A DNA stretch of 39,727 nucleotides, from positions 1 through 39,727 of the IMG/VR virus record IMGVR_UViG_3300034283_001104. One strand, 5' to 3'. The notes under the pieces were generated by a model. That model searched no databases. It saw only the letters and a program-made list of their open reading frames with translations, and was not told the DNA's origin. The first letter of the stretch is position 1. The number at the start of each line of letters is the position of its first letter. Shown piece after piece: positions 1 to 39,727 of this stretch. This DNA comes from a virus. The position numbers and the translations under genes are program-made.

Positions 1-884
1 TGCGTCCCATCATGCAGGCCGCGTGGGCGACCCACTCGATCGCCGGCATCCTGTCGTCGACCGTCAACAAGTTCCTCCTCGCCGGTTTCAACGGCGTCGA
101 GAGCTCGTGGCGTTCGGTCTCTTCGGTTCGCTCGGTCAACGACTTCAAGACGATGACCAGCTACCGGCTCAACGGCGGCATGAAGTTCGAGAAGGTCGCC
201 AACGGTGGCGAGCTCAAGAACGCCGCTGCGAGCGACGAGAGCCGCACGATCTCGGCCGACACCTACGGGATCATGACGAGCGTGACCCGCACCGACCTCA
301 TCAACGATGATCTCGGCGCTCTGACCGCTGTCCCGCAGCGGATCGGTCGTGGTGGCGCTCTCGCCCTCAACGACGCCTTCTGGACTGAGTTCCAGGCGGG
401 CCACGGCTCGTGGTACACGTCGGGCCGGGGCAACCTGGAGTCGACGGCTGGCGCGCTCTCGCTCGCCAACCTGAAGAAGCTGGCGACGAAGTTCCGCAAG
501 CTCAAGGATCCTGACGGCAACCCCGTCGCGATCAACCCGGCTGTCCTGCTTGTGCCGGCGGACCTTGAGATCGCGGCTGCCGAGATCATGGGCTCGGCCC
601 TGCTCGTCGGCGGCTCGACCGCTGCCCCCAACGTGAACGTGCTCGCCGGCCGCTACCAGGTCGTTTCGACCTCGTACCTGACGAGCGCCGAGGACTACTA
701 CCTCGTGGCGAATCCCAGCGATTTGGCCGCGATGGAAGTGGCGTTCTTGAACGGCGTGCAGAGCCCGATCGTGGAGACGGCGGAAGCCGACTTCCAAACG
801 CTCGGCGTGCAGATGCGTGGCTACTTCGACTTTGGCGTCGCCAAGGCCGAATACCTCGCCTCCGTGAAGGGCGACGCGACCTAG
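1..884 (+). CDS. Major capsid protein, Mu gpT-like (5' partial)
   Basis: The reading frame is open from the first in-frame codon (base 3), so the true start lies upstream. The first ATG at 12 leaves 290 residues, close to a free Mu gpT-type head subunit. The C-terminal part, with FLNGVQSPIVETAEADF followed by GVQMRGYFDFGVA, is the most recognisable stretch of this capsid family. In many phages this domain is fused behind a prohead protease, so an upstream protease portion is possible; that is inference. A DUF2190 decoration gene follows, which supports the capsid call. A perfect 12-bp hairpin lies directly downstream. Confidence 0.85.
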   Translation, partial: RPIMQAAWATHSIAGILSSTVNKFLLAGFNGVESSWRSVSSVRSVNDFKTMTSYRLNGGMKFEKVANGGELKNAAASDESRTISADTYGIMTSVTRTDLINDDLGALTAVPQRIGRGGALALNDAFWTEFQAGHGSWYTSGRGNLESTAGALSLANLKKLATKFRKLKDPDGNPVAINPAVLLVPADLEIAAAEIMGSALLVGGSTAAPNVNVLAGRYQVVSTSYLTSAEDYYLVANPSDLAAMEVAFLNGVQSPIVETAEADFQTLGVQMRGYFDFGVAKAEYLASVKGDAT

Positions 885-899
885 TCTCACAAACCGTGA

Positions 900-931
900 C
901 CGCCGGGCGGGGGCCACCTCCCGCCCGGCGG
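900..931 (+). terminator. Strong GC-rich hairpin after capsid gene
   Basis: A perfect 12-bp inverted repeat (CCGCCGGGCGGG at 900-911, its complement at 920-931) with an 8-nt loop lies 16 bases after the capsid stop. No T-run follows, so it is not a textbook intrinsic terminator. It may be a 3' stabilising stem, a partial terminator or an attenuator that raises capsid mRNA over downstream genes. Confidence 0.5.
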
Positions 932-974
932 CATGATTCAACCAAACCCATTCCTCAGAAAGCAGGTGATCTCA

Positions 975-1298
975 ATGGCTGATTACGTTCAAGGCGACTG
1001 CCTGATCGACCACACGCCGACCTCCGCTGTTGCGGCCGGTGCCGTGGTCGTGCTCAACGACCTGGTGTGCGTGGCTCCCCGTGCCATCGCTGCCAACGCT
1101 CTCGGTGCGGTTTCTGTCGAAGGCGTCTGGTCGATGCCGAAGGCGACGGGTGCGATCGGTCAGGGTGCTCTCGTTTACTGGGACGCCACGGCCGGCAACA
1201 TCACGACGACCGCGACCAACAACAAGCGTGCGGGCAAGGCTGCGAAGGCGGCTGCGTCTGGCGACGCGAGCGTCCAGGTGCTCATCAACATCGGTTGA
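975..1298 (+). CDS. DUF2190 capsid decoration-type protein
   Basis: 107-residue protein of the DUF2190 family, small beta-rich proteins encoded next to phage capsid genes and believed to decorate or stabilise the head. Family hallmarks are the early GDCLIDHTP segment, alternating VAAGAVVVLNDLVCVA and IAANALGAVSVEGV strands, then VYWDATAGNITTT and a C-terminal AAKAAASGDASVQVLI. An upstream in-frame start at 933 would add 14 residues falling in the hairpin 3' flank. I chose 975 because AGGTG sits just before it and the family normally starts with this segment. Confidence 0.8.
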   Translation: MADYVQGDCLIDHTPTSAVAAGAVVVLNDLVCVAPRAIAANALGAVSVEGVWSMPKATGAIGQGALVYWDATAGNITTTATNNKRAGKAAKAAASGDASVQVLINIG

Positions 1299-1351
1299 GC
1301 ACGCGAGTCCACACCGCAACCCCCGGCAGGTGCGCTATCACCTCCAGCGCG

Positions 1352-1380
1352 CCGCCGGGGCGTTGCGGCGGTGGCTTTTC
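1352..1380 (+). terminator. Terminator-like hairpin
   Basis: CCGCCG (1352-1357) and CGGCGG (1366-1371) form a 6-bp stem with an 8-nt loop, followed by TGGCTTTTCTT. It may nest with an alternative outer pairing of CCCCGGC near 1321 with GCCGGGG near 1354. It lies between the decoration gene and the connector candidate. Partial termination is plausible, since genes on both sides run the same way. Confidence 0.45.
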
Positions 1381-1393
1381 TTGAAGGAAACAA

Positions 1394-1816
1394 ATGGCCG
1401 ACCTTCTCCGCTCCGGTTCAGCGTGGCTCGCCAACCAACTCAAGCAGTCGGCGGGGACGCTCTGTGCCTACAGGCGGGGGAACAATACGGCCCAGATGAC
1501 CGCCTCGATCAGCCGCTCGACGTTTGAGGCTCAGGGGCAAAACGGCGTGATCGAAGCCTGGGAGAGCCGCGACTACCTCGTGAAGACGGACGAGCTCCCG
1601 TATGGCGAGCCGAGGCGTGGCGACGTGATCTTCGAGACGCTTGACGGCGTGGCGACGTTGTATGAAGTCGCGGCCCCGCGTGGCGTGCCGATCTTCCACT
1701 ACGCCGATGCGTTCCAAACGATCCTCCGCATTCACACGAAGCAGATCGACCGCGACATCACGTTTATCGTGACTGAGCAGGGCGACGAAATCGTTATTCC
1801 GCTGGCAGTCGACTAA
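1394..1816 (+). CDS. Putative head-tail connector / head completion protein
   Basis: 140-residue protein with no motif I recognise. It starts with ADLLRSGSAWLANQLKQ, a helical stretch, then turns beta-rich and ends in a strand-like ITFIVTEQGDEIVIPLAV. Size and position (after capsid and decoration genes) match the small connector or stopper proteins of siphoviruses, including those distantly like lambda FII. GAAGGAAA before ATG 1394 is a good ribosome binding site. The role rests on position, so treat it as inference. A stand-alone structural protein of unknown role is the alternative. Confidence 0.5.
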   Translation: MADLLRSGSAWLANQLKQSAGTLCAYRRGNNTAQMTASISRSTFEAQGQNGVIEAWESRDYLVKTDELPYGEPRRGDVIFETLDGVATLYEVAAPRGVPIFHYADAFQTILRIHTKQIDRDITFIVTEQGDEIVIPLAVD

Positions 1817-1824
1817 GGGACCAC

Positions 1825-3180
1825 ATGGCACTCCAGAAGCGCGTCAGCGAATTGCCCGCCGTCACGACTGTTGCAGGGACCGACCTGCTGATCGTGTCGA
1901 GCAACAACGCCACGAAGCGGACGAGCGTCCAGCAGATAGGGGCGTTCTTCCAGGCGAACGGTGTCGCTGGCCCGCAGGGGCCGGTTGGCCCGGCGGGGGC
2001 TCCCGGTGCGACCAACTACACCCAACTGACGAACGTCCCCGCGAGCTTCCCGCCCTCGGCCCACGGCCACACGATTGCCGAAGTCAGCGGATTGTCGGCG
2101 GCCCTCGACGGCAAGCAGGCGGCGGGCTCTTACGTCCTCACGACCGACGCCCGCCTGTCTGACGCCCGCCAGCCGCTCACCCATCAGCACACAGCGGCAC
2201 AAATCAGCGACTTCACGTCGGCCGTCATCGCCGCCGCCCCGCCGACGGTTGACGCTTCGCTACTCACGCAGGGTACTCTCCCCGACGCTCGTATCTCCTC
2301 GGCAATCGCCCGCACGAGCGACGTTTCCGCTGCGGTCGCTGCCTTGGTCAACTCATCGCCAGCGAGCCTCGACACGCTGGCCGAGCTCGCCCAGGCTTTG
2401 AACAATGACGCTTCGTTTGCGACCACCGTGACGAACAGCCTCGCCGCAAAAGCCCCGCTGGCGAGCCCGACTTTCACCGGAACGGTTAGCGGCGTCACAA
2501 AGTCGATGGTCGGCCTCGGCAGCGTCGATAACACGAGCGATGCCTCAAAGCCTGTCTCGACGGCCCAGGCCGCCGCTGACGCCGCCGTAGCGTCGGCTGC
2601 CGCGTCGGACGCCACGACCAAGGCCAACGCCGCCCAGGCCGCAGCGGTGCAGCGGGCAAATCACACTGGAACGCAGACCGCATCCACGATCTCCGATTTC
2701 ACGACGGCAGCCTCGGCTGCCGCCCCGGTGCAGTCGGTCGCGGGCCGCACGGGTGCCGTGACGATTGCGGCTGCGGACGTGTCGGGCCTCGGCTCGCTCG
2801 CCACGCAGAGCAGCGTCTCGTATGCGAGCCTGTCTGGGGTGCCAAGCACCTTCGCCCCGGCGGCCCACAAGGCGAGCCACTCGACGGGCGGCTCGGACGC
2901 TCTCACGCCCGCCGACATCGGGGCCAGTGCGCTCGATCATACGCATAGCGCAAGTCAGGTGACTTCGGGCCAGTTCGACGTTGCCCGAATCCCCAGCCTC
3001 CCCGCCTCGCAGATCGGAAGCGGTGTGCTGGCTACCGCGAGGCTCGGCAGCGGCACCGCATCGGCGTCGAATTATTTGCGTGGCGATGGGGCGTGGGTCG
3101 CCGCGCCCGTGACCAGCGTAAACGGGCAAACGGGGGCCGTAACCGTAGCGGCTTCCGCAAAGAAATTCTGGTGGATGTAG
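1825..3180 (+). CDS. Tail- or head-fibre protein with collagen-like and HxHT repeats
   Basis: 451 residues. The N-terminal ~45 residues look like a virion-anchoring domain (RVSELPAVTTVAGTDLLIVSSNN). A short collagen-like Gly-x-y run near residues 48-66 follows, then repeated fibre motifs: GHTIAEVSGL, HQHTAAQISDF, NHTGTQTASTISDF, THSASQVTSGQF. Two segments, VAGRTGAVTIAA and VNGQTGAVTVAA, are clear internal repeats. The protein ends abruptly in AKKFWWM without a large receptor-binding head. It is probably a trimeric shaft, with tip function supplied by the two genes just downstream. Its place between head-completion and tail-tube genes is unusual, so a capsid or neck fibre is possible. Confidence 0.75.
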   Translation: MALQKRVSELPAVTTVAGTDLLIVSSNNATKRTSVQQIGAFFQANGVAGPQGPVGPAGAPGATNYTQLTNVPASFPPSAHGHTIAEVSGLSAALDGKQAAGSYVLTTDARLSDARQPLTHQHTAAQISDFTSAVIAAAPPTVDASLLTQGTLPDARISSAIARTSDVSAAVAALVNSSPASLDTLAELAQALNNDASFATTVTNSLAAKAPLASPTFTGTVSGVTKSMVGLGSVDNTSDASKPVSTAQAAADAAVASAAASDATTKANAAQAAAVQRANHTGTQTASTISDFTTAASAAAPVQSVAGRTGAVTIAAADVSGLGSLATQSSVSYASLSGVPSTFAPAAHKASHSTGGSDALTPADIGASALDHTHSASQVTSGQFDVARIPSLPASQIGSGVLATARLGSGTASASNYLRGDGAWVAAPVTSVNGQTGAVTVAASAKKFWWM

Positions 3181-3189
3181 GAGTAGCGA

Positions 3190-3549
3190 ATGCCAATCCC
3201 TGACCTGTGCAATCCGACGAAGGTCGAAGCGAAGAACGCCAAACTGGCGGTCACAACGTCGGCCACTGCGATCATCAGCAACGGAGCCGCCAGCAATAAG
3301 ACGCTCCGCGTCGTGTCGCTCTACGTCTCCAACGTCGATGGTGTGGATGCCGCGAGCGTCACCGTGTCTATCTTCGACGGCAGCGTGACGCGGCATATCT
3401 GCAATACCGTGTCCGTTCCCGCCGACTCCACGCTTTCTGTCATCACCCGCGAGGACGTTGTGTATCTCATGGAAGGCGATGCCCTGCGGCTGACTGCCAG
3501 CAATAACGGCGACTTGGAAGCCATCGTTTCCTACGAAGAGATTTCGTAA
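3190..3549 (+). CDS. Small beta-rich virion protein, probable fibre accessory
   Basis: 119 residues, strongly beta-patterned: LRVVSLYVSN, ASVTVSIFDG and LRLTASNNGDLEAIVSYEEIS. There are no catalytic motifs and no signal peptide. It resembles small jelly-roll or Ig-like phage structural proteins encoded beside fibres. It starts 9 bases after the fibre stop behind GGAG and its stop overlaps the ATG of the adhesin at 3549, so the three genes are translationally linked. I infer assembly on the same fibre; the exact function is not recognised. Confidence 0.55.
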   Translation: MPIPDLCNPTKVEAKNAKLAVTTSATAIISNGAASNKTLRVVSLYVSNVDGVDAASVTVSIFDGSVTRHICNTVSVPADSTLSVITREDVVYLMEGDALRLTASNNGDLEAIVSYEEIS

Positions 3550-4586
3550 TGCCCCGCCGCAACGGTTCTTACTTCGGGTTGACGGTGAACCCCACCCCCT
3601 CCGTCGCCAGCGGCATCTGGCGGGTGCGGGAGGCAGAGGAGTTTCTGCGGGTCAACAAGTGGCCCGCCACCCCCGGCGTGCCGGGTTCGCCGGTCGGCAT
3701 TGCTGGCAACGCCCAAGTCTCTCTCACTTGGTCGGCCCCAACGCTTGGTTCGCCGCCGACTGATTACCAAGTGCAGTATTCGTCCAACTCGGGATCAACG
3801 TGGACGACGTTTGCCGATGGCACCAGCACCGCAACGTCTGCGGTAGTCACTGGCCTGACGAATGGCACCGGCTACATCTTCCGCGTGCGGGCCGTGAACG
3901 CGCTGGGCGAGGGGCCGTATGGAAGCGCGAGCGGCGTTGTGACGCCAGTGGCTCTTGATGTTGCCCTGCTCCTCCACTTCGACGGCACGAACGGAAGCAC
4001 GACGTTCACTGACTCGTCAGGTAATGGGGTGGCGGTGACGGCAAATGGCAATGCGCAGATCAGCACGGCACAGTCGAAGTTTGGCGGGGCGAGCGGGTAC
4101 TTCGATGGCAGCGGCGATTCGATTTCTTTTGAAGACCTGCAACTCGGCACGGGCGACTTCACCGTCGAAATGTGGTTCAAGACGACCAGCACCAACCAGT
4201 ACGCGCAACTCATCGGCAACGAGGGCTTCAGCGAGTTTTATTTTGGATGGACACTTCTAATCAATAACGACGGCTTCGGCGGCGGGCAGATTGCCGTATA
4301 TCGCGATGGCGGATTCGTTGTAGCCAGTTCCTCCGGCGACTGGTCCGACGACGCATGGCATCACATTGCGCTCGTGCGGTCTGGATCGACGGTGACGCTC
4401 TACATCGACGGCGCGGTCTACGGCACGGCAACCGACACCGGCTCGTGGAACGGGGATGCGTATTTCGTCGGCCGAAACAACCAGTTCTTCGGACGCGACC
4501 TTATCGGCTACATCGACGAACTACGCATCGTCAAAGGCACTGCCGTCTACACGGCGAACTTCACGCCGCCGACTGCGCCGTTCTAA
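3549..4586 (+). CDS. FN3 plus LamG-like adhesin
   Basis: 345 residues in three parts. The N-terminal ~40 residues probably attach it to the virion. Residues ~45-130 form a fibronectin type III domain (PGSPVGIAGNAQVSLTWSAP to YIFRVRAVNALGEGPYG). Residues ~135-345 form a concanavalin A/LamG sandwich (LLLHFDGTNGSTTFTDSSG, FTVEMWFKT, WHHIALVRSGSTVTLYIDG, GYIDELRIVKG). Such modules bind surface glycans or proteins in phage adhesins. The FN3-LamG pair is also present at the C-terminus of the fibre at 18057-20006, with closing residues YTANFTPPTAPF shared exactly, so one is probably a copy of the other. Confidence 0.8.
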   Translation: MPRRNGSYFGLTVNPTPSVASGIWRVREAEEFLRVNKWPATPGVPGSPVGIAGNAQVSLTWSAPTLGSPPTDYQVQYSSNSGSTWTTFADGTSTATSAVVTGLTNGTGYIFRVRAVNALGEGPYGSASGVVTPVALDVALLLHFDGTNGSTTFTDSSGNGVAVTANGNAQISTAQSKFGGASGYFDGSGDSISFEDLQLGTGDFTVEMWFKTTSTNQYAQLIGNEGFSEFYFGWTLLINNDGFGGGQIAVYRDGGFVVASSSGDWSDDAWHHIALVRSGSTVTLYIDGAVYGTATDTGSWNGDAYFVGRNNQFFGRDLIGYIDELRIVKGTAVYTANFTPPTAPF

Positions 4587-4619
4587 GTGCTGTCTTCCCA
4601 CAACATACGGTCGTGAACC

Positions 4620-4659
4620 GTCAAGGATTCCTTGACAGTTGCGCTACTCACCTTAGAGA
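4620..4659 (+). promoter_or_regulatory. Inverted repeat with TTGACA box upstream of accessory pair
   Basis: GTCAAGG (4620-4626) and CCTTGAC (4630-4636) form a perfect 7-bp inverted repeat with a 3-nt centre. Its right arm overlaps a consensus -35 box TTGACA (4632-4637), followed after 16 bp by a weak -10 (TAGAGA, 4654-4659). It is the only obvious signal in the 122-bp gap before the gene at 4709, so I read it as a promoter with overlapping operator for the accessory pair. A simple hairpin terminator for the adhesin operon is the alternative. Confidence 0.4.
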
Positions 4660-4708
4660 CGGCATTCCGGGGCATTTCAGAAGTGGACTCGGCGCGTAGT
4701 CTTGGGGC

Positions 4709-5035
4709 ATGGACCCAAAACACGAGCCGACGCGAGTGGTCGAAGTCTTCATGGCGGGCGACATCGACCACGCCAAACGAGTGATCCGGCGTTTCTGTCG
4801 TGACGTTCCCTGCTGCGTCACCGTCACGCCGACGACCTACATCTACCGGGGCGGCGAGGAGGCCGGGTTCGTCGTGGGCTTCCGCAACTACCCGCGATTT
4901 CCGACAGACGGCTACACGCTGCGGGAAACGGCGCGCGACCTCGCCGAGCGGCTGCGTGAGGAACTGAGCCAAGATTCCTACATGACCGTGGGCGCTGGCG
5001 GAATGACCACCTGGAGCACGACTCGCGATGCCTGA
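4709..5035 (+). CDS. Hypothetical protein preceding PP-loop gene
   Basis: 108 residues, not recognised as a known family. It reads as a compact alpha/beta protein: VVEVFMAGDIDHAKRVIRRFCRD, then a beta segment with CCVTVTPTTYIYRGGEEAGFVVGF, then a helix TLRETARDLAERLREEL. The DIDHAKRVIRRFC start and RDLAERL helix recall small phage proteins found beside nucleotide or sulfur-transfer enzymes, but I cannot name it. It overlaps the next gene by 8 bases, so the two are almost certainly co-translated and may work together. Confidence 0.6.
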   Translation: MDPKHEPTRVVEVFMAGDIDHAKRVIRRFCRDVPCCVTVTPTTYIYRGGEEAGFVVGFRNYPRFPTDGYTLRETARDLAERLREELSQDSYMTVGAGGMTTWSTTRDA

Positions 5036-5879
5036 GCACCACTTCCTGAATCTTGGGGCTGGCGTGCAGTCCACGGCCCTTTATCTGATGGCGATTGACG
5101 GCGAGGTTCCGGCTATCGACGCCGCCATCTTCGCGGACACGCAGGAGGAGCCGGACGATGTTTACTCGCATTTGGCGTGGCTGGAATCGCTGGGAGGCCC
5201 GCCGATCCTGCGAATAACGGCAGGCAGGCTAGGAGACGCTCTGGAAGCTGGTGCGGACGCCAAGGGCAACCGCCGGACGGACGGCGGCCACTACATCCAA
5301 ATCCCCGTCTACACGAAGATGGCTGACGGCACGACCAGCCTGACGCGCCGCCAATGCACGGCGGACTACAAGGTAAAGCCGATTGAATCGATGATTCGCG
5401 AGCGGGTCGGCGGGCAGCCTGGGCGGCCAATCCCCAAGGATGTGACCGTCACGCAGTACATGGGCCTGTCATACGACGAGCCCAAGCGGGTGATCCGGGT
5501 GAAGCAGCGGTTCATGGAGAAGCCCGCAAACTGGAAGGTAGAGTTCCCGCTGTGGGACTTGGAAATGACGCGGGCAGATTGCGTGGCCTACCTCAAAGGC
5601 CGCGTGCCGCATCCCGTGCCACGATCCGCCTGCACCTTCTGCCCGTTCAAACGAAACGACGAGTGGCGGCACCTTCGAGACACGGACGCTAAGGGCTGGG
5701 AGCGGGCGGTCTACATCGACAAGGTATGCCGCACCGGCACCGGCCTTGATGCCGCCCGTTATGTCCACCGCGACTGCGTGCCGCTGGATCAAGTCGATCT
5801 ACGCGAGGCAGACCAGAAGAGCGGGCAGATGCACTTGCGAGGGTTCGTGGACGAGTGCGAGGGGTATTGCGGGAACTGA
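5028..5879 (+). CDS. PP-loop ATPase, PAPS reductase/DndC-like family
   Basis: 283 residues. The N-terminus carries an adenylating PP-loop (GAGVQST, residues 10-16), characteristic of the ATP pyrophosphatase fold shared by PAPS reductases, DndC and tRNA-thiolation enzymes. Further family marks are RRQCTADYKVKP (Cys110) and SACTFCPF with Cys202 and Cys205, which could bind a metal or iron-sulfur cluster or carry sulfur. Phage members are usually labelled PAPS reductase, but no sulfate-assimilation or dnd genes are nearby, so DNA, RNA or small-molecule sulfur chemistry is open. With the overlapping 4709 gene it forms a moron-like pair inside the structural genes. Confidence 0.75.
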   Translation: MPEHHFLNLGAGVQSTALYLMAIDGEVPAIDAAIFADTQEEPDDVYSHLAWLESLGGPPILRITAGRLGDALEAGADAKGNRRTDGGHYIQIPVYTKMADGTTSLTRRQCTADYKVKPIESMIRERVGGQPGRPIPKDVTVTQYMGLSYDEPKRVIRVKQRFMEKPANWKVEFPLWDLEMTRADCVAYLKGRVPHPVPRSACTFCPFKRNDEWRHLRDTDAKGWERAVYIDKVCRTGTGLDAARYVHRDCVPLDQVDLREADQKSGQMHLRGFVDECEGYCGN

Positions 5880-5883
5880 ACTG

Positions 5884-6040
5884 CGCTCTTGCACCAGAAG
5901 AGCGAAAGCTAGGTAGTTGCGAACGAGTACCTAGCATTTGTTGCCGAAACGTATCCGAAGCGACACGTTTTCCGTATGAATGCTGATACAATCTGGGCGT
6001 TCGCGATTCGCGAAAGGCGAAAGTTATCGAAATCCGATAA
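5884..6040. repeat. Field of five perfect inverted repeats
   Basis: The 182-bp gap between 5879 and 6062 holds five non-overlapping inverted repeats: CGCTCTT/AAGAGCG at 5884-5904, GCTAGGTA/TACCTAGC at 5908-5935, AAACGT/ACGTTT at 5947-5970, TTCGCGA-T-TCGCGAA at 6000-6014 and TTATCG/CGATAA at 6024-6040. An extended -10 (TGATACAAT, 5984-5992) lies between the third and fourth, without a good -35. The arms differ in sequence, so they are not copies of one operator. They could be binding sites for several factors, a structured leader RNA, or cruciform-forming DNA. Confidence 0.6.
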
Positions 6041-6061
6041 ACCGTAGTAACCTCGCTATAC

Positions 6062-6274
6062 ATGATTGCCACACTGCGATTCGACCTGAGCGACACGGAC
6101 GACGCCTTGGAGCATCGGTATGCCCTGGCTGGGCGGGAGGCGCTGCTCGCGTTGGAGGCGATTGAGCAGCACATTCGCGGGCGGCTGAAGCACGGCGAGC
6201 CAACGGACGCCCGCAAGGAACTGGAAGAAATACGCAGCACACTTCCTTACGAATTGTTGAATCTGTTGCAGTGA
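6062..6274 (+). CDS. Small conserved phage protein
   Basis: 70 residues starting IATLRFDLSDTDDALEHRYAL. The layout of an acidic strand, a His-containing helix and a final ARKELEEIRSTL helix recalls a family of ~70-residue phage proteins (strand, helix AL..LE..IR..LKHG, then a helix with R..L..I). Function is unknown. It begins directly after the inverted-repeat field and may be expressed from the extended -10 there. No strong ribosome binding site is visible, so the start is less certain. Confidence 0.6.
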   Translation: MIATLRFDLSDTDDALEHRYALAGREALLALEAIEQHIRGRLKHGEPTDARKELEEIRSTLPYELLNLLQ

Positions 6275-6366
6275 GATCGTTTCTGAAACATTTCCCATTC
6301 GATATGTTACGCCAGTTTTTTTGCGAAAAACCCCGACACTGCGATACAGAAATCAGAGAGGGACAG

Positions 6367-6474
6367 ATGATTGACGAGATGGCCGAATCGAAGCTGCCAG
6401 CATTGTTGCTGCGAACGCTGGTGGCCCTTTGGCGTACACAGCCAACCGGACTGAAGGCAAACCTGCGCTCTTGA
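6367..6474 (+). CDS. Possible 35-residue small protein
   Basis: An ATG at 6367 behind GAGAGGGACAG encodes 35 residues beginning IDEMAESKLPALLLRTLVALW, an amphipathic to hydrophobic helix. The frame also has a GTG at 6271 overlapping the previous stop, giving 67 residues, but codons between 6271 and 6366 lack the GC-rich third positions of nearby genes and the stretch is AT-rich. I therefore prefer the shorter start. It could be a small membrane-active peptide or not a gene at all. Confidence 0.35.
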   Translation: MIDEMAESKLPALLLRTLVALWRTQPTGLKANLRS

Positions 6475-6490
6475 GCGAAGGGAGAGTCAG

Positions 6491-6616
6491 ATGGGCCAGC
6501 AACAACTCCCCTTCATGCCGCCGGTCGCCAGATGCAACCGATGCAACGACCGGAAGGACAGCAACGGCCCATGCCCACGCTGCGGCTGCCCTGAGTTCCG
6601 GCTGGCTAAGAGTTGA
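6491..6616 (+). CDS. 41-residue zinc-ribbon microprotein
   Basis: An ATG at 6491 preceded by AAGGGAGAGTCAG opens a 41-residue frame ending at 6616. It holds two Cys pairs, CNRC and CPRCGC, about 10 residues apart, the pattern of a rubredoxin-like zinc ribbon. Codon use is typical of the neighbouring genes. Proteins of this type bind nucleic acid or partner proteins. It follows two other very small genes in the same direction, forming an accessory micro-operon before the tail genes. Confidence 0.6.
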   Translation: MGQQQLPFMPPVARCNRCNDRKDSNGPCPRCGCPEFRLAKS

Positions 6617-6719
6617 CCAAGTGCGCTATCGCGGCGAGAGACGCCCGCCACCCCCTCACTCGCGCCCGCCGGCCGTGCCATTCTGCTAGGGAATCCCCCA
6701 ACGGTTCCCGAGCAGGCCA

Positions 6720-7181
6720 ATGCCGTCCTACCTTCGCGAAATTGCCGACGCTCTTGCGGCCAGCCTCAATACCGTGTCGTGGGAACTTTCGCCGATCACG
6801 ATCGAGCGAAAGAACTGGGTCACGGTCGACATTGAGGGCATGGCGAACCCCGTGATTTACGTCACGCCGGGCAACGCCGACGTGCAACGCATCGGTCGCC
6901 AGCAGAGCCAGATCGACTACACGGCCCACGTCTTCATCGGCCGCCACGTCTCGACCGACCAGGAGGTCGACCAGATGATCGACCTGGCCGGCGAGGTGCT
7001 GCTCCAGATCCGGGCGCACGATTTCACCGACGTTGAGGAATGGCCCGGTGGCGTCACGAGCCCCGAGAGCTCTAGTATCGAGATCAACCCAGACGACGCT
7101 CTCAACGACCGCAACGTCTGGCGGGCAGTCATCACGGCTACCTACCGGGTGCTTGAGAGTGATAATCTCCCGGTGGAGTGA
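6720..7181 (+). CDS. Putative tail terminator / neck protein
   Basis: 153 residues: helix YLREIADALAASLN, strands WVTVDIEGMANPVIYVTPGN, then VDQMIDLAGEVLLQIRAHDF and a C-terminal strand WRAVITATYRVLES. The order helix, beta hairpin, helix and strand, with the size and place before a gp10-like gene, fits the tail terminator or minor tail proteins (lambda gpU-like role) that cap the tail tube. No sequence motif proves it. The start at 6720 is the first ATG with typical coding bias. Confidence 0.6.
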   Translation: MPSYLREIADALAASLNTVSWELSPITIERKNWVTVDIEGMANPVIYVTPGNADVQRIGRQQSQIDYTAHVFIGRHVSTDQEVDQMIDLAGEVLLQIRAHDFTDVEEWPGGVTSPESSSIEINPDDALNDRNVWRAVITATYRVLESDNLPVE

Positions 7182-7184
7182 CGC

Positions 7185-7940
7185 ATGGCTGGACTCTCTG
7201 GAGTCGGGCAGGCACTCAGCGGCAAGGGCAACCTAGTCCCGCCCGCCTTTCGCTTCAAGGCGAAGATGAATTTCGCCCACGTCAAAAAGAAGGTGAAGAG
7301 CGGAAACCTCAAAGCCCTCGACCGGGCAGGCACCATCGTCCGCCAATCGTCGAAGAAGCAGTTTTCGCACCGCAACGTGAAGACCAAGCCGAAGTGGACG
7401 CTCGTCGGAAAAAAGGACGGCGAAAACGTGCTGGCGATGGATTTCCGCCCGCCGATCGCAGGCAAGATCACAAGCTGGAAGAACCCTCGCGGGCGAGGTG
7501 CGACGCGGACGGGCTTCCTGCGGACGCTCATTCGCTACGCGGTCGACAACCGCCGCGAGTCTGTGGTGATCGGCCCGACCGACGCCGCAACGTGGCTCAA
7601 CAAATTGCAGGAGTTTGGCGGGTCCGCCAGGCGAGTGCTCCGGCTTGTCGGTCGCTACCCAACGAACCCAAAGCGGCCGAATCGGATTCTCGAACAAAAC
7701 CCGCCACCGGCCAGCCTGTTGGGCGCGTCCGGTCGCCGCCGGAAAAATCGTGGGTGGTACGCAGCGCAAGCGGCATACGTCGGCGTCTGGATCGACCCGG
7801 CCCACACGCGGCGTCGCAAGACTATGGACCTGGCTTCCAGCGATGGCAAGGTGCCTCCTGGGCGGTTCATGCGAAAGGGTTTGGCCGCCAAGTTGCCGAA
7901 GCTCGCCCAGCAGTGGCGGGGGCAGATTTCTGGCCCGTGA
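7185..7940 (+). CDS. Putative tail completion protein, HK97 gp10/Mu gpG-like
   Basis: 251 residues, very basic. The segment FAHVKKKVKSGNLKALDRAGTIVRQSSKKQF matches the helical start of HK97 gp10-like or Mu G-like virion morphogenesis proteins, which connect head and tail. FMRKGLAAKLPKLAQQW near the end matches their final helix. A central basic insert makes it longer than typical members of about 130-170 residues. It follows 6720-7181 with a 3-base gap and precedes the tube-like genes. An overlapping frame at 7178-7984 is a shadow, since this one carries the family features. Confidence 0.65.
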   Translation: MAGLSGVGQALSGKGNLVPPAFRFKAKMNFAHVKKKVKSGNLKALDRAGTIVRQSSKKQFSHRNVKTKPKWTLVGKKDGENVLAMDFRPPIAGKITSWKNPRGRGATRTGFLRTLIRYAVDNRRESVVIGPTDAATWLNKLQEFGGSARRVLRLVGRYPTNPKRPNRILEQNPPPASLLGASGRRRKNRGWYAAQAAYVGVWIDPAHTRRRKTMDLASSDGKVPPGRFMRKGLAAKLPKLAQQWRGQISGP

Positions 7941-8035
7941 GCAGAGCCCCATACCCCCTACGGTCGCCGCTCTGCCGCTCCTAGTTTGAGCGTATCGCCG
8001 CACGCAGGCGACTACGCACACACAGGAGGGCAGAA

Positions 8036-8362
8036 ATGTCCGGCACATCGTCCAACATTCTTCTCGGCAAAGACGTGGCCATAACGGGCGTCACTGGGGC
8101 GCGCAGCGTCACCGTCACGTCGTCCGCCAGCGAGATCGACACCACCACGCTCGGCGGGCTGACACATCGCCGGTTCTCCAAGGGTCTGGCAGAACAGACG
8201 ATCGAGATTGAGTGCATCGACGCCCCCGGCTGCGAAGCCGGAGCCACGATCACCATCGGCGGCACGACGACCGGAAACGCCGCCTACATTGTGACGAGCG
8301 TTGCCCAGGCCGAGCCGATCGACGGCATCGTCACCTACACCGTTTCGGCTACCCGCGCCTAG
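8036..8362 (+). CDS. Tail tube-like protein, copy 1
   Basis: 108 residues, beta-rich. It opens with ILLGKDVAITGVTGARSVTVTSSASEIDTTT, has a middle TIEIECID and closes with PIDGIVTYTVSATRA. The same plan (xxLGK/R, SVTxT, E-I/V-D, IECxx, VDGxVTYT) recurs in the next two genes, so the three are paralogues. Size, fold pattern and position before the tail chaperone fit small tail tube or tube-associated proteins. AGGAGGGCAGAA before ATG 8036 is the strongest ribosome binding site here, suggesting high expression. Confidence 0.6.
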   Translation: MSGTSSNILLGKDVAITGVTGARSVTVTSSASEIDTTTLGGLTHRRFSKGLAEQTIEIECIDAPGCEAGATITIGGTTTGNAAYIVTSVAQAEPIDGIVTYTVSATRA

Positions 8363-8393
8363 TAATCCACCTGAACATTAGGAGCCAACTCGC

Positions 8394-8705
8394 ATGGCAG
8401 TCACTCTCGGCCGCAGCGGATCGCTTTCCGCGCCTTACGGCACCAATATCATCAATGTCACGAAGACCACAGAGTCCGAGGCCGTTGATGTTTCCAACCG
8501 CTCCAACACTTCGGGCGGCTACAAGGTCTCGCAAGCGGGCTTTAAGTCCGTGACGTGGGAAATCGAGTGCCATAACCCAGGCCAGGCAATGACCGACCTA
8601 TTGGACGCCAACGCCGATAACGGCGTCACCGTCATCAGCGTGACGGAAAACATCAACGTCGACGGTGCCGTCACCTACACGATCACGGCCAAGGGCGGAA
8701 CCTGA
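8394..8705 (+). CDS. Tail tube-like protein, copy 2
   Basis: 103 residues with the same layout as its neighbours: VTLGRSGSLSAPYGTN, the acidic strand SEAVDVSNRSNTSGGYKVSQAGFKSVTWEIECHN, and a last strand pair NVDGAVTYTITAKGG. VDGAVTYT aligns with IDGIVTYT of the upstream copy and VDGVATFS of the downstream copy. TTAGGAGCC precedes the start. This copy has the most tube-like central region, so it is my best guess for the major tube subunit. That choice is inference. Confidence 0.6.
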   Translation: MAVTLGRSGSLSAPYGTNIINVTKTTESEAVDVSNRSNTSGGYKVSQAGFKSVTWEIECHNPGQAMTDLLDANADNGVTVISVTENINVDGAVTYTITAKGGT

Positions 8706-8708
8706 CCC

Positions 8709-9059
8709 GTGGCGATCACGCTGGGGAAGGACTGCTCGATCTCGATCAGCGGCTACATCGCCAGCGCGCGGAGCGTCACGATTAGCGAGACGGCCCGCAC
8801 GATCGACATTGAGGCGTTCGGCTCGCGTCAGGTCGAGGTTTACAACACTGGCTACGACGCGACCGTTTCGGTCGAACTCAACGACGCCAGCGACGTGGAT
8901 TTCTCGCTCTTGGAAAACGGCGATGAGATCACCGTGTCTGGCGGCTCGGGCGGTTGGTCGTTCCCGGCGGTTGTCACAGGCATTGCCGAAACCTTTTCCG
9001 TTGACGGGGTCGCTACGTTCTCAGTTGAGTGCAAGATGACCCGCCAAGGACTGAGGTAG
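8709..9059 (+). CDS. Tail tube-like protein, copy 3
   Basis: 116 residues with a GTG start three bases after the previous stop, suggesting reinitiation. It opens ITLGKDCSISISGYIASARSVTISETARTIDIEAFG, with AR-SVT matching copy 1, and ends SVDGVATFSVECKMTRQGLR. The middle carries an acidic insert DASDVDFSLLENGDEITVSGGSGGW absent from copies 1 and 2. Weak start and tight coupling suggest lower expression than copy 1. It may be a minor tube or tube-cap protein. It sits directly before the chaperone gene. Confidence 0.6.
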   Translation: MAITLGKDCSISISGYIASARSVTISETARTIDIEAFGSRQVEVYNTGYDATVSVELNDASDVDFSLLENGDEITVSGGSGGWSFPAVVTGIAETFSVDGVATFSVECKMTRQGLR

Positions 9060-9062
9060 CCA

Positions 9063-9617
9063 ATGCGTGAATTTAAAGATGATGAGGGTCGCCCGTGGCG
9101 TCTGGCGTTGACCGTGGCGTCGGCGCTGCGAGTGAAAGACCTTGTGTCGGTCGACGTGACAGACGAGGACGGCACCAGGCGGACGGTGCCGTTTGACTTG
9201 GTCGACGCCGCCTCGATCTCGCAGACGTTTCAAGTGCTCCGCACCCAATACGCCAAGATTGGCGAAGTGCTCTACGCGATCCTCGTGAAGCAGGTCGCGG
9301 AGAAGGGGCTCGACAAGGAAGCATTCCTCGAAGGGCTGCGAGGCGATGCTCTCGACGCGGGCGTCAAAGCGTTGGAGGCCGAGCTTGTCGATTTTTTCCC
9401 GCCGCGCCTCCGCAAGATGATCGGTCTTCTCGCCGCCAAGATGGACGAAGTGGCAGGCGAGATGCTGACGAAAGCGGAGGCGGGTCTGGAAGCCGCGAGC
9501 GCGGAGACGCTGATCGCACAGTCTGGGACACCATCTGGGAAGCAGCCGGAATCCTCGGAGTCCACCCAGGCAAGTGGACCCTCCGACAGCTTGTCGCCGC
9601 TAGAGACAGCCGCTTAG
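9063..9617 (+). CDS. Tail assembly chaperone, gpG-like (zero-frame product)
   Basis: 184 residues. It opens with a small beta domain (REFKDDEGRPWRLALTVASALRVKDLVSVD) followed by helices (SQTFQVLRTQYAKIGEVLYAILVKQVAEKG and RKMIGLLAAKMDEVAGEMLTKAEAG), and ends in a Ser/Pro-rich tail. This is the plan of chaperones that coat the tape measure protein during tail assembly. It lies directly upstream of the tape measure gene. The low-complexity C-terminus after residue ~155 is what a non-shifted product looks like when the true downstream domain lies in the -1 frame. Confidence 0.75.
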   Translation: MREFKDDEGRPWRLALTVASALRVKDLVSVDVTDEDGTRRTVPFDLVDAASISQTFQVLRTQYAKIGEVLYAILVKQVAEKGLDKEAFLEGLRGDALDAGVKALEAELVDFFPPRLRKMIGLLAAKMDEVAGEMLTKAEAGLEAASAETLIAQSGTPSGKQPESSESTQASGPSDSLSPLETAA

Positions 9618-9805
9618 AGCATCAGTGGTGGCATACCGCCAACCTCATCGCCCAGCAAGCCAACATTCACCGAGACAAACACTCGCCCAAGGCAGACCCG
9701 AGAAAGTTCAACCCGTTCGCAAAGAAGACGCGACCCAAGGCGCGAGAGGCAACTCCCGAGGATCTTGAGCGGCTCTTCGGAAAAGACTGGCAGAAATACG
9801 CATGA
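9063..9805 (+). CDS. Tail chaperone gpG-gpT-type fusion by predicted -1 frameshift
   Basis: The -1 frame opens across the end of the chaperone gene and runs to a TGA at 9803-9805 that overlaps the tape measure ATG. It encodes a domain starting near TVWDTIWEAAGILGVHPGKW, then TLRQLVAARDSRLEHQWWHTANL, IHRDK and FNPFAKK, ending DLERLFGKDWQKYA. The WTLREL-like core, W-HTA-L segment and NPFA tail are typical of the second chaperone domain (lambda T type) and have no start codon of their own. Candidate slip sites are T-GGG-ACA (9524-9530) and T-GGG-AAG (9536-9542); neither is the classic GGGAAAG. Confidence 0.65.
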
Positions 9806-12420
9806 GCGCAGGATCAGTCAGAGCGGGCAGCGCGTTCGTCGAGATCGGCGCAGACCCGCGCAAGTTCTTCGCTGCGTTGAATCGCATCAACAAGGCGATG
9901 GCCAACATGGGCCGCTCGCTCGCCGGGGCGGGGGCGAAGATCGGCGGCATCGGCGTGGCGACGCTCGCGCCGTTTGCGGCTGCTGTGCGGCAGGGGACGG
10001 CGTATCAGTCGACGCTGTTGAATATCCAAGCGTCGACCGGGGCGACTGCCCAGGAGCTCGACCGGCTCAAGGCGGCATCCATGCAGATGTCGCAGGCAAT
10101 GGGCGTCGGGCCGACGCAGATCACCAACTCATTCCTCGAACTGCTCAAAGCGGGCATGAGCGTCGAGCAGGTTCTCGGCGGGGCAGGGCAGGCGGCGATT
10201 GAGTTTGCGGCTGTGGGCCAGATGGACGTGGCCGAGGCTGGCGTCGTGATGGCTGATGCGATGAAGGTTTTTGGCGTGACCGCTGACGTGGCGGCCAATG
10301 CGATCTCATCGGCGGCAGATGCTTCGAGCACGTCGATTGCCGGTCTGTCGCAGGCGTTCTCGCAAGTGTCGGCGGTCGCCGCTCTGGCGAATCAGTCGAT
10401 TGGCGACACGTCGGCAGCCCTAGCGATCCTTGCCAACGCTGGCGTGAAGGGCAGCGACGCCGGCACTTCGCTTAAGACGATGCTCCTGCGGCTCATGGCC
10501 CCAGCGGACGAGGCGGTCGGCGCGCTGGCCTCTATCGGCCTGTCGGTTGCTAGCTTCCGCAACGCCGATGGCTCCATGAAGCCTCTGGTCGACATCATCG
10601 GCACGCTGAACGGCGCGCTTGGCGGGCTCGACCAGGCTGCGAAGGACGACATCTTCCGGCAGATCTTCGGACAGGATGCCATTCGTGCGGCTGCGATCCT
10701 GACGAGCACGGGCGTTGATGGCTTCAACGACATGACCGGCGCGATGGGCGGGGCAATGTCGGTGGGCGACAAGTTCAAGACGATGATGAGCGGCCTGGCT
10801 GGGGCGGCCGGAAATATCTTGTCGGCACTTGAGCGATTCGCAATCGCAATCTCGGACGCTGTCGGCCCGGCCTTGATGTCTCTCGCAACGCCAATCGCCG
10901 GACTCATCAACGGCCTGACCGATTTCGCCACCAAGAACAAAGAGACGGTCGCGACAATCGCTAAGTTCGGCGTGGCGGCGGTTGCAATCGGCGGCGCGCT
11001 CACGGGGCTGGGCCTGTCGCTCCAGGCGGCGAGCTTTGGATTCGGCGGAATCCTCAAGGCGGTTGGCGTTGTCGCCGCTCCATTAAACGCAGTGGCAAGC
11101 CTTGCGTCATTCGTGGGCATGTCGTTCTATAAGGCGATTGCTGGCGTGTTGGCGTTCTCAACGAAATCCGTGGCCGCAGCGGTCGCAAGCGGTGCGGCTT
11201 GGGTGACGGCCAACGCTCCGCTGCTCATCCTGCTTGGTCTTCTCGGGGCTGCCGGTGCCGCTGCGATATACGCGGCGGGCGGTTTCTCTGGCATCGCAGA
11301 CGCGATCGGCGGCGGCCTCAACCAGGCGGCGGCTGACGGGATGGTCGTCCTCTCCGATCTCGCCACAACCGCCACGACCACATTCAACGGCATCTACGCT
11401 GCCATCAGTGCTGGCGACCTCTCTGGCGCGATGGACGTTCTCTGGGCTGGCTTGATGGCTGGCTGGCTGCGGGGCGTCGAGGGGCTGATGGGCTACGTCG
11501 ACCCGTGGGTTTCGATGTTCCAAAACACATTCACAATCCTCGGAGCCGAAATCTACAAGGCTTGGGACACGACCTGGGTGACTGTTGGCAACGCCTTCCG
11601 CACGTTCGGTGCGTACCTGCAAGGCGTCTTCGACAACATCGTCAACGGCGTGCTCTCGCAGTGGGACAACCTCGAAGCCGGGATCATAAAGTCCTGGAAT
11701 TACATTCAGTCGTTTTTCAGGAAAGGATTTGATCTCAAGAAGGAAAACGAAAAGGTCGACAGCGAGATGTCGGCTCGTCGGCGGCAGCGTGAACTGGATC
11801 GGCCGGGAATCGCTGGTCGCACGGCAGAGGCAGAGCGGCAAAACGAGCAGGACAGGAAAGACCTGGCTGACCGCAAAAAGTCTGTCGACGAAAACACGCA
11901 AGCCACCGCCGATGCCCGCGATGCTGCAAATCAACAGCGTGCCGACGAGCGACGCGCCGCAACGCAGGGGGCCGAGGCTAATCTTGCCGACGCCACCAGC
12001 GGCGTGACGGAGCGGAGCCGCGACGCAGCCACCGCCGCTGAACTTATGAAGGCTCTCGGCTCGGCTACGTCGCTCGAAGAAATCACAAACATCGGCGCGA
12101 GCATCGACGCCCTTCTAGAGAGAGGCAACGTCGGCTCTGAGCTGGAGGCAAAGCTGCTCGACTCCTACTACGCAGCCTTCTCGCGGATCAACGTCGCTAC
12201 CGCCTCTGCGTCTTCTGCGGACAAGGCGAAGCAAGCAGAGCAGGGGGCAGGCGCTGCCGGTGTGGGCGGCCCCAGCCAAGGCGATGTCGCCGGGACGTTC
12301 TCGTCTGTCGCGCTGGGTGGCATGGGCATCGGCTCTTCGCTTGCCCAGAAGCAACTCGACACGCTCAAGCAGATTGAGCAGAACACCTCGCAGAACAACG
12401 CAGCGGAGGTCGCCGCCTAA
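9802..12420 (+). CDS. Tail tape measure protein
   Basis: 872 residues. The N-terminal ~330 residues match the TP901-type tape measure domain (YQSTLLNIQASTGATAQELDRL, GVVMADAMKVFGVTA, AALAILANAGVKGSDAGTSLKTML). Long Ala/Gly-rich hydrophobic segments around residues 395-500 (LILLGLLGAAGAAAIYAAGG) are the membrane-active part expected in tape measures. A charged coiled coil follows (EAERQNEQDRKDLADRKKSVDE) and a Gln-rich C-terminus. Length would set the tail length of a siphovirus. The start overlaps the frameshift product stop (ATGA) and the stop overlaps the next ATG (TAATG). Confidence 0.9.
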   Translation: MSAGSVRAGSAFVEIGADPRKFFAALNRINKAMANMGRSLAGAGAKIGGIGVATLAPFAAAVRQGTAYQSTLLNIQASTGATAQELDRLKAASMQMSQAMGVGPTQITNSFLELLKAGMSVEQVLGGAGQAAIEFAAVGQMDVAEAGVVMADAMKVFGVTADVAANAISSAADASSTSIAGLSQAFSQVSAVAALANQSIGDTSAALAILANAGVKGSDAGTSLKTMLLRLMAPADEAVGALASIGLSVASFRNADGSMKPLVDIIGTLNGALGGLDQAAKDDIFRQIFGQDAIRAAAILTSTGVDGFNDMTGAMGGAMSVGDKFKTMMSGLAGAAGNILSALERFAIAISDAVGPALMSLATPIAGLINGLTDFATKNKETVATIAKFGVAAVAIGGALTGLGLSLQAASFGFGGILKAVGVVAAPLNAVASLASFVGMSFYKAIAGVLAFSTKSVAAAVASGAAWVTANAPLLILLGLLGAAGAAAIYAAGGFSGIADAIGGGLNQAAADGMVVLSDLATTATTTFNGIYAAISAGDLSGAMDVLWAGLMAGWLRGVEGLMGYVDPWVSMFQNTFTILGAEIYKAWDTTWVTVGNAFRTFGAYLQGVFDNIVNGVLSQWDNLEAGIIKSWNYIQSFFRKGFDLKKENEKVDSEMSARRRQRELDRPGIAGRTAEAERQNEQDRKDLADRKKSVDENTQATADARDAANQQRADERRAATQGAEANLADATSGVTERSRDAATAAELMKALGSATSLEEITNIGASIDALLERGNVGSELEAKLLDSYYAAFSRINVATASASSADKAKQAEQGAGAAGVGGPSQGDVAGTFSSVALGGMGIGSSLAQKQLDTLKQIEQNTSQNNAAEVAA

Positions 12421-13313
12421 TGGCAACGTGGATCGAAGATAACGCATCGCGCTCCGCGACGATCTACCGTCTCGGCAAGAAGGCCACGTCCACGATGACG
12501 CGGTCCTACAAGGTCTTCGGCTACACGGACGATGTGCAGCTGCACGCGGACTGCAACCAGCGGATCAGCGGCAGTCTCCGCATGTGGCAGTATCCCGGCG
12601 CCAGCGTGCAGCTAATGGCCGAGTCTTACTCGGTCGACTACCTCGGCGATGACGCTTGGCACGTTGAGATCAACTACGAGAAGGCGGGGGCGGACGACGA
12701 TCAGCCAAATCCGCTGCGGCGGTCGCGCTCGTTCGATACGTCGGGCGGGATGCAGCACATCACGCAGGCGCAGGCGACCGGGTCTGGTGGAACGCTCGAC
12801 TTTGAGAAGCGGTATCCGTCCGAAGCGACGAACATGAGCGGTGCCATCGGCGTCGACGACAACGGAGTGAACGGCGTCGATATTGTCGTGCCGCAGTTGA
12901 CGTGGACGGAGACGTATGACGTTCCAAGCACCTACGTCACCAGCAACTACATCAAGTCGGTGGCATCGCTCACGGGATCGGTGAACAACGGCGGATTCCG
13001 TGGGTTTGCCGCAGGCGAAGTGCTCTTCCTCGGCGCGAGTGGCTCGCAAGAGTGGGACCAAGAGAAGGGGAACGGGCCTTGGACGCTGTCGTTCAAGTTC
13101 GTGGCGTCTCCCAACGCGGAGTCTGGCGGCACGGTTCCGGCGATCACGATCGGCTCCATTTCTGGCATCCAGAAAAAAGGCCACGAATACCTCTGGGTCC
13201 GCTACGAGAGCAGCGTCGAGAGCAACGCGTTGTTCAAGAAACCAAAGGCCGTCTACGTCTCCAAGGTTTACCCAGACAAGAGCTTCGCAGGGCTCGGCAT
13301 CGGGACTTCCTAA
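12420..13313 (+). CDS. Probable distal tail / tail-tip protein
   Basis: 297 residues, unrecognised but clearly structural. It is beta-rich with short repeated strands (SGSLRMWQYPGASVQLMAESYSVDYLGDDAWHVEINYEK) and a later FLGASGSQEWDQEKGNGPWTLSFKF stretch that looks like a folded tail-tip domain, followed by GHEYLWVRYESSVE. It lies directly after the tape measure, where distal tail proteins are normally encoded, and overlaps both neighbours by one base. No enzymatic motif is visible. A Dit-like role is inferred from position. Confidence 0.6.
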   Translation: MATWIEDNASRSATIYRLGKKATSTMTRSYKVFGYTDDVQLHADCNQRISGSLRMWQYPGASVQLMAESYSVDYLGDDAWHVEINYEKAGADDDQPNPLRRSRSFDTSGGMQHITQAQATGSGGTLDFEKRYPSEATNMSGAIGVDDNGVNGVDIVVPQLTWTETYDVPSTYVTSNYIKSVASLTGSVNNGGFRGFAAGEVLFLGASGSQEWDQEKGNGPWTLSFKFVASPNAESGGTVPAITIGSISGIQKKGHEYLWVRYESSVESNALFKKPKAVYVSKVYPDKSFAGLGIGTS

Positions 13314-13882
13314 TGGCCCGCAACGACGGACGCATCGAGGCAGGGCAGCGGCTCGCCGGGGCGATCTCTGCGAAAGCGTGGAACCGCGCACAGGATGCAG
13401 CGGATCGCGTGCTCGGTGCTGGCACTGGCTTCGCGGCTGGCGGCGCGACCGGGGCGGACCCTGCGCCCAACGTCGTCCTCATCAAGAACGCCAGCGGCCA
13501 AGACGTTCCTTGGCTCGGCGTGCTGGGTATCAGCGGCACTGTGTCAAGCCCTCACACCGGCCAGCAGGGCCAAGTCAACGAGACTCTCGTGCCTGGATTT
13601 ATCTCGTCGCCCGTGCTCACTGGCGTCGTCCCTGCGTCTGGCACGCACGACGACGCTTTCGTCATTGCACTTGAGCCGATCGCCCGAGACAAGATCGGCC
13701 GGGCGGCCTGCGGCGGCGTCTTTGCCGTGATCGTCAACATCTTGAACGCCAACCACAAGTTTGCAACAGTGAAAAATGGCGACGTGACGCAGCTTCAGTC
13801 CGCCGGCTGCGGCAGCGTGCAGTTGTTGGCGAGGCCGGCACTGCCGCCGGGCAGCGGACGCTATTGCGTGGGGTCGATGTGA
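13313..13882 (+). CDS. Unrecognised tail-tip protein
   Basis: 189 residues starting at the ATG that overlaps the previous stop (TAATG). A longer in-frame extension upstream reads through the previous gene and is not real. A helical N-terminus (RIEAGQRLAGAISAKAWNRAQDAADRVLG) is followed by a beta domain with VVLIKNASGQDVPWLGVLGISG and AFVIALEPIARDKIGRAACGGVFAVIVNI. This resembles small fold-back beta proteins of tail tips encoded between distal tail and large fibre or hub genes. Function is unknown. Confidence 0.55.
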   Translation: MARNDGRIEAGQRLAGAISAKAWNRAQDAADRVLGAGTGFAAGGATGADPAPNVVLIKNASGQDVPWLGVLGISGTVSSPHTGQQGQVNETLVPGFISSPVLTGVVPASGTHDDAFVIALEPIARDKIGRAACGGVFAVIVNILNANHKFATVKNGDVTQLQSAGCGSVQLLARPALPPGSGRYCVGSM

Positions 13883-16800
13883 GGCACGCGAAGAAATGCC
13901 GCTGCTGTGCTTGCACGGTCGCACAAATCTTCCGGTGCGAGCAGGCGCAGACGTTCAGCATGTGGGACGTGGCGGGCCTTCTGCCGCGCATTACCTGCGA
14001 CGGCCTGCCTAGCGCAAAGCGATTGTGGGTGGACTCTGCATTTCAGACGGAAAACAAGGTAGCGGATCGCATTACCAATGGTGCGATCAGCGTTGATGTC
14101 AATGCCGTGGGGATTACGGTCAGTGGGGTTGCATCCGGCAGCCAAGTCGGGCGTCTCGGGTGCTCGCTGTTCAACAACGCGGCTACGGCGTCGCTGTTTA
14201 ATAATGCGAGCAAGCCAGGCCAGCAGGACATTGAACTGTCCGCAGGAACAACAACGCTGTCTCGCGGAACGCTCTCTAGAGATTCGATCTCTTTAATTTC
14301 CTGCGAGTCGCCGGCCGGCGGTCGCTACGTCACCGCGCACACGCCATCGGTGGATAACTCATCAGGCGTCGCTGGTGGCTTGTGGGTACGGCAATCGACC
14401 GGGTTCCCAGGCTATACGAAGCAGCCGATTCTCGGGCTTCAAAACTACTCTCCATTAGCCGCTGGTGCTGCGTTACCAGAAACGCTTTCTTGGGCCTGCA
14501 CGACGAAGGTATTTCGCAACGGCCAACTTGTCGGCACGGCGACGGCGCAACGCGGCGGCGTGTCGCCGGTTTTTGCAAGTCGCGTGCCGCAGGCCGGGGC
14601 TGGCTGGCAAGCCGTAGTCGGCTCTACGCACCCAAATGAGTCTACTCGTGGCTTCGTGTGGCCGACGATATTCGCAACTCTGGAAGATGCCCAGGATCTT
14701 GGAAAGATACGCCCAGACCTAGAGCCGCACTTGCAGTTTTTTAGGGTTGGGATAATCCACCACAACTACAGCCCGCCTGTCGGCGTGATCGTGCGAGGCG
14801 ACGGATTTTCGCGATTACAGTCGCCAGTTCAGTTCCCGCAATTCCCCTTTTTAGGGCAATACCGAGGGCCGTTCTTTATTCCGGCAGGCGGGACAATCAC
14901 TGTCGCCGTTCCGTTTGCGCAGGAAGGGGACTTTGATCCGATCGACGAAATCGTTGCCACGCAATTTGACGGCGTGATGAACGCTGCGCAGTGGGCATCG
15001 CTAACGCAGGAGGAAGGGTCGTATCTGTGCGTGTCGACAAGCACGGACGCCTGTGACCCAGCGAACCTGTTGGCCCCTGTTGCGCACGTCGTCATGCAAG
15101 GCCCAAATTTCACATGGCCCCCAATCCCAGGCAGCGGAAAGCAAAACGCGCAGCAAACGACCATCTTCAACTCATTCGTCATCGACAAGACGCCGCCGCC
15201 GCTTTTCTGGTACGCATTCGACGACATGACGGTCGCCGAAGCGGCGCAAAAATCAAACAGCGAATGGGCTATCCTTCAAGCCGTTCGGTCTGACGAAACC
15301 ATTGGTGGAGTGTTCAGCGATACCGACGACGGGGCATTAGAAGCACGAAGTAGATGGACGCCAAAAACCTACAGGTGGCTCGGGTTCGAGCCTTGGCAAA
15401 AACAGACGGCAAACTTCGACACAACGATTAGCAATCAGACCCTATCGCCTGGGCAATACTCGATCGCGGTCACCGACCCGGTGGTCGACCGCGCTGGAAA
15501 TGCGGCCCTAGATCAGCCGTTCGTTACTTTCAAGGTTTTCCAGGGGACGGAGGACGAGCTTAGAGGCCGCCCAAGATTCGAGATTCCATTTGAACAAAAC
15601 GCCTTGATAAACGGCCAGATATTCGGCGGCCGGGAATACCCTGTCACGCAGATCGACGTTGTGTTTGCCGATCACGTTTACGGCGTGACGAAACGGCATT
15701 TTGAGCTCAAGGGATTTGGGCGTTACTTGGATAAATCCGTCACGCCTCCGGCGCTGGCGAACGGCGAGATACCGCAGTTGATGTATGAGTTTCCTCCTGT
15801 TCCGCCAGACGGCAAGACAGAGCTTAGCCGCATCAATCCACGCGGAATCACCAAGGTCGAGCGTCTATCCAGCAAGCGGCTGCGGCTGACGCTGGACGCG
15901 GCCATGCAGTTTCCCGGCTCTAAGTGGCGGCTGTTCTTTACGCCAGACAAACAGGTCTTTTGGGCTGACACACTGCCGCCTGGCTTTGATTTGGAGTATC
16001 GGCAGACGCCCGCGTTTATTTCCGACAGCGGCGGCCTTGTTGGAGAGACGCAGTTGTGGCAGGTCACGTTTCCTGGCGGCATTGATTGGCCGCTTTTTTA
16101 TGACGTGGACGAAGAAACGTGGCAGATATCATTTGGCGGCGCGACTTACGACGCTGGCGACCAGATTGAGTCAGGAGACCCACTAGCGGCCGACCTGACG
16201 GCCGTTGGCATGTGGATCAAATCAAAAAAACAGGTGCAGATGGCGTGCCGCAACAACTGGATTGTCGTTCGTCCGCCAGGCACGACGCCAGAGCGCATCG
16301 ACATTGGGTCATACACATTTACACTTGAAGGAGGTGTTGCGCTTGGTTCCGGCGGTTCCATCATCGGGATCGGCGGCGTGTCTAGCGTCACAACCGAAAT
16401 ACCTGAGCCGGAATCAAACGGCGAGCCTTGGCGGTCGCAGATTTCCTCAGGCGGGTCGATGTGGCTCTCAAAGACGCCAGGCACGTTTCAGGCTGGGGCG
16501 TCAAGCAGCGTCGATCCGTTTGTGCCGTCCGTGCCTGCATCGCAAACGCAGTCGACAGACGAGCCTTACTCCTACTGGGGGCTGGACACGACGATATACC
16601 CGTCGACGCCAAAACGCCTGCGGGCATGCAAGGCTCCAAAGTCAAACCAACCGCAGGCCAGCGTCATTCGCGGTGGCGGGAGCATCGGCAGCATCACGGC
16701 CACGCTCTCTCGCGTCGTCGCTTCTGGCACAGACGGACCTCCAGCGTCGGCGACTTGGGCGGGAAATTTTGGGCCGAAGCTCTTTAGCTGGCTGCCGGCC

Positions 16801-17469
16801 CTCGTGGACACAAGTTTCCTGCCAAGCGGGACTCTTTTTGATGTCGATCAGTTCGTCAACCTATTCAGCAACCTGTCGTTTACCTCTGCTGAAATCCCAA
16901 ACCGCTGGGTAGCGCAGCCGACCGCGACGGACACCCTTGGCACTTATTACAGTTCGCTTACGATTAATCGCGCTCCGATGACTAGGTTTGGCGATTTTGT
17001 TGGCAGCCCAGGAGATCCGATTTATGACGCAAAAAGCCTTCCGCTCGTCGACGGCACGACGTTTTCGTTCGGCCCGATCGCGCAAATTGTCGCCAGTTGC
17101 GGCGAGTGGACGCTACGCGCACGGAGAACATGCACGCAGCACTTCGGCATGTCGACGGCCACGACAAACGAACTGGTCATAACGATCAGCGGATCGGTTG
17201 GATACAACGGCGCATCATCAAAATACCCGCGTTTTTATGATGACAACCTGAAAGCGTGGACATTTGGCACGACGGGGATGCCTGGAGCAAGCGGCACCTA
17301 CACCGCAAACCTCGTGCTGTCGCCAGAGCAAGAGGCGACGCTTGCGTCTGGTGGGTCAGTGTCCGTGGTTTCAGACATGATTTCAACAAACCGCCTCGTA
17401 GGCACCGTTCCCGTACCAGTGGACTTGCGTTACGCCTCACGCCATGTCTGGACCCTCTCAGCCTCCTAA
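13879..17469 (+). CDS. Large tail-tip / host-interaction protein with Cys-rich N-terminus
   Basis: 1196 residues from a GTG overlapping the previous stop (GTGA); a TTG at 13864 is also in frame. The first 30 residues hold six Cys (KKCRCCACTVAQIFRCEQ), unusual for a tail protein and possibly a metal site. The rest is beta-rich with Ig-like hints (SPGQYSIAVTDPVVDRAGNAAL) and a long Ser/Thr/Pro-rich region near residues 840-900. Its codon third positions are far less GC-biased than its neighbours, so the gene looks foreign to this module. Size and place suggest the central hub or receptor-facing tip. Confidence 0.6.
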   Translation: MRHAKKCRCCACTVAQIFRCEQAQTFSMWDVAGLLPRITCDGLPSAKRLWVDSAFQTENKVADRITNGAISVDVNAVGITVSGVASGSQVGRLGCSLFNNAATASLFNNASKPGQQDIELSAGTTTLSRGTLSRDSISLISCESPAGGRYVTAHTPSVDNSSGVAGGLWVRQSTGFPGYTKQPILGLQNYSPLAAGAALPETLSWACTTKVFRNGQLVGTATAQRGGVSPVFASRVPQAGAGWQAVVGSTHPNESTRGFVWPTIFATLEDAQDLGKIRPDLEPHLQFFRVGIIHHNYSPPVGVIVRGDGFSRLQSPVQFPQFPFLGQYRGPFFIPAGGTITVAVPFAQEGDFDPIDEIVATQFDGVMNAAQWASLTQEEGSYLCVSTSTDACDPANLLAPVAHVVMQGPNFTWPPIPGSGKQNAQQTTIFNSFVIDKTPPPLFWYAFDDMTVAEAAQKSNSEWAILQAVRSDETIGGVFSDTDDGALEARSRWTPKTYRWLGFEPWQKQTANFDTTISNQTLSPGQYSIAVTDPVVDRAGNAALDQPFVTFKVFQGTEDELRGRPRFEIPFEQNALINGQIFGGREYPVTQIDVVFADHVYGVTKRHFELKGFGRYLDKSVTPPALANGEIPQLMYEFPPVPPDGKTELSRINPRGITKVERLSSKRLRLTLDAAMQFPGSKWRLFFTPDKQVFWADTLPPGFDLEYRQTPAFISDSGGLVGETQLWQVTFPGGIDWPLFYDVDEETWQISFGGATYDAGDQIESGDPLAADLTAVGMWIKSKKQVQMACRNNWIVVRPPGTTPERIDIGSYTFTLEGGVALGSGGSIIGIGGVSSVTTEIPEPESNGEPWRSQISSGGSMWLSKTPGTFQAGASSSVDPFVPSVPASQTQSTDEPYSYWGLDTTIYPSTPKRLRACKAPKSNQPQASVIRGGGSIGSITATLSRVVASGTDGPPASATWAGNFGPKLFSWLPALVDTSFLPSGTLFDVDQFVNLFSNLSFTSAEIPNRWVAQPTATDTLGTYYSSLTINRAPMTRFGDFVGSPGDPIYDAKSLPLVDGTTFSFGPIAQIVASCGEWTLRARRTCTQHFGMSTATTNELVITISGSVGYNGASSKYPRFYDDNLKAWTFGTTGMPGASGTYTANLVLSPEQEATLASGGSVSVVSDMISTNRLVGTVPVPVDLRYASRHVWTLSAS

Positions 17470-17665
17470 CGGCCTCGGCGATCTCGTCGCCGCCGCCTTC
17501 GCCAGCGTTGGCATCACGAAGGACCGCGCGCAGGCCGTCGCGGAGCTCGCCGGGTTCGAGGACTGCGGTTGCGCGCAGCGGCAGGAGCGTCTCAACGAGC
17601 TCGGGCGCATGGTCGGGATCGGCGGGCCACCCCCTCCGTCTAATCCGCCCCCGCCCGTAGGCTGA
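17444..17665 (+). CDS. Small CGCAQR-motif phage protein
   Basis: 73 residues from an ATG inside the end of the previous gene (26-base overlap). It holds AGFEDCGCAQRQERLNELGR, a motif I associate with small phage proteins near tail-tip genes (Cys-x-Cys followed by a basic helix with RLN), and ends in a Pro-rich tail PPPPSNPPPPVG. The CGC pair could bind metal or form a disulfide. The frame has typical local codon use, unlike the large gene it overlaps. Role unknown. Confidence 0.6.
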   Translation: MSGPSQPPNGLGDLVAAAFASVGITKDRAQAVAELAGFEDCGCAQRQERLNELGRMVGIGGPPPPSNPPPPVG

Positions 17666-17688
17666 CGGCACACCCCCAAGGGCTGCCG

Positions 17689-18045
17689 ATGGCTGTTTTC
17701 TCGCAAATCCCAGGCGATTTGGATCTCCGGCTTGTCCGTGGAGACGAAGTAACTTTCTCGGCTGTCTTCGCTGGCGTCGACCTCACTGGCTTCACCGTTA
17801 CGGCTGCGGTCTACAGCGGCTTCGGGGCCACGGCGACCGACAATCCGGTTGCGACGCCGACCGTTACGGTCACGATGGCGACCGTAAACAACGTCACATC
17901 GAGCACCGTTCAGATCAGCATGACCGAGACGCAGACGGCAGCGATCTCGCCGACCGGCTCGAATCGCTGGTTCCTCCGCTGGGTCTCGCCTGGCAGTGTG
18001 ACGCGAACGGTGTTGAGCGGCAACGTCACCGCATCGAACCCGTGA
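17689..18045 (+). CDS. Small tail-tip beta protein, fibre-attachment type
   Basis: 118 residues: FSQIPGDLDLRLVRGDEVTFSAVFAGVDLTGFTVTAAVYSG, then ETQTAAISPTGSNRWFLRWVSPGSVTRTVLSGNVTAS. This beta pattern (RGD before a beta sandwich, then RWFLRWVxPGxVTRTxLSG) is common in small phage proteins placed before collagen-repeat fibres, where they probably form the collar that anchors the fibre. The following fibre gene starts 12 bases after its stop, consistent with a partner. The RGD here is likely incidental. Confidence 0.6.
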   Translation: MAVFSQIPGDLDLRLVRGDEVTFSAVFAGVDLTGFTVTAAVYSGFGATATDNPVATPTVTVTMATVNNVTSSTVQISMTETQTAAISPTGSNRWFLRWVSPGSVTRTVLSGNVTASNP

Positions 18046-18056
18046 GGTAGCAGCAG

Positions 18057-20006
18057 ATGGCGGGCAACGAAGTCACGGTCACGGTCTCGGGTGGCACGAC
18101 CACGACGGTCACGGTGCCAGGCTCTACCGGCACGCCAGCGCCCACGATCACGAATGGCGGGACGGCGAATGTAGCCATCACGAGCGTCGGCGACCGTGGG
18201 CCGAAGGGTGACACGGGGCCGGCGACGACGCTTACCATCGGCACGGTCGCGAGCGGCACGACGGCTGCGGCAACGCTGACGGGGCCAGCCGGGGCGCAGG
18301 TGTTGAACCTGACGCTGCCGCAGGGTGCAACGGGAAGTACGGGCAGCACGGGGGCTACGGGCGCTACGGGCGCAACGGGCGCGACAGGGGCCGCCGGGCC
18401 TGCGAACAGCCTCACTATCGGCACGATCACGACCGGGGCGGCTGGCTCGTCGGCGTCTGCGGCGATCACCGGAACGGCACCGAATCAGACGCTCTCGCTG
18501 ACGATCCCACGCGGCGACACGGGCGCGAACATTGAGCTTCAATCCACGTCAACGCATCTGCAATGGCGGCCGGTTGGCGGCACCACTTGGACGAACCTCG
18601 TCGCCCTGACGGCAATCACTGGCCCGCAAGGCAGCACGGGCGCGTCTGGCACGAACGGCACGAACGGCAGCAGCGTCGAGCTTCAAACGACATCGACGCA
18701 TATTCAGTGGCGGCTCGTCGGCGGCTCAACATGGACCGACCTCGTGGCCCTCTCCGCGATCACAGGCCCGCAGGGTCCGCAAGGCCCGGCGACGATCGCT
18801 GTCGGCACCGTAACAACCGGGGCGGCTGGCTCAAATGCGAGCGTCACGAATAGCGGCACCAGTTCGGCGGTCGTGCTGGACTTCACCATTCCGCAGGGCC
18901 AGGGCGGGACCGCAGGCGTGTCGTGGCAGCCCGTGCCGATGTCGCCCTCGGCGAGCGGCACGAACGGCGACATCGCATACGACGCATCCTTCCTCTACGT
19001 CAAATCCGCCTCTGGCTGGCGGCGAACGGCGATTGCCACTTGGACACCGCTCGGTGCGCCGACGAGCGTTTCCGCGACCGCTGGCAACGAGCAGGCGACG
19101 GTTTCGTGGACCGCTCCCGTGGACAACGGCGGGTACGCAATCACCGATTACGCCGTGCAGTTCTCCAGCAACAGCGGCACGACCTGGACGACGTTCTCCG
19201 ATGGCACTTCGACGACGACCTCGGCGACTGTCACGGGGCTGACGAACGGCACGGCCTACGTCTTCCGCGTGGCGGCGATCAACGGGGCTGGCACAGGGCC
19301 GTATTCGTCGGCGACGAGTAGCGTGACGCCTGGGGCAAACACCGACCCCAACTTCTCTAGCGTCAGCCTGCTCTTGCACATGGACGGCACGGGCTCGACG
19401 TTCACCGATAGCAGCGGCACGCCGAAGACCGTCACGGCGTTTGGTGGCGCGACGCAATCGACGGCGCAGAGCAAGTTTGGCGGGAAGTCGGCGGCGTTTG
19501 ATGGCAGCGGTGACTACATCAGCATTGCTGACAGCGGCAATGCGTTTGCTTTCGGCACTGGCGACTTCTGCTATGAGTTCTGGTTTCGCTCGGCGGCGAG
19601 CAACGCTTATGCGGCGTTACTGACGCGACCATATAACTCGGCCGGGGGAATACTCATGTCGCTGAACGGTTCTTCTGGCAACGGCGCGCCGGAAATCTAC
19701 TGGCGAGAATACGCCGACGAACTGTTCTTCGCGTCTAACGCTGGCGGATTCAATGACAACAATTGGCACCACTTCGTGTTCAATCGTAGCGGGACGACGT
19801 GCCGAATGTTCATCGACGGGGAGGTGAGGGCAACGAAACAAAGCGTTGGCACAAGCGTCGCGTCGTCGCAAGTAGTGGTGGCAACTGACATTGAATTTAG
19901 CGGCCGTACCCTCAACGGCTACATCGACGAATTCCGCATCACCAAGGGCGTCGCCCGCTACACGGCCAACTTCACGCCGCCCACGGCACCGTTCCCTGAC
20001 GCCTGA
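18057..20006 (+). CDS. Tail fibre with collagen-like repeats, FN3 and LamG-like domain
   Basis: 649 residues. Three copies of a GTVxxGxxxxA...LNLTLPQGxTG unit and two copies of an IELQSTSTHLQWRPVGGTTW unit, with Gly-x-y tracts between (GATGATGATGATGAAGP), make the shaft. An FN3 domain follows near residues 335-425 (SVSATAGNEQATVSWTAP to YVFRVAAINGAGTGPY), then a concanavalin A/LamG domain to the end (LLLHMDGTGSTFTDSSG, NWHHFVFNRSGTTCRMFIDG, GYIDEFRITKG). It is the most likely main receptor-binding fibre. Its C-terminal modules are shared with the adhesin at 3549-4586. Confidence 0.85.
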   Translation: MAGNEVTVTVSGGTTTTVTVPGSTGTPAPTITNGGTANVAITSVGDRGPKGDTGPATTLTIGTVASGTTAAATLTGPAGAQVLNLTLPQGATGSTGSTGATGATGATGATGAAGPANSLTIGTITTGAAGSSASAAITGTAPNQTLSLTIPRGDTGANIELQSTSTHLQWRPVGGTTWTNLVALTAITGPQGSTGASGTNGTNGSSVELQTTSTHIQWRLVGGSTWTDLVALSAITGPQGPQGPATIAVGTVTTGAAGSNASVTNSGTSSAVVLDFTIPQGQGGTAGVSWQPVPMSPSASGTNGDIAYDASFLYVKSASGWRRTAIATWTPLGAPTSVSATAGNEQATVSWTAPVDNGGYAITDYAVQFSSNSGTTWTTFSDGTSTTTSATVTGLTNGTAYVFRVAAINGAGTGPYSSATSSVTPGANTDPNFSSVSLLLHMDGTGSTFTDSSGTPKTVTAFGGATQSTAQSKFGGKSAAFDGSGDYISIADSGNAFAFGTGDFCYEFWFRSAASNAYAALLTRPYNSAGGILMSLNGSSGNGAPEIYWREYADELFFASNAGGFNDNNWHHFVFNRSGTTCRMFIDGEVRATKQSVGTSVASSQVVVATDIEFSGRTLNGYIDEFRITKGVARYTANFTPPTAPFPDA

Positions 20007-20047
20007 CGCCCTGGCCCGCACGTTGACCATCGCCCTACGCTGGCCGT

Positions 20048-20338
20048 ATGCCCCGCAGAAAGCGCCAACGCCGCACGGTCTACGTCGGCGACCAGCGATG
20101 GAAGATCGAGCGGTCGCAGCGCCTTCGCGGCATCGACGGCGATTGCAACTACACGCTCCATCGCATCCGCATCGACGCCCGGCTCCGGGGCGTTGACCTA
20201 CTGGATACGTTGATTCACGAGCTCATACACGCCCGCTGGCCCGACCTGTCTGAAGATGCCGTAGTCGAGTTTTCGGAGACGCTTTCGGGCGTGCTGGACG
20301 CCGAGGGATTCCGCCACCGTGACGACGAGGAGGACTGA
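20048..20338 (+). CDS. SprT-like zinc metallopeptidase
   Basis: 96 residues with the zinc-peptidase signature HELIH (HExxH) in DTLIHELIHARWPDLSEDAVVEFSETL. An N-terminal strand WKIERSQRLRGIDGDCNYTLHRIRID precedes it. Such small SprT-like proteins occur in many phages. Cellular SprT/SPRTN relatives act on DNA-bound proteins, but no phage role is established. It is shorter than cellular SprT (about 160 residues) and probably holds only the catalytic helix pair. The preceding 41 bp contain TTGACC without a clear -10. It is one base-coupled to the next gene (TGATG). Confidence 0.65.
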   Translation: MPRRKRQRRTVYVGDQRWKIERSQRLRGIDGDCNYTLHRIRIDARLRGVDLLDTLIHELIHARWPDLSEDAVVEFSETLSGVLDAEGFRHRDDEED

Positions 20339-20589
20339 TGGCGAAGGTGAAGCCAGACATCATCGACGACGTGCTCGGCAACATCGAGGCCCGTCAACCG
20401 CAGGCGTGGCACCAGCGGGTTTCGCCGGAACACGCCGACACGCTGCAAGCGATCAAAGACGCCTACAACTCAGGCAGATTTGGAAAGCGGAAGAAGCCAG
20501 CCGCCGAGGCGATTTCCAAGACGCTCAAAGATAGAGGCATTGCGAACGTCCAATTCCAAGGGGTGCTCGCATGGCTCGAAAGAGCGTAG
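20338..20589 (+). CDS. Small basic protein, possibly DNA-binding
   Basis: 83 residues, mostly helical: DDVLGNIEARQPQAWHQRVSPEHADTLQAIKDAYNSGRFGKRKKPAAEAISKTLKDRGIANVQFQGVLAWLERA. The ISKTLKDRGIANVQFQGVLAWL part reads like a helix-turn-helix in which the last helix carries aromatic and polar residues. A basic linker precedes it. Similar small proteins accompany terminase or metallophosphoesterase genes in phages. Overlaps the next gene by 19 bases. Specific function not recognised. Confidence 0.5.
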   Translation: MAKVKPDIIDDVLGNIEARQPQAWHQRVSPEHADTLQAIKDAYNSGRFGKRKKPAAEAISKTLKDRGIANVQFQGVLAWLERA

Positions 20590-21743
20590 TCGCTGACATC
20601 GCTGCGAAGGTCAACGGCGAAAAAGGGCTGACCATCGAGGAGGTTTCCAAAAAGGAGACCGCCGAAGGGCTTGAGGCGAAGAGCGTCTCTACTCGCATTC
20701 GCACGGTGGAGGATCTGCTGCGGCATATCGAAGCCGATATGTCACGCTTCGAGATAGCCACCAGCGAGGCGACGAAGTGGGAAGGCTTGACCGCAGACCG
20801 CGACACGGGCGAGCCGGTCGTCACGGAGCTTCACCGCGTTCATGTGCGGCTCAAGCCGAAGGGCGGGCCGACGACGCTTGAATGCGTGGCGTCGATGATC
20901 GATGCAGCGAAGAAGCAGATTCGCCGGCCGAAGACCAAGGCCCACAAGCGGAAGCGTGAAGGCTTGTGGAGCGTGGTCGTTATGAGCGATCTCCACATGG
21001 GCAGTCGGTCGTGGCGGCATACCACCGGGGCCGACTACGACCTCAACATTGCCAGCGCCGTCGTGGCGAAGGCGAGTGCGAATCTAATAGAACGCGGCAA
21101 CGACCTCGGCATCGTCAGGCGATCAATCGTGCTCGCTGGCGACACGATGCACTTCGATACCGTGTCTGGCACAACAACGTCAGGCACCTACCTAGACCGT
21201 GATTCTCGACTCCAAAAGGCGATTGATACGGCAGCCGCCGCGATCTTTCGTGCCATTGAGCACTCGGCTGAAACCGTCGCGACGGACGTGCTCATCGTCC
21301 CCGGCAATCACGATTCCGCTCTCAGCTTCGCCCTCCAGAAAATCCTGATCGAGCGATACCGAAGCGACTCTCGTGTGATCGTCAATGGCGAGTTCACGAG
21401 CCGGAAATACTTGACGCATGGCGGAAACCTTATCGGCGTCACGCACGGCGACAAGGCGAAAAAGAAGCTCGCCGGAATCATGGCGTTGGAGGCATCCCAG
21501 TTGTGGTCTAAGTGCCGGCACCGTGAATGGCACGTCGGGCATCTGCATCACCAGGCGGCAGAGATCAGCACCATCGATGGAGTTATCGTCAGGACTCACC
21601 CGACGATTGTGCCGCCGGATGCGTGGCACGTTGAGTCTGGGTTCATTGGCTCGGAGCGGGCAATGCAGGGATTCATCTATTCGCCAGAGGGCGGGCTGGC
21701 AGAGCTCCACATGGCGTATGCGAGGACTTGCGATGGCAACTGA
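20571..21743 (+). CDS. Calcineurin-like metallophosphoesterase
   Basis: 390 residues. Residues 1-130 are a non-catalytic, partly helical head (TIEEVSKKETAEGL, RTVEDLLRHIEAD, then a strand HRVHVRLKPKG) typical of phage members. The catalytic domain shows every motif: DLHMG (Asp140, His142), GDTMH (Asp191), GNHD (Asn246, His247, Asp248), GVTHGD (His292) and VGHLHH (His324, His326). The family hydrolyses phosphoesters, often in DNA or nucleotides, using two metal ions. Phage copies are often annotated as DNA repair nucleases; the substrate here is not shown. Confidence 0.85.
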   Translation: MARKSVVADIAAKVNGEKGLTIEEVSKKETAEGLEAKSVSTRIRTVEDLLRHIEADMSRFEIATSEATKWEGLTADRDTGEPVVTELHRVHVRLKPKGGPTTLECVASMIDAAKKQIRRPKTKAHKRKREGLWSVVVMSDLHMGSRSWRHTTGADYDLNIASAVVAKASANLIERGNDLGIVRRSIVLAGDTMHFDTVSGTTTSGTYLDRDSRLQKAIDTAAAAIFRAIEHSAETVATDVLIVPGNHDSALSFALQKILIERYRSDSRVIVNGEFTSRKYLTHGGNLIGVTHGDKAKKKLAGIMALEASQLWSKCRHREWHVGHLHHQAAEISTIDGVIVRTHPTIVPPDAWHVESGFIGSERAMQGFIYSPEGGLAELHMAYARTCDGN

Positions 21744-22536
21744 CGACGTGTCGCAGGAAGAGCGGCTCGCAAAGAGGAGGGAGGCGTACCGCAATATGCC
21801 TCGCGATAAGTATCTGGCGATGCGAGCCCGTGAAAACGAATCGGCGAAGAAGCGGCGCGACAGCGAGACGCCAGAGCAGCGAGAGGCGAGGCTGGCTCCG
21901 ATGCGTGACCGTGCTCGCAAGCGGCTCGCATCCGCAACGCCAGAGCAGCGAGAGAAGCAGCGGGCCTACCACCGGAAATACAAGCCGACATACCGCGCCG
22001 AGAAAGCCGAACAACTGCGTGCGCAGGCCCGCGAATACTACCTGCAAAACCGCGACAAAATCATTCGGTATGGCAAGGAATATCGAAAGAAAAACCAGAG
22101 TGTGTCGGCAGTTCGGACACGCATGAAGCGGGCAACTGACCCGCAATACGCCATTGCCGGAAGGCTTCGGTGCCGTGTTCGCAATGCACTCGTTGGGTCA
22201 GGGGCGAAAAAATCAGCAAGGACGTTTGAGCTCGTCGGTTGCTCTCCAAGAGAACTGATGGCATGGCTGGAATCGCAGTTCGTGCAGGGAATGGGATGGC
22301 ACAACAGGTCTCTATGGCACGTCGACCACATTGTCCCGCTCAATGCGTTTGATCTTTCGTGCGTTGAGCAGCAGCGGGTGGCGTTCCACTACACAAACCT
22401 GCGGCCACTGTGGGCAGCCGAGAACGTGGCGAAGCGGGATCGGATTCCGGTGCCGCAAAAGAAATTCATCTGGACGCTTCGCGACATTTCGGAAGCCCGC
22501 CAGAGGCTCGAAGCAAGACGGCTCGCATCCGCTTGA
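21733..22536 (+). CDS. HNH endonuclease
   Basis: 267 residues from ATG 21733, which overlaps the previous stop by 11 bases; a longer in-frame upstream reading starting at 21418 is a shadow. Residues 1-125 are a highly charged helix with TPEQRE repeated twice, likely a DNA-contacting arm. The C-terminal half holds RLRCRVRNAL and the HNH core LWHVDHIVPL (His196, Asp198, His199), then HYTNLRPLWAAENVAKRD with Asn222 and Asn231. It is a nicking or double-strand endonuclease family common in phages. It may be homing-like, or may act in packaging. Confidence 0.8.
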   Translation: MATDDVSQEERLAKRREAYRNMPRDKYLAMRARENESAKKRRDSETPEQREARLAPMRDRARKRLASATPEQREKQRAYHRKYKPTYRAEKAEQLRAQAREYYLQNRDKIIRYGKEYRKKNQSVSAVRTRMKRATDPQYAIAGRLRCRVRNALVGSGAKKSARTFELVGCSPRELMAWLESQFVQGMGWHNRSLWHVDHIVPLNAFDLSCVEQQRVAFHYTNLRPLWAAENVAKRDRIPVPQKKFIWTLRDISEARQRLEARRLASA

Positions 22537-22546
22537 AAGGCCGACC

Positions 22547-23281
22547 GTGCTTGACGCTGACTACATAACGGCAGCAGAGCACCGCGCTCGACGCTTCTCC
22601 GGTGCTTACACCGGCACGAGCGGCACGCTCGCCGCAGACGTTCTCAGACTCATCAAGGAAAGGGCAACCATGACCGCAGCGTTTGACCAGTTGGAAGCCG
22701 AGAACCGAGCCCTTCGCGAAGCCGTCGCCGCTCGCATGGACGCGACGCCAGAGGACGATCCGAAGCATCGTGGCTACACGCCGATGGCTGCTTCGCTCGC
22801 CGGTTGCAGACCTGCCCAGGAAGCGGCTGCCCGGTGCTTCGACACGACCGAGCAGGAGTCGCCGACCGAGATCGCTGACGCCGACGTGCCGTCGATCCCT
22901 GTCGATTGGATTCTCCAGGGCGAGCGGGAATTGAAGGGCGAGAAAGAGCGTCCAGTTGACATACGTCATACGGGCGACGGGCTGCTCACGCCGCAGGATG
23001 ACGAGACGCCCGCCGAGCGGTTGCTGAGAGACGCGATCGACGTAATCCGCGACCGTCGTCCGAAGTACGGCGGGCCGCTCCACCATTTCGCCCGCACGGT
23101 GGGCATGATCAACGCCGCATTCGCCGACGTGCTGAAACGCCCGCTGACCCCCGCCGACTGGGCTGTCGTGATGACGCTCGACAAGGTTGCTAGGCACATG
23201 GGGCCGAGCAAAACGACCGACACGCCGATCGACTTGGCTGGCTACGCCGCCTGTCTGGCTGAGTGCGAGACGCTGCCATAG
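22547..23281 (+). CDS. DUF6378-like / MazG-type phage protein
   Basis: 244 residues. A GTG at 22547 behind GAAAGG is chosen; an ATG at 22670 behind AAAGGG is also possible. The middle has a short coiled coil (FDQLEAENRALREAV). The C-terminal ~85 residues match the phage DUF6378 plan: LRDAIDVIRDRRPKYGGPLHHFARTVGMINAAF, then LDKVARHMGPSKTTDTPIDLAGYAACLAEC. This resembles MazG-type NTP pyrophosphohydrolases in helix layout, though the full metal-binding set is not obvious. A role in nucleotide metabolism is inferred. Confidence 0.65.
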   Translation: MLDADYITAAEHRARRFSGAYTGTSGTLAADVLRLIKERATMTAAFDQLEAENRALREAVAARMDATPEDDPKHRGYTPMAASLAGCRPAQEAAARCFDTTEQESPTEIADADVPSIPVDWILQGERELKGEKERPVDIRHTGDGLLTPQDDETPAERLLRDAIDVIRDRRPKYGGPLHHFARTVGMINAAFADVLKRPLTPADWAVVMTLDKVARHMGPSKTTDTPIDLAGYAACLAECETLP

Positions 23282-23332
23282 CCCCTACGGTCACGCCCAT
23301 TTTTCGACCAATCTGAACGGTCGGAGGCTGAC

Positions 23333-23569
23333 GTGATCGCTGCGGCTCACTGGCGTCGAGGCGGACCTGACGGGCGCGAACCCATCGCGGCTGCCGGTGA
23401 GGTCGTGTCGCTCGCCAAGAACTACACGAAGAGCCAGGAGTATTGGGGCAAGGTGACGAGCAAGCGGCCCGCGCCGCTGACCGCATCGCATGTGCAACTG
23501 GTCGCGTTCCGCCTCGGCTGTTCTCTCGATTCCGCCCGCCGGGCAATCCTCATGGGGCTCGTGAAATGA
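23333..23569 (+). CDS. Small hypothetical protein
   Basis: 78 residues with a GTG start after TCGGAGGCTGAC. The protein reads REPIAAAGEVVSLAKNYTKSQEYWGKV then LTASHVQLVAFRLGCSLDSARRAILMG, the latter resembling a degenerate helix-turn-helix. No family recognised. Its stop overlaps the ATG of the next gene (ATGA), opening the chain of coupled genes that runs through the lysis block. Confidence 0.5.
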   Translation: MIAAAHWRRGGPDGREPIAAAGEVVSLAKNYTKSQEYWGKVTSKRPAPLTASHVQLVAFRLGCSLDSARRAILMGLVK

Positions 23570-23943
23570 TCTCATCCGCTCCGCTCCAGGCCGCCTACGA
23601 CCTCGTGTCGCTCGCCGAGAAGGTCAGAGCGTTCGTCGCTACGGCGAAGGTCAAAGCCTCTGGCGGCATCACGCTTGCGGAGTTTGGCGAGCTCGCCGTC
23701 GCCCTCATGCGCGTCGCGATAGAAGCGGCTGACGCGATCCCGGTCGACGGGGCCGAGCGGAAGCAGTTCGTCCTCAACGCGATCGCTCTCCTGTTCGACA
23801 CCGTTGCAGACCGGGCGATCCCCGCGCTCGCGTGGCCCGTCTGGGTGATCGTCAAGCCTGCCGCCCGTCAACTGCTGCTCTTGGTCGCCAGCGGTGCCAT
23901 CGAATCGCTCTTGCCCCTTGTGAGGAAAGCCCACGACGCATGA
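23566..23943 (+). CDS. Helical membrane-associated protein, holin candidate
   Basis: 125 residues from the ATGA overlap. It has helices VSLAEKVRAFVATAK and FGELAVALMRVAIEAADAI, then hydrophobic stretches VLNAIALLFDTVADRAIPALAWPVWVIVKPAARQLLLLVASGAIESLLPLV. The last stretch is long enough to insert in a membrane. Phage proteins of this build are found in lysis blocks and may act as holins or hold lysis factors at the membrane. It is followed by two further small membrane proteins and the cysteine peptidase. Holin function is inference. Confidence 0.5.
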   Translation: MISSAPLQAAYDLVSLAEKVRAFVATAKVKASGGITLAEFGELAVALMRVAIEAADAIPVDGAERKQFVLNAIALLFDTVADRAIPALAWPVWVIVKPAARQLLLLVASGAIESLLPLVRKAHDA

Positions 23944-24191
23944 TCTACGTCCTCCTGTTGGGCGGCGCTGCCGCTCTTCTCGTCGGCCCGATGCTCGCTC
24001 GCCGGGCTGCCCCGTCGCTCGGCCCAGAGCCGGCACCACCGCCGCACCTCGCCCCGACCTATCAGTCGGCAATCGCTGACCTCGCCCACGTCCGCTTGCG
24101 GCTCCTCCAGACGGAGAGCCTGGCGGAAGCGGAGAAGAAGGCGATCGACACGCTGACGCTCGCCCTGGTCGCCGGGAGCGACAAGCCATGA
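23940..24191 (+). CDS. Small single-span membrane protein
   Basis: 83 residues from the ATGA overlap at 23940. The first ~18 residues (IYVLLLGGAAALLVGPML) are a membrane span followed by a basic RR and a Pro-rich linker (SLGPEPAPPPHLAP). The rest is a helix rich in Leu and Glu (YQSAIADLAHVRLRLLQTESLAEAEKKAIDTLTLALV) that could be a coiled coil. Such an anchor-plus-coil layout fits a holin partner or spanin-like component. Not recognised further. Confidence 0.5.
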   Translation: MIYVLLLGGAAALLVGPMLARRAAPSLGPEPAPPPHLAPTYQSAIADLAHVRLRLLQTESLAEAEKKAIDTLTLALVAGSDKP

Positions 24192-24640
24192 CAGACCGCG
24201 CCCGCTACACGCTCGCCTCGGCCCTGGTGCTCGGCTGCCTGCTTGCGTGGGCGTTGGAGAGCAGGCCCGCCCCGGCACCGGCCCCCGGCGGCGCTCTCGT
24301 CTTGCGTGGCAAGTTCATCGGCCCGACCGCTGCGGCCGACGCCGCGACGCTCGCAGCCTTTGCCGACGAGCTCGCCATTGAGATCGAGCACGACGCCGCC
24401 CAGGGCGAGCCGTTCTTCAAGACCGGCACGCAATACGACGAACTTCGCACGCGGGCGAGGATCCTGCGTTGCCGTGGCGAAAGCATCGGCGAGCGGCAGC
24501 CAAAGGTCAGGGATGCCATCGAGGCGTTTCTCGACGGGGCAGTCGGCAAGAGCGGTGGCCCGGTGAGCAAGTCGCAGCGTGAGGCGTGGGCGGCAGCGTA
24601 TCGCGAGATCGGAAGGGCTGCCGGTGAAGCGACCCGTTGA
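24188..24640 (+). CDS. Membrane-anchored hypothetical protein
   Basis: 150 residues. N-terminal signal anchor ARYTLASALVLGCLLAWALE with a Cys just after the span core (LGC), which could be a lipobox-like site, though the context is not ideal. A Pro/Ala-rich linker follows (SRPAPAPAPGGAL), then a mixed alpha/beta domain with FADELAIEIEHDAAQGEPFFKTGTQYDELRTRARIL. It may be an outer-face lysis factor. It overlaps the cysteine peptidase gene by 17 bases. Confidence 0.5.
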   Translation: MTDRARYTLASALVLGCLLAWALESRPAPAPAPGGALVLRGKFIGPTAAADAATLAAFADELAIEIEHDAAQGEPFFKTGTQYDELRTRARILRCRGESIGERQPKVRDAIEAFLDGAVGKSGGPVSKSQREAWAAAYREIGRAAGEATR

Positions 24641-25733
24641 CGAGATTCGAGCCTGGCAGTTTGTCGGCGCGGCGGCGTTGCTATTCATCGCCGTCTACCT
24701 CGCCGTATCGCAGCGGCACACGCCGTCAGGGTCGCAGTTTGGATACGCCCCCAACCCCGAGGGCGTGAAGGAGTTTCTGGCCGAGCTCGACCAGCCGCTC
24801 TTTCGTGACGCCGGGGCCGACACGATCGCCAAGGCGAAGGGCGTCGACACGTTCCTCTATCGCTCTGCCTACAGGGCTCACGCATCCCGCTACGGCAAGC
24901 CGTGGGTTTGCGGCCGGCAGGGAATCGGCGACTGCGTTTCGTGGGCCTGGGGCGAGCACGCCGTCTGGATCGCTCAATGCGTCGACTGGGAGACGGGGCG
25001 GCTCGCCGATCCTCCGCTCCGCGTCAGTTCCGAAAGTTGTTACGGCGGCTCGCGCGTCGAGGCCCGCAATAAGCCCGAAGGCGGGGGCGGCTGGAGCGAT
25101 GGCTCCTACGGCGGCGCGGCTGCCCGCTGGTTTCGCGACTGGGGCGTCATCTACCGCCAGCCCTACGAAGGCGTCGACCTGACGGACTATTCCGCCGACC
25201 GGGCGAAGCAGTGGGGCAACTGGGGCAACGGCGGCCAAGGCGACAAGGGCAAGCTCGACGCGGTCGCAAAGAAGCATCCGACGAAACACGTCGCCCTCGT
25301 CCGCAACTTCGACGAGGCGGCTGCCGCTATCGAGGCGGGGTTCCCGGTCGCCGTCTGTTCGATGGTCGGCTTCGAGAATGTCAGAGGACCGGATGCGTTC
25401 GCCGCCGCGCGTGGGCAATGGGCTCATGCGATGTGCTTCCACTCTGTGCGCTACGCCAAGAACGGCTCGCCGCGTGACGGTCTGCTCTGCCAAAACTCAT
25501 GGGGGCCGTCGTGGATCAGTGGCCCGAAGTGGCCCGCCGATATGCCCGAAGGGAGTTTCTGGGTCGATCGCCAGACGGTCGACCGGATGCTTGCCGGGCT
25601 CGATAGTTTCGCCGTGGGCTCTGTCGCCGGTTTCGGCTGGCGCGACCTCCATCACGGCAACTGGCTCATGCCCGCCGTCAACACGCTCACTCGCAAGCCC
25701 AACCCATTCCTCGATTACCAACTAGCCCCATGA
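24624..25733 (+). CDS. Papain-like (C1) cysteine peptidase with signal anchor, lysis candidate
   Basis: 369 residues from a GTG behind GGAAGGGCTGCC. Residues 10-28 (AWQFVGAAALLFIAVYLAV) form an N-terminal membrane anchor of the kind seen in signal-arrest-release enzymes. The peptidase domain has the papain order: QGIGDCVSWAWG (Cys104), WAHAMCF (His268), CQNSWGPSW (Asn291). It could cleave peptide cross-links in the host wall at lysis, or process host envelope proteins. No glycosidase or amidase is present nearby, so it is the best lysin candidate. Confidence 0.7.
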   Translation: MKRPVDEIRAWQFVGAAALLFIAVYLAVSQRHTPSGSQFGYAPNPEGVKEFLAELDQPLFRDAGADTIAKAKGVDTFLYRSAYRAHASRYGKPWVCGRQGIGDCVSWAWGEHAVWIAQCVDWETGRLADPPLRVSSESCYGGSRVEARNKPEGGGGWSDGSYGGAAARWFRDWGVIYRQPYEGVDLTDYSADRAKQWGNWGNGGQGDKGKLDAVAKKHPTKHVALVRNFDEAAAAIEAGFPVAVCSMVGFENVRGPDAFAAARGQWAHAMCFHSVRYAKNGSPRDGLLCQNSWGPSWISGPKWPADMPEGSFWVDRQTVDRMLAGLDSFAVGSVAGFGWRDLHHGNWLMPAVNTLTRKPNPFLDYQLAP

Positions 25734-25993
25734 TCCAACTCACCAACAAGCAACTCGCCATTGTCTGCCTCGTGTGTATGTCTGCCGGATGGTGGCTCTC
25801 GTCGTCGCCCTCGTCGCCGGTCAACCCGACGCCCGCGAATGACCGCCCCGTGCTCCGGTGGATCGCCAAGGCGGCGAAGAATCTTCTCTGGATCGCCCTC
25901 ATCGCGGAGCAGCCGCCGAAGGAATCCCGCCTCGTGCAGCACCAGGTCGGCGAGGACGGGCATCCCGTGATCGACCACGCCAGGAGTTTCTAG
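25730..25993 (+). CDS. Small membrane protein, lysis block
   Basis: 87 residues from the ATGA overlap. A membrane segment KQLAIVCLVCMSAGWWLS begins near residue 7, followed by a Ser/Pro linker and a second hydrophobic helix WIAKAAKNLLWIALIAEQ. Two spans with a short loop fit a pinholin or holin. It sits directly after the cysteine peptidase gene, where holin or anti-holin genes often lie. Alternatives are an inner-membrane anchor or lysis regulator. Role is inferred. Confidence 0.5.
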   Translation: MIQLTNKQLAIVCLVCMSAGWWLSSSPSSPVNPTPANDRPVLRWIAKAAKNLLWIALIAEQPPKESRLVQHQVGEDGHPVIDHARSF

Positions 25994-25995
25994 CC

Positions 25996-26313
25996 ATGTG
26001 GGAATGGATCCTGGCGACGCTCGCCGCCCTGTCGGCTGACCCGGTATCGGCAAGCCTCGAACACCCGAGGGCTGCCGCTGCGGTCGCCGCTGCACGGGCC
26101 AGCATGGTCGCCGGGGATGCCGCCCCCACGCCGACGCCCGCCGAGTGCGTCTGCGGCCGGACGTGCGTCAACGGCGTCTGGAAGCCTGACGGCCGTGTAG
26201 AGCAGCGATGCACCTGCACCTGTGAGCGGTGCAAGAAAAAGCCCGGCTGCCCAGACGGAAAGTGCCGCGTGCCGGGAGCGTCGCCCGCGTCTGGTTCACC
26301 GGCCATGCCTTGA
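25996..26313 (+). CDS. Cys-rich protein with hydrophobic N-terminus
   Basis: 105 residues. The start is MWEWILATLAALSADPVSAS, a possible signal peptide. Residues ~50-95 hold eleven Cys in ECVCGRTCVNGVW, RCTCTCERC, GCPDGKCR, a spacing that suggests disulfides or metal binding. Codon use matches neighbours. It starts two bases after the previous stop. As the last member of the lysis chain it may act outside the inner membrane. Not recognised as a known family. Confidence 0.55.
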   Translation: MWEWILATLAALSADPVSASLEHPRAAAAVAAARASMVAGDAAPTPTPAECVCGRTCVNGVWKPDGRVEQRCTCTCERCKKKPGCPDGKCRVPGASPASGSPAMP

Positions 26314-26326
26314 TGCTGGAGGTGCG

Positions 26327-26725
26327 GTGGGCGACGCTCTCGATACGCTGACGCTGCGGGAACTGTGCGACGCCGTGCGCGAGCAGATCGGCCCACGCGC
26401 CGCCGAGCTTGAGCACACCTGCGACGTGATCGTCACCGAAATCTGCCGCTGCTGGCCGGAGCGGACGATGGCCGAGATCGCTGGCAAACTCTCCTGTGCG
26501 CGAGCCGCCGACGACGTGCTCGACGCGATCGCCGTCACGACCGCGAAGGTGCGGGAGAACATTGAAGCCCGGTGGGGATGCAAGCCCAGCCACAAGGCGG
26601 CCCTCGACCTGGTGCTCCGAGCTTGCGTCGTTGAGTTCGCGAATCTCTGGTTTAGTTGCCCCGAGGCCCGCATCGGGATCCGGGCCGTGATCGCCATCGT
26701 GCGTCACAATCCCCGCGCCGCTTGA
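26327..26725 (+). CDS. Helical hypothetical protein
   Basis: 132 residues from a GTG behind CTGGAGGTGCG. It is all helical with clustered Cys (HTCDVIVTEICRCWPERT, FSCPEARIGI), and a central AEIAGKLSCARAADDVLDAIAVTTAKVRENI that resembles a short helix-turn-helix. It is soluble by appearance and follows the lysis genes. No known family or active site. A regulator or an assembly factor is possible. Confidence 0.5.
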   Translation: MGDALDTLTLRELCDAVREQIGPRAAELEHTCDVIVTEICRCWPERTMAEIAGKLSCARAADDVLDAIAVTTAKVRENIEARWGCKPSHKAALDLVLRACVVEFANLWFSCPEARIGIRAVIAIVRHNPRAA

Positions 26726-26751
26726 CGCCTAAGCGAAAATCGCCCGCCATC

Positions 26752-27207
26752 ATGTCTGACGTTCAGCGGACATTTTTCGGGCAGGACAAACCCAAGGCCG
26801 CCCCATGCCCAAACGCAAAGCAAAAAAAACTTCCCGCAGGAAAGCAGCCAATCCGAAGATCGGTCCCGGTGAAGGTCCGCGACTGGCTGACCCGGCTGAC
26901 GCGCATCCACGCACACGCGAGATATACCGTCCGGCTCTTCGCTCATCCTGAGACGGCAGGCGGGCAGTCGCTAGAGGGCGAGACCTACGCGGCCCGCGCC
27001 GCCCGCTGCGATCAGACGCTCATCCACGACGCCTCCATGCTGATTCGAGACGAGGCGGACGCTATCGTCGCCGAGGTTCAAGCGGCAATGGACGCAGCCC
27101 CTAAGACGGCAGCGCTCCCCGGCACGCGGGCGAAGGTTCTCGAAATGGAGGCTAGGGCGAGGCGCGGGCAGAGCATCTTCGTTGACCAGGATGCTAAACA
27201 CGGCTGA
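26752..27207 (+). CDS. Hypothetical protein before integrase
   Basis: 151 residues from ATG 26752. A basic, Lys-rich first third (KPKAAPCPNAKQKKLPAGKQPIRR) is followed by a helical domain (VKVRDWLTRLTRIHAHARYTVRLF, DEADAIVAEVQAAMDAA). A run of eight A near 26823-26830 in the basic part could be a slip site. The previous gene ends 27 bases upstream. Not recognised. Codon use supports it, but the N-terminus could start further in. Confidence 0.45.
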   Translation: MSDVQRTFFGQDKPKAAPCPNAKQKKLPAGKQPIRRSVPVKVRDWLTRLTRIHAHARYTVRLFAHPETAGGQSLEGETYAARAARCDQTLIHDASMLIRDEADAIVAEVQAAMDAAPKTAALPGTRAKVLEMEARARRGQSIFVDQDAKHG

Positions 27208-27216
27208 CGGCGCGTC

Positions 27217-27254
27217 GCGGCGGCGCGGGTTTCGTCCTTTCCCTGCGCCGCCGC
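27217..27254. terminator. Bidirectional hairpin between convergent genes
   Basis: GCGGCGGCGC (27217-27226) pairs perfectly with 27245-27254, a 10-bp stem around an 18-nt pyrimidine-rich loop. ACGGC at 27207-27211 can pair with GCCGT at 27256-27260 to extend it. It lies exactly between the rightward gene ending at 27207 and the leftward integrase stop at 27260, the expected place for a shared terminator. Confidence 0.6.
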
Positions 27255-27259
27255 CGCCG

Positions 27260-28174
27260 TCATTCACCTTGACGATTCTGGTCAAGGTCTAGCTTCGGCA
27301 ACGCACTCAGGCTGATCTCCTCCTCGGGGCAGATTTGCGGGTCGACATATATCTTTTGGAGGTTCGGGTCTGCGTGATCGAGCAGGTGCGTTGCGGCTGC
27401 CCGTCCGCCGGCCAGTGCGGCATAAGACGCCGCCGTCCGCCGGAACCCGTGGAAGCCTCTGTATTTCACGCCTGCGAGGCGGCAGAGCAGACGTAGGCTC
27501 GCCCATTGGCTGCGGCTCTTGCGGTCCCAAGCCCACACCAGAGCGTCTGGCGGGCCTTTCTCACGCCGCAGCATCTCGGCAAGGTCTTCTGTGATCTCAC
27601 GCTCAATGTCGCGGGTAGAGCCCTTGCGAGTCTCGCCAAGGAAGACGACGCGCCGCCTGTCTAGGTCGACCTGCCCCCAGCGGAGCGATGTCAGGGCGGT
27701 GAACCGCTCGCCCGTGCAGTACGCGGTGTAGATCAGCGTCGGCCACCACCAGGCGGCACGCTTCCCGCCGACCGATCCTTGCCGACGCTTCGCTCGCACG
27801 ATCAGTTTCGCCACGTCTTCCGCCGTGTAGGCCCGCCCTGTGGGCAGCCTCGCTGGTACGCGGATCTTCGGGAGCTCGGGGAAGTCAGCCGCCCACCGCT
27901 TGCGGGCGGCGAGGTTCCACGCGGCCTGCAACATCACTTTGTCTTTCTGGACACTCGCGGCCGATGGCACCCGCCCCTTGTAGCCAGGCGTCGTGGCCCG
28001 CCAGCGCAGGTATCTCGCGATCACGAGGTCGTCGAGGTCCGCAAGCGTTGGCTCGTGGCCGAGGAAGTTCGTCAGCCTGTCGCCTAATTGGTTGTACAGC
28101 GACGCCGTGTTGCCCTTGAGATTCCGAAGCGTGACGTACCGCTCAAACAGTTCCTTCAAAGTCATCGTTTCCAT
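27260..28174 (-). CDS. int: Tyrosine recombinase, phage integrase
   Basis: 304 residues from the ATG at 28174; longer in-frame starts upstream are unlikely because GGGAGA sits just before this one. The core-binding half is residues 5-100 (SLYNQLGDRLTNFLGHEPTLADLDDLVIARYLRWRA). Catalytic residues are all visible: Arg157 (GERFTAL), Lys184 (TRKGS), His242 and Arg245 (FHGFRR), His267 (LLDHADP) and Tyr276 (QKIYVD). It is the only leftward gene in the window, divergent from an excisionase-like gene, the classic integration module. A matching attP is not identified. Confidence 0.88.
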   Translation of the reverse strand: METMTLKELFERYVTLRNLKGNTASLYNQLGDRLTNFLGHEPTLADLDDLVIARYLRWRATTPGYKGRVPSAASVQKDKVMLQAAWNLAARKRWAADFPELPKIRVPARLPTGRAYTAEDVAKLIVRAKRRQGSVGGKRAAWWWPTLIYTAYCTGERFTALTSLRWGQVDLDRRRVVFLGETRKGSTRDIEREITEDLAEMLRREKGPPDALVWAWDRKSRSQWASLRLLCRLAGVKYRGFHGFRRTAASYAALAGGRAAATHLLDHADPNLQKIYVDPQICPEEEISLSALPKLDLDQNRQGE

Positions 28175-28190
28175 GTTGTTTCTCCCGGTG
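28161..28190 (-). repeat. Leader/start repeat, integrase copy
   Basis: Read leftward, this segment shows ACCGGGAGA, six spacer bases, then ATGGAAACGAT, i.e. the integrase ribosome binding site and first codons. The same two blocks occur rightward at 28712-28742 before the gene at 28729, so the two copies form an imperfect inverted pair about 520 bp apart. Confidence 0.6.
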
Positions 28191-28198
28191 TGATGGCT

Positions 28199-28227
28199 GT
28201 TATACCCACTACTGTACAACAGTCCAA
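28199..28227 (-). promoter_or_regulatory. Integrase promoter
   Basis: On the minus strand TTGGAC (28227-28222) is followed after exactly 17 bp by TATAAC (28204-28199), a near-consensus sigma70 pair. Transcription would begin about 20 bases upstream of the integrase ATG at 28174. A 13-bp palindrome overlaps its spacer. Confidence 0.65.
28211..28223. promoter_or_regulatory. Palindromic operator in integrase promoter
   Basis: ACTGT-ACA-ACAGT, a perfect 5-bp inverted repeat with a 3-bp centre, lies between the -35 and -10 boxes of the integrase promoter. A dimeric repressor there would block polymerase. TACAGTA within it recurs in the -10 region of the promoter at 28647-28675. Confidence 0.5.
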
Positions 28228-28296
28228 CTCCCCTCGCCTCCACTAGACATTTGCCCGACACCCCAACTTTAGGGCCGGGCCGGGACGGAGTCCAAT

Positions 28297-28324
28297 TTGA
28301 CTAAGTTCCGCTAGACGGTACTTT
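28297..28324 (+). promoter_or_regulatory. Promoter for excisionase-like gene
   Basis: TTGACT (28297-28302), 16 bp, TACTTT (28319-28324), about 18 bases before the chosen start at 28343. Its spacer carries one copy of the TTCCGCTAGAC operator-like motif. Confidence 0.5.
28306..28316 (+). repeat. Operator-like motif, copy 1
   Basis: TTCCGCTAGAC, one mismatch from the consensus TACCG(A/C)TAGAC. Here the right flank completes an inverted repeat (TTCCG-CTAGA-CGGTA). It overlaps the spacer of the rightward promoter at 28297-28324. Three further copies lie at 28659, 29160 and 29182. Confidence 0.5.
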
Positions 28325-28342
28325 TGTAGGGACATGGTCACG

Positions 28343-28600
28343 ATGGCATACAACATCGACGGCGTCGACTACCTCACGATCTCGGAGGCGGTCGAATTTA
28401 TGGGCTGCACGGACGGCTGGGTTCGCGCCCTGTGCCGGGACGGCAAACTGTCGAGCCGGATGCTGGGGAAACGCCTGCGGCTCGTGGAAAAGCGGTCAGC
28501 CGCCGAAATCCGCGACAGCCTGACAACCAGGGCGGTCGGGAAAAAGCACCTCGCCAAGCGTCCAGCCGCCAAGCGCAAGAAGGCGAAGCGGAAGAAGTAG
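28343..28600 (+). CDS. Excisionase-type helix-turn-helix protein
   Basis: 85 residues from ATG 28343, preferred over 28334 because TAGGG lies at a usable distance. YLTISEAVEFMGCTDGWVRALCRDGKLSSRMLGKRLRLVEK is the MerR/Xis-type winged helix-turn-helix in which a recognition helix follows the turn GCTDGW. The last 25 residues are a basic tail (Lys/Arg repeats). It is divergent from the integrase and probably acts as excisionase or as a regulator of the integrase promoter. Confidence 0.75.
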   Translation: MAYNIDGVDYLTISEAVEFMGCTDGWVRALCRDGKLSSRMLGKRLRLVEKRSAAEIRDSLTTRAVGKKHLAKRPAAKRKKAKRKK

Positions 28601-28621
28601 CGTTTTCCCCGCAGAAAACGC
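28600..28621 (+). terminator. Hairpin at end of excisionase-like gene
   Basis: GCGTTTTC and GAAAACGC form a perfect 8-bp stem with a 6-nt loop overlapping the TAG stop. No T-run follows on the plus strand. It may end or process the short transcript before the next promoter at 28647. Confidence 0.5.
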
Positions 28622-28646
28622 CCATGAAAAAATCCGATTCATGCCC

Positions 28647-28675
28647 TTGACGCCCAACTACCGATAGACTACAGT
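28647..28675 (+). promoter_or_regulatory. Promoter for gene at 28729
   Basis: TTGACG (28647-28652), 17 bp, TACAGT (28670-28675): a good sigma70-like pair, 54 bases before the ATG at 28729. Motif copy TACCGATAGAC (28659-28669) fills the spacer, so a protein bound there would compete with polymerase. Confidence 0.6.
28659..28669 (+). repeat. Operator-like motif, copy 2
   Basis: TACCGATAGAC, abutting the -10 box of the promoter at 28647-28675. Identical to the copy at 29160-29170; there CTACCGATAGAC extends the identity by one base on the left. Confidence 0.55.
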
Positions 28676-28681
28676 AACACA

Positions 28682-28704
28682 CGTCAGGCAAATGAGACCT
28701 GACG
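28682..28704 (+). promoter_or_regulatory. Leader inverted repeat
   Basis: CGTCAGG (28682-28688) and CCTGACG (28698-28704) are perfect 7-bp arms around a 9-nt loop, directly after the predicted transcription start. It could be an operator or an RNA hairpin in the leader of the gene at 28729. Confidence 0.5.
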
Positions 28705-28711
28705 AGACGCC

Positions 28712-28742
28712 AACCGGGAGACGAAACGATGGAAACGATCAC
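28712..28742 (+). repeat. Leader/start repeat, rightward copy
   Basis: ACCGGGAGA, a 7-base spacer and ATGGAAACGAT, matching the integrase leader (28161-28190) in opposite orientation. The two encoded starts, METITL here and METMTL in the integrase, are also near identical. See the finding on a possible invertible segment. Confidence 0.6.
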
Positions 28743-28932
28743 GCTAAACAATCGGACGTACAAGGTTGCTGAGGAGCTCGGCGTTGGCGTGAACGTCGCC
28801 CGCGAACTTGGCATCATCCGCCAGTGCATCATTGAGGGCGTCAAGGGCTCCACGCTTCTGTTTCAGGTCTTCGCTGACGGCACCCGCCGCACGATCAACG
28901 CGGTCGGCAACCGAGTGACCTACTACCGCTGA
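28729..28932 (+). CDS. Small regulatory-region protein
   Basis: 67 residues with a strong GGGAGA site. ETITLNNRTYKVAEELGVGVNVARELGIIRQCIIEGVKGSTLLFQVFADGTRRTINAVGNRVTYYR is mixed alpha/beta: a strand, a helix, then a long beta hairpin. No known family. Its place directly downstream of a repressible promoter and before a terminator makes it a candidate immunity or switch protein, but nothing in the sequence shows DNA binding clearly. Confidence 0.6.
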   Translation: METITLNNRTYKVAEELGVGVNVARELGIIRQCIIEGVKGSTLLFQVFADGTRRTINAVGNRVTYYR

Positions 28933-28949
28933 CCAACGCACAAGGTGGG

Positions 28950-28992
28950 GCCACCCGGCCAGCCGACAGCCGCGAAACGGGTGGCGCTTTTT
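28950..28992 (+). terminator. Rho-independent terminator
   Basis: GCCACCCG (28950-28957) and CGGGTGGC (28978-28985) form a perfect 8-bp stem with a 20-nt loop, followed by GCTTTTT (28986-28992). It ends the transcript of the gene at 28729 before the small gene at 29011. An additional small stem GGTGG/CCACC overlaps its left arm and could compete with it. Confidence 0.65.
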
Positions 28993-29010
28993 CAAGCCAA
29001 GGAGGGCAAC

Positions 29011-29154
29011 ATGAAACGCATCGACTGGGACGCAGCGATCCGCTCGCTTGTGCTCGTCCGCTTGGGCCAAGAGCTCGGCTATGAATCGCAACTTGCCAGG
29101 ATGGTTCACGACTCGATCACGCTCGTGCTCACCATGATCGGAATCTTGTCTTGA
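29011..29154 (+). CDS. 47-residue small protein
   Basis: ATG 29011 behind AAGGAGGGCAAC, one of the best ribosome binding sites in the window. The protein begins KRIDWDAAIRSLVLVRLGQELGYESQL and ends in a hydrophobic stretch SITLVLTMIGILS that could touch the membrane. The strong start supports a real gene despite size. Because a terminator lies upstream it needs read-through or its own promoter. Function unknown. Confidence 0.55.
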   Translation: MKRIDWDAAIRSLVLVRLGQELGYESQLARMVHDSITLVLTMIGILS

Positions 29155-29159
29155 CGAAC

Positions 29160-29192
29160 TACCGATAGACCATAGCCTATCTACCGCTAGAC
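29160..29192 (+). repeat. Operator-like motif, copies 3 and 4
   Basis: TACCGATAGAC at 29160-29170 and TACCGCTAGAC at 29182-29192, same strand, 22 bp apart start to start, i.e. two helical turns, so bound proteins would sit on one face. A TTGACG at 29151 precedes them without a convincing -10. The pair lies upstream of the promoter at 29257 and the recombination genes. Confidence 0.6.
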
Positions 29193-29256
29193 GAACTGTC
29201 GCCGCTCATCTTGCTGAACAAACTTTTCACTCCCCAACAACTTGATATCTGGACGC

Positions 29257-29284
29257 TTGACGACTACCGGAACGCCCGTACATT
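29257..29284 (+). promoter_or_regulatory. Promoter for early recombination/replication genes
   Basis: TTGACG (29257-29262), 16 bp, TACATT (29279-29284), 29 bases before the ATG at 29313. The spacer contains CTACCGG, a partial match to the TACCG(A/C)TAGAC motif. It could drive the long rightward early operon from 29313. Confidence 0.55.
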
Positions 29285-29312
29285 ACCGCACCCACACAGG
29301 AGAACCCCTCGC

Positions 29313-29549
29313 ATGGACGCCCACAATCGTGAGTACGCAGCCGCTGCCGCAGGAATGCAGGAGACCTACGGCGACAACTTCGCCAAAGGCGACCACGTCA
29401 CCTTCCGCCTCAAGAACTGGGGCGACTCGTCATCTGATTCCGGTCGAGTCATCGACCACCACAACGGAAAGCTCTTGGTCGAGACCGACACCGACATCGT
29501 CGAGGTCGACCCTCGGCCGTGGCCCGTTGGGAATCTTCTCCCGTTCTAG
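29313..29549 (+). CDS. Hypothetical early protein
   Basis: 78 residues from ATG 29313 with CAGGAGAA upstream; the longer in-frame start at 29211 crosses the promoter and is rejected. A helix (REYAAAAAGMQETYGDNF) leads into a small beta barrel-like part (KGDHVTFRLKNWGDSSSDSGRVIDHHNGKLLVETDTDIVEVDP) resembling an SH3-like or KOW-like fold. First gene of the early operon. Function unknown. Confidence 0.55.
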   Translation: MDAHNREYAAAAAGMQETYGDNFAKGDHVTFRLKNWGDSSSDSGRVIDHHNGKLLVETDTDIVEVDPRPWPVGNLLPF

Positions 29550-29646
29550 GAAACCCCCGGAGGATCCGGGCGCAGGAGGTTGATTGCCGCAGACCTAGGA
29601 CGGGCGAGCGGCTGTTTTCAGGACACCAAACGAAAGGAATGTCGAG

Positions 29647-30534
29647 ATGAGCACGGAGATTTCAACGCAGCGGGCAGCCACCGGACTGGCCCTTCAATCG
29701 TTCGACGACGCTTTCCGCTTCGCCAAGATGGTGGCGGCGTCTGAGTTCTCGCCCAAGGATTTCAAGGGCAAGCCTGAGTCGTGCATGTTGGCGATTCAGC
29801 ACGGGAGCGAGGTCGGGCTGTCCCCGATGCAATCGCTCCAAAGCATCGCGGTCATCAACGGCAGACCGACGATCTGGGGCGACGCAGCCCTGGCTCTGGT
29901 GCAAGCCAGCCCTGTCTGCGAATACGTCCGCGAATACACCGAGGGCGACGGCGACAACCTCGTCGCGGTGTGCGAGGCCAAGCGGCGAGGCTACCCGGCC
30001 CCGACGATCAGCCGATTCAGCGTGGCGGACGCCAAGAAGGCGGGTCTCTGGGGCAAGAGCGGCCCGTGGCAGCAATATCCTGGGAGAATGATGGCCCTGC
30101 GAGCACGGGGCTTTGCGCTCCGCAACGCCTTCGCTGACGCCCTGCGTGGGCTTATCACGGCCGAGGAGGCGCAGGACTACCCGACGCCTGCCCCGCAACA
30201 GGATCACGGCCCAGCGGGCGGGGCTTACGCCCAGTTCGTCAAGCCGCAGCCCGAGCCCGTCGTCGTTCGCCCGAAGTTCAACGACACGCTCGCGACGGAA
30301 ACGCCTCTGGGCAAGGCTCGCATCCTCGTCAGCAAGGCCACCACGGTCGAGCGGCTGGAGAAGCTCCGCAGCACGGCAGACGAGCGGCTGGGCGACGGCA
30401 CCTTCACCCGTGACGAGCACAAGAGCCTGTGCGATCTCATCCACGGGAAGCTCGACATCTTGTTGAACGCCCAGGACAGCGGCACCGAGCACTTCGACGG
30501 CAACGAGGTCGAAGCGGAGGCCAACGCCCGATGA
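29647..30534 (+). CDS. recT: RecT-family single-strand annealing protein
   Basis: 295 residues. LAIQHGSEVGLSPMQSLQSIAVINGRPTIWGDAALALVQASP and the later FSVADAKKAGLWGKSGPWQQYPGRMMALRARGFALRNAF are the hallmark segments of RecT-type annealases, which pair complementary single strands in phage recombination. Residues beyond ~180 form a low-complexity linker and a helical tail. No adjacent RecE-like exonuclease is obvious, though a PD-(D/E)xK-like protein follows two genes later. AAAGGAATGTCGAG precedes the ATG. It probably repairs or circularises phage DNA. Confidence 0.8.
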   Translation: MSTEISTQRAATGLALQSFDDAFRFAKMVAASEFSPKDFKGKPESCMLAIQHGSEVGLSPMQSLQSIAVINGRPTIWGDAALALVQASPVCEYVREYTEGDGDNLVAVCEAKRRGYPAPTISRFSVADAKKAGLWGKSGPWQQYPGRMMALRARGFALRNAFADALRGLITAEEAQDYPTPAPQQDHGPAGGAYAQFVKPQPEPVVVRPKFNDTLATETPLGKARILVSKATTVERLEKLRSTADERLGDGTFTRDEHKSLCDLIHGKLDILLNAQDSGTEHFDGNEVEAEANAR

Positions 30535-30932
30535 GCTACATCAGCACCTTCGCCTACATCGAGCAAGAGGCCCGCCGAGAAGAGTCGGACATTCGCATGG
30601 GCGACCGTCCGCCGATCCGGATGCCCTCGCGGGTCAGCAACGGCGGCTTTCAGCCGATGCCGATGGCGACTCTCACCCCCGAGCAGGCGAGGGCTGCTGG
30701 CTGGGAGCTCTACAAGGCGATCGTCGCTCTCGACCAGGTGCTCGCGGAGCGCGGACAACTGACCGACGCGATCGTCGTCAACGTCTGGGGTAGTGCGAGA
30801 GCCACCGTGAGACGGTCAAGCAAAGTCGAGGCAGTCGCAGCCTCAGAGCCGGCAGACGGCAGCGACCCGCAGCGGGAGTCGGAAACCACCGCAGCCGAGG
30901 CGACCCGAAACCAATCATCTCCAGGGGCGTGA
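30531..30932 (+). CDS. Hypothetical protein coupled to RecT
   Basis: 133 residues from ATGA overlap with recT. The middle is helical (LTPEQARAAGWELYKAIVALDQVLAERGQLTDAIVVNVWG), the C-terminal third is disordered and acidic or polar. Starting immediately after recT suggests a functional partner, for example a small recombination mediator or single-strand-binding-like factor, but no OB-fold signature is visible. Not recognised. Confidence 0.5.
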   Translation: MSYISTFAYIEQEARREESDIRMGDRPPIRMPSRVSNGGFQPMPMATLTPEQARAAGWELYKAIVALDQVLAERGQLTDAIVVNVWGSARATVRRSSKVEAVAASEPADGSDPQRESETTAAEATRNQSSPGA

Positions 30933-30982
30933 CTCGACGGGCTGCCCCACCAAACGGGGCCAATACACAAGGACGTAGATCA

Positions 30983-31810
30983 ATGAAAAAGCCAGCCATC
31001 ATGACATTCGGACGCATCGCCAAGGCGTACCTCGCCGAGCGGATCGTCTCAAAGCATTACGCCGAGAACGTCGAGCGGATCTCCATGCGTTGCTGCGAGG
31101 TCAGCGTCAAGCGAGTCAACGAATACCTTCGGACGATCTCGGCCGAGAAGGCCAGCACGACGGTCAGGGCTGAGAGGACGATCCTGCTCACGCTCTACCG
31201 ATATGCGTTTGAGACCGGGATGATCGACGAAGCCCCGCGCGGCGTGATGAAGATCAAGGCCCGCAAGAGCCCGACGAAGGCGTGGACGGTCGAGCAACTT
31301 CGCGGGCTGATCGCCGCCACGAAGGCCCACGACGGCAAGCGGCTCCGATCCGGGGCCGACCTCGGCAAGTTCCTCCGGTGCTGGGTGCTTCTCGCCTACG
31401 AGTGCGGGGCTCGCTTCGGCGACGTGATGTCGTTCACCCGCGAGCACCTGGACGGCGACACGCTGTCTTGGACGCAGAGCAAGACGGGCGATCCGATCGT
31501 GCGTCCGCTCACGCCAGCCTGTCTGACCGCCATCGACGAAATGCTCACCGTGTCGCCAGACGGCAGGATTCTCGGCTGGGTCTGCAAGCGACGGATGGCA
31601 ATGCGGCACATGCGGATCCTGCTCGACAGCGTCGGCATGGGCGGGAGCTCGAAGTGGCTGCGTCGCAGCGGCGCGACCCATTGCGAGATGGAAAAGCCGG
31701 GGGCTGGACGGCTCCACCTGGGCCACCGATCGCCCGCGCTCTTTGAGCAGGCTTATTGCGACTGGTCACAACTTCGGCAGCGGACGCCGAAGACGCCGGC
31801 GCTGGTCTGA
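30983..31810 (+). CDS. Second tyrosine recombinase
   Basis: 275 residues from ATG 30983 with AAGGACG upstream. The N-terminal SAM-like half (TFGRIAKAYLAERIVSKHYAENV) leads into a catalytic domain with Arg144 (CGARFGDV), Lys167 (SKTGDP), Arg227 (KWLRR, where Lys224 stands in for the usual His), His248 (LGHRS) and Tyr258 (QAYCDW). It is short with a compact C-terminus, like Xer or resolvase-type members. Its position in the early operon, not beside att-like DNA, suggests dimer resolution or genome circularisation, with integration left to the leftward enzyme. Confidence 0.8.
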   Translation: MKKPAIMTFGRIAKAYLAERIVSKHYAENVERISMRCCEVSVKRVNEYLRTISAEKASTTVRAERTILLTLYRYAFETGMIDEAPRGVMKIKARKSPTKAWTVEQLRGLIAATKAHDGKRLRSGADLGKFLRCWVLLAYECGARFGDVMSFTREHLDGDTLSWTQSKTGDPIVRPLTPACLTAIDEMLTVSPDGRILGWVCKRRMAMRHMRILLDSVGMGGSSKWLRRSGATHCEMEKPGAGRLHLGHRSPALFEQAYCDWSQLRQRTPKTPALV

Positions 31811-31839
31811 GTTTGAGTCACCGAGCAAAGGAATGCAGA

Positions 31840-32307
31840 GTGAAGGACAACAGCAGTTTCCTTAGAGACCTCTCCACAAGCCGACTGGCGGTCAACGAGT
31901 TCGCTCAGTTGATGCGGGAGAAGGGTCTTCAGGTCTGGCTGCCGCCAGAATCGGTGCGGCCCGACGCCAGCGTCCGTCGCGAATATGCGGACGACGGCGA
32001 CCTCATGGTCCAAGGTCGGGTGGAGCACAAGGTGCGGACCAATCTGCACTTCACCTGCCGAGAGGACTACCCATACGCGACCGTGATCGTTGACGAGGTC
32101 TACAAGGAAGACGCCAAGTCCGAAGACCACGTCCTTTGCTACGTCATCGAAAACGCGGAGCGAACGCACGCCGCCGTTGTCTACGGGTGGACACGGAAGA
32201 ACTGGCGCATTGAGCGCCGCCGCGACCCAATCCAAGGCCGCGAGTGCGACTTCTACACGGTTCACAAGGACAAGGTGCGTTTCTGCACCGTTGACGAGGT
32301 GTTTTGA
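31840..32307 (+). CDS. Putative PD-(D/E)xK-type nuclease
   Basis: 155 residues from a GTG behind AAAGGAATGCAGA. ADDGDLMVQGRVEHKVRTNLHFT fits the nuclease pattern of an acidic residue in a strand followed by E-x-K (Glu-His-Lys) on the next strand. The rest (YATVIVDEVYK, AAVVYGWTRKNW, ECDFYTVHKDKVRF) is alternating strands and helices, consistent with a small restriction-like fold. Possible roles are exonuclease partner of the RecT protein or junction endonuclease. Fold assignment rests on the motif only. Confidence 0.5.
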   Translation: MKDNSSFLRDLSTSRLAVNEFAQLMREKGLQVWLPPESVRPDASVRREYADDGDLMVQGRVEHKVRTNLHFTCREDYPYATVIVDEVYKEDAKSEDHVLCYVIENAERTHAAVVYGWTRKNWRIERRRDPIQGRECDFYTVHKDKVRFCTVDEVF

Positions 32308-33161
32308 TGGCCGCTGAATGGTTCCCGGTAGACGTATCGCTCGATACCAAGCCCGAGGTTCAGGAGCTCGTTGACCTGACCGGCGAGCCGGTCGAGGTGA
32401 TCGTCTTCCGGCTGCTCAAGCTCTGGGGCTGGGTGCAACTGAACACCGCTGACGGTCGATTCCGGTCGACGCCAGCCAGGCTCGGGCGGATCTGCGGAGG
32501 CGAATCCTCATTCTGGGAGGCCGTCGCGTCTGTCGGCTGGATCGTTTTTGATGGCGAAACCGCCCAAATCCCCAAGTGGGAAGAACGTTTCGGCGGCGCA
32601 GCCAAGCGGCGAGCCCTGAAAAACAGGCGTCAGGACAAGTGGAGGCGCACCGGAGGCGCTGATGTAGACGCGCGAGAGGCGCAGGTGCGTCTACAGGCGC
32701 GTCTACCACAGGACATAACAGGACAGGACATAACAGAAGAAGATATACAGGCTGCGCCTGTTGCTACGAGCGATCCGCCGAAGCGGCGGAAACGCTCGCA
32801 GCCCCCCGATGCCGTCTCGTGGTCTGCTGGCGCAGGCTGGCAGGGGATCACGGACGCAGACCGCTCCGAGTGGTCTAAGGCGTTCCCCGGTGCCGTGCTC
32901 GACCAAGAACTTGCCAAGGCGACGGCCTGGCTGCACGCGAACCCCGAGCGGGCCGGGAAGCGTAAGTGGCGGGCGTTCATCGTCCGCTGGCTGGGGAAGT
33001 GCCAAGACAGCGGCGGCACGAATCGCACGCCCCGCAACCGCCCCGAAGAGAAACCGCCGCCGAAGGTCTGGCGAGACCAGTACCAAGCCGCCCCATACCG
33101 GCGACCGCGTGAAGTCGCCGCACTTGCCGAAGGATTGAAACTCAAGGAAGAGAACACATGA
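32307..33161 (+). CDS. Replication initiation protein with N-terminal winged helix
   Basis: 284 residues from the ATG that overlaps the previous stop (TGATG). EWFPVDVSLDTKPEVQELVDLTGEPVEVIVFRLLKLWGW is the winged-helix start of phage replisome organiser/DnaD-like initiators, continuing GRICGGESSFWEAVASVGWIVFDG. The C-terminal half (DRSEWSKAFPGAVLDQELAKATAWLHANPERAGKRKWRAFIVRWL) is typical of the same proteins. Between them, residues ~118-150 are low complexity and coincide with a cluster of DNA repeats, the layout seen in lambda O where the origin lies inside the gene. Confidence 0.7.
   Translation: MAAEWFPVDVSLDTKPEVQELVDLTGEPVEVIVFRLLKLWGWVQLNTADGRFRSTPARLGRICGGESSFWEAVASVGWIVFDGETAQIPKWEERFGGAAKRRALKNRRQDKWRRTGGADVDAREAQVRLQARLPQDITGQDITEEDIQAAPVATSDPPKRRKRSQPPDAVSWSAGAGWQGITDADRSEWSKAFPGAVLDQELAKATAWLHANPERAGKRKWRAFIVRWLGKCQDSGGTNRTPRNRPEEKPPPKVWRDQYQAAPYRRPREVAALAEGLKLKEENT
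32664..32736 (+). repeat. Iteron-like repeats inside initiator gene, putative replication origin
   Basis: GCGTCTAC occurs at 32687-32694 and 32699-32706, with its reverse complement GTAGACGC at 32664-32671. Directly after, a 15-bp unit repeats: AGGACATAACAG at 32710-32721 and 32725-32736, followed by AT-rich AGAAGAAGATATAC to 32747. Repeat cluster plus AT-rich patch within the initiator gene is the lambda-type origin arrangement. The 15-bp unit encodes QDITG-QDITE in frame, so protein-level repetition is an alternative. Confidence 0.5.
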
Positions 33162-33403
33162 CCACCAAAGCCCCCGCCGCCCCCGAGCCGATTACCGACG
33201 CCGCGCGCCGCGTCTACGACGCAATCGTCGACTACATCGACTCGCATGGTTACGCCCCGACCGTCCGCGAACTTTGCGGGCTGCTCGACATCGCCTCGCC
33301 TAACGGCGTCGAGTGCCACCTGAAGACGCTAGAGCGTCGCGGCTGGATCGTCCGCACCGAGCGTCAGGCTCGCACCATTCGCCCGATTGGGGGTGAGCGA
33401 TGA
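33158..33403 (+). CDS. LexA-type winged-helix DNA-binding protein without peptidase domain
   Basis: 81 residues. ARRVYDAIVDYIDSHGYAPTVRELCGLLDIASPNGVECHLKTLERRGWIVRTE matches the LexA N-terminal winged helix (SPN start of the recognition helix, then HLK-LxRRGxI). The Ser/Lys autopeptidase half of LexA is absent, so it cannot be inactivated by RecA-driven self-cleavage. It may compete for host LexA sites or regulate early phage genes. Coupled by ATGA overlap to the initiator and next gene. Confidence 0.75.
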   Translation: MTTKAPAAPEPITDAARRVYDAIVDYIDSHGYAPTVRELCGLLDIASPNGVECHLKTLERRGWIVRTERQARTIRPIGGER

Positions 33404-33591
33404 GCGAAGGATTGCCCGAGCTCCCCGCGCCGATGGTCGTGGCCGATATGTGCGCGATGCACGCCTGGCTAGACCACATCGACGACGACAGCCGGCTCTT
33501 GCATGAGCAGGCAGCAGACACGATCCGGCTGCTGATGCGGCGTTGCATCACGCTGGCACAGTCAATCGAACGCATGGAGGCGGCCCGATGA
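33400..33591 (+). CDS. Small hypothetical protein
   Basis: 63 residues from an ATGA overlap. It is helical (VVADMCAMHAWLDHIDDDSRLLHEQAADTIRLLMRRCITLAQSIERMEAAR), acidic in the middle and likely a helical hairpin. No known family. Stop overlaps the next ATG. Confidence 0.5.
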   Translation: MSEGLPELPAPMVVADMCAMHAWLDHIDDDSRLLHEQAADTIRLLMRRCITLAQSIERMEAAR

Positions 33592-33842
33592 CGATCCACG
33601 ACATCACGGCCCTCTCGTTTTTCGGCATGGCCCAGGCGGTGACGTTCGCCGCTGGGGTCTTGGTTGGTTCACTCTCTCGAAAGGATGCGAGCAATGACGA
33701 CAGCGACAAAGACCCGACGAAAGACCCAGAGTGGTGGCATACAGTTGGCGGCGAGCGACCTCGCTGCCGGGCTGCGAGCGGTTGCGGCCGCAGTGCCGAC
33801 GCGAAGCCCGAAGCCGATTCTCGCCAATGTGCTGATCGCTGA
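33588..33842 (+). CDS. Small membrane protein overlapping sliding clamp
   Basis: 84 residues from an ATGA overlap at 33588. Residues 10-30 (SFFGMAQAVTFAAGVLVGSLSR) form a membrane span. The rest lies in the frame of, and overlaps by 149 bases, the N-terminus of the clamp gene, and its composition there (SNDDSDKDPTKDPEWWHTVGG) is unconvincing. The functional protein may be just the span plus a short tail, or the overlap may be genuine. Confidence 0.45.
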   Translation: MTIHDITALSFFGMAQAVTFAAGVLVGSLSRKDASNDDSDKDPTKDPEWWHTVGGERPRCRAASGCGRSADAKPEADSRQCADR

Positions 33843-34842
33843 CGGCACGATCACGGCGACGGATCTCGAACTGCGGATCACCGCGCCGCTCGCTGGGGCG
33901 GATGGCCCGCCGCTTCTGTTGCCGTTCCAACGGCTCTCGTCCATCGTGGGCAGCCTGGTCGGCTCTGACGAGGTGACGCTGACGGTCGACGGCTCTTGTT
34001 GCGTGGTGCAGGGCGGCAGCGGCACCTGGCGGCTCCCGGTCGAGGATGCAAAAGAATATCCCCCAGGGGACTATGCGGCGTCGAGGTCGATCGCGCGCCT
34101 GCCCGCTGACCAGTTCGTTTCGCTCGTCTCCACCGTGAAGGGTGCGACTGACAACGAGAGCAGCCGCTTCGCTCTTGGGGCCGTGCTGATGGAGTTCTCA
34201 CGCCCGAAGGACAAAGAGGAGCCATACGGGACGTTGACGTTCGTCGGCACTGACGGCCGGCGGCTCTGCGCTGCGTCGTGCGAGGTCGAGCAAGACTGCG
34301 ACGATTCGCAGACGCTTGCCCCTCGGGCTGCGGTCGACACGCTCGTCAGGCTCGCCAAGGGGGCCGAGGCGGTGCAACTGGAGACAACGGGCCGCGAGCT
34401 CGTCGCCACGGTGGACGGGACGATTGTCCGCTCCAGGCTCATCGAAGGGCGATTCCCACGCTGGCGAGACGTGGAAGTCGATCACGGCGTCACGCCGTCG
34501 CTCGTCGTCGCTGGGGCTCTGTCTCACGCCTGCGAAATGGCGAGCATCTGCGCGAGCGAAAGCTCGAAGGGGACGGAATTCGTGTTCACGAAGGACGGGC
34601 TTTTCTTGTCGGCCCGATCGGCTGAATACGGCGAGTCGTCCGCGACGTGCGACCTGGTCGAAGTCGGCCACGCCTGCACGGTGAAGCTCGACCCGCGATT
34701 CGTCTTGTCGTGGCTTCGCTGCGGAAGCATCGACCCGGCCGAGACGATCACGATCGAGGCGAAGGATGGCGACTCTGCGGTCATCCTGCGAGCCGGTGAA
34801 GGCATTCGCACGGTCATCATGCCGCTCGCCAAGGACGCCTGA
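33694..34842 (+). CDS. dnaN: DNA polymerase III beta subunit homologue (sliding clamp)
   Basis: 382 residues from ATG 33694 behind AAAGGAT; in-frame 33685 ATG is possible. Residues 20-130 (LAASDLAAGLRAVAAAVPTRSPKPILANVLI, ITATDLELRI) form clamp domain I; LTFVGTDGRRLCAASCEV and later GRFPRWRDVE match the family; the end IRTVIMPLAKDA corresponds to the bacterial clamp C-terminus. Length matches bacterial DnaN (about 366). It would tether host polymerase III or a phage polymerase to the template. No polymerase gene lies in the window. Confidence 0.85.
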   Translation: MTTATKTRRKTQSGGIQLAASDLAAGLRAVAAAVPTRSPKPILANVLIADGTITATDLELRITAPLAGADGPPLLLPFQRLSSIVGSLVGSDEVTLTVDGSCCVVQGGSGTWRLPVEDAKEYPPGDYAASRSIARLPADQFVSLVSTVKGATDNESSRFALGAVLMEFSRPKDKEEPYGTLTFVGTDGRRLCAASCEVEQDCDDSQTLAPRAAVDTLVRLAKGAEAVQLETTGRELVATVDGTIVRSRLIEGRFPRWRDVEVDHGVTPSLVVAGALSHACEMASICASESSKGTEFVFTKDGLFLSARSAEYGESSATCDLVEVGHACTVKLDPRFVLSWLRCGSIDPAETITIEAKDGDSAVILRAGEGIRTVIMPLAKDA

Positions 34843-35096
34843 TGGATCGACGCTACTACCACATCACCGAGGGCGAACTGAAACGTCTCTGGGAGTCGCG
34901 GATGCTGGCGAAAGACATCGCCAAGCACTTCAACGTCTCTCGCGAGTTGGTTTACGCCGCTCGGAAGTTTTTCGGATTGCCTGACCGCGATCCGGTTCGT
35001 GCAGATGAAGTGCCAGATCCCACGCCCGAAGAGATTCGAGCCCGCAAGCGGGAAGTGCGACGAAAGCACTTCGCCTCGAAGCGGTCAGAGGCTTGA
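34842..35096 (+). CDS. Small helix-turn-helix protein
   Basis: 84 residues overlapping the clamp stop (TGATG). ITEGELKRLWESRMLAKDIAKHFNVSRELVYAARKFFGL is a clear helix-turn-helix in which AKDIAKHFNVSRELVYAARK reads as turn and recognition helix. The C-terminus is basic. It probably regulates transcription or contacts DNA at a packaging or origin site. Family not recognised. Confidence 0.65.
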   Translation: MDRRYYHITEGELKRLWESRMLAKDIAKHFNVSRELVYAARKFFGLPDRDPVRADEVPDPTPEEIRARKREVRRKHFASKRSEA

Positions 35097-35156
35097 CGGC
35101 AAGAGGATGATGGCGAGCGGAAAAAGACCCACCCCCACCCCTTGTGAGGTTCACGG

Positions 35157-35459
35157 ATGAGAAGTTTTTTCCTGGCGGTTGCGATGATTTGCGGCGGCGT
35201 TGCCCTGGCTGACCAGTTCGTCGTGACAACGACGACGACGATCACGACAGCGCAGGAAGACGCCGAGACGATGGCTCGCACGGGCATCCTGCGTCACTGT
35301 GGACGCGCGGGCGGCCGGCGAGAGGGTATCGGCATGGGGCCGACGCCGCAGGCGGCAGAGCGAAACTGCTGCTACTACGGGCGGTATCGCATCGTCGAGA
35401 AGGGCGTTGCGTGGTCGCCCGTGAAGCGTGCCTACTTCGCGGTGATTCGCTACGAGTGA
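35157..35459 (+). CDS. Small secreted Cys-containing protein
   Basis: 100 residues. MRSFFLAVAMICGGVALADQ is a good signal peptide with cleavage likely after ALA. The mature part is Thr-rich (TTTTTITTA), then ILRHCGRAGGRREGIGMGPTPQAAERNCCYYGRYRIVEKGV with three Cys (HCG and NCC). Proteins of this plan, with a GIGxGxTPxxAxxxCC segment, are familiar to me from Planctomycetota genomes, which is the main host hint. Function unknown; export suggests an envelope role. The gene overlaps rusA by a GTGA. Confidence 0.6.
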   Translation: MRSFFLAVAMICGGVALADQFVVTTTTTITTAQEDAETMARTGILRHCGRAGGRREGIGMGPTPQAAERNCCYYGRYRIVEKGVAWSPVKRAYFAVIRYE

Positions 35460-35863
35460 TCACGTTCGTCGTACAGGGCGAGCCCGTCCCGCAGCCGAGG
35501 CCGCGCGTCTCGACTCGGGGCGGGTTCGCTCGTGCGTATGTGCCAGCGACGCATCCAGTTCATGCGTACCGCCAGAAGATCGCCACAGAGGCCACCAAGG
35601 CGGGCCTAGAGCCGCAAAGCGAGCCAGTTGAGGTAATCGTCGAAGCGGTCTTTGTGCGTCCCAAATCGCACATGACGAAAAAGGGCGTGAAGCCAACAGC
35701 ACCGAAGCTGCCAAGGCCAGACGTTGACAACATCGCAAAGGCGATCCTTGATTCGCTGCAAGACGTGATGGGAGACGACACGAACGTGAGGCTGTTGACT
35801 GTTGGGAAAGCATATGGAAACGAATCACGAACAACAGTGAGCGTGAAGTACGGAAAGCCCTAG
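35456..35863 (+). CDS. rusA: RusA-type Holliday junction resolvase
   Basis: 135 residues from a GTG overlapping the previous stop. FVVQGEPVPQPRPRVSTRG is the typical RusA start and PRPDVDNIAKAILDSLQDVMGDDTNV holds the acidic cluster (Asp89, Asp91, Asp107, Asp108) and Lys95 matching the E. coli RusA active-site plan. It cuts four-way junctions, probably to resolve recombination intermediates before packaging. It closes the early operon, ahead of a 284-bp non-coding stretch. Confidence 0.85.
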   Translation: MITFVVQGEPVPQPRPRVSTRGGFARAYVPATHPVHAYRQKIATEATKAGLEPQSEPVEVIVEAVFVRPKSHMTKKGVKPTAPKLPRPDVDNIAKAILDSLQDVMGDDTNVRLLTVGKAYGNESRTTVSVKYGKP

Positions 35864-35904
35864 AAAACAAGGGCGAAACGCATGCGGCATGCGAAGAAGC
35901 CTAC

Positions 35905-36015
35905 AAAAATAGGCAAAAGCGAACGCAACGAAAAACATGCGCATTTCCCGAGAAAAACGCACAAAAATACCAAAAACATGCGAAAAACAAGGGAAAAACA
36001 GCGGTTTTTGCAAAA
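35905..36015. other. Phased A-tract (intrinsically curved) DNA
   Basis: The 284-bp gap between rusA and the ParB-methyltransferase gene holds nine A/T tracts of 4-5 bp. Five A5 tracts and a T5 tract start at 35953, 35963, 35972, 35983, 35994 and 36005, i.e. spacings of 10, 9, 11, 11 and 11 bp. Another A5 starts at 35931 (22 bp before). Tracts in helical phase give strong intrinsic curvature. CATGCG occurs four times at 35881, 35888, 35936 and 35977, two of these as AAAAACATGCG 41 bp apart. No convincing gene lies here. Confidence 0.75.
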
Positions 36016-36026
36016 TGCAACACCGC
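36001..36026. repeat. Palindromes next to phased A-tracts
   Basis: GCGGT (36001-36005) and ACCGC (36022-36026) bracket the perfect palindrome TTTTGCAAAA (36006-36015). They lie at the right end of the curved segment and could be a protein site or hairpin. Confidence 0.45.
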
Positions 36027-36147
36027 CCCGGATGGTGGGCGGGTGGACGGGTCCTTCCGGCGAAATCGACGGGAAGCCTCCGCTGCGAGCCTCCCAATTA
36101 TGACACTTTCTTTCTTTCTTCCGCCCCCTTCGGAGCCCCTGTAGATC

Positions 36148-37482
36148 ATGAAAATCCGCGACAGAATCCGCGAACTTCGCCGCGTCTCTGCGTCTGAATT
36201 GCGGCCAAACCCGAAGAATTGGCGGACGCACCCGCAGGCCCAGGCGGACGCCCTCAAGGGGGTGCTGGCCGAGATCGGGATCGCTGACGCCGTCCTGGCC
36301 CGCGAGCTCGACGACGGCTCACTGATGCTCCTCGACGGTCATCTCCGGGTCGAGACGATGGGCGACCAGATCCTCCCGGTCCTCGTCCTCGACGTGAATG
36401 AGGCCGAAGGCGACAAGGTGCTTGCCACGCTCGACCCGCTGGCTGCGATGGCCGAATCGGACGCGGCGAAACTGGACGCCATTCTCCGCGAGGTCGACAC
36501 CGGCTCGCCTGAGTTGCAGCAGATGCTCTCGGACTTGGCCGAGGAGGCTGGGCTCTACCAGGACGAAGCGAAAGAGATCGTCGAGGACGAGATCCCCGAG
36601 CCGCCGGTCGATCCGATCACGAAGCCGGGCGACCTGTGGGTGCTCGGCGATCATCGCCTGCTCTGCGGCGACTCGACAAAGGCGGAAGATGTCGAGCGGC
36701 TGATGGCGGGCGCGAAGGCCGACCTGTGTTTCACGTCGCCGCCGTATGGGCAGCAGCGAGACTACACCGAAGAAGGCAAAGCAAAGGTAGCTGATTGGGA
36801 TGGGCTCATGCGTGGCGTGTTTGCCAATCTACCTATGGATGACGCTGGGCAGGTGCTCGTCAATCTCGGGCTGATACACCGCGACGGAGAATGGCTTCCG
36901 TATTGGGATACTTGGATTGGGTGGATGCGTGACCAAGGCTGGAGACGTTTCGGGTGGTATGTCTGGGACCAGGGCAGCGGATTGCCGGGTGATTGGAGCG
37001 GCCGCTTTGCGCCATCGCACGAGTTCGTCTGGCATTTCAACCGCGAATCAGTCAAGCCAGAGCATTGTGTTCCAAAAGACCCCAAGAGTATTCGTGACAG
37101 GACCGGCGATGCTGCGATGCGGATGGGTGCCGCGAAAACGCAGAAGGCAACTAGCGGCAAGGCTTCGCTGAACACGCACAAGATTCCTGACAGTGTCATT
37201 CGCGTACAAAGGCAATGCGGGCGGATCGAGACAGGCGACTACCATCCCGCTGTTTTTCCGGTCGCTTTTCCGCGTGCAATCATGGAGGCGTGGTTCGGGT
37301 CATGCTACGAGCCCTTCTGCGGCTCCGGCACCACTCTCATCGCCGCCGAACAACTTGGCCGCAAGTGCTACGGCATGGAGATCAGCCCGCAATATTGCGA
37401 CGTAATCGTCAAGCGGTGGGAGACGTTGACGGGGAAGAAGGCAGAACTGGAAAAGCCCGCCAAGAAGTCGAAGGCGAAATAA
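36148..37482 (+). CDS. ParB-like domain fused to DNA methyltransferase
   Basis: 444 residues. Residues 1-95 are a ParB/Srx-type domain (LRPNPKNWRTHPQAQADALKGVLAEIG, LLDGHLRVE). The methyltransferase part has SPPY at 197-200 before FCGSGTT at 390-396, i.e. catalytic motif ahead of the SAM-binding motif, the beta-class order, suited to adenine-N6 or cytosine-N4. The middle (residues ~205-375) is the recognition domain. Codons there are AT-richer than in both flanks, so it may have been swapped in. Phages use such genes to modify or mark their DNA; it sits next to the large terminase. Confidence 0.85.
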   Translation: MKIRDRIRELRRVSASELRPNPKNWRTHPQAQADALKGVLAEIGIADAVLARELDDGSLMLLDGHLRVETMGDQILPVLVLDVNEAEGDKVLATLDPLAAMAESDAAKLDAILREVDTGSPELQQMLSDLAEEAGLYQDEAKEIVEDEIPEPPVDPITKPGDLWVLGDHRLLCGDSTKAEDVERLMAGAKADLCFTSPPYGQQRDYTEEGKAKVADWDGLMRGVFANLPMDDAGQVLVNLGLIHRDGEWLPYWDTWIGWMRDQGWRRFGWYVWDQGSGLPGDWSGRFAPSHEFVWHFNRESVKPEHCVPKDPKSIRDRTGDAAMRMGAAKTQKATSGKASLNTHKIPDSVIRVQRQCGRIETGDYHPAVFPVAFPRAIMEAWFGSCYEPFCGSGTTLIAAEQLGRKCYGMEISPQYCDVIVKRWETLTGKKAELEKPAKKSKAK

Positions 37483-37485
37483 CGC

Positions 37486-39642
37486 ATGGCGGAGGACCGC
37501 CTCCAGAAAGCCGCCGCAGCCGAGAAAAAACTGCGGGAGCAGTTGAAGGACGTTCGTGCCATTCGCCGCCGGCTGGGCGGTGATCGCGACGCCTACGAGT
37601 CTCACAAGGACAGGATGACCGAGCGGTCGGCTCGGATGTCGGAGGCGGGTCGGGACATCGGCGAGATCCCGCAGGTTGCCGATCAGCCTCGGCGTGACGC
37701 CTGCCGCCTCAACTTCCGGCTCTTCTGTGAGACGTATGGCAAGGAGGCTTTCGTCCTGGCATGGTCGCCGGACCACCTGTCAGCCATCGCCAAGATCGAG
37801 GCGGCCGTTCTCCGTGGCGAGTTGTTTGCGTTTGCCATGCCTCGCGGTAGCGGCAAGTCGACTATGTGCGAGTGGGCCTGCCTGTGGGCGATCCTCTACG
37901 GCCATTCGTCGTTTGTGATGCTGATCGGGGCGGACGCTGCCATCGCTCAATCCCAACTCGACAGCATCAAGGCCCAGGTTGAAACGAACGAGCTTCTCGC
38001 GGCTGATTTCCCCGAGGCGATCTATCCAATCCAGCGGCTCGACCGTATCGCCCAGCGGGCGCACGGGCAGACCTACAAGGGCAAGCCCACGTCGATTGAG
38101 TGGACTTCTGACACCGTGACGATGCCCTGGATTCCCAGCTCTCCCTGTGCCGGTGCGGCGATCCGGGTGGCTGGCATCACTGGGCGAATCCGTGGCATCA
38201 AGCACACGCGACCAGACGGCAAGTCGGTGCGTCCCTCGCTGGTGCTAATCGACGATTGTCAGACCGACGAATCGGCCTCGTCTCCTGCCCAGGTGCATAC
38301 GCGGGAAAAGATCCTCTCCGGTGCGATCCTCGGTCTCGCCGGGCCGGGCGCGAAGATCAGCGGTCTCGCCACGATCACGGTGATCCGTCCCGACGACCTA
38401 GCAGACCGCCTGCTCGACCGTGCGAAGCATCCGGCGTGGCAGGGCGAGCGGACGAAGCTCGTCTACGAGTGGCCGACTGCCGAGGATCTCTGGAGTCAGT
38501 ACGCGGAACTGCGGCGCGAGGGCCAGCGGAACGGGACAGGCACCGGGGCGGCTGACGACCACTACCGGCAGAATCAGGCGGCGATGGATGCCGGGGCTCG
38601 CGTGGCGTGGCCCGAGCGAAAGAACGAGGACGAACTGACGGCTATCCAGCACGCCTGGAACCTGCGGATCGACCGTGGCGAGTCGGCGTTTCTGGCGGAA
38701 TACCAGAACCAACCGATCGCGGACGACATCGCGTCGGACAAGCTAGACAAGCGTTCGCTCGCCTTGCGGGCCACGACCTTGGAGCGTGGGAAAATCCCAC
38801 TCGACCACCAGACGCTCACGGCGTTTGTCGACGTGCAGGAGAAACTCCTCTTCTGGCTCGTTGCCTCGTGGAATCAGTCGTTCGGCGGTCACGTCGTGGC
38901 CTACGGCACCTTCCCTGACCAGGCGTCGAGTTTCTTTGAGGCGAAGCACGCGAAGCGGACGCTCGCGCAGGCGGCGAAGGGGGCGGGCTTCGAGGCGTCG
39001 CTCCATGCCGGTCTGGAGTCCGTCTCGCAGTTGCTCATGGGCCGCGACTGGAAGCGTGAGGACGGGGCGGCGATGCGGATCTCGCAAATGCTCATCGATG
39101 CCAACTGGGGGCAGAGCACCGGGACGATCCGCACGTTCTGCCGGCGGTCGGCGTTTGCCGGTGCGATCCTGCCGAGCCACGGCAAAGGCATCGGCGCGTC
39201 GAGCCAGCCCATCGGCGAAAAGAAAAGCCGGGGCGACCGCATCGGGCTCAACTGGAAAGTCGGCCAAATCAGCGAGGGGCAGCGGTCATGCCTCTACGAC
39301 ACGAATTTTTACAAGACCTTCGTCGCGGCTCGCCTGCGGTTGCAGATGGGCGACCCCGAGGCGATCGCGTTCCACGCCGGGCAGCACGATCTCCTGTTCG
39401 AGCACCTGACGAGCGAATACCCGGTGAGGACCGAGGCCCGTGGCCGGGTGGTCGATGAGTGGAAGATGGCGGGCCGGGATAACCACTGGCTCGACTGCCT
39501 CGTCGGCTCTGCGGTCGCGGCGTCGATTGCGGGCGTCCACCCGATTGCGACTGAGGCTGGCGGGCGGCAGCGTAAGAAGGCGGCGCTTCCCAGCGGGCCC
39601 GGCGGGAAAAAGATCATTACGCTCAAGAAGCTCGGAACTTGA
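37486..39642 (+). CDS. terL: Large terminase subunit
   Basis: 718 residues. ATPase domain: Walker A PRGSGKST (Lys124 at its centre), Walker B LVLIDD (252-257) and adenine-side motifs. Nuclease domain: Asp449 (FVDVQEKLLFW), Asp538 (IDANWG), Asp665 and Asp670 (RDNHWLDCLVG), the acidic triad type. The first 60 residues are a coiled coil (KAAAAEKKLREQLKDVRAIRRRL) that may replace or bind the small subunit, for which no gene is seen here. It is long for the family. It packages DNA into the capsid and precedes an incomplete gene. Confidence 0.92.
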   Translation: MAEDRLQKAAAAEKKLREQLKDVRAIRRRLGGDRDAYESHKDRMTERSARMSEAGRDIGEIPQVADQPRRDACRLNFRLFCETYGKEAFVLAWSPDHLSAIAKIEAAVLRGELFAFAMPRGSGKSTMCEWACLWAILYGHSSFVMLIGADAAIAQSQLDSIKAQVETNELLAADFPEAIYPIQRLDRIAQRAHGQTYKGKPTSIEWTSDTVTMPWIPSSPCAGAAIRVAGITGRIRGIKHTRPDGKSVRPSLVLIDDCQTDESASSPAQVHTREKILSGAILGLAGPGAKISGLATITVIRPDDLADRLLDRAKHPAWQGERTKLVYEWPTAEDLWSQYAELRREGQRNGTGTGAADDHYRQNQAAMDAGARVAWPERKNEDELTAIQHAWNLRIDRGESAFLAEYQNQPIADDIASDKLDKRSLALRATTLERGKIPLDHQTLTAFVDVQEKLLFWLVASWNQSFGGHVVAYGTFPDQASSFFEAKHAKRTLAQAAKGAGFEASLHAGLESVSQLLMGRDWKREDGAAMRISQMLIDANWGQSTGTIRTFCRRSAFAGAILPSHGKGIGASSQPIGEKKSRGDRIGLNWKVGQISEGQRSCLYDTNFYKTFVAARLRLQMGDPEAIAFHAGQHDLLFEHLTSEYPVRTEARGRVVDEWKMAGRDNHWLDCLVGSAVAASIAGVHPIATEAGGRQRKKAALPSGPGGKKIITLKKLGT

Positions 39643-39663
39643 CAGCGTTGCCATGCTGCGAGG

Positions 39664-39727
39664 ATGCCAAGCATCATCCTCACGACCGTTGACGGCATGG
39701 AGCCCCAAGACGCTCTCGCCATCTGCT
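39664..39727 (+). CDS. Start of gene after terminase (3' partial)
   Basis: ATG 39664 opens a frame reading PSIILTTVDGMEPQDALAIC to the window end, so only 21 residues are present. It starts 21 bases after the terminase stop; GCGAGG sits just before it as a weak ribosome binding site. In phages of this layout a small gene or portal follows here. No further identification possible. Confidence 0.5.
   Translation, partial: MPSIILTTVDGMEPQDALAIC

Follow-up and report, generated by a model that had tools for sequence, protein, structure and literature searches.

In phage lambda the cos site is laid out in the order cosQ-cosN-cosB, and the GpA-type phages lambda and P2 both produce 5' overhangs. 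The lambda site carries a static A-tract bend, I2, beside cosN and a second, IHF-assisted bend, I1 (PMC4856287), and its cosQ is needed to complete cutting at the downstream site (PMC4669245). The small-terminase site of HK97 contains an A-tract that is read by its shape, which tolerates swaps of A/T orientation but not G:C (PMC11331095). A 13-nt 3' cos is described for the Clostridium phages phiCD481-1 and phiCD506; as 5' overhangs are filled in during end repair and 3' overhangs are trimmed off, phages with a 3' cos are assembled with differing terminal sequences (PMC5557969).

The DNA analyzed here is an IMG/VR virus record of 39,727 bases with 63% G+C, referred to as the window, and its gene content is that of a temperate tailed phage. 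A head maturation protease/major head protein lies at its left edge, and the window also has genes for the tape measure and the tail, a minus-strand integrase gene and RecT, followed by a replication-initiator-like protein, a LexA-like DNA-binding protein and a clamp-like protein ahead of the array of A-tracts that we focus on below. The last gene before this array encodes a RusA-like Holliday junction resolvase (35456–35863, plus strand). To the right of the array follow, on the same strand, a DNA methyltransferase with a ParB-like N-terminal part (36148–37482) and the terminase large subunit TerL with a GpA-type nuclease domain, PF20454 (37486–39642), so that the gene order is RusA, array, methyltransferase, TerL. 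The portal region expected between TerL and the head protease is absent from the record, and since complete relatives have 43–45 kb, about 3–5 kb are probably missing from the window, whose ends are at 1 and 39727. Relatives were retrieved from IMG/VR using TerL, the methyltransferase, RusA and the clamp. The ParB-like/methyltransferase gene is lacking in many relatives. Among those with a TerL of about 80% identity or more it is either present or absent, and therefore the modules on either side of the cos site, which we describe below, recombine freely. A megablast search against named phages gave no match, and tblastn of TerL against named phages returned, among the matches listed, only partial ones with <30% identity. 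Likewise, neither a host nor a prophage was found in two scans of a bacterial genome set, one for TerL and one for a 23-base pattern of the array, and an Rfam search gave no match.

Between RusA and the methyltransferase gene, A5 tracts start at positions 35905, 35931, 35953, 35963, 35972, 35983 and 35994 and a T5 tract at 36005, which agrees exactly with the starts and spacings given in an earlier sequence-only reading, including an additional A5 22 bp upstream of the main group. The last seven of these A5/T5 tracts form the phased array (35931–36009, plus strand), in which the tracts are separated by the spacer elements CATGCG, TTTCCCG and GGGAAA. The two copies of AAAAACATGCG that had been reported 41 bp apart are located at 35931–35941 and 35972–35982; the first copy, and AAAACATGCG within the second, are invariant in 11 of 11 aligned arrays. 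It had been argued that a GC-rich genome should not contain such a cluster by chance, and indeed 110 bp hold eight A5/T5 tracts, whereas 200 sequences of equal composition from a first-order Markov model had three at most. The curvature prediction proposed as a check on this reading points in the same direction. Using two wedge models, 63-bp segments of the array have a predicted bend of 129° (roll/tilt table; window mean 25, SD 14) and 134° (Bolshoy-type table; window mean 22, SD 13), which are the highest values anywhere in the 39.7-kb window in the respective models; with 126-bp segments, a few other sites in the window approach it. When the spacers were randomized and the seven tracts kept, the predicted bend over 80 bp was 51 ± 26° vs. 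154° observed, a value attained in 0.02% of the trials, which shows that the phasing matters beyond mere A-richness. A simple test for a periodicity of 10.5 bp in the tract centers of the last seven tracts is marginal (p ~0.06). With helix-phased tracts and a net predicted bend, the array is predicted to be intrinsically curved A-tract DNA.

The contigs of many relatives begin at one homologous point shortly ahead of the first packaging gene. Aligned on joined contexts, the contigs of 13 relatives start exactly at the base equivalent to 36092 (0–1 mismatch) and one further contig starts one base before it, whereas six, including L251 and G001, end at the base equivalent to 36078. No contig stops within the 13 nt between these two edges, and the diverged sequences of G003 and G004 have comparable ends. 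The 45,330-bp contig G001 has both its ends at these edges and therefore looks like a complete linear chromosome. The 13-mer reads TCCGCTGCGAGCC in the window, and relatives usually have TCCACGGCGAGCC or TCACCGGCGAGCC; it is missing at both contig ends and present where ends are joined. As the window contains it, the window is joined DNA, i.e., a circle, a concatemer or a prophage that spans the cos site. The two ends have no terminal sequence in common, right ends stopping at AAGCC and left ends starting after GAGCC; a 5' overhang common to both ends, as in a lambda-type cos, is thus not seen, whereas the lack of the cohesive bases from both contig ends is what an HK97-like 3' cos gives in assemblies. 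The simplest reading of these assembly-derived genome ends indicates a cos cut leaving a 13-nt 3' cohesive end, with the putative cosN at 36079–36091, a bottom-strand nick between 36078 and 36079 and a top-strand nick between 36091 and 36092. The physical ends appear to be fixed at this single site (13 left and six right ends, with G001 contributing both), and the site is close to the terminase genes: the predicted cut lies 56 bp to the left of the methyltransferase gene, which is followed by TerL, and directly before TerL in relatives. Moreover, a GGTCCT box (36050–36055, plus strand) is found 29 bp to the left of the predicted bottom-strand nick, and as GGTNCT it keeps this distance in nearly all variants listed, while the intervening bases differ. 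The TerL with its PF20454 domain is here paired with an inferred 3' overhang, unlike in lambda.

Several inverted repeats surround the array and the cos site. One of them, GCCCTAGAAAACAAGGGC (35857–35874, plus strand), overlaps the RusA stop codon and has variants to the left of cos in relatives, and a second one, GCCTACAAAAATAGGC, is located at 35899–35914 (plus strand). The palindrome TTGCAAAATGCAA (36008–36020, plus strand), in place of which some relatives have TGCCAAAATGGCA, lies between array and cos, followed by a G+C-rich stem-loop (36021–36045, plus strand), which could be cosQ-like or a terminator; many relatives have a stem-loop of other sequence at a similar position. Inverted repeats of the GCCTAGAAAACAAGGC form recur to the left of cos in many relatives. 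In L166 the arms are changed yet complementary (GCACT/AGTGC), and in L023 such a repeat is located to the right of cos, ahead of TerL, about 50–70 bp from the cut.

We consider it the best explanation, with a probability of about 60%, that the array serves the cos packaging site of this phage as an accessory module on the cosQ side, which is intrinsically curved and putatively binds a protein. The right end of the array (36009) is 69 bp to the left of the bottom-strand edge of the predicted cut, which spans 69–82 bp rightward of the array. In pattern scans of the whole IMG/VR viral collection the array adjoins cos and is found nowhere else, chance matches of the short array patterns in unrelated contigs (L243, L250, L253, L257, L259, L323–L327) being left out. 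In the complete true occurrences of this collection, i.e., leaving aside two contigs whose ends fall within the array, a fixed point of the array is 143–149 bp from the cut, mostly 144–145 bp; the exception is L251 with 156 bp and a run of 22 C in between. The main rival of the packaging reading sees in the array an upstream activating region that belongs to a late promoter, with curved, A-rich DNA resembling an UP element and the methyltransferase and terminase genes being reached by transcription across the joined cos. The position fits, as the array precedes the first packaging gene by 139–217 bp in the joined form, a TGCTACACT-like box is present just past the array in many relatives, and A-tracts on either strand would work. 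The spacing rule does not fit, since the distance from array to cut is nearly fixed, whereas that from cos to the first gene varies between types, from 36 to 108 bp (measured to ORF starts). Furthermore, the window has GCAACACC at the position of the GCTACACT of relatives, and a scan of 35400–36400 for promoters of the sigma-70 type found none, so that -35/-10 hexamers downstream of the A-rich stretch, as in a sigma-70 promoter with an UP element, are not seen. The late promoter that had been among the candidates of the sequence-only reading thus gained no support from this sigma-70 scan, and we regard it as unlikely.

For the accessory role in packaging, the conservation of the array is also of importance. 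The array is conserved across 12 distinct sequences, and in diverged relatives its identity is 78–92%, compared to 33–52% at four-fold sites of TerL and RusA. Between the window and L246, for example, the array is 86% identical vs. 33% at the four-fold sites of RusA and 41% at those of TerL, and elsewhere it is 91–92% identical where four-fold sites of the flanking genes are at about 50%. Besides the A-tracts, the conserved parts comprise GAAAAACATGCG, ATTTCCCG and CATGCG, and therefore something appears to read the sequence as well as the shape. Behind the second CATGCG, L246, L251 and L252 have a T5 tract in place of A5, and L249 has TTTGTT. Despite such A5 to T5 flips, the predicted bend of the 12 distinct arrays is 116–129° throughout and its offset does not change. 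This preservation is suggestive only, as 6–39% of simulations with random substitution reach it per comparison. The array-bearing relatives belong to only a few lineages, so that the counts are not independent.

The same alignments bear on two readings in which the array would act as a transcript or as a coding region. It could act as RNA, with the end of the early (RusA) transcript forming hairpins that terminate transcription or shield the 3' end. The inverted repeats GCCCT/AGGGC, GCCTA/TAGGC and TTTCCC/GGGAAA, a fold z-score of -3.5 (on both strands) and the plus strand carrying A in nearly all tracts are in accordance with this. However, a dyad of 26 pairs has no covariation, with no pair altered on both sides, and RNA structure was rejected for this reason; the flips from A5 to T5 make or break pairs on one side only and are not predicted by any strand-specific reading. 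Terminator-like sites are no more common than in shuffled sequences, with none on the plus strand, so that neither covarying pairs nor the U-tract of an intrinsic terminator are present, and the nearly fixed spacing between array and cut requires no RNA explanation. A function as RNA is therefore quite improbable. The frame 35882–36103 could encode a short Lys-rich protein, as in the window and most relatives no stop interrupts it across the array. Among 11 distinct arrays it has 8 synonymous vs. 25 non-synonymous changes, though, and no clear synonymous excess was found in any frame across the array; moreover, L035 has a stop in this frame, L013 a 1-bp deletion, and the product has no family match. 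We consider such a protein extremely unlikely. The statement of the sequence-only reading that this is the only frame across the array was mistaken, since 35937–36197 (plus strand) and three ORFs on the minus strand cross it as well.

That the array could be a replication origin had also been suggested, and it could equally be a partition site, with the CATGCG repeats in the role of iterons and unwinding taking place in the A-rich DNA. The 41-bp spacing of the repeats and replication genes (clamp, initiator-like) within 4 kb are compatible with this idea. However, the GC skew keeps its sign at the array, L004 is without the array yet retains the clamp (99%) and the initiator (96%), and the array tracks cos rather than the initiator gene. 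As neither a skew switch nor iterons tied to an initiator are found, an origin has no support here and is very unlikely.

Relatives in which the array is lost, shortened or replaced show what its role in packaging may be limited to. In L003, L004 and L005/L050, TerL is 98–99% identical to that of the window and the cos cores match, but the full array is absent. It is therefore accessory, not essential for cutting and not part of the core of the packaging site. Thus, of the packaging start that had been proposed for this locus, the link to the genome end is supported, as the predicted cut lies 69–82 bp to the right at a near-fixed distance, whereas a core function does not, as relatives with a 99% identical TerL have the array shortened or replaced. 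In L005 and L074 the array is shortened, which is consistent with a collapse between direct repeats 89 bp apart, and a predicted bend of 96–99° is kept at -146 to -72, exceeding the 99th percentile of random 300-bp pieces. A predicted bend of 101° remains in L069, where a PD-(D/E)XK-like nuclease-family gene (L069:6173–6694) lies between RusA and the cos-left region, immediately to the left of cos. No outstanding predicted bend was found to the left of cos in L003, L004, L007 and L017. In place of the array, L004 has a T5orf172/GIY-YIG-like gene (L004:5363–5767) and L003 an HNH-like gene (L003:2536–3177), both of nuclease families and placed after the upstream genes, immediately to the left of cos. 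The nuclease-family genes beside cos are possibly homing genes that exploit the cos neighborhood. The HNH frame of L003 terminates within the cos core.

Comparison of sequences establishes the position of the array, its conservation, its predicted bend and its proximity to the inferred cos, and on this basis the array probably belongs to the packaging signal as an accessory part. Once the chromosome is packaged, the array would be located no more than ~160 bp from the right end, the left end being expected to enter the head first. In concatemers or circles, such as the window, it would lie 69 bp to the left of the staggered cut that frees the 13-nt 3' cohesive end. A static bend would be maintained by the phased A-tracts, and the two invariant spacer elements, CATGCG and TTTCCCG, may be read by a protein, which could be the small terminase or an architectural protein of the host. 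Such a complex could help TerL to pause at cos and to place the nicks. A site for a host nucleoid protein, which had been another candidate, fits this packaging reading. A small terminase was not recognized, as the stretch from cos to TerL holds only the optional methyltransferase. An HTH protein of 84 aa (34842–35096) was considered as binder of the array and is disfavored, because its variation does not follow that of the array: it drops to 31% identity where the array stays at 92%.

It is possible, but so far doubtful, that the 80-bp array on the cosQ side, strongly curved and sequence-specific, represents a new architectural class of packaging element, which would enable a GpA-type terminase to cut with a 13-nt 3' instead of a 5' stagger, would act together with an unrecognized DNA-binding partner and would be replaceable by endonuclease-encoding cassettes next to cos. 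Public assemblies alone yielded the exact genome ends of an uncultured phage group, together with a cos consensus (GGTNCT-N-AGCC/13 nt). The natural variants, in which the array is kept, shortened, replaced or changed from A5 to T5, are suited for testing DNA shape vs. sequence in terminase guidance. If confirmed on virion DNA, a GpA-type nuclease together with a 3' overhang would be contrary to the lambda/P2 pattern.

Among the described systems, phiCD481-1 and phiCD506 match in type and length of the predicted overhang, the feature compared here. With HK97 the locus appears to share a 3' cohesive overhang and an A-tract, which in HK97 serves small-terminase recognition (PMC11331095). However, the HK97 overhang has 10 nt, its small-terminase site is 15–29 bp to the right of the cut, and it has a single 9-bp A-tract and no long phased array. 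The role suggested here resembles by analogy that of lambda cosQ and of the static bends I1/I2. As in lambda, the cut adjoins a terminase gene, TerL belongs to the GpA-type nuclease family, a short conserved box is present on the left side (here GGTNCT, in lambda cosQ), and an A-tract static bend is predicted near cosN (PMC4856287). In contrast to lambda, the bend is to the left of the cut, with ~120–150° predicted here vs. 28–34° measured for I2 and I1, and no recognized small terminase lies between cos and TerL. The overhang is inferred to be 3' with 13 nt, whereas that of lambda is 5' with 12 nt, and since a shared 5' overhang is absent, we file the site as a new variant of cos rather than as lambda-type.
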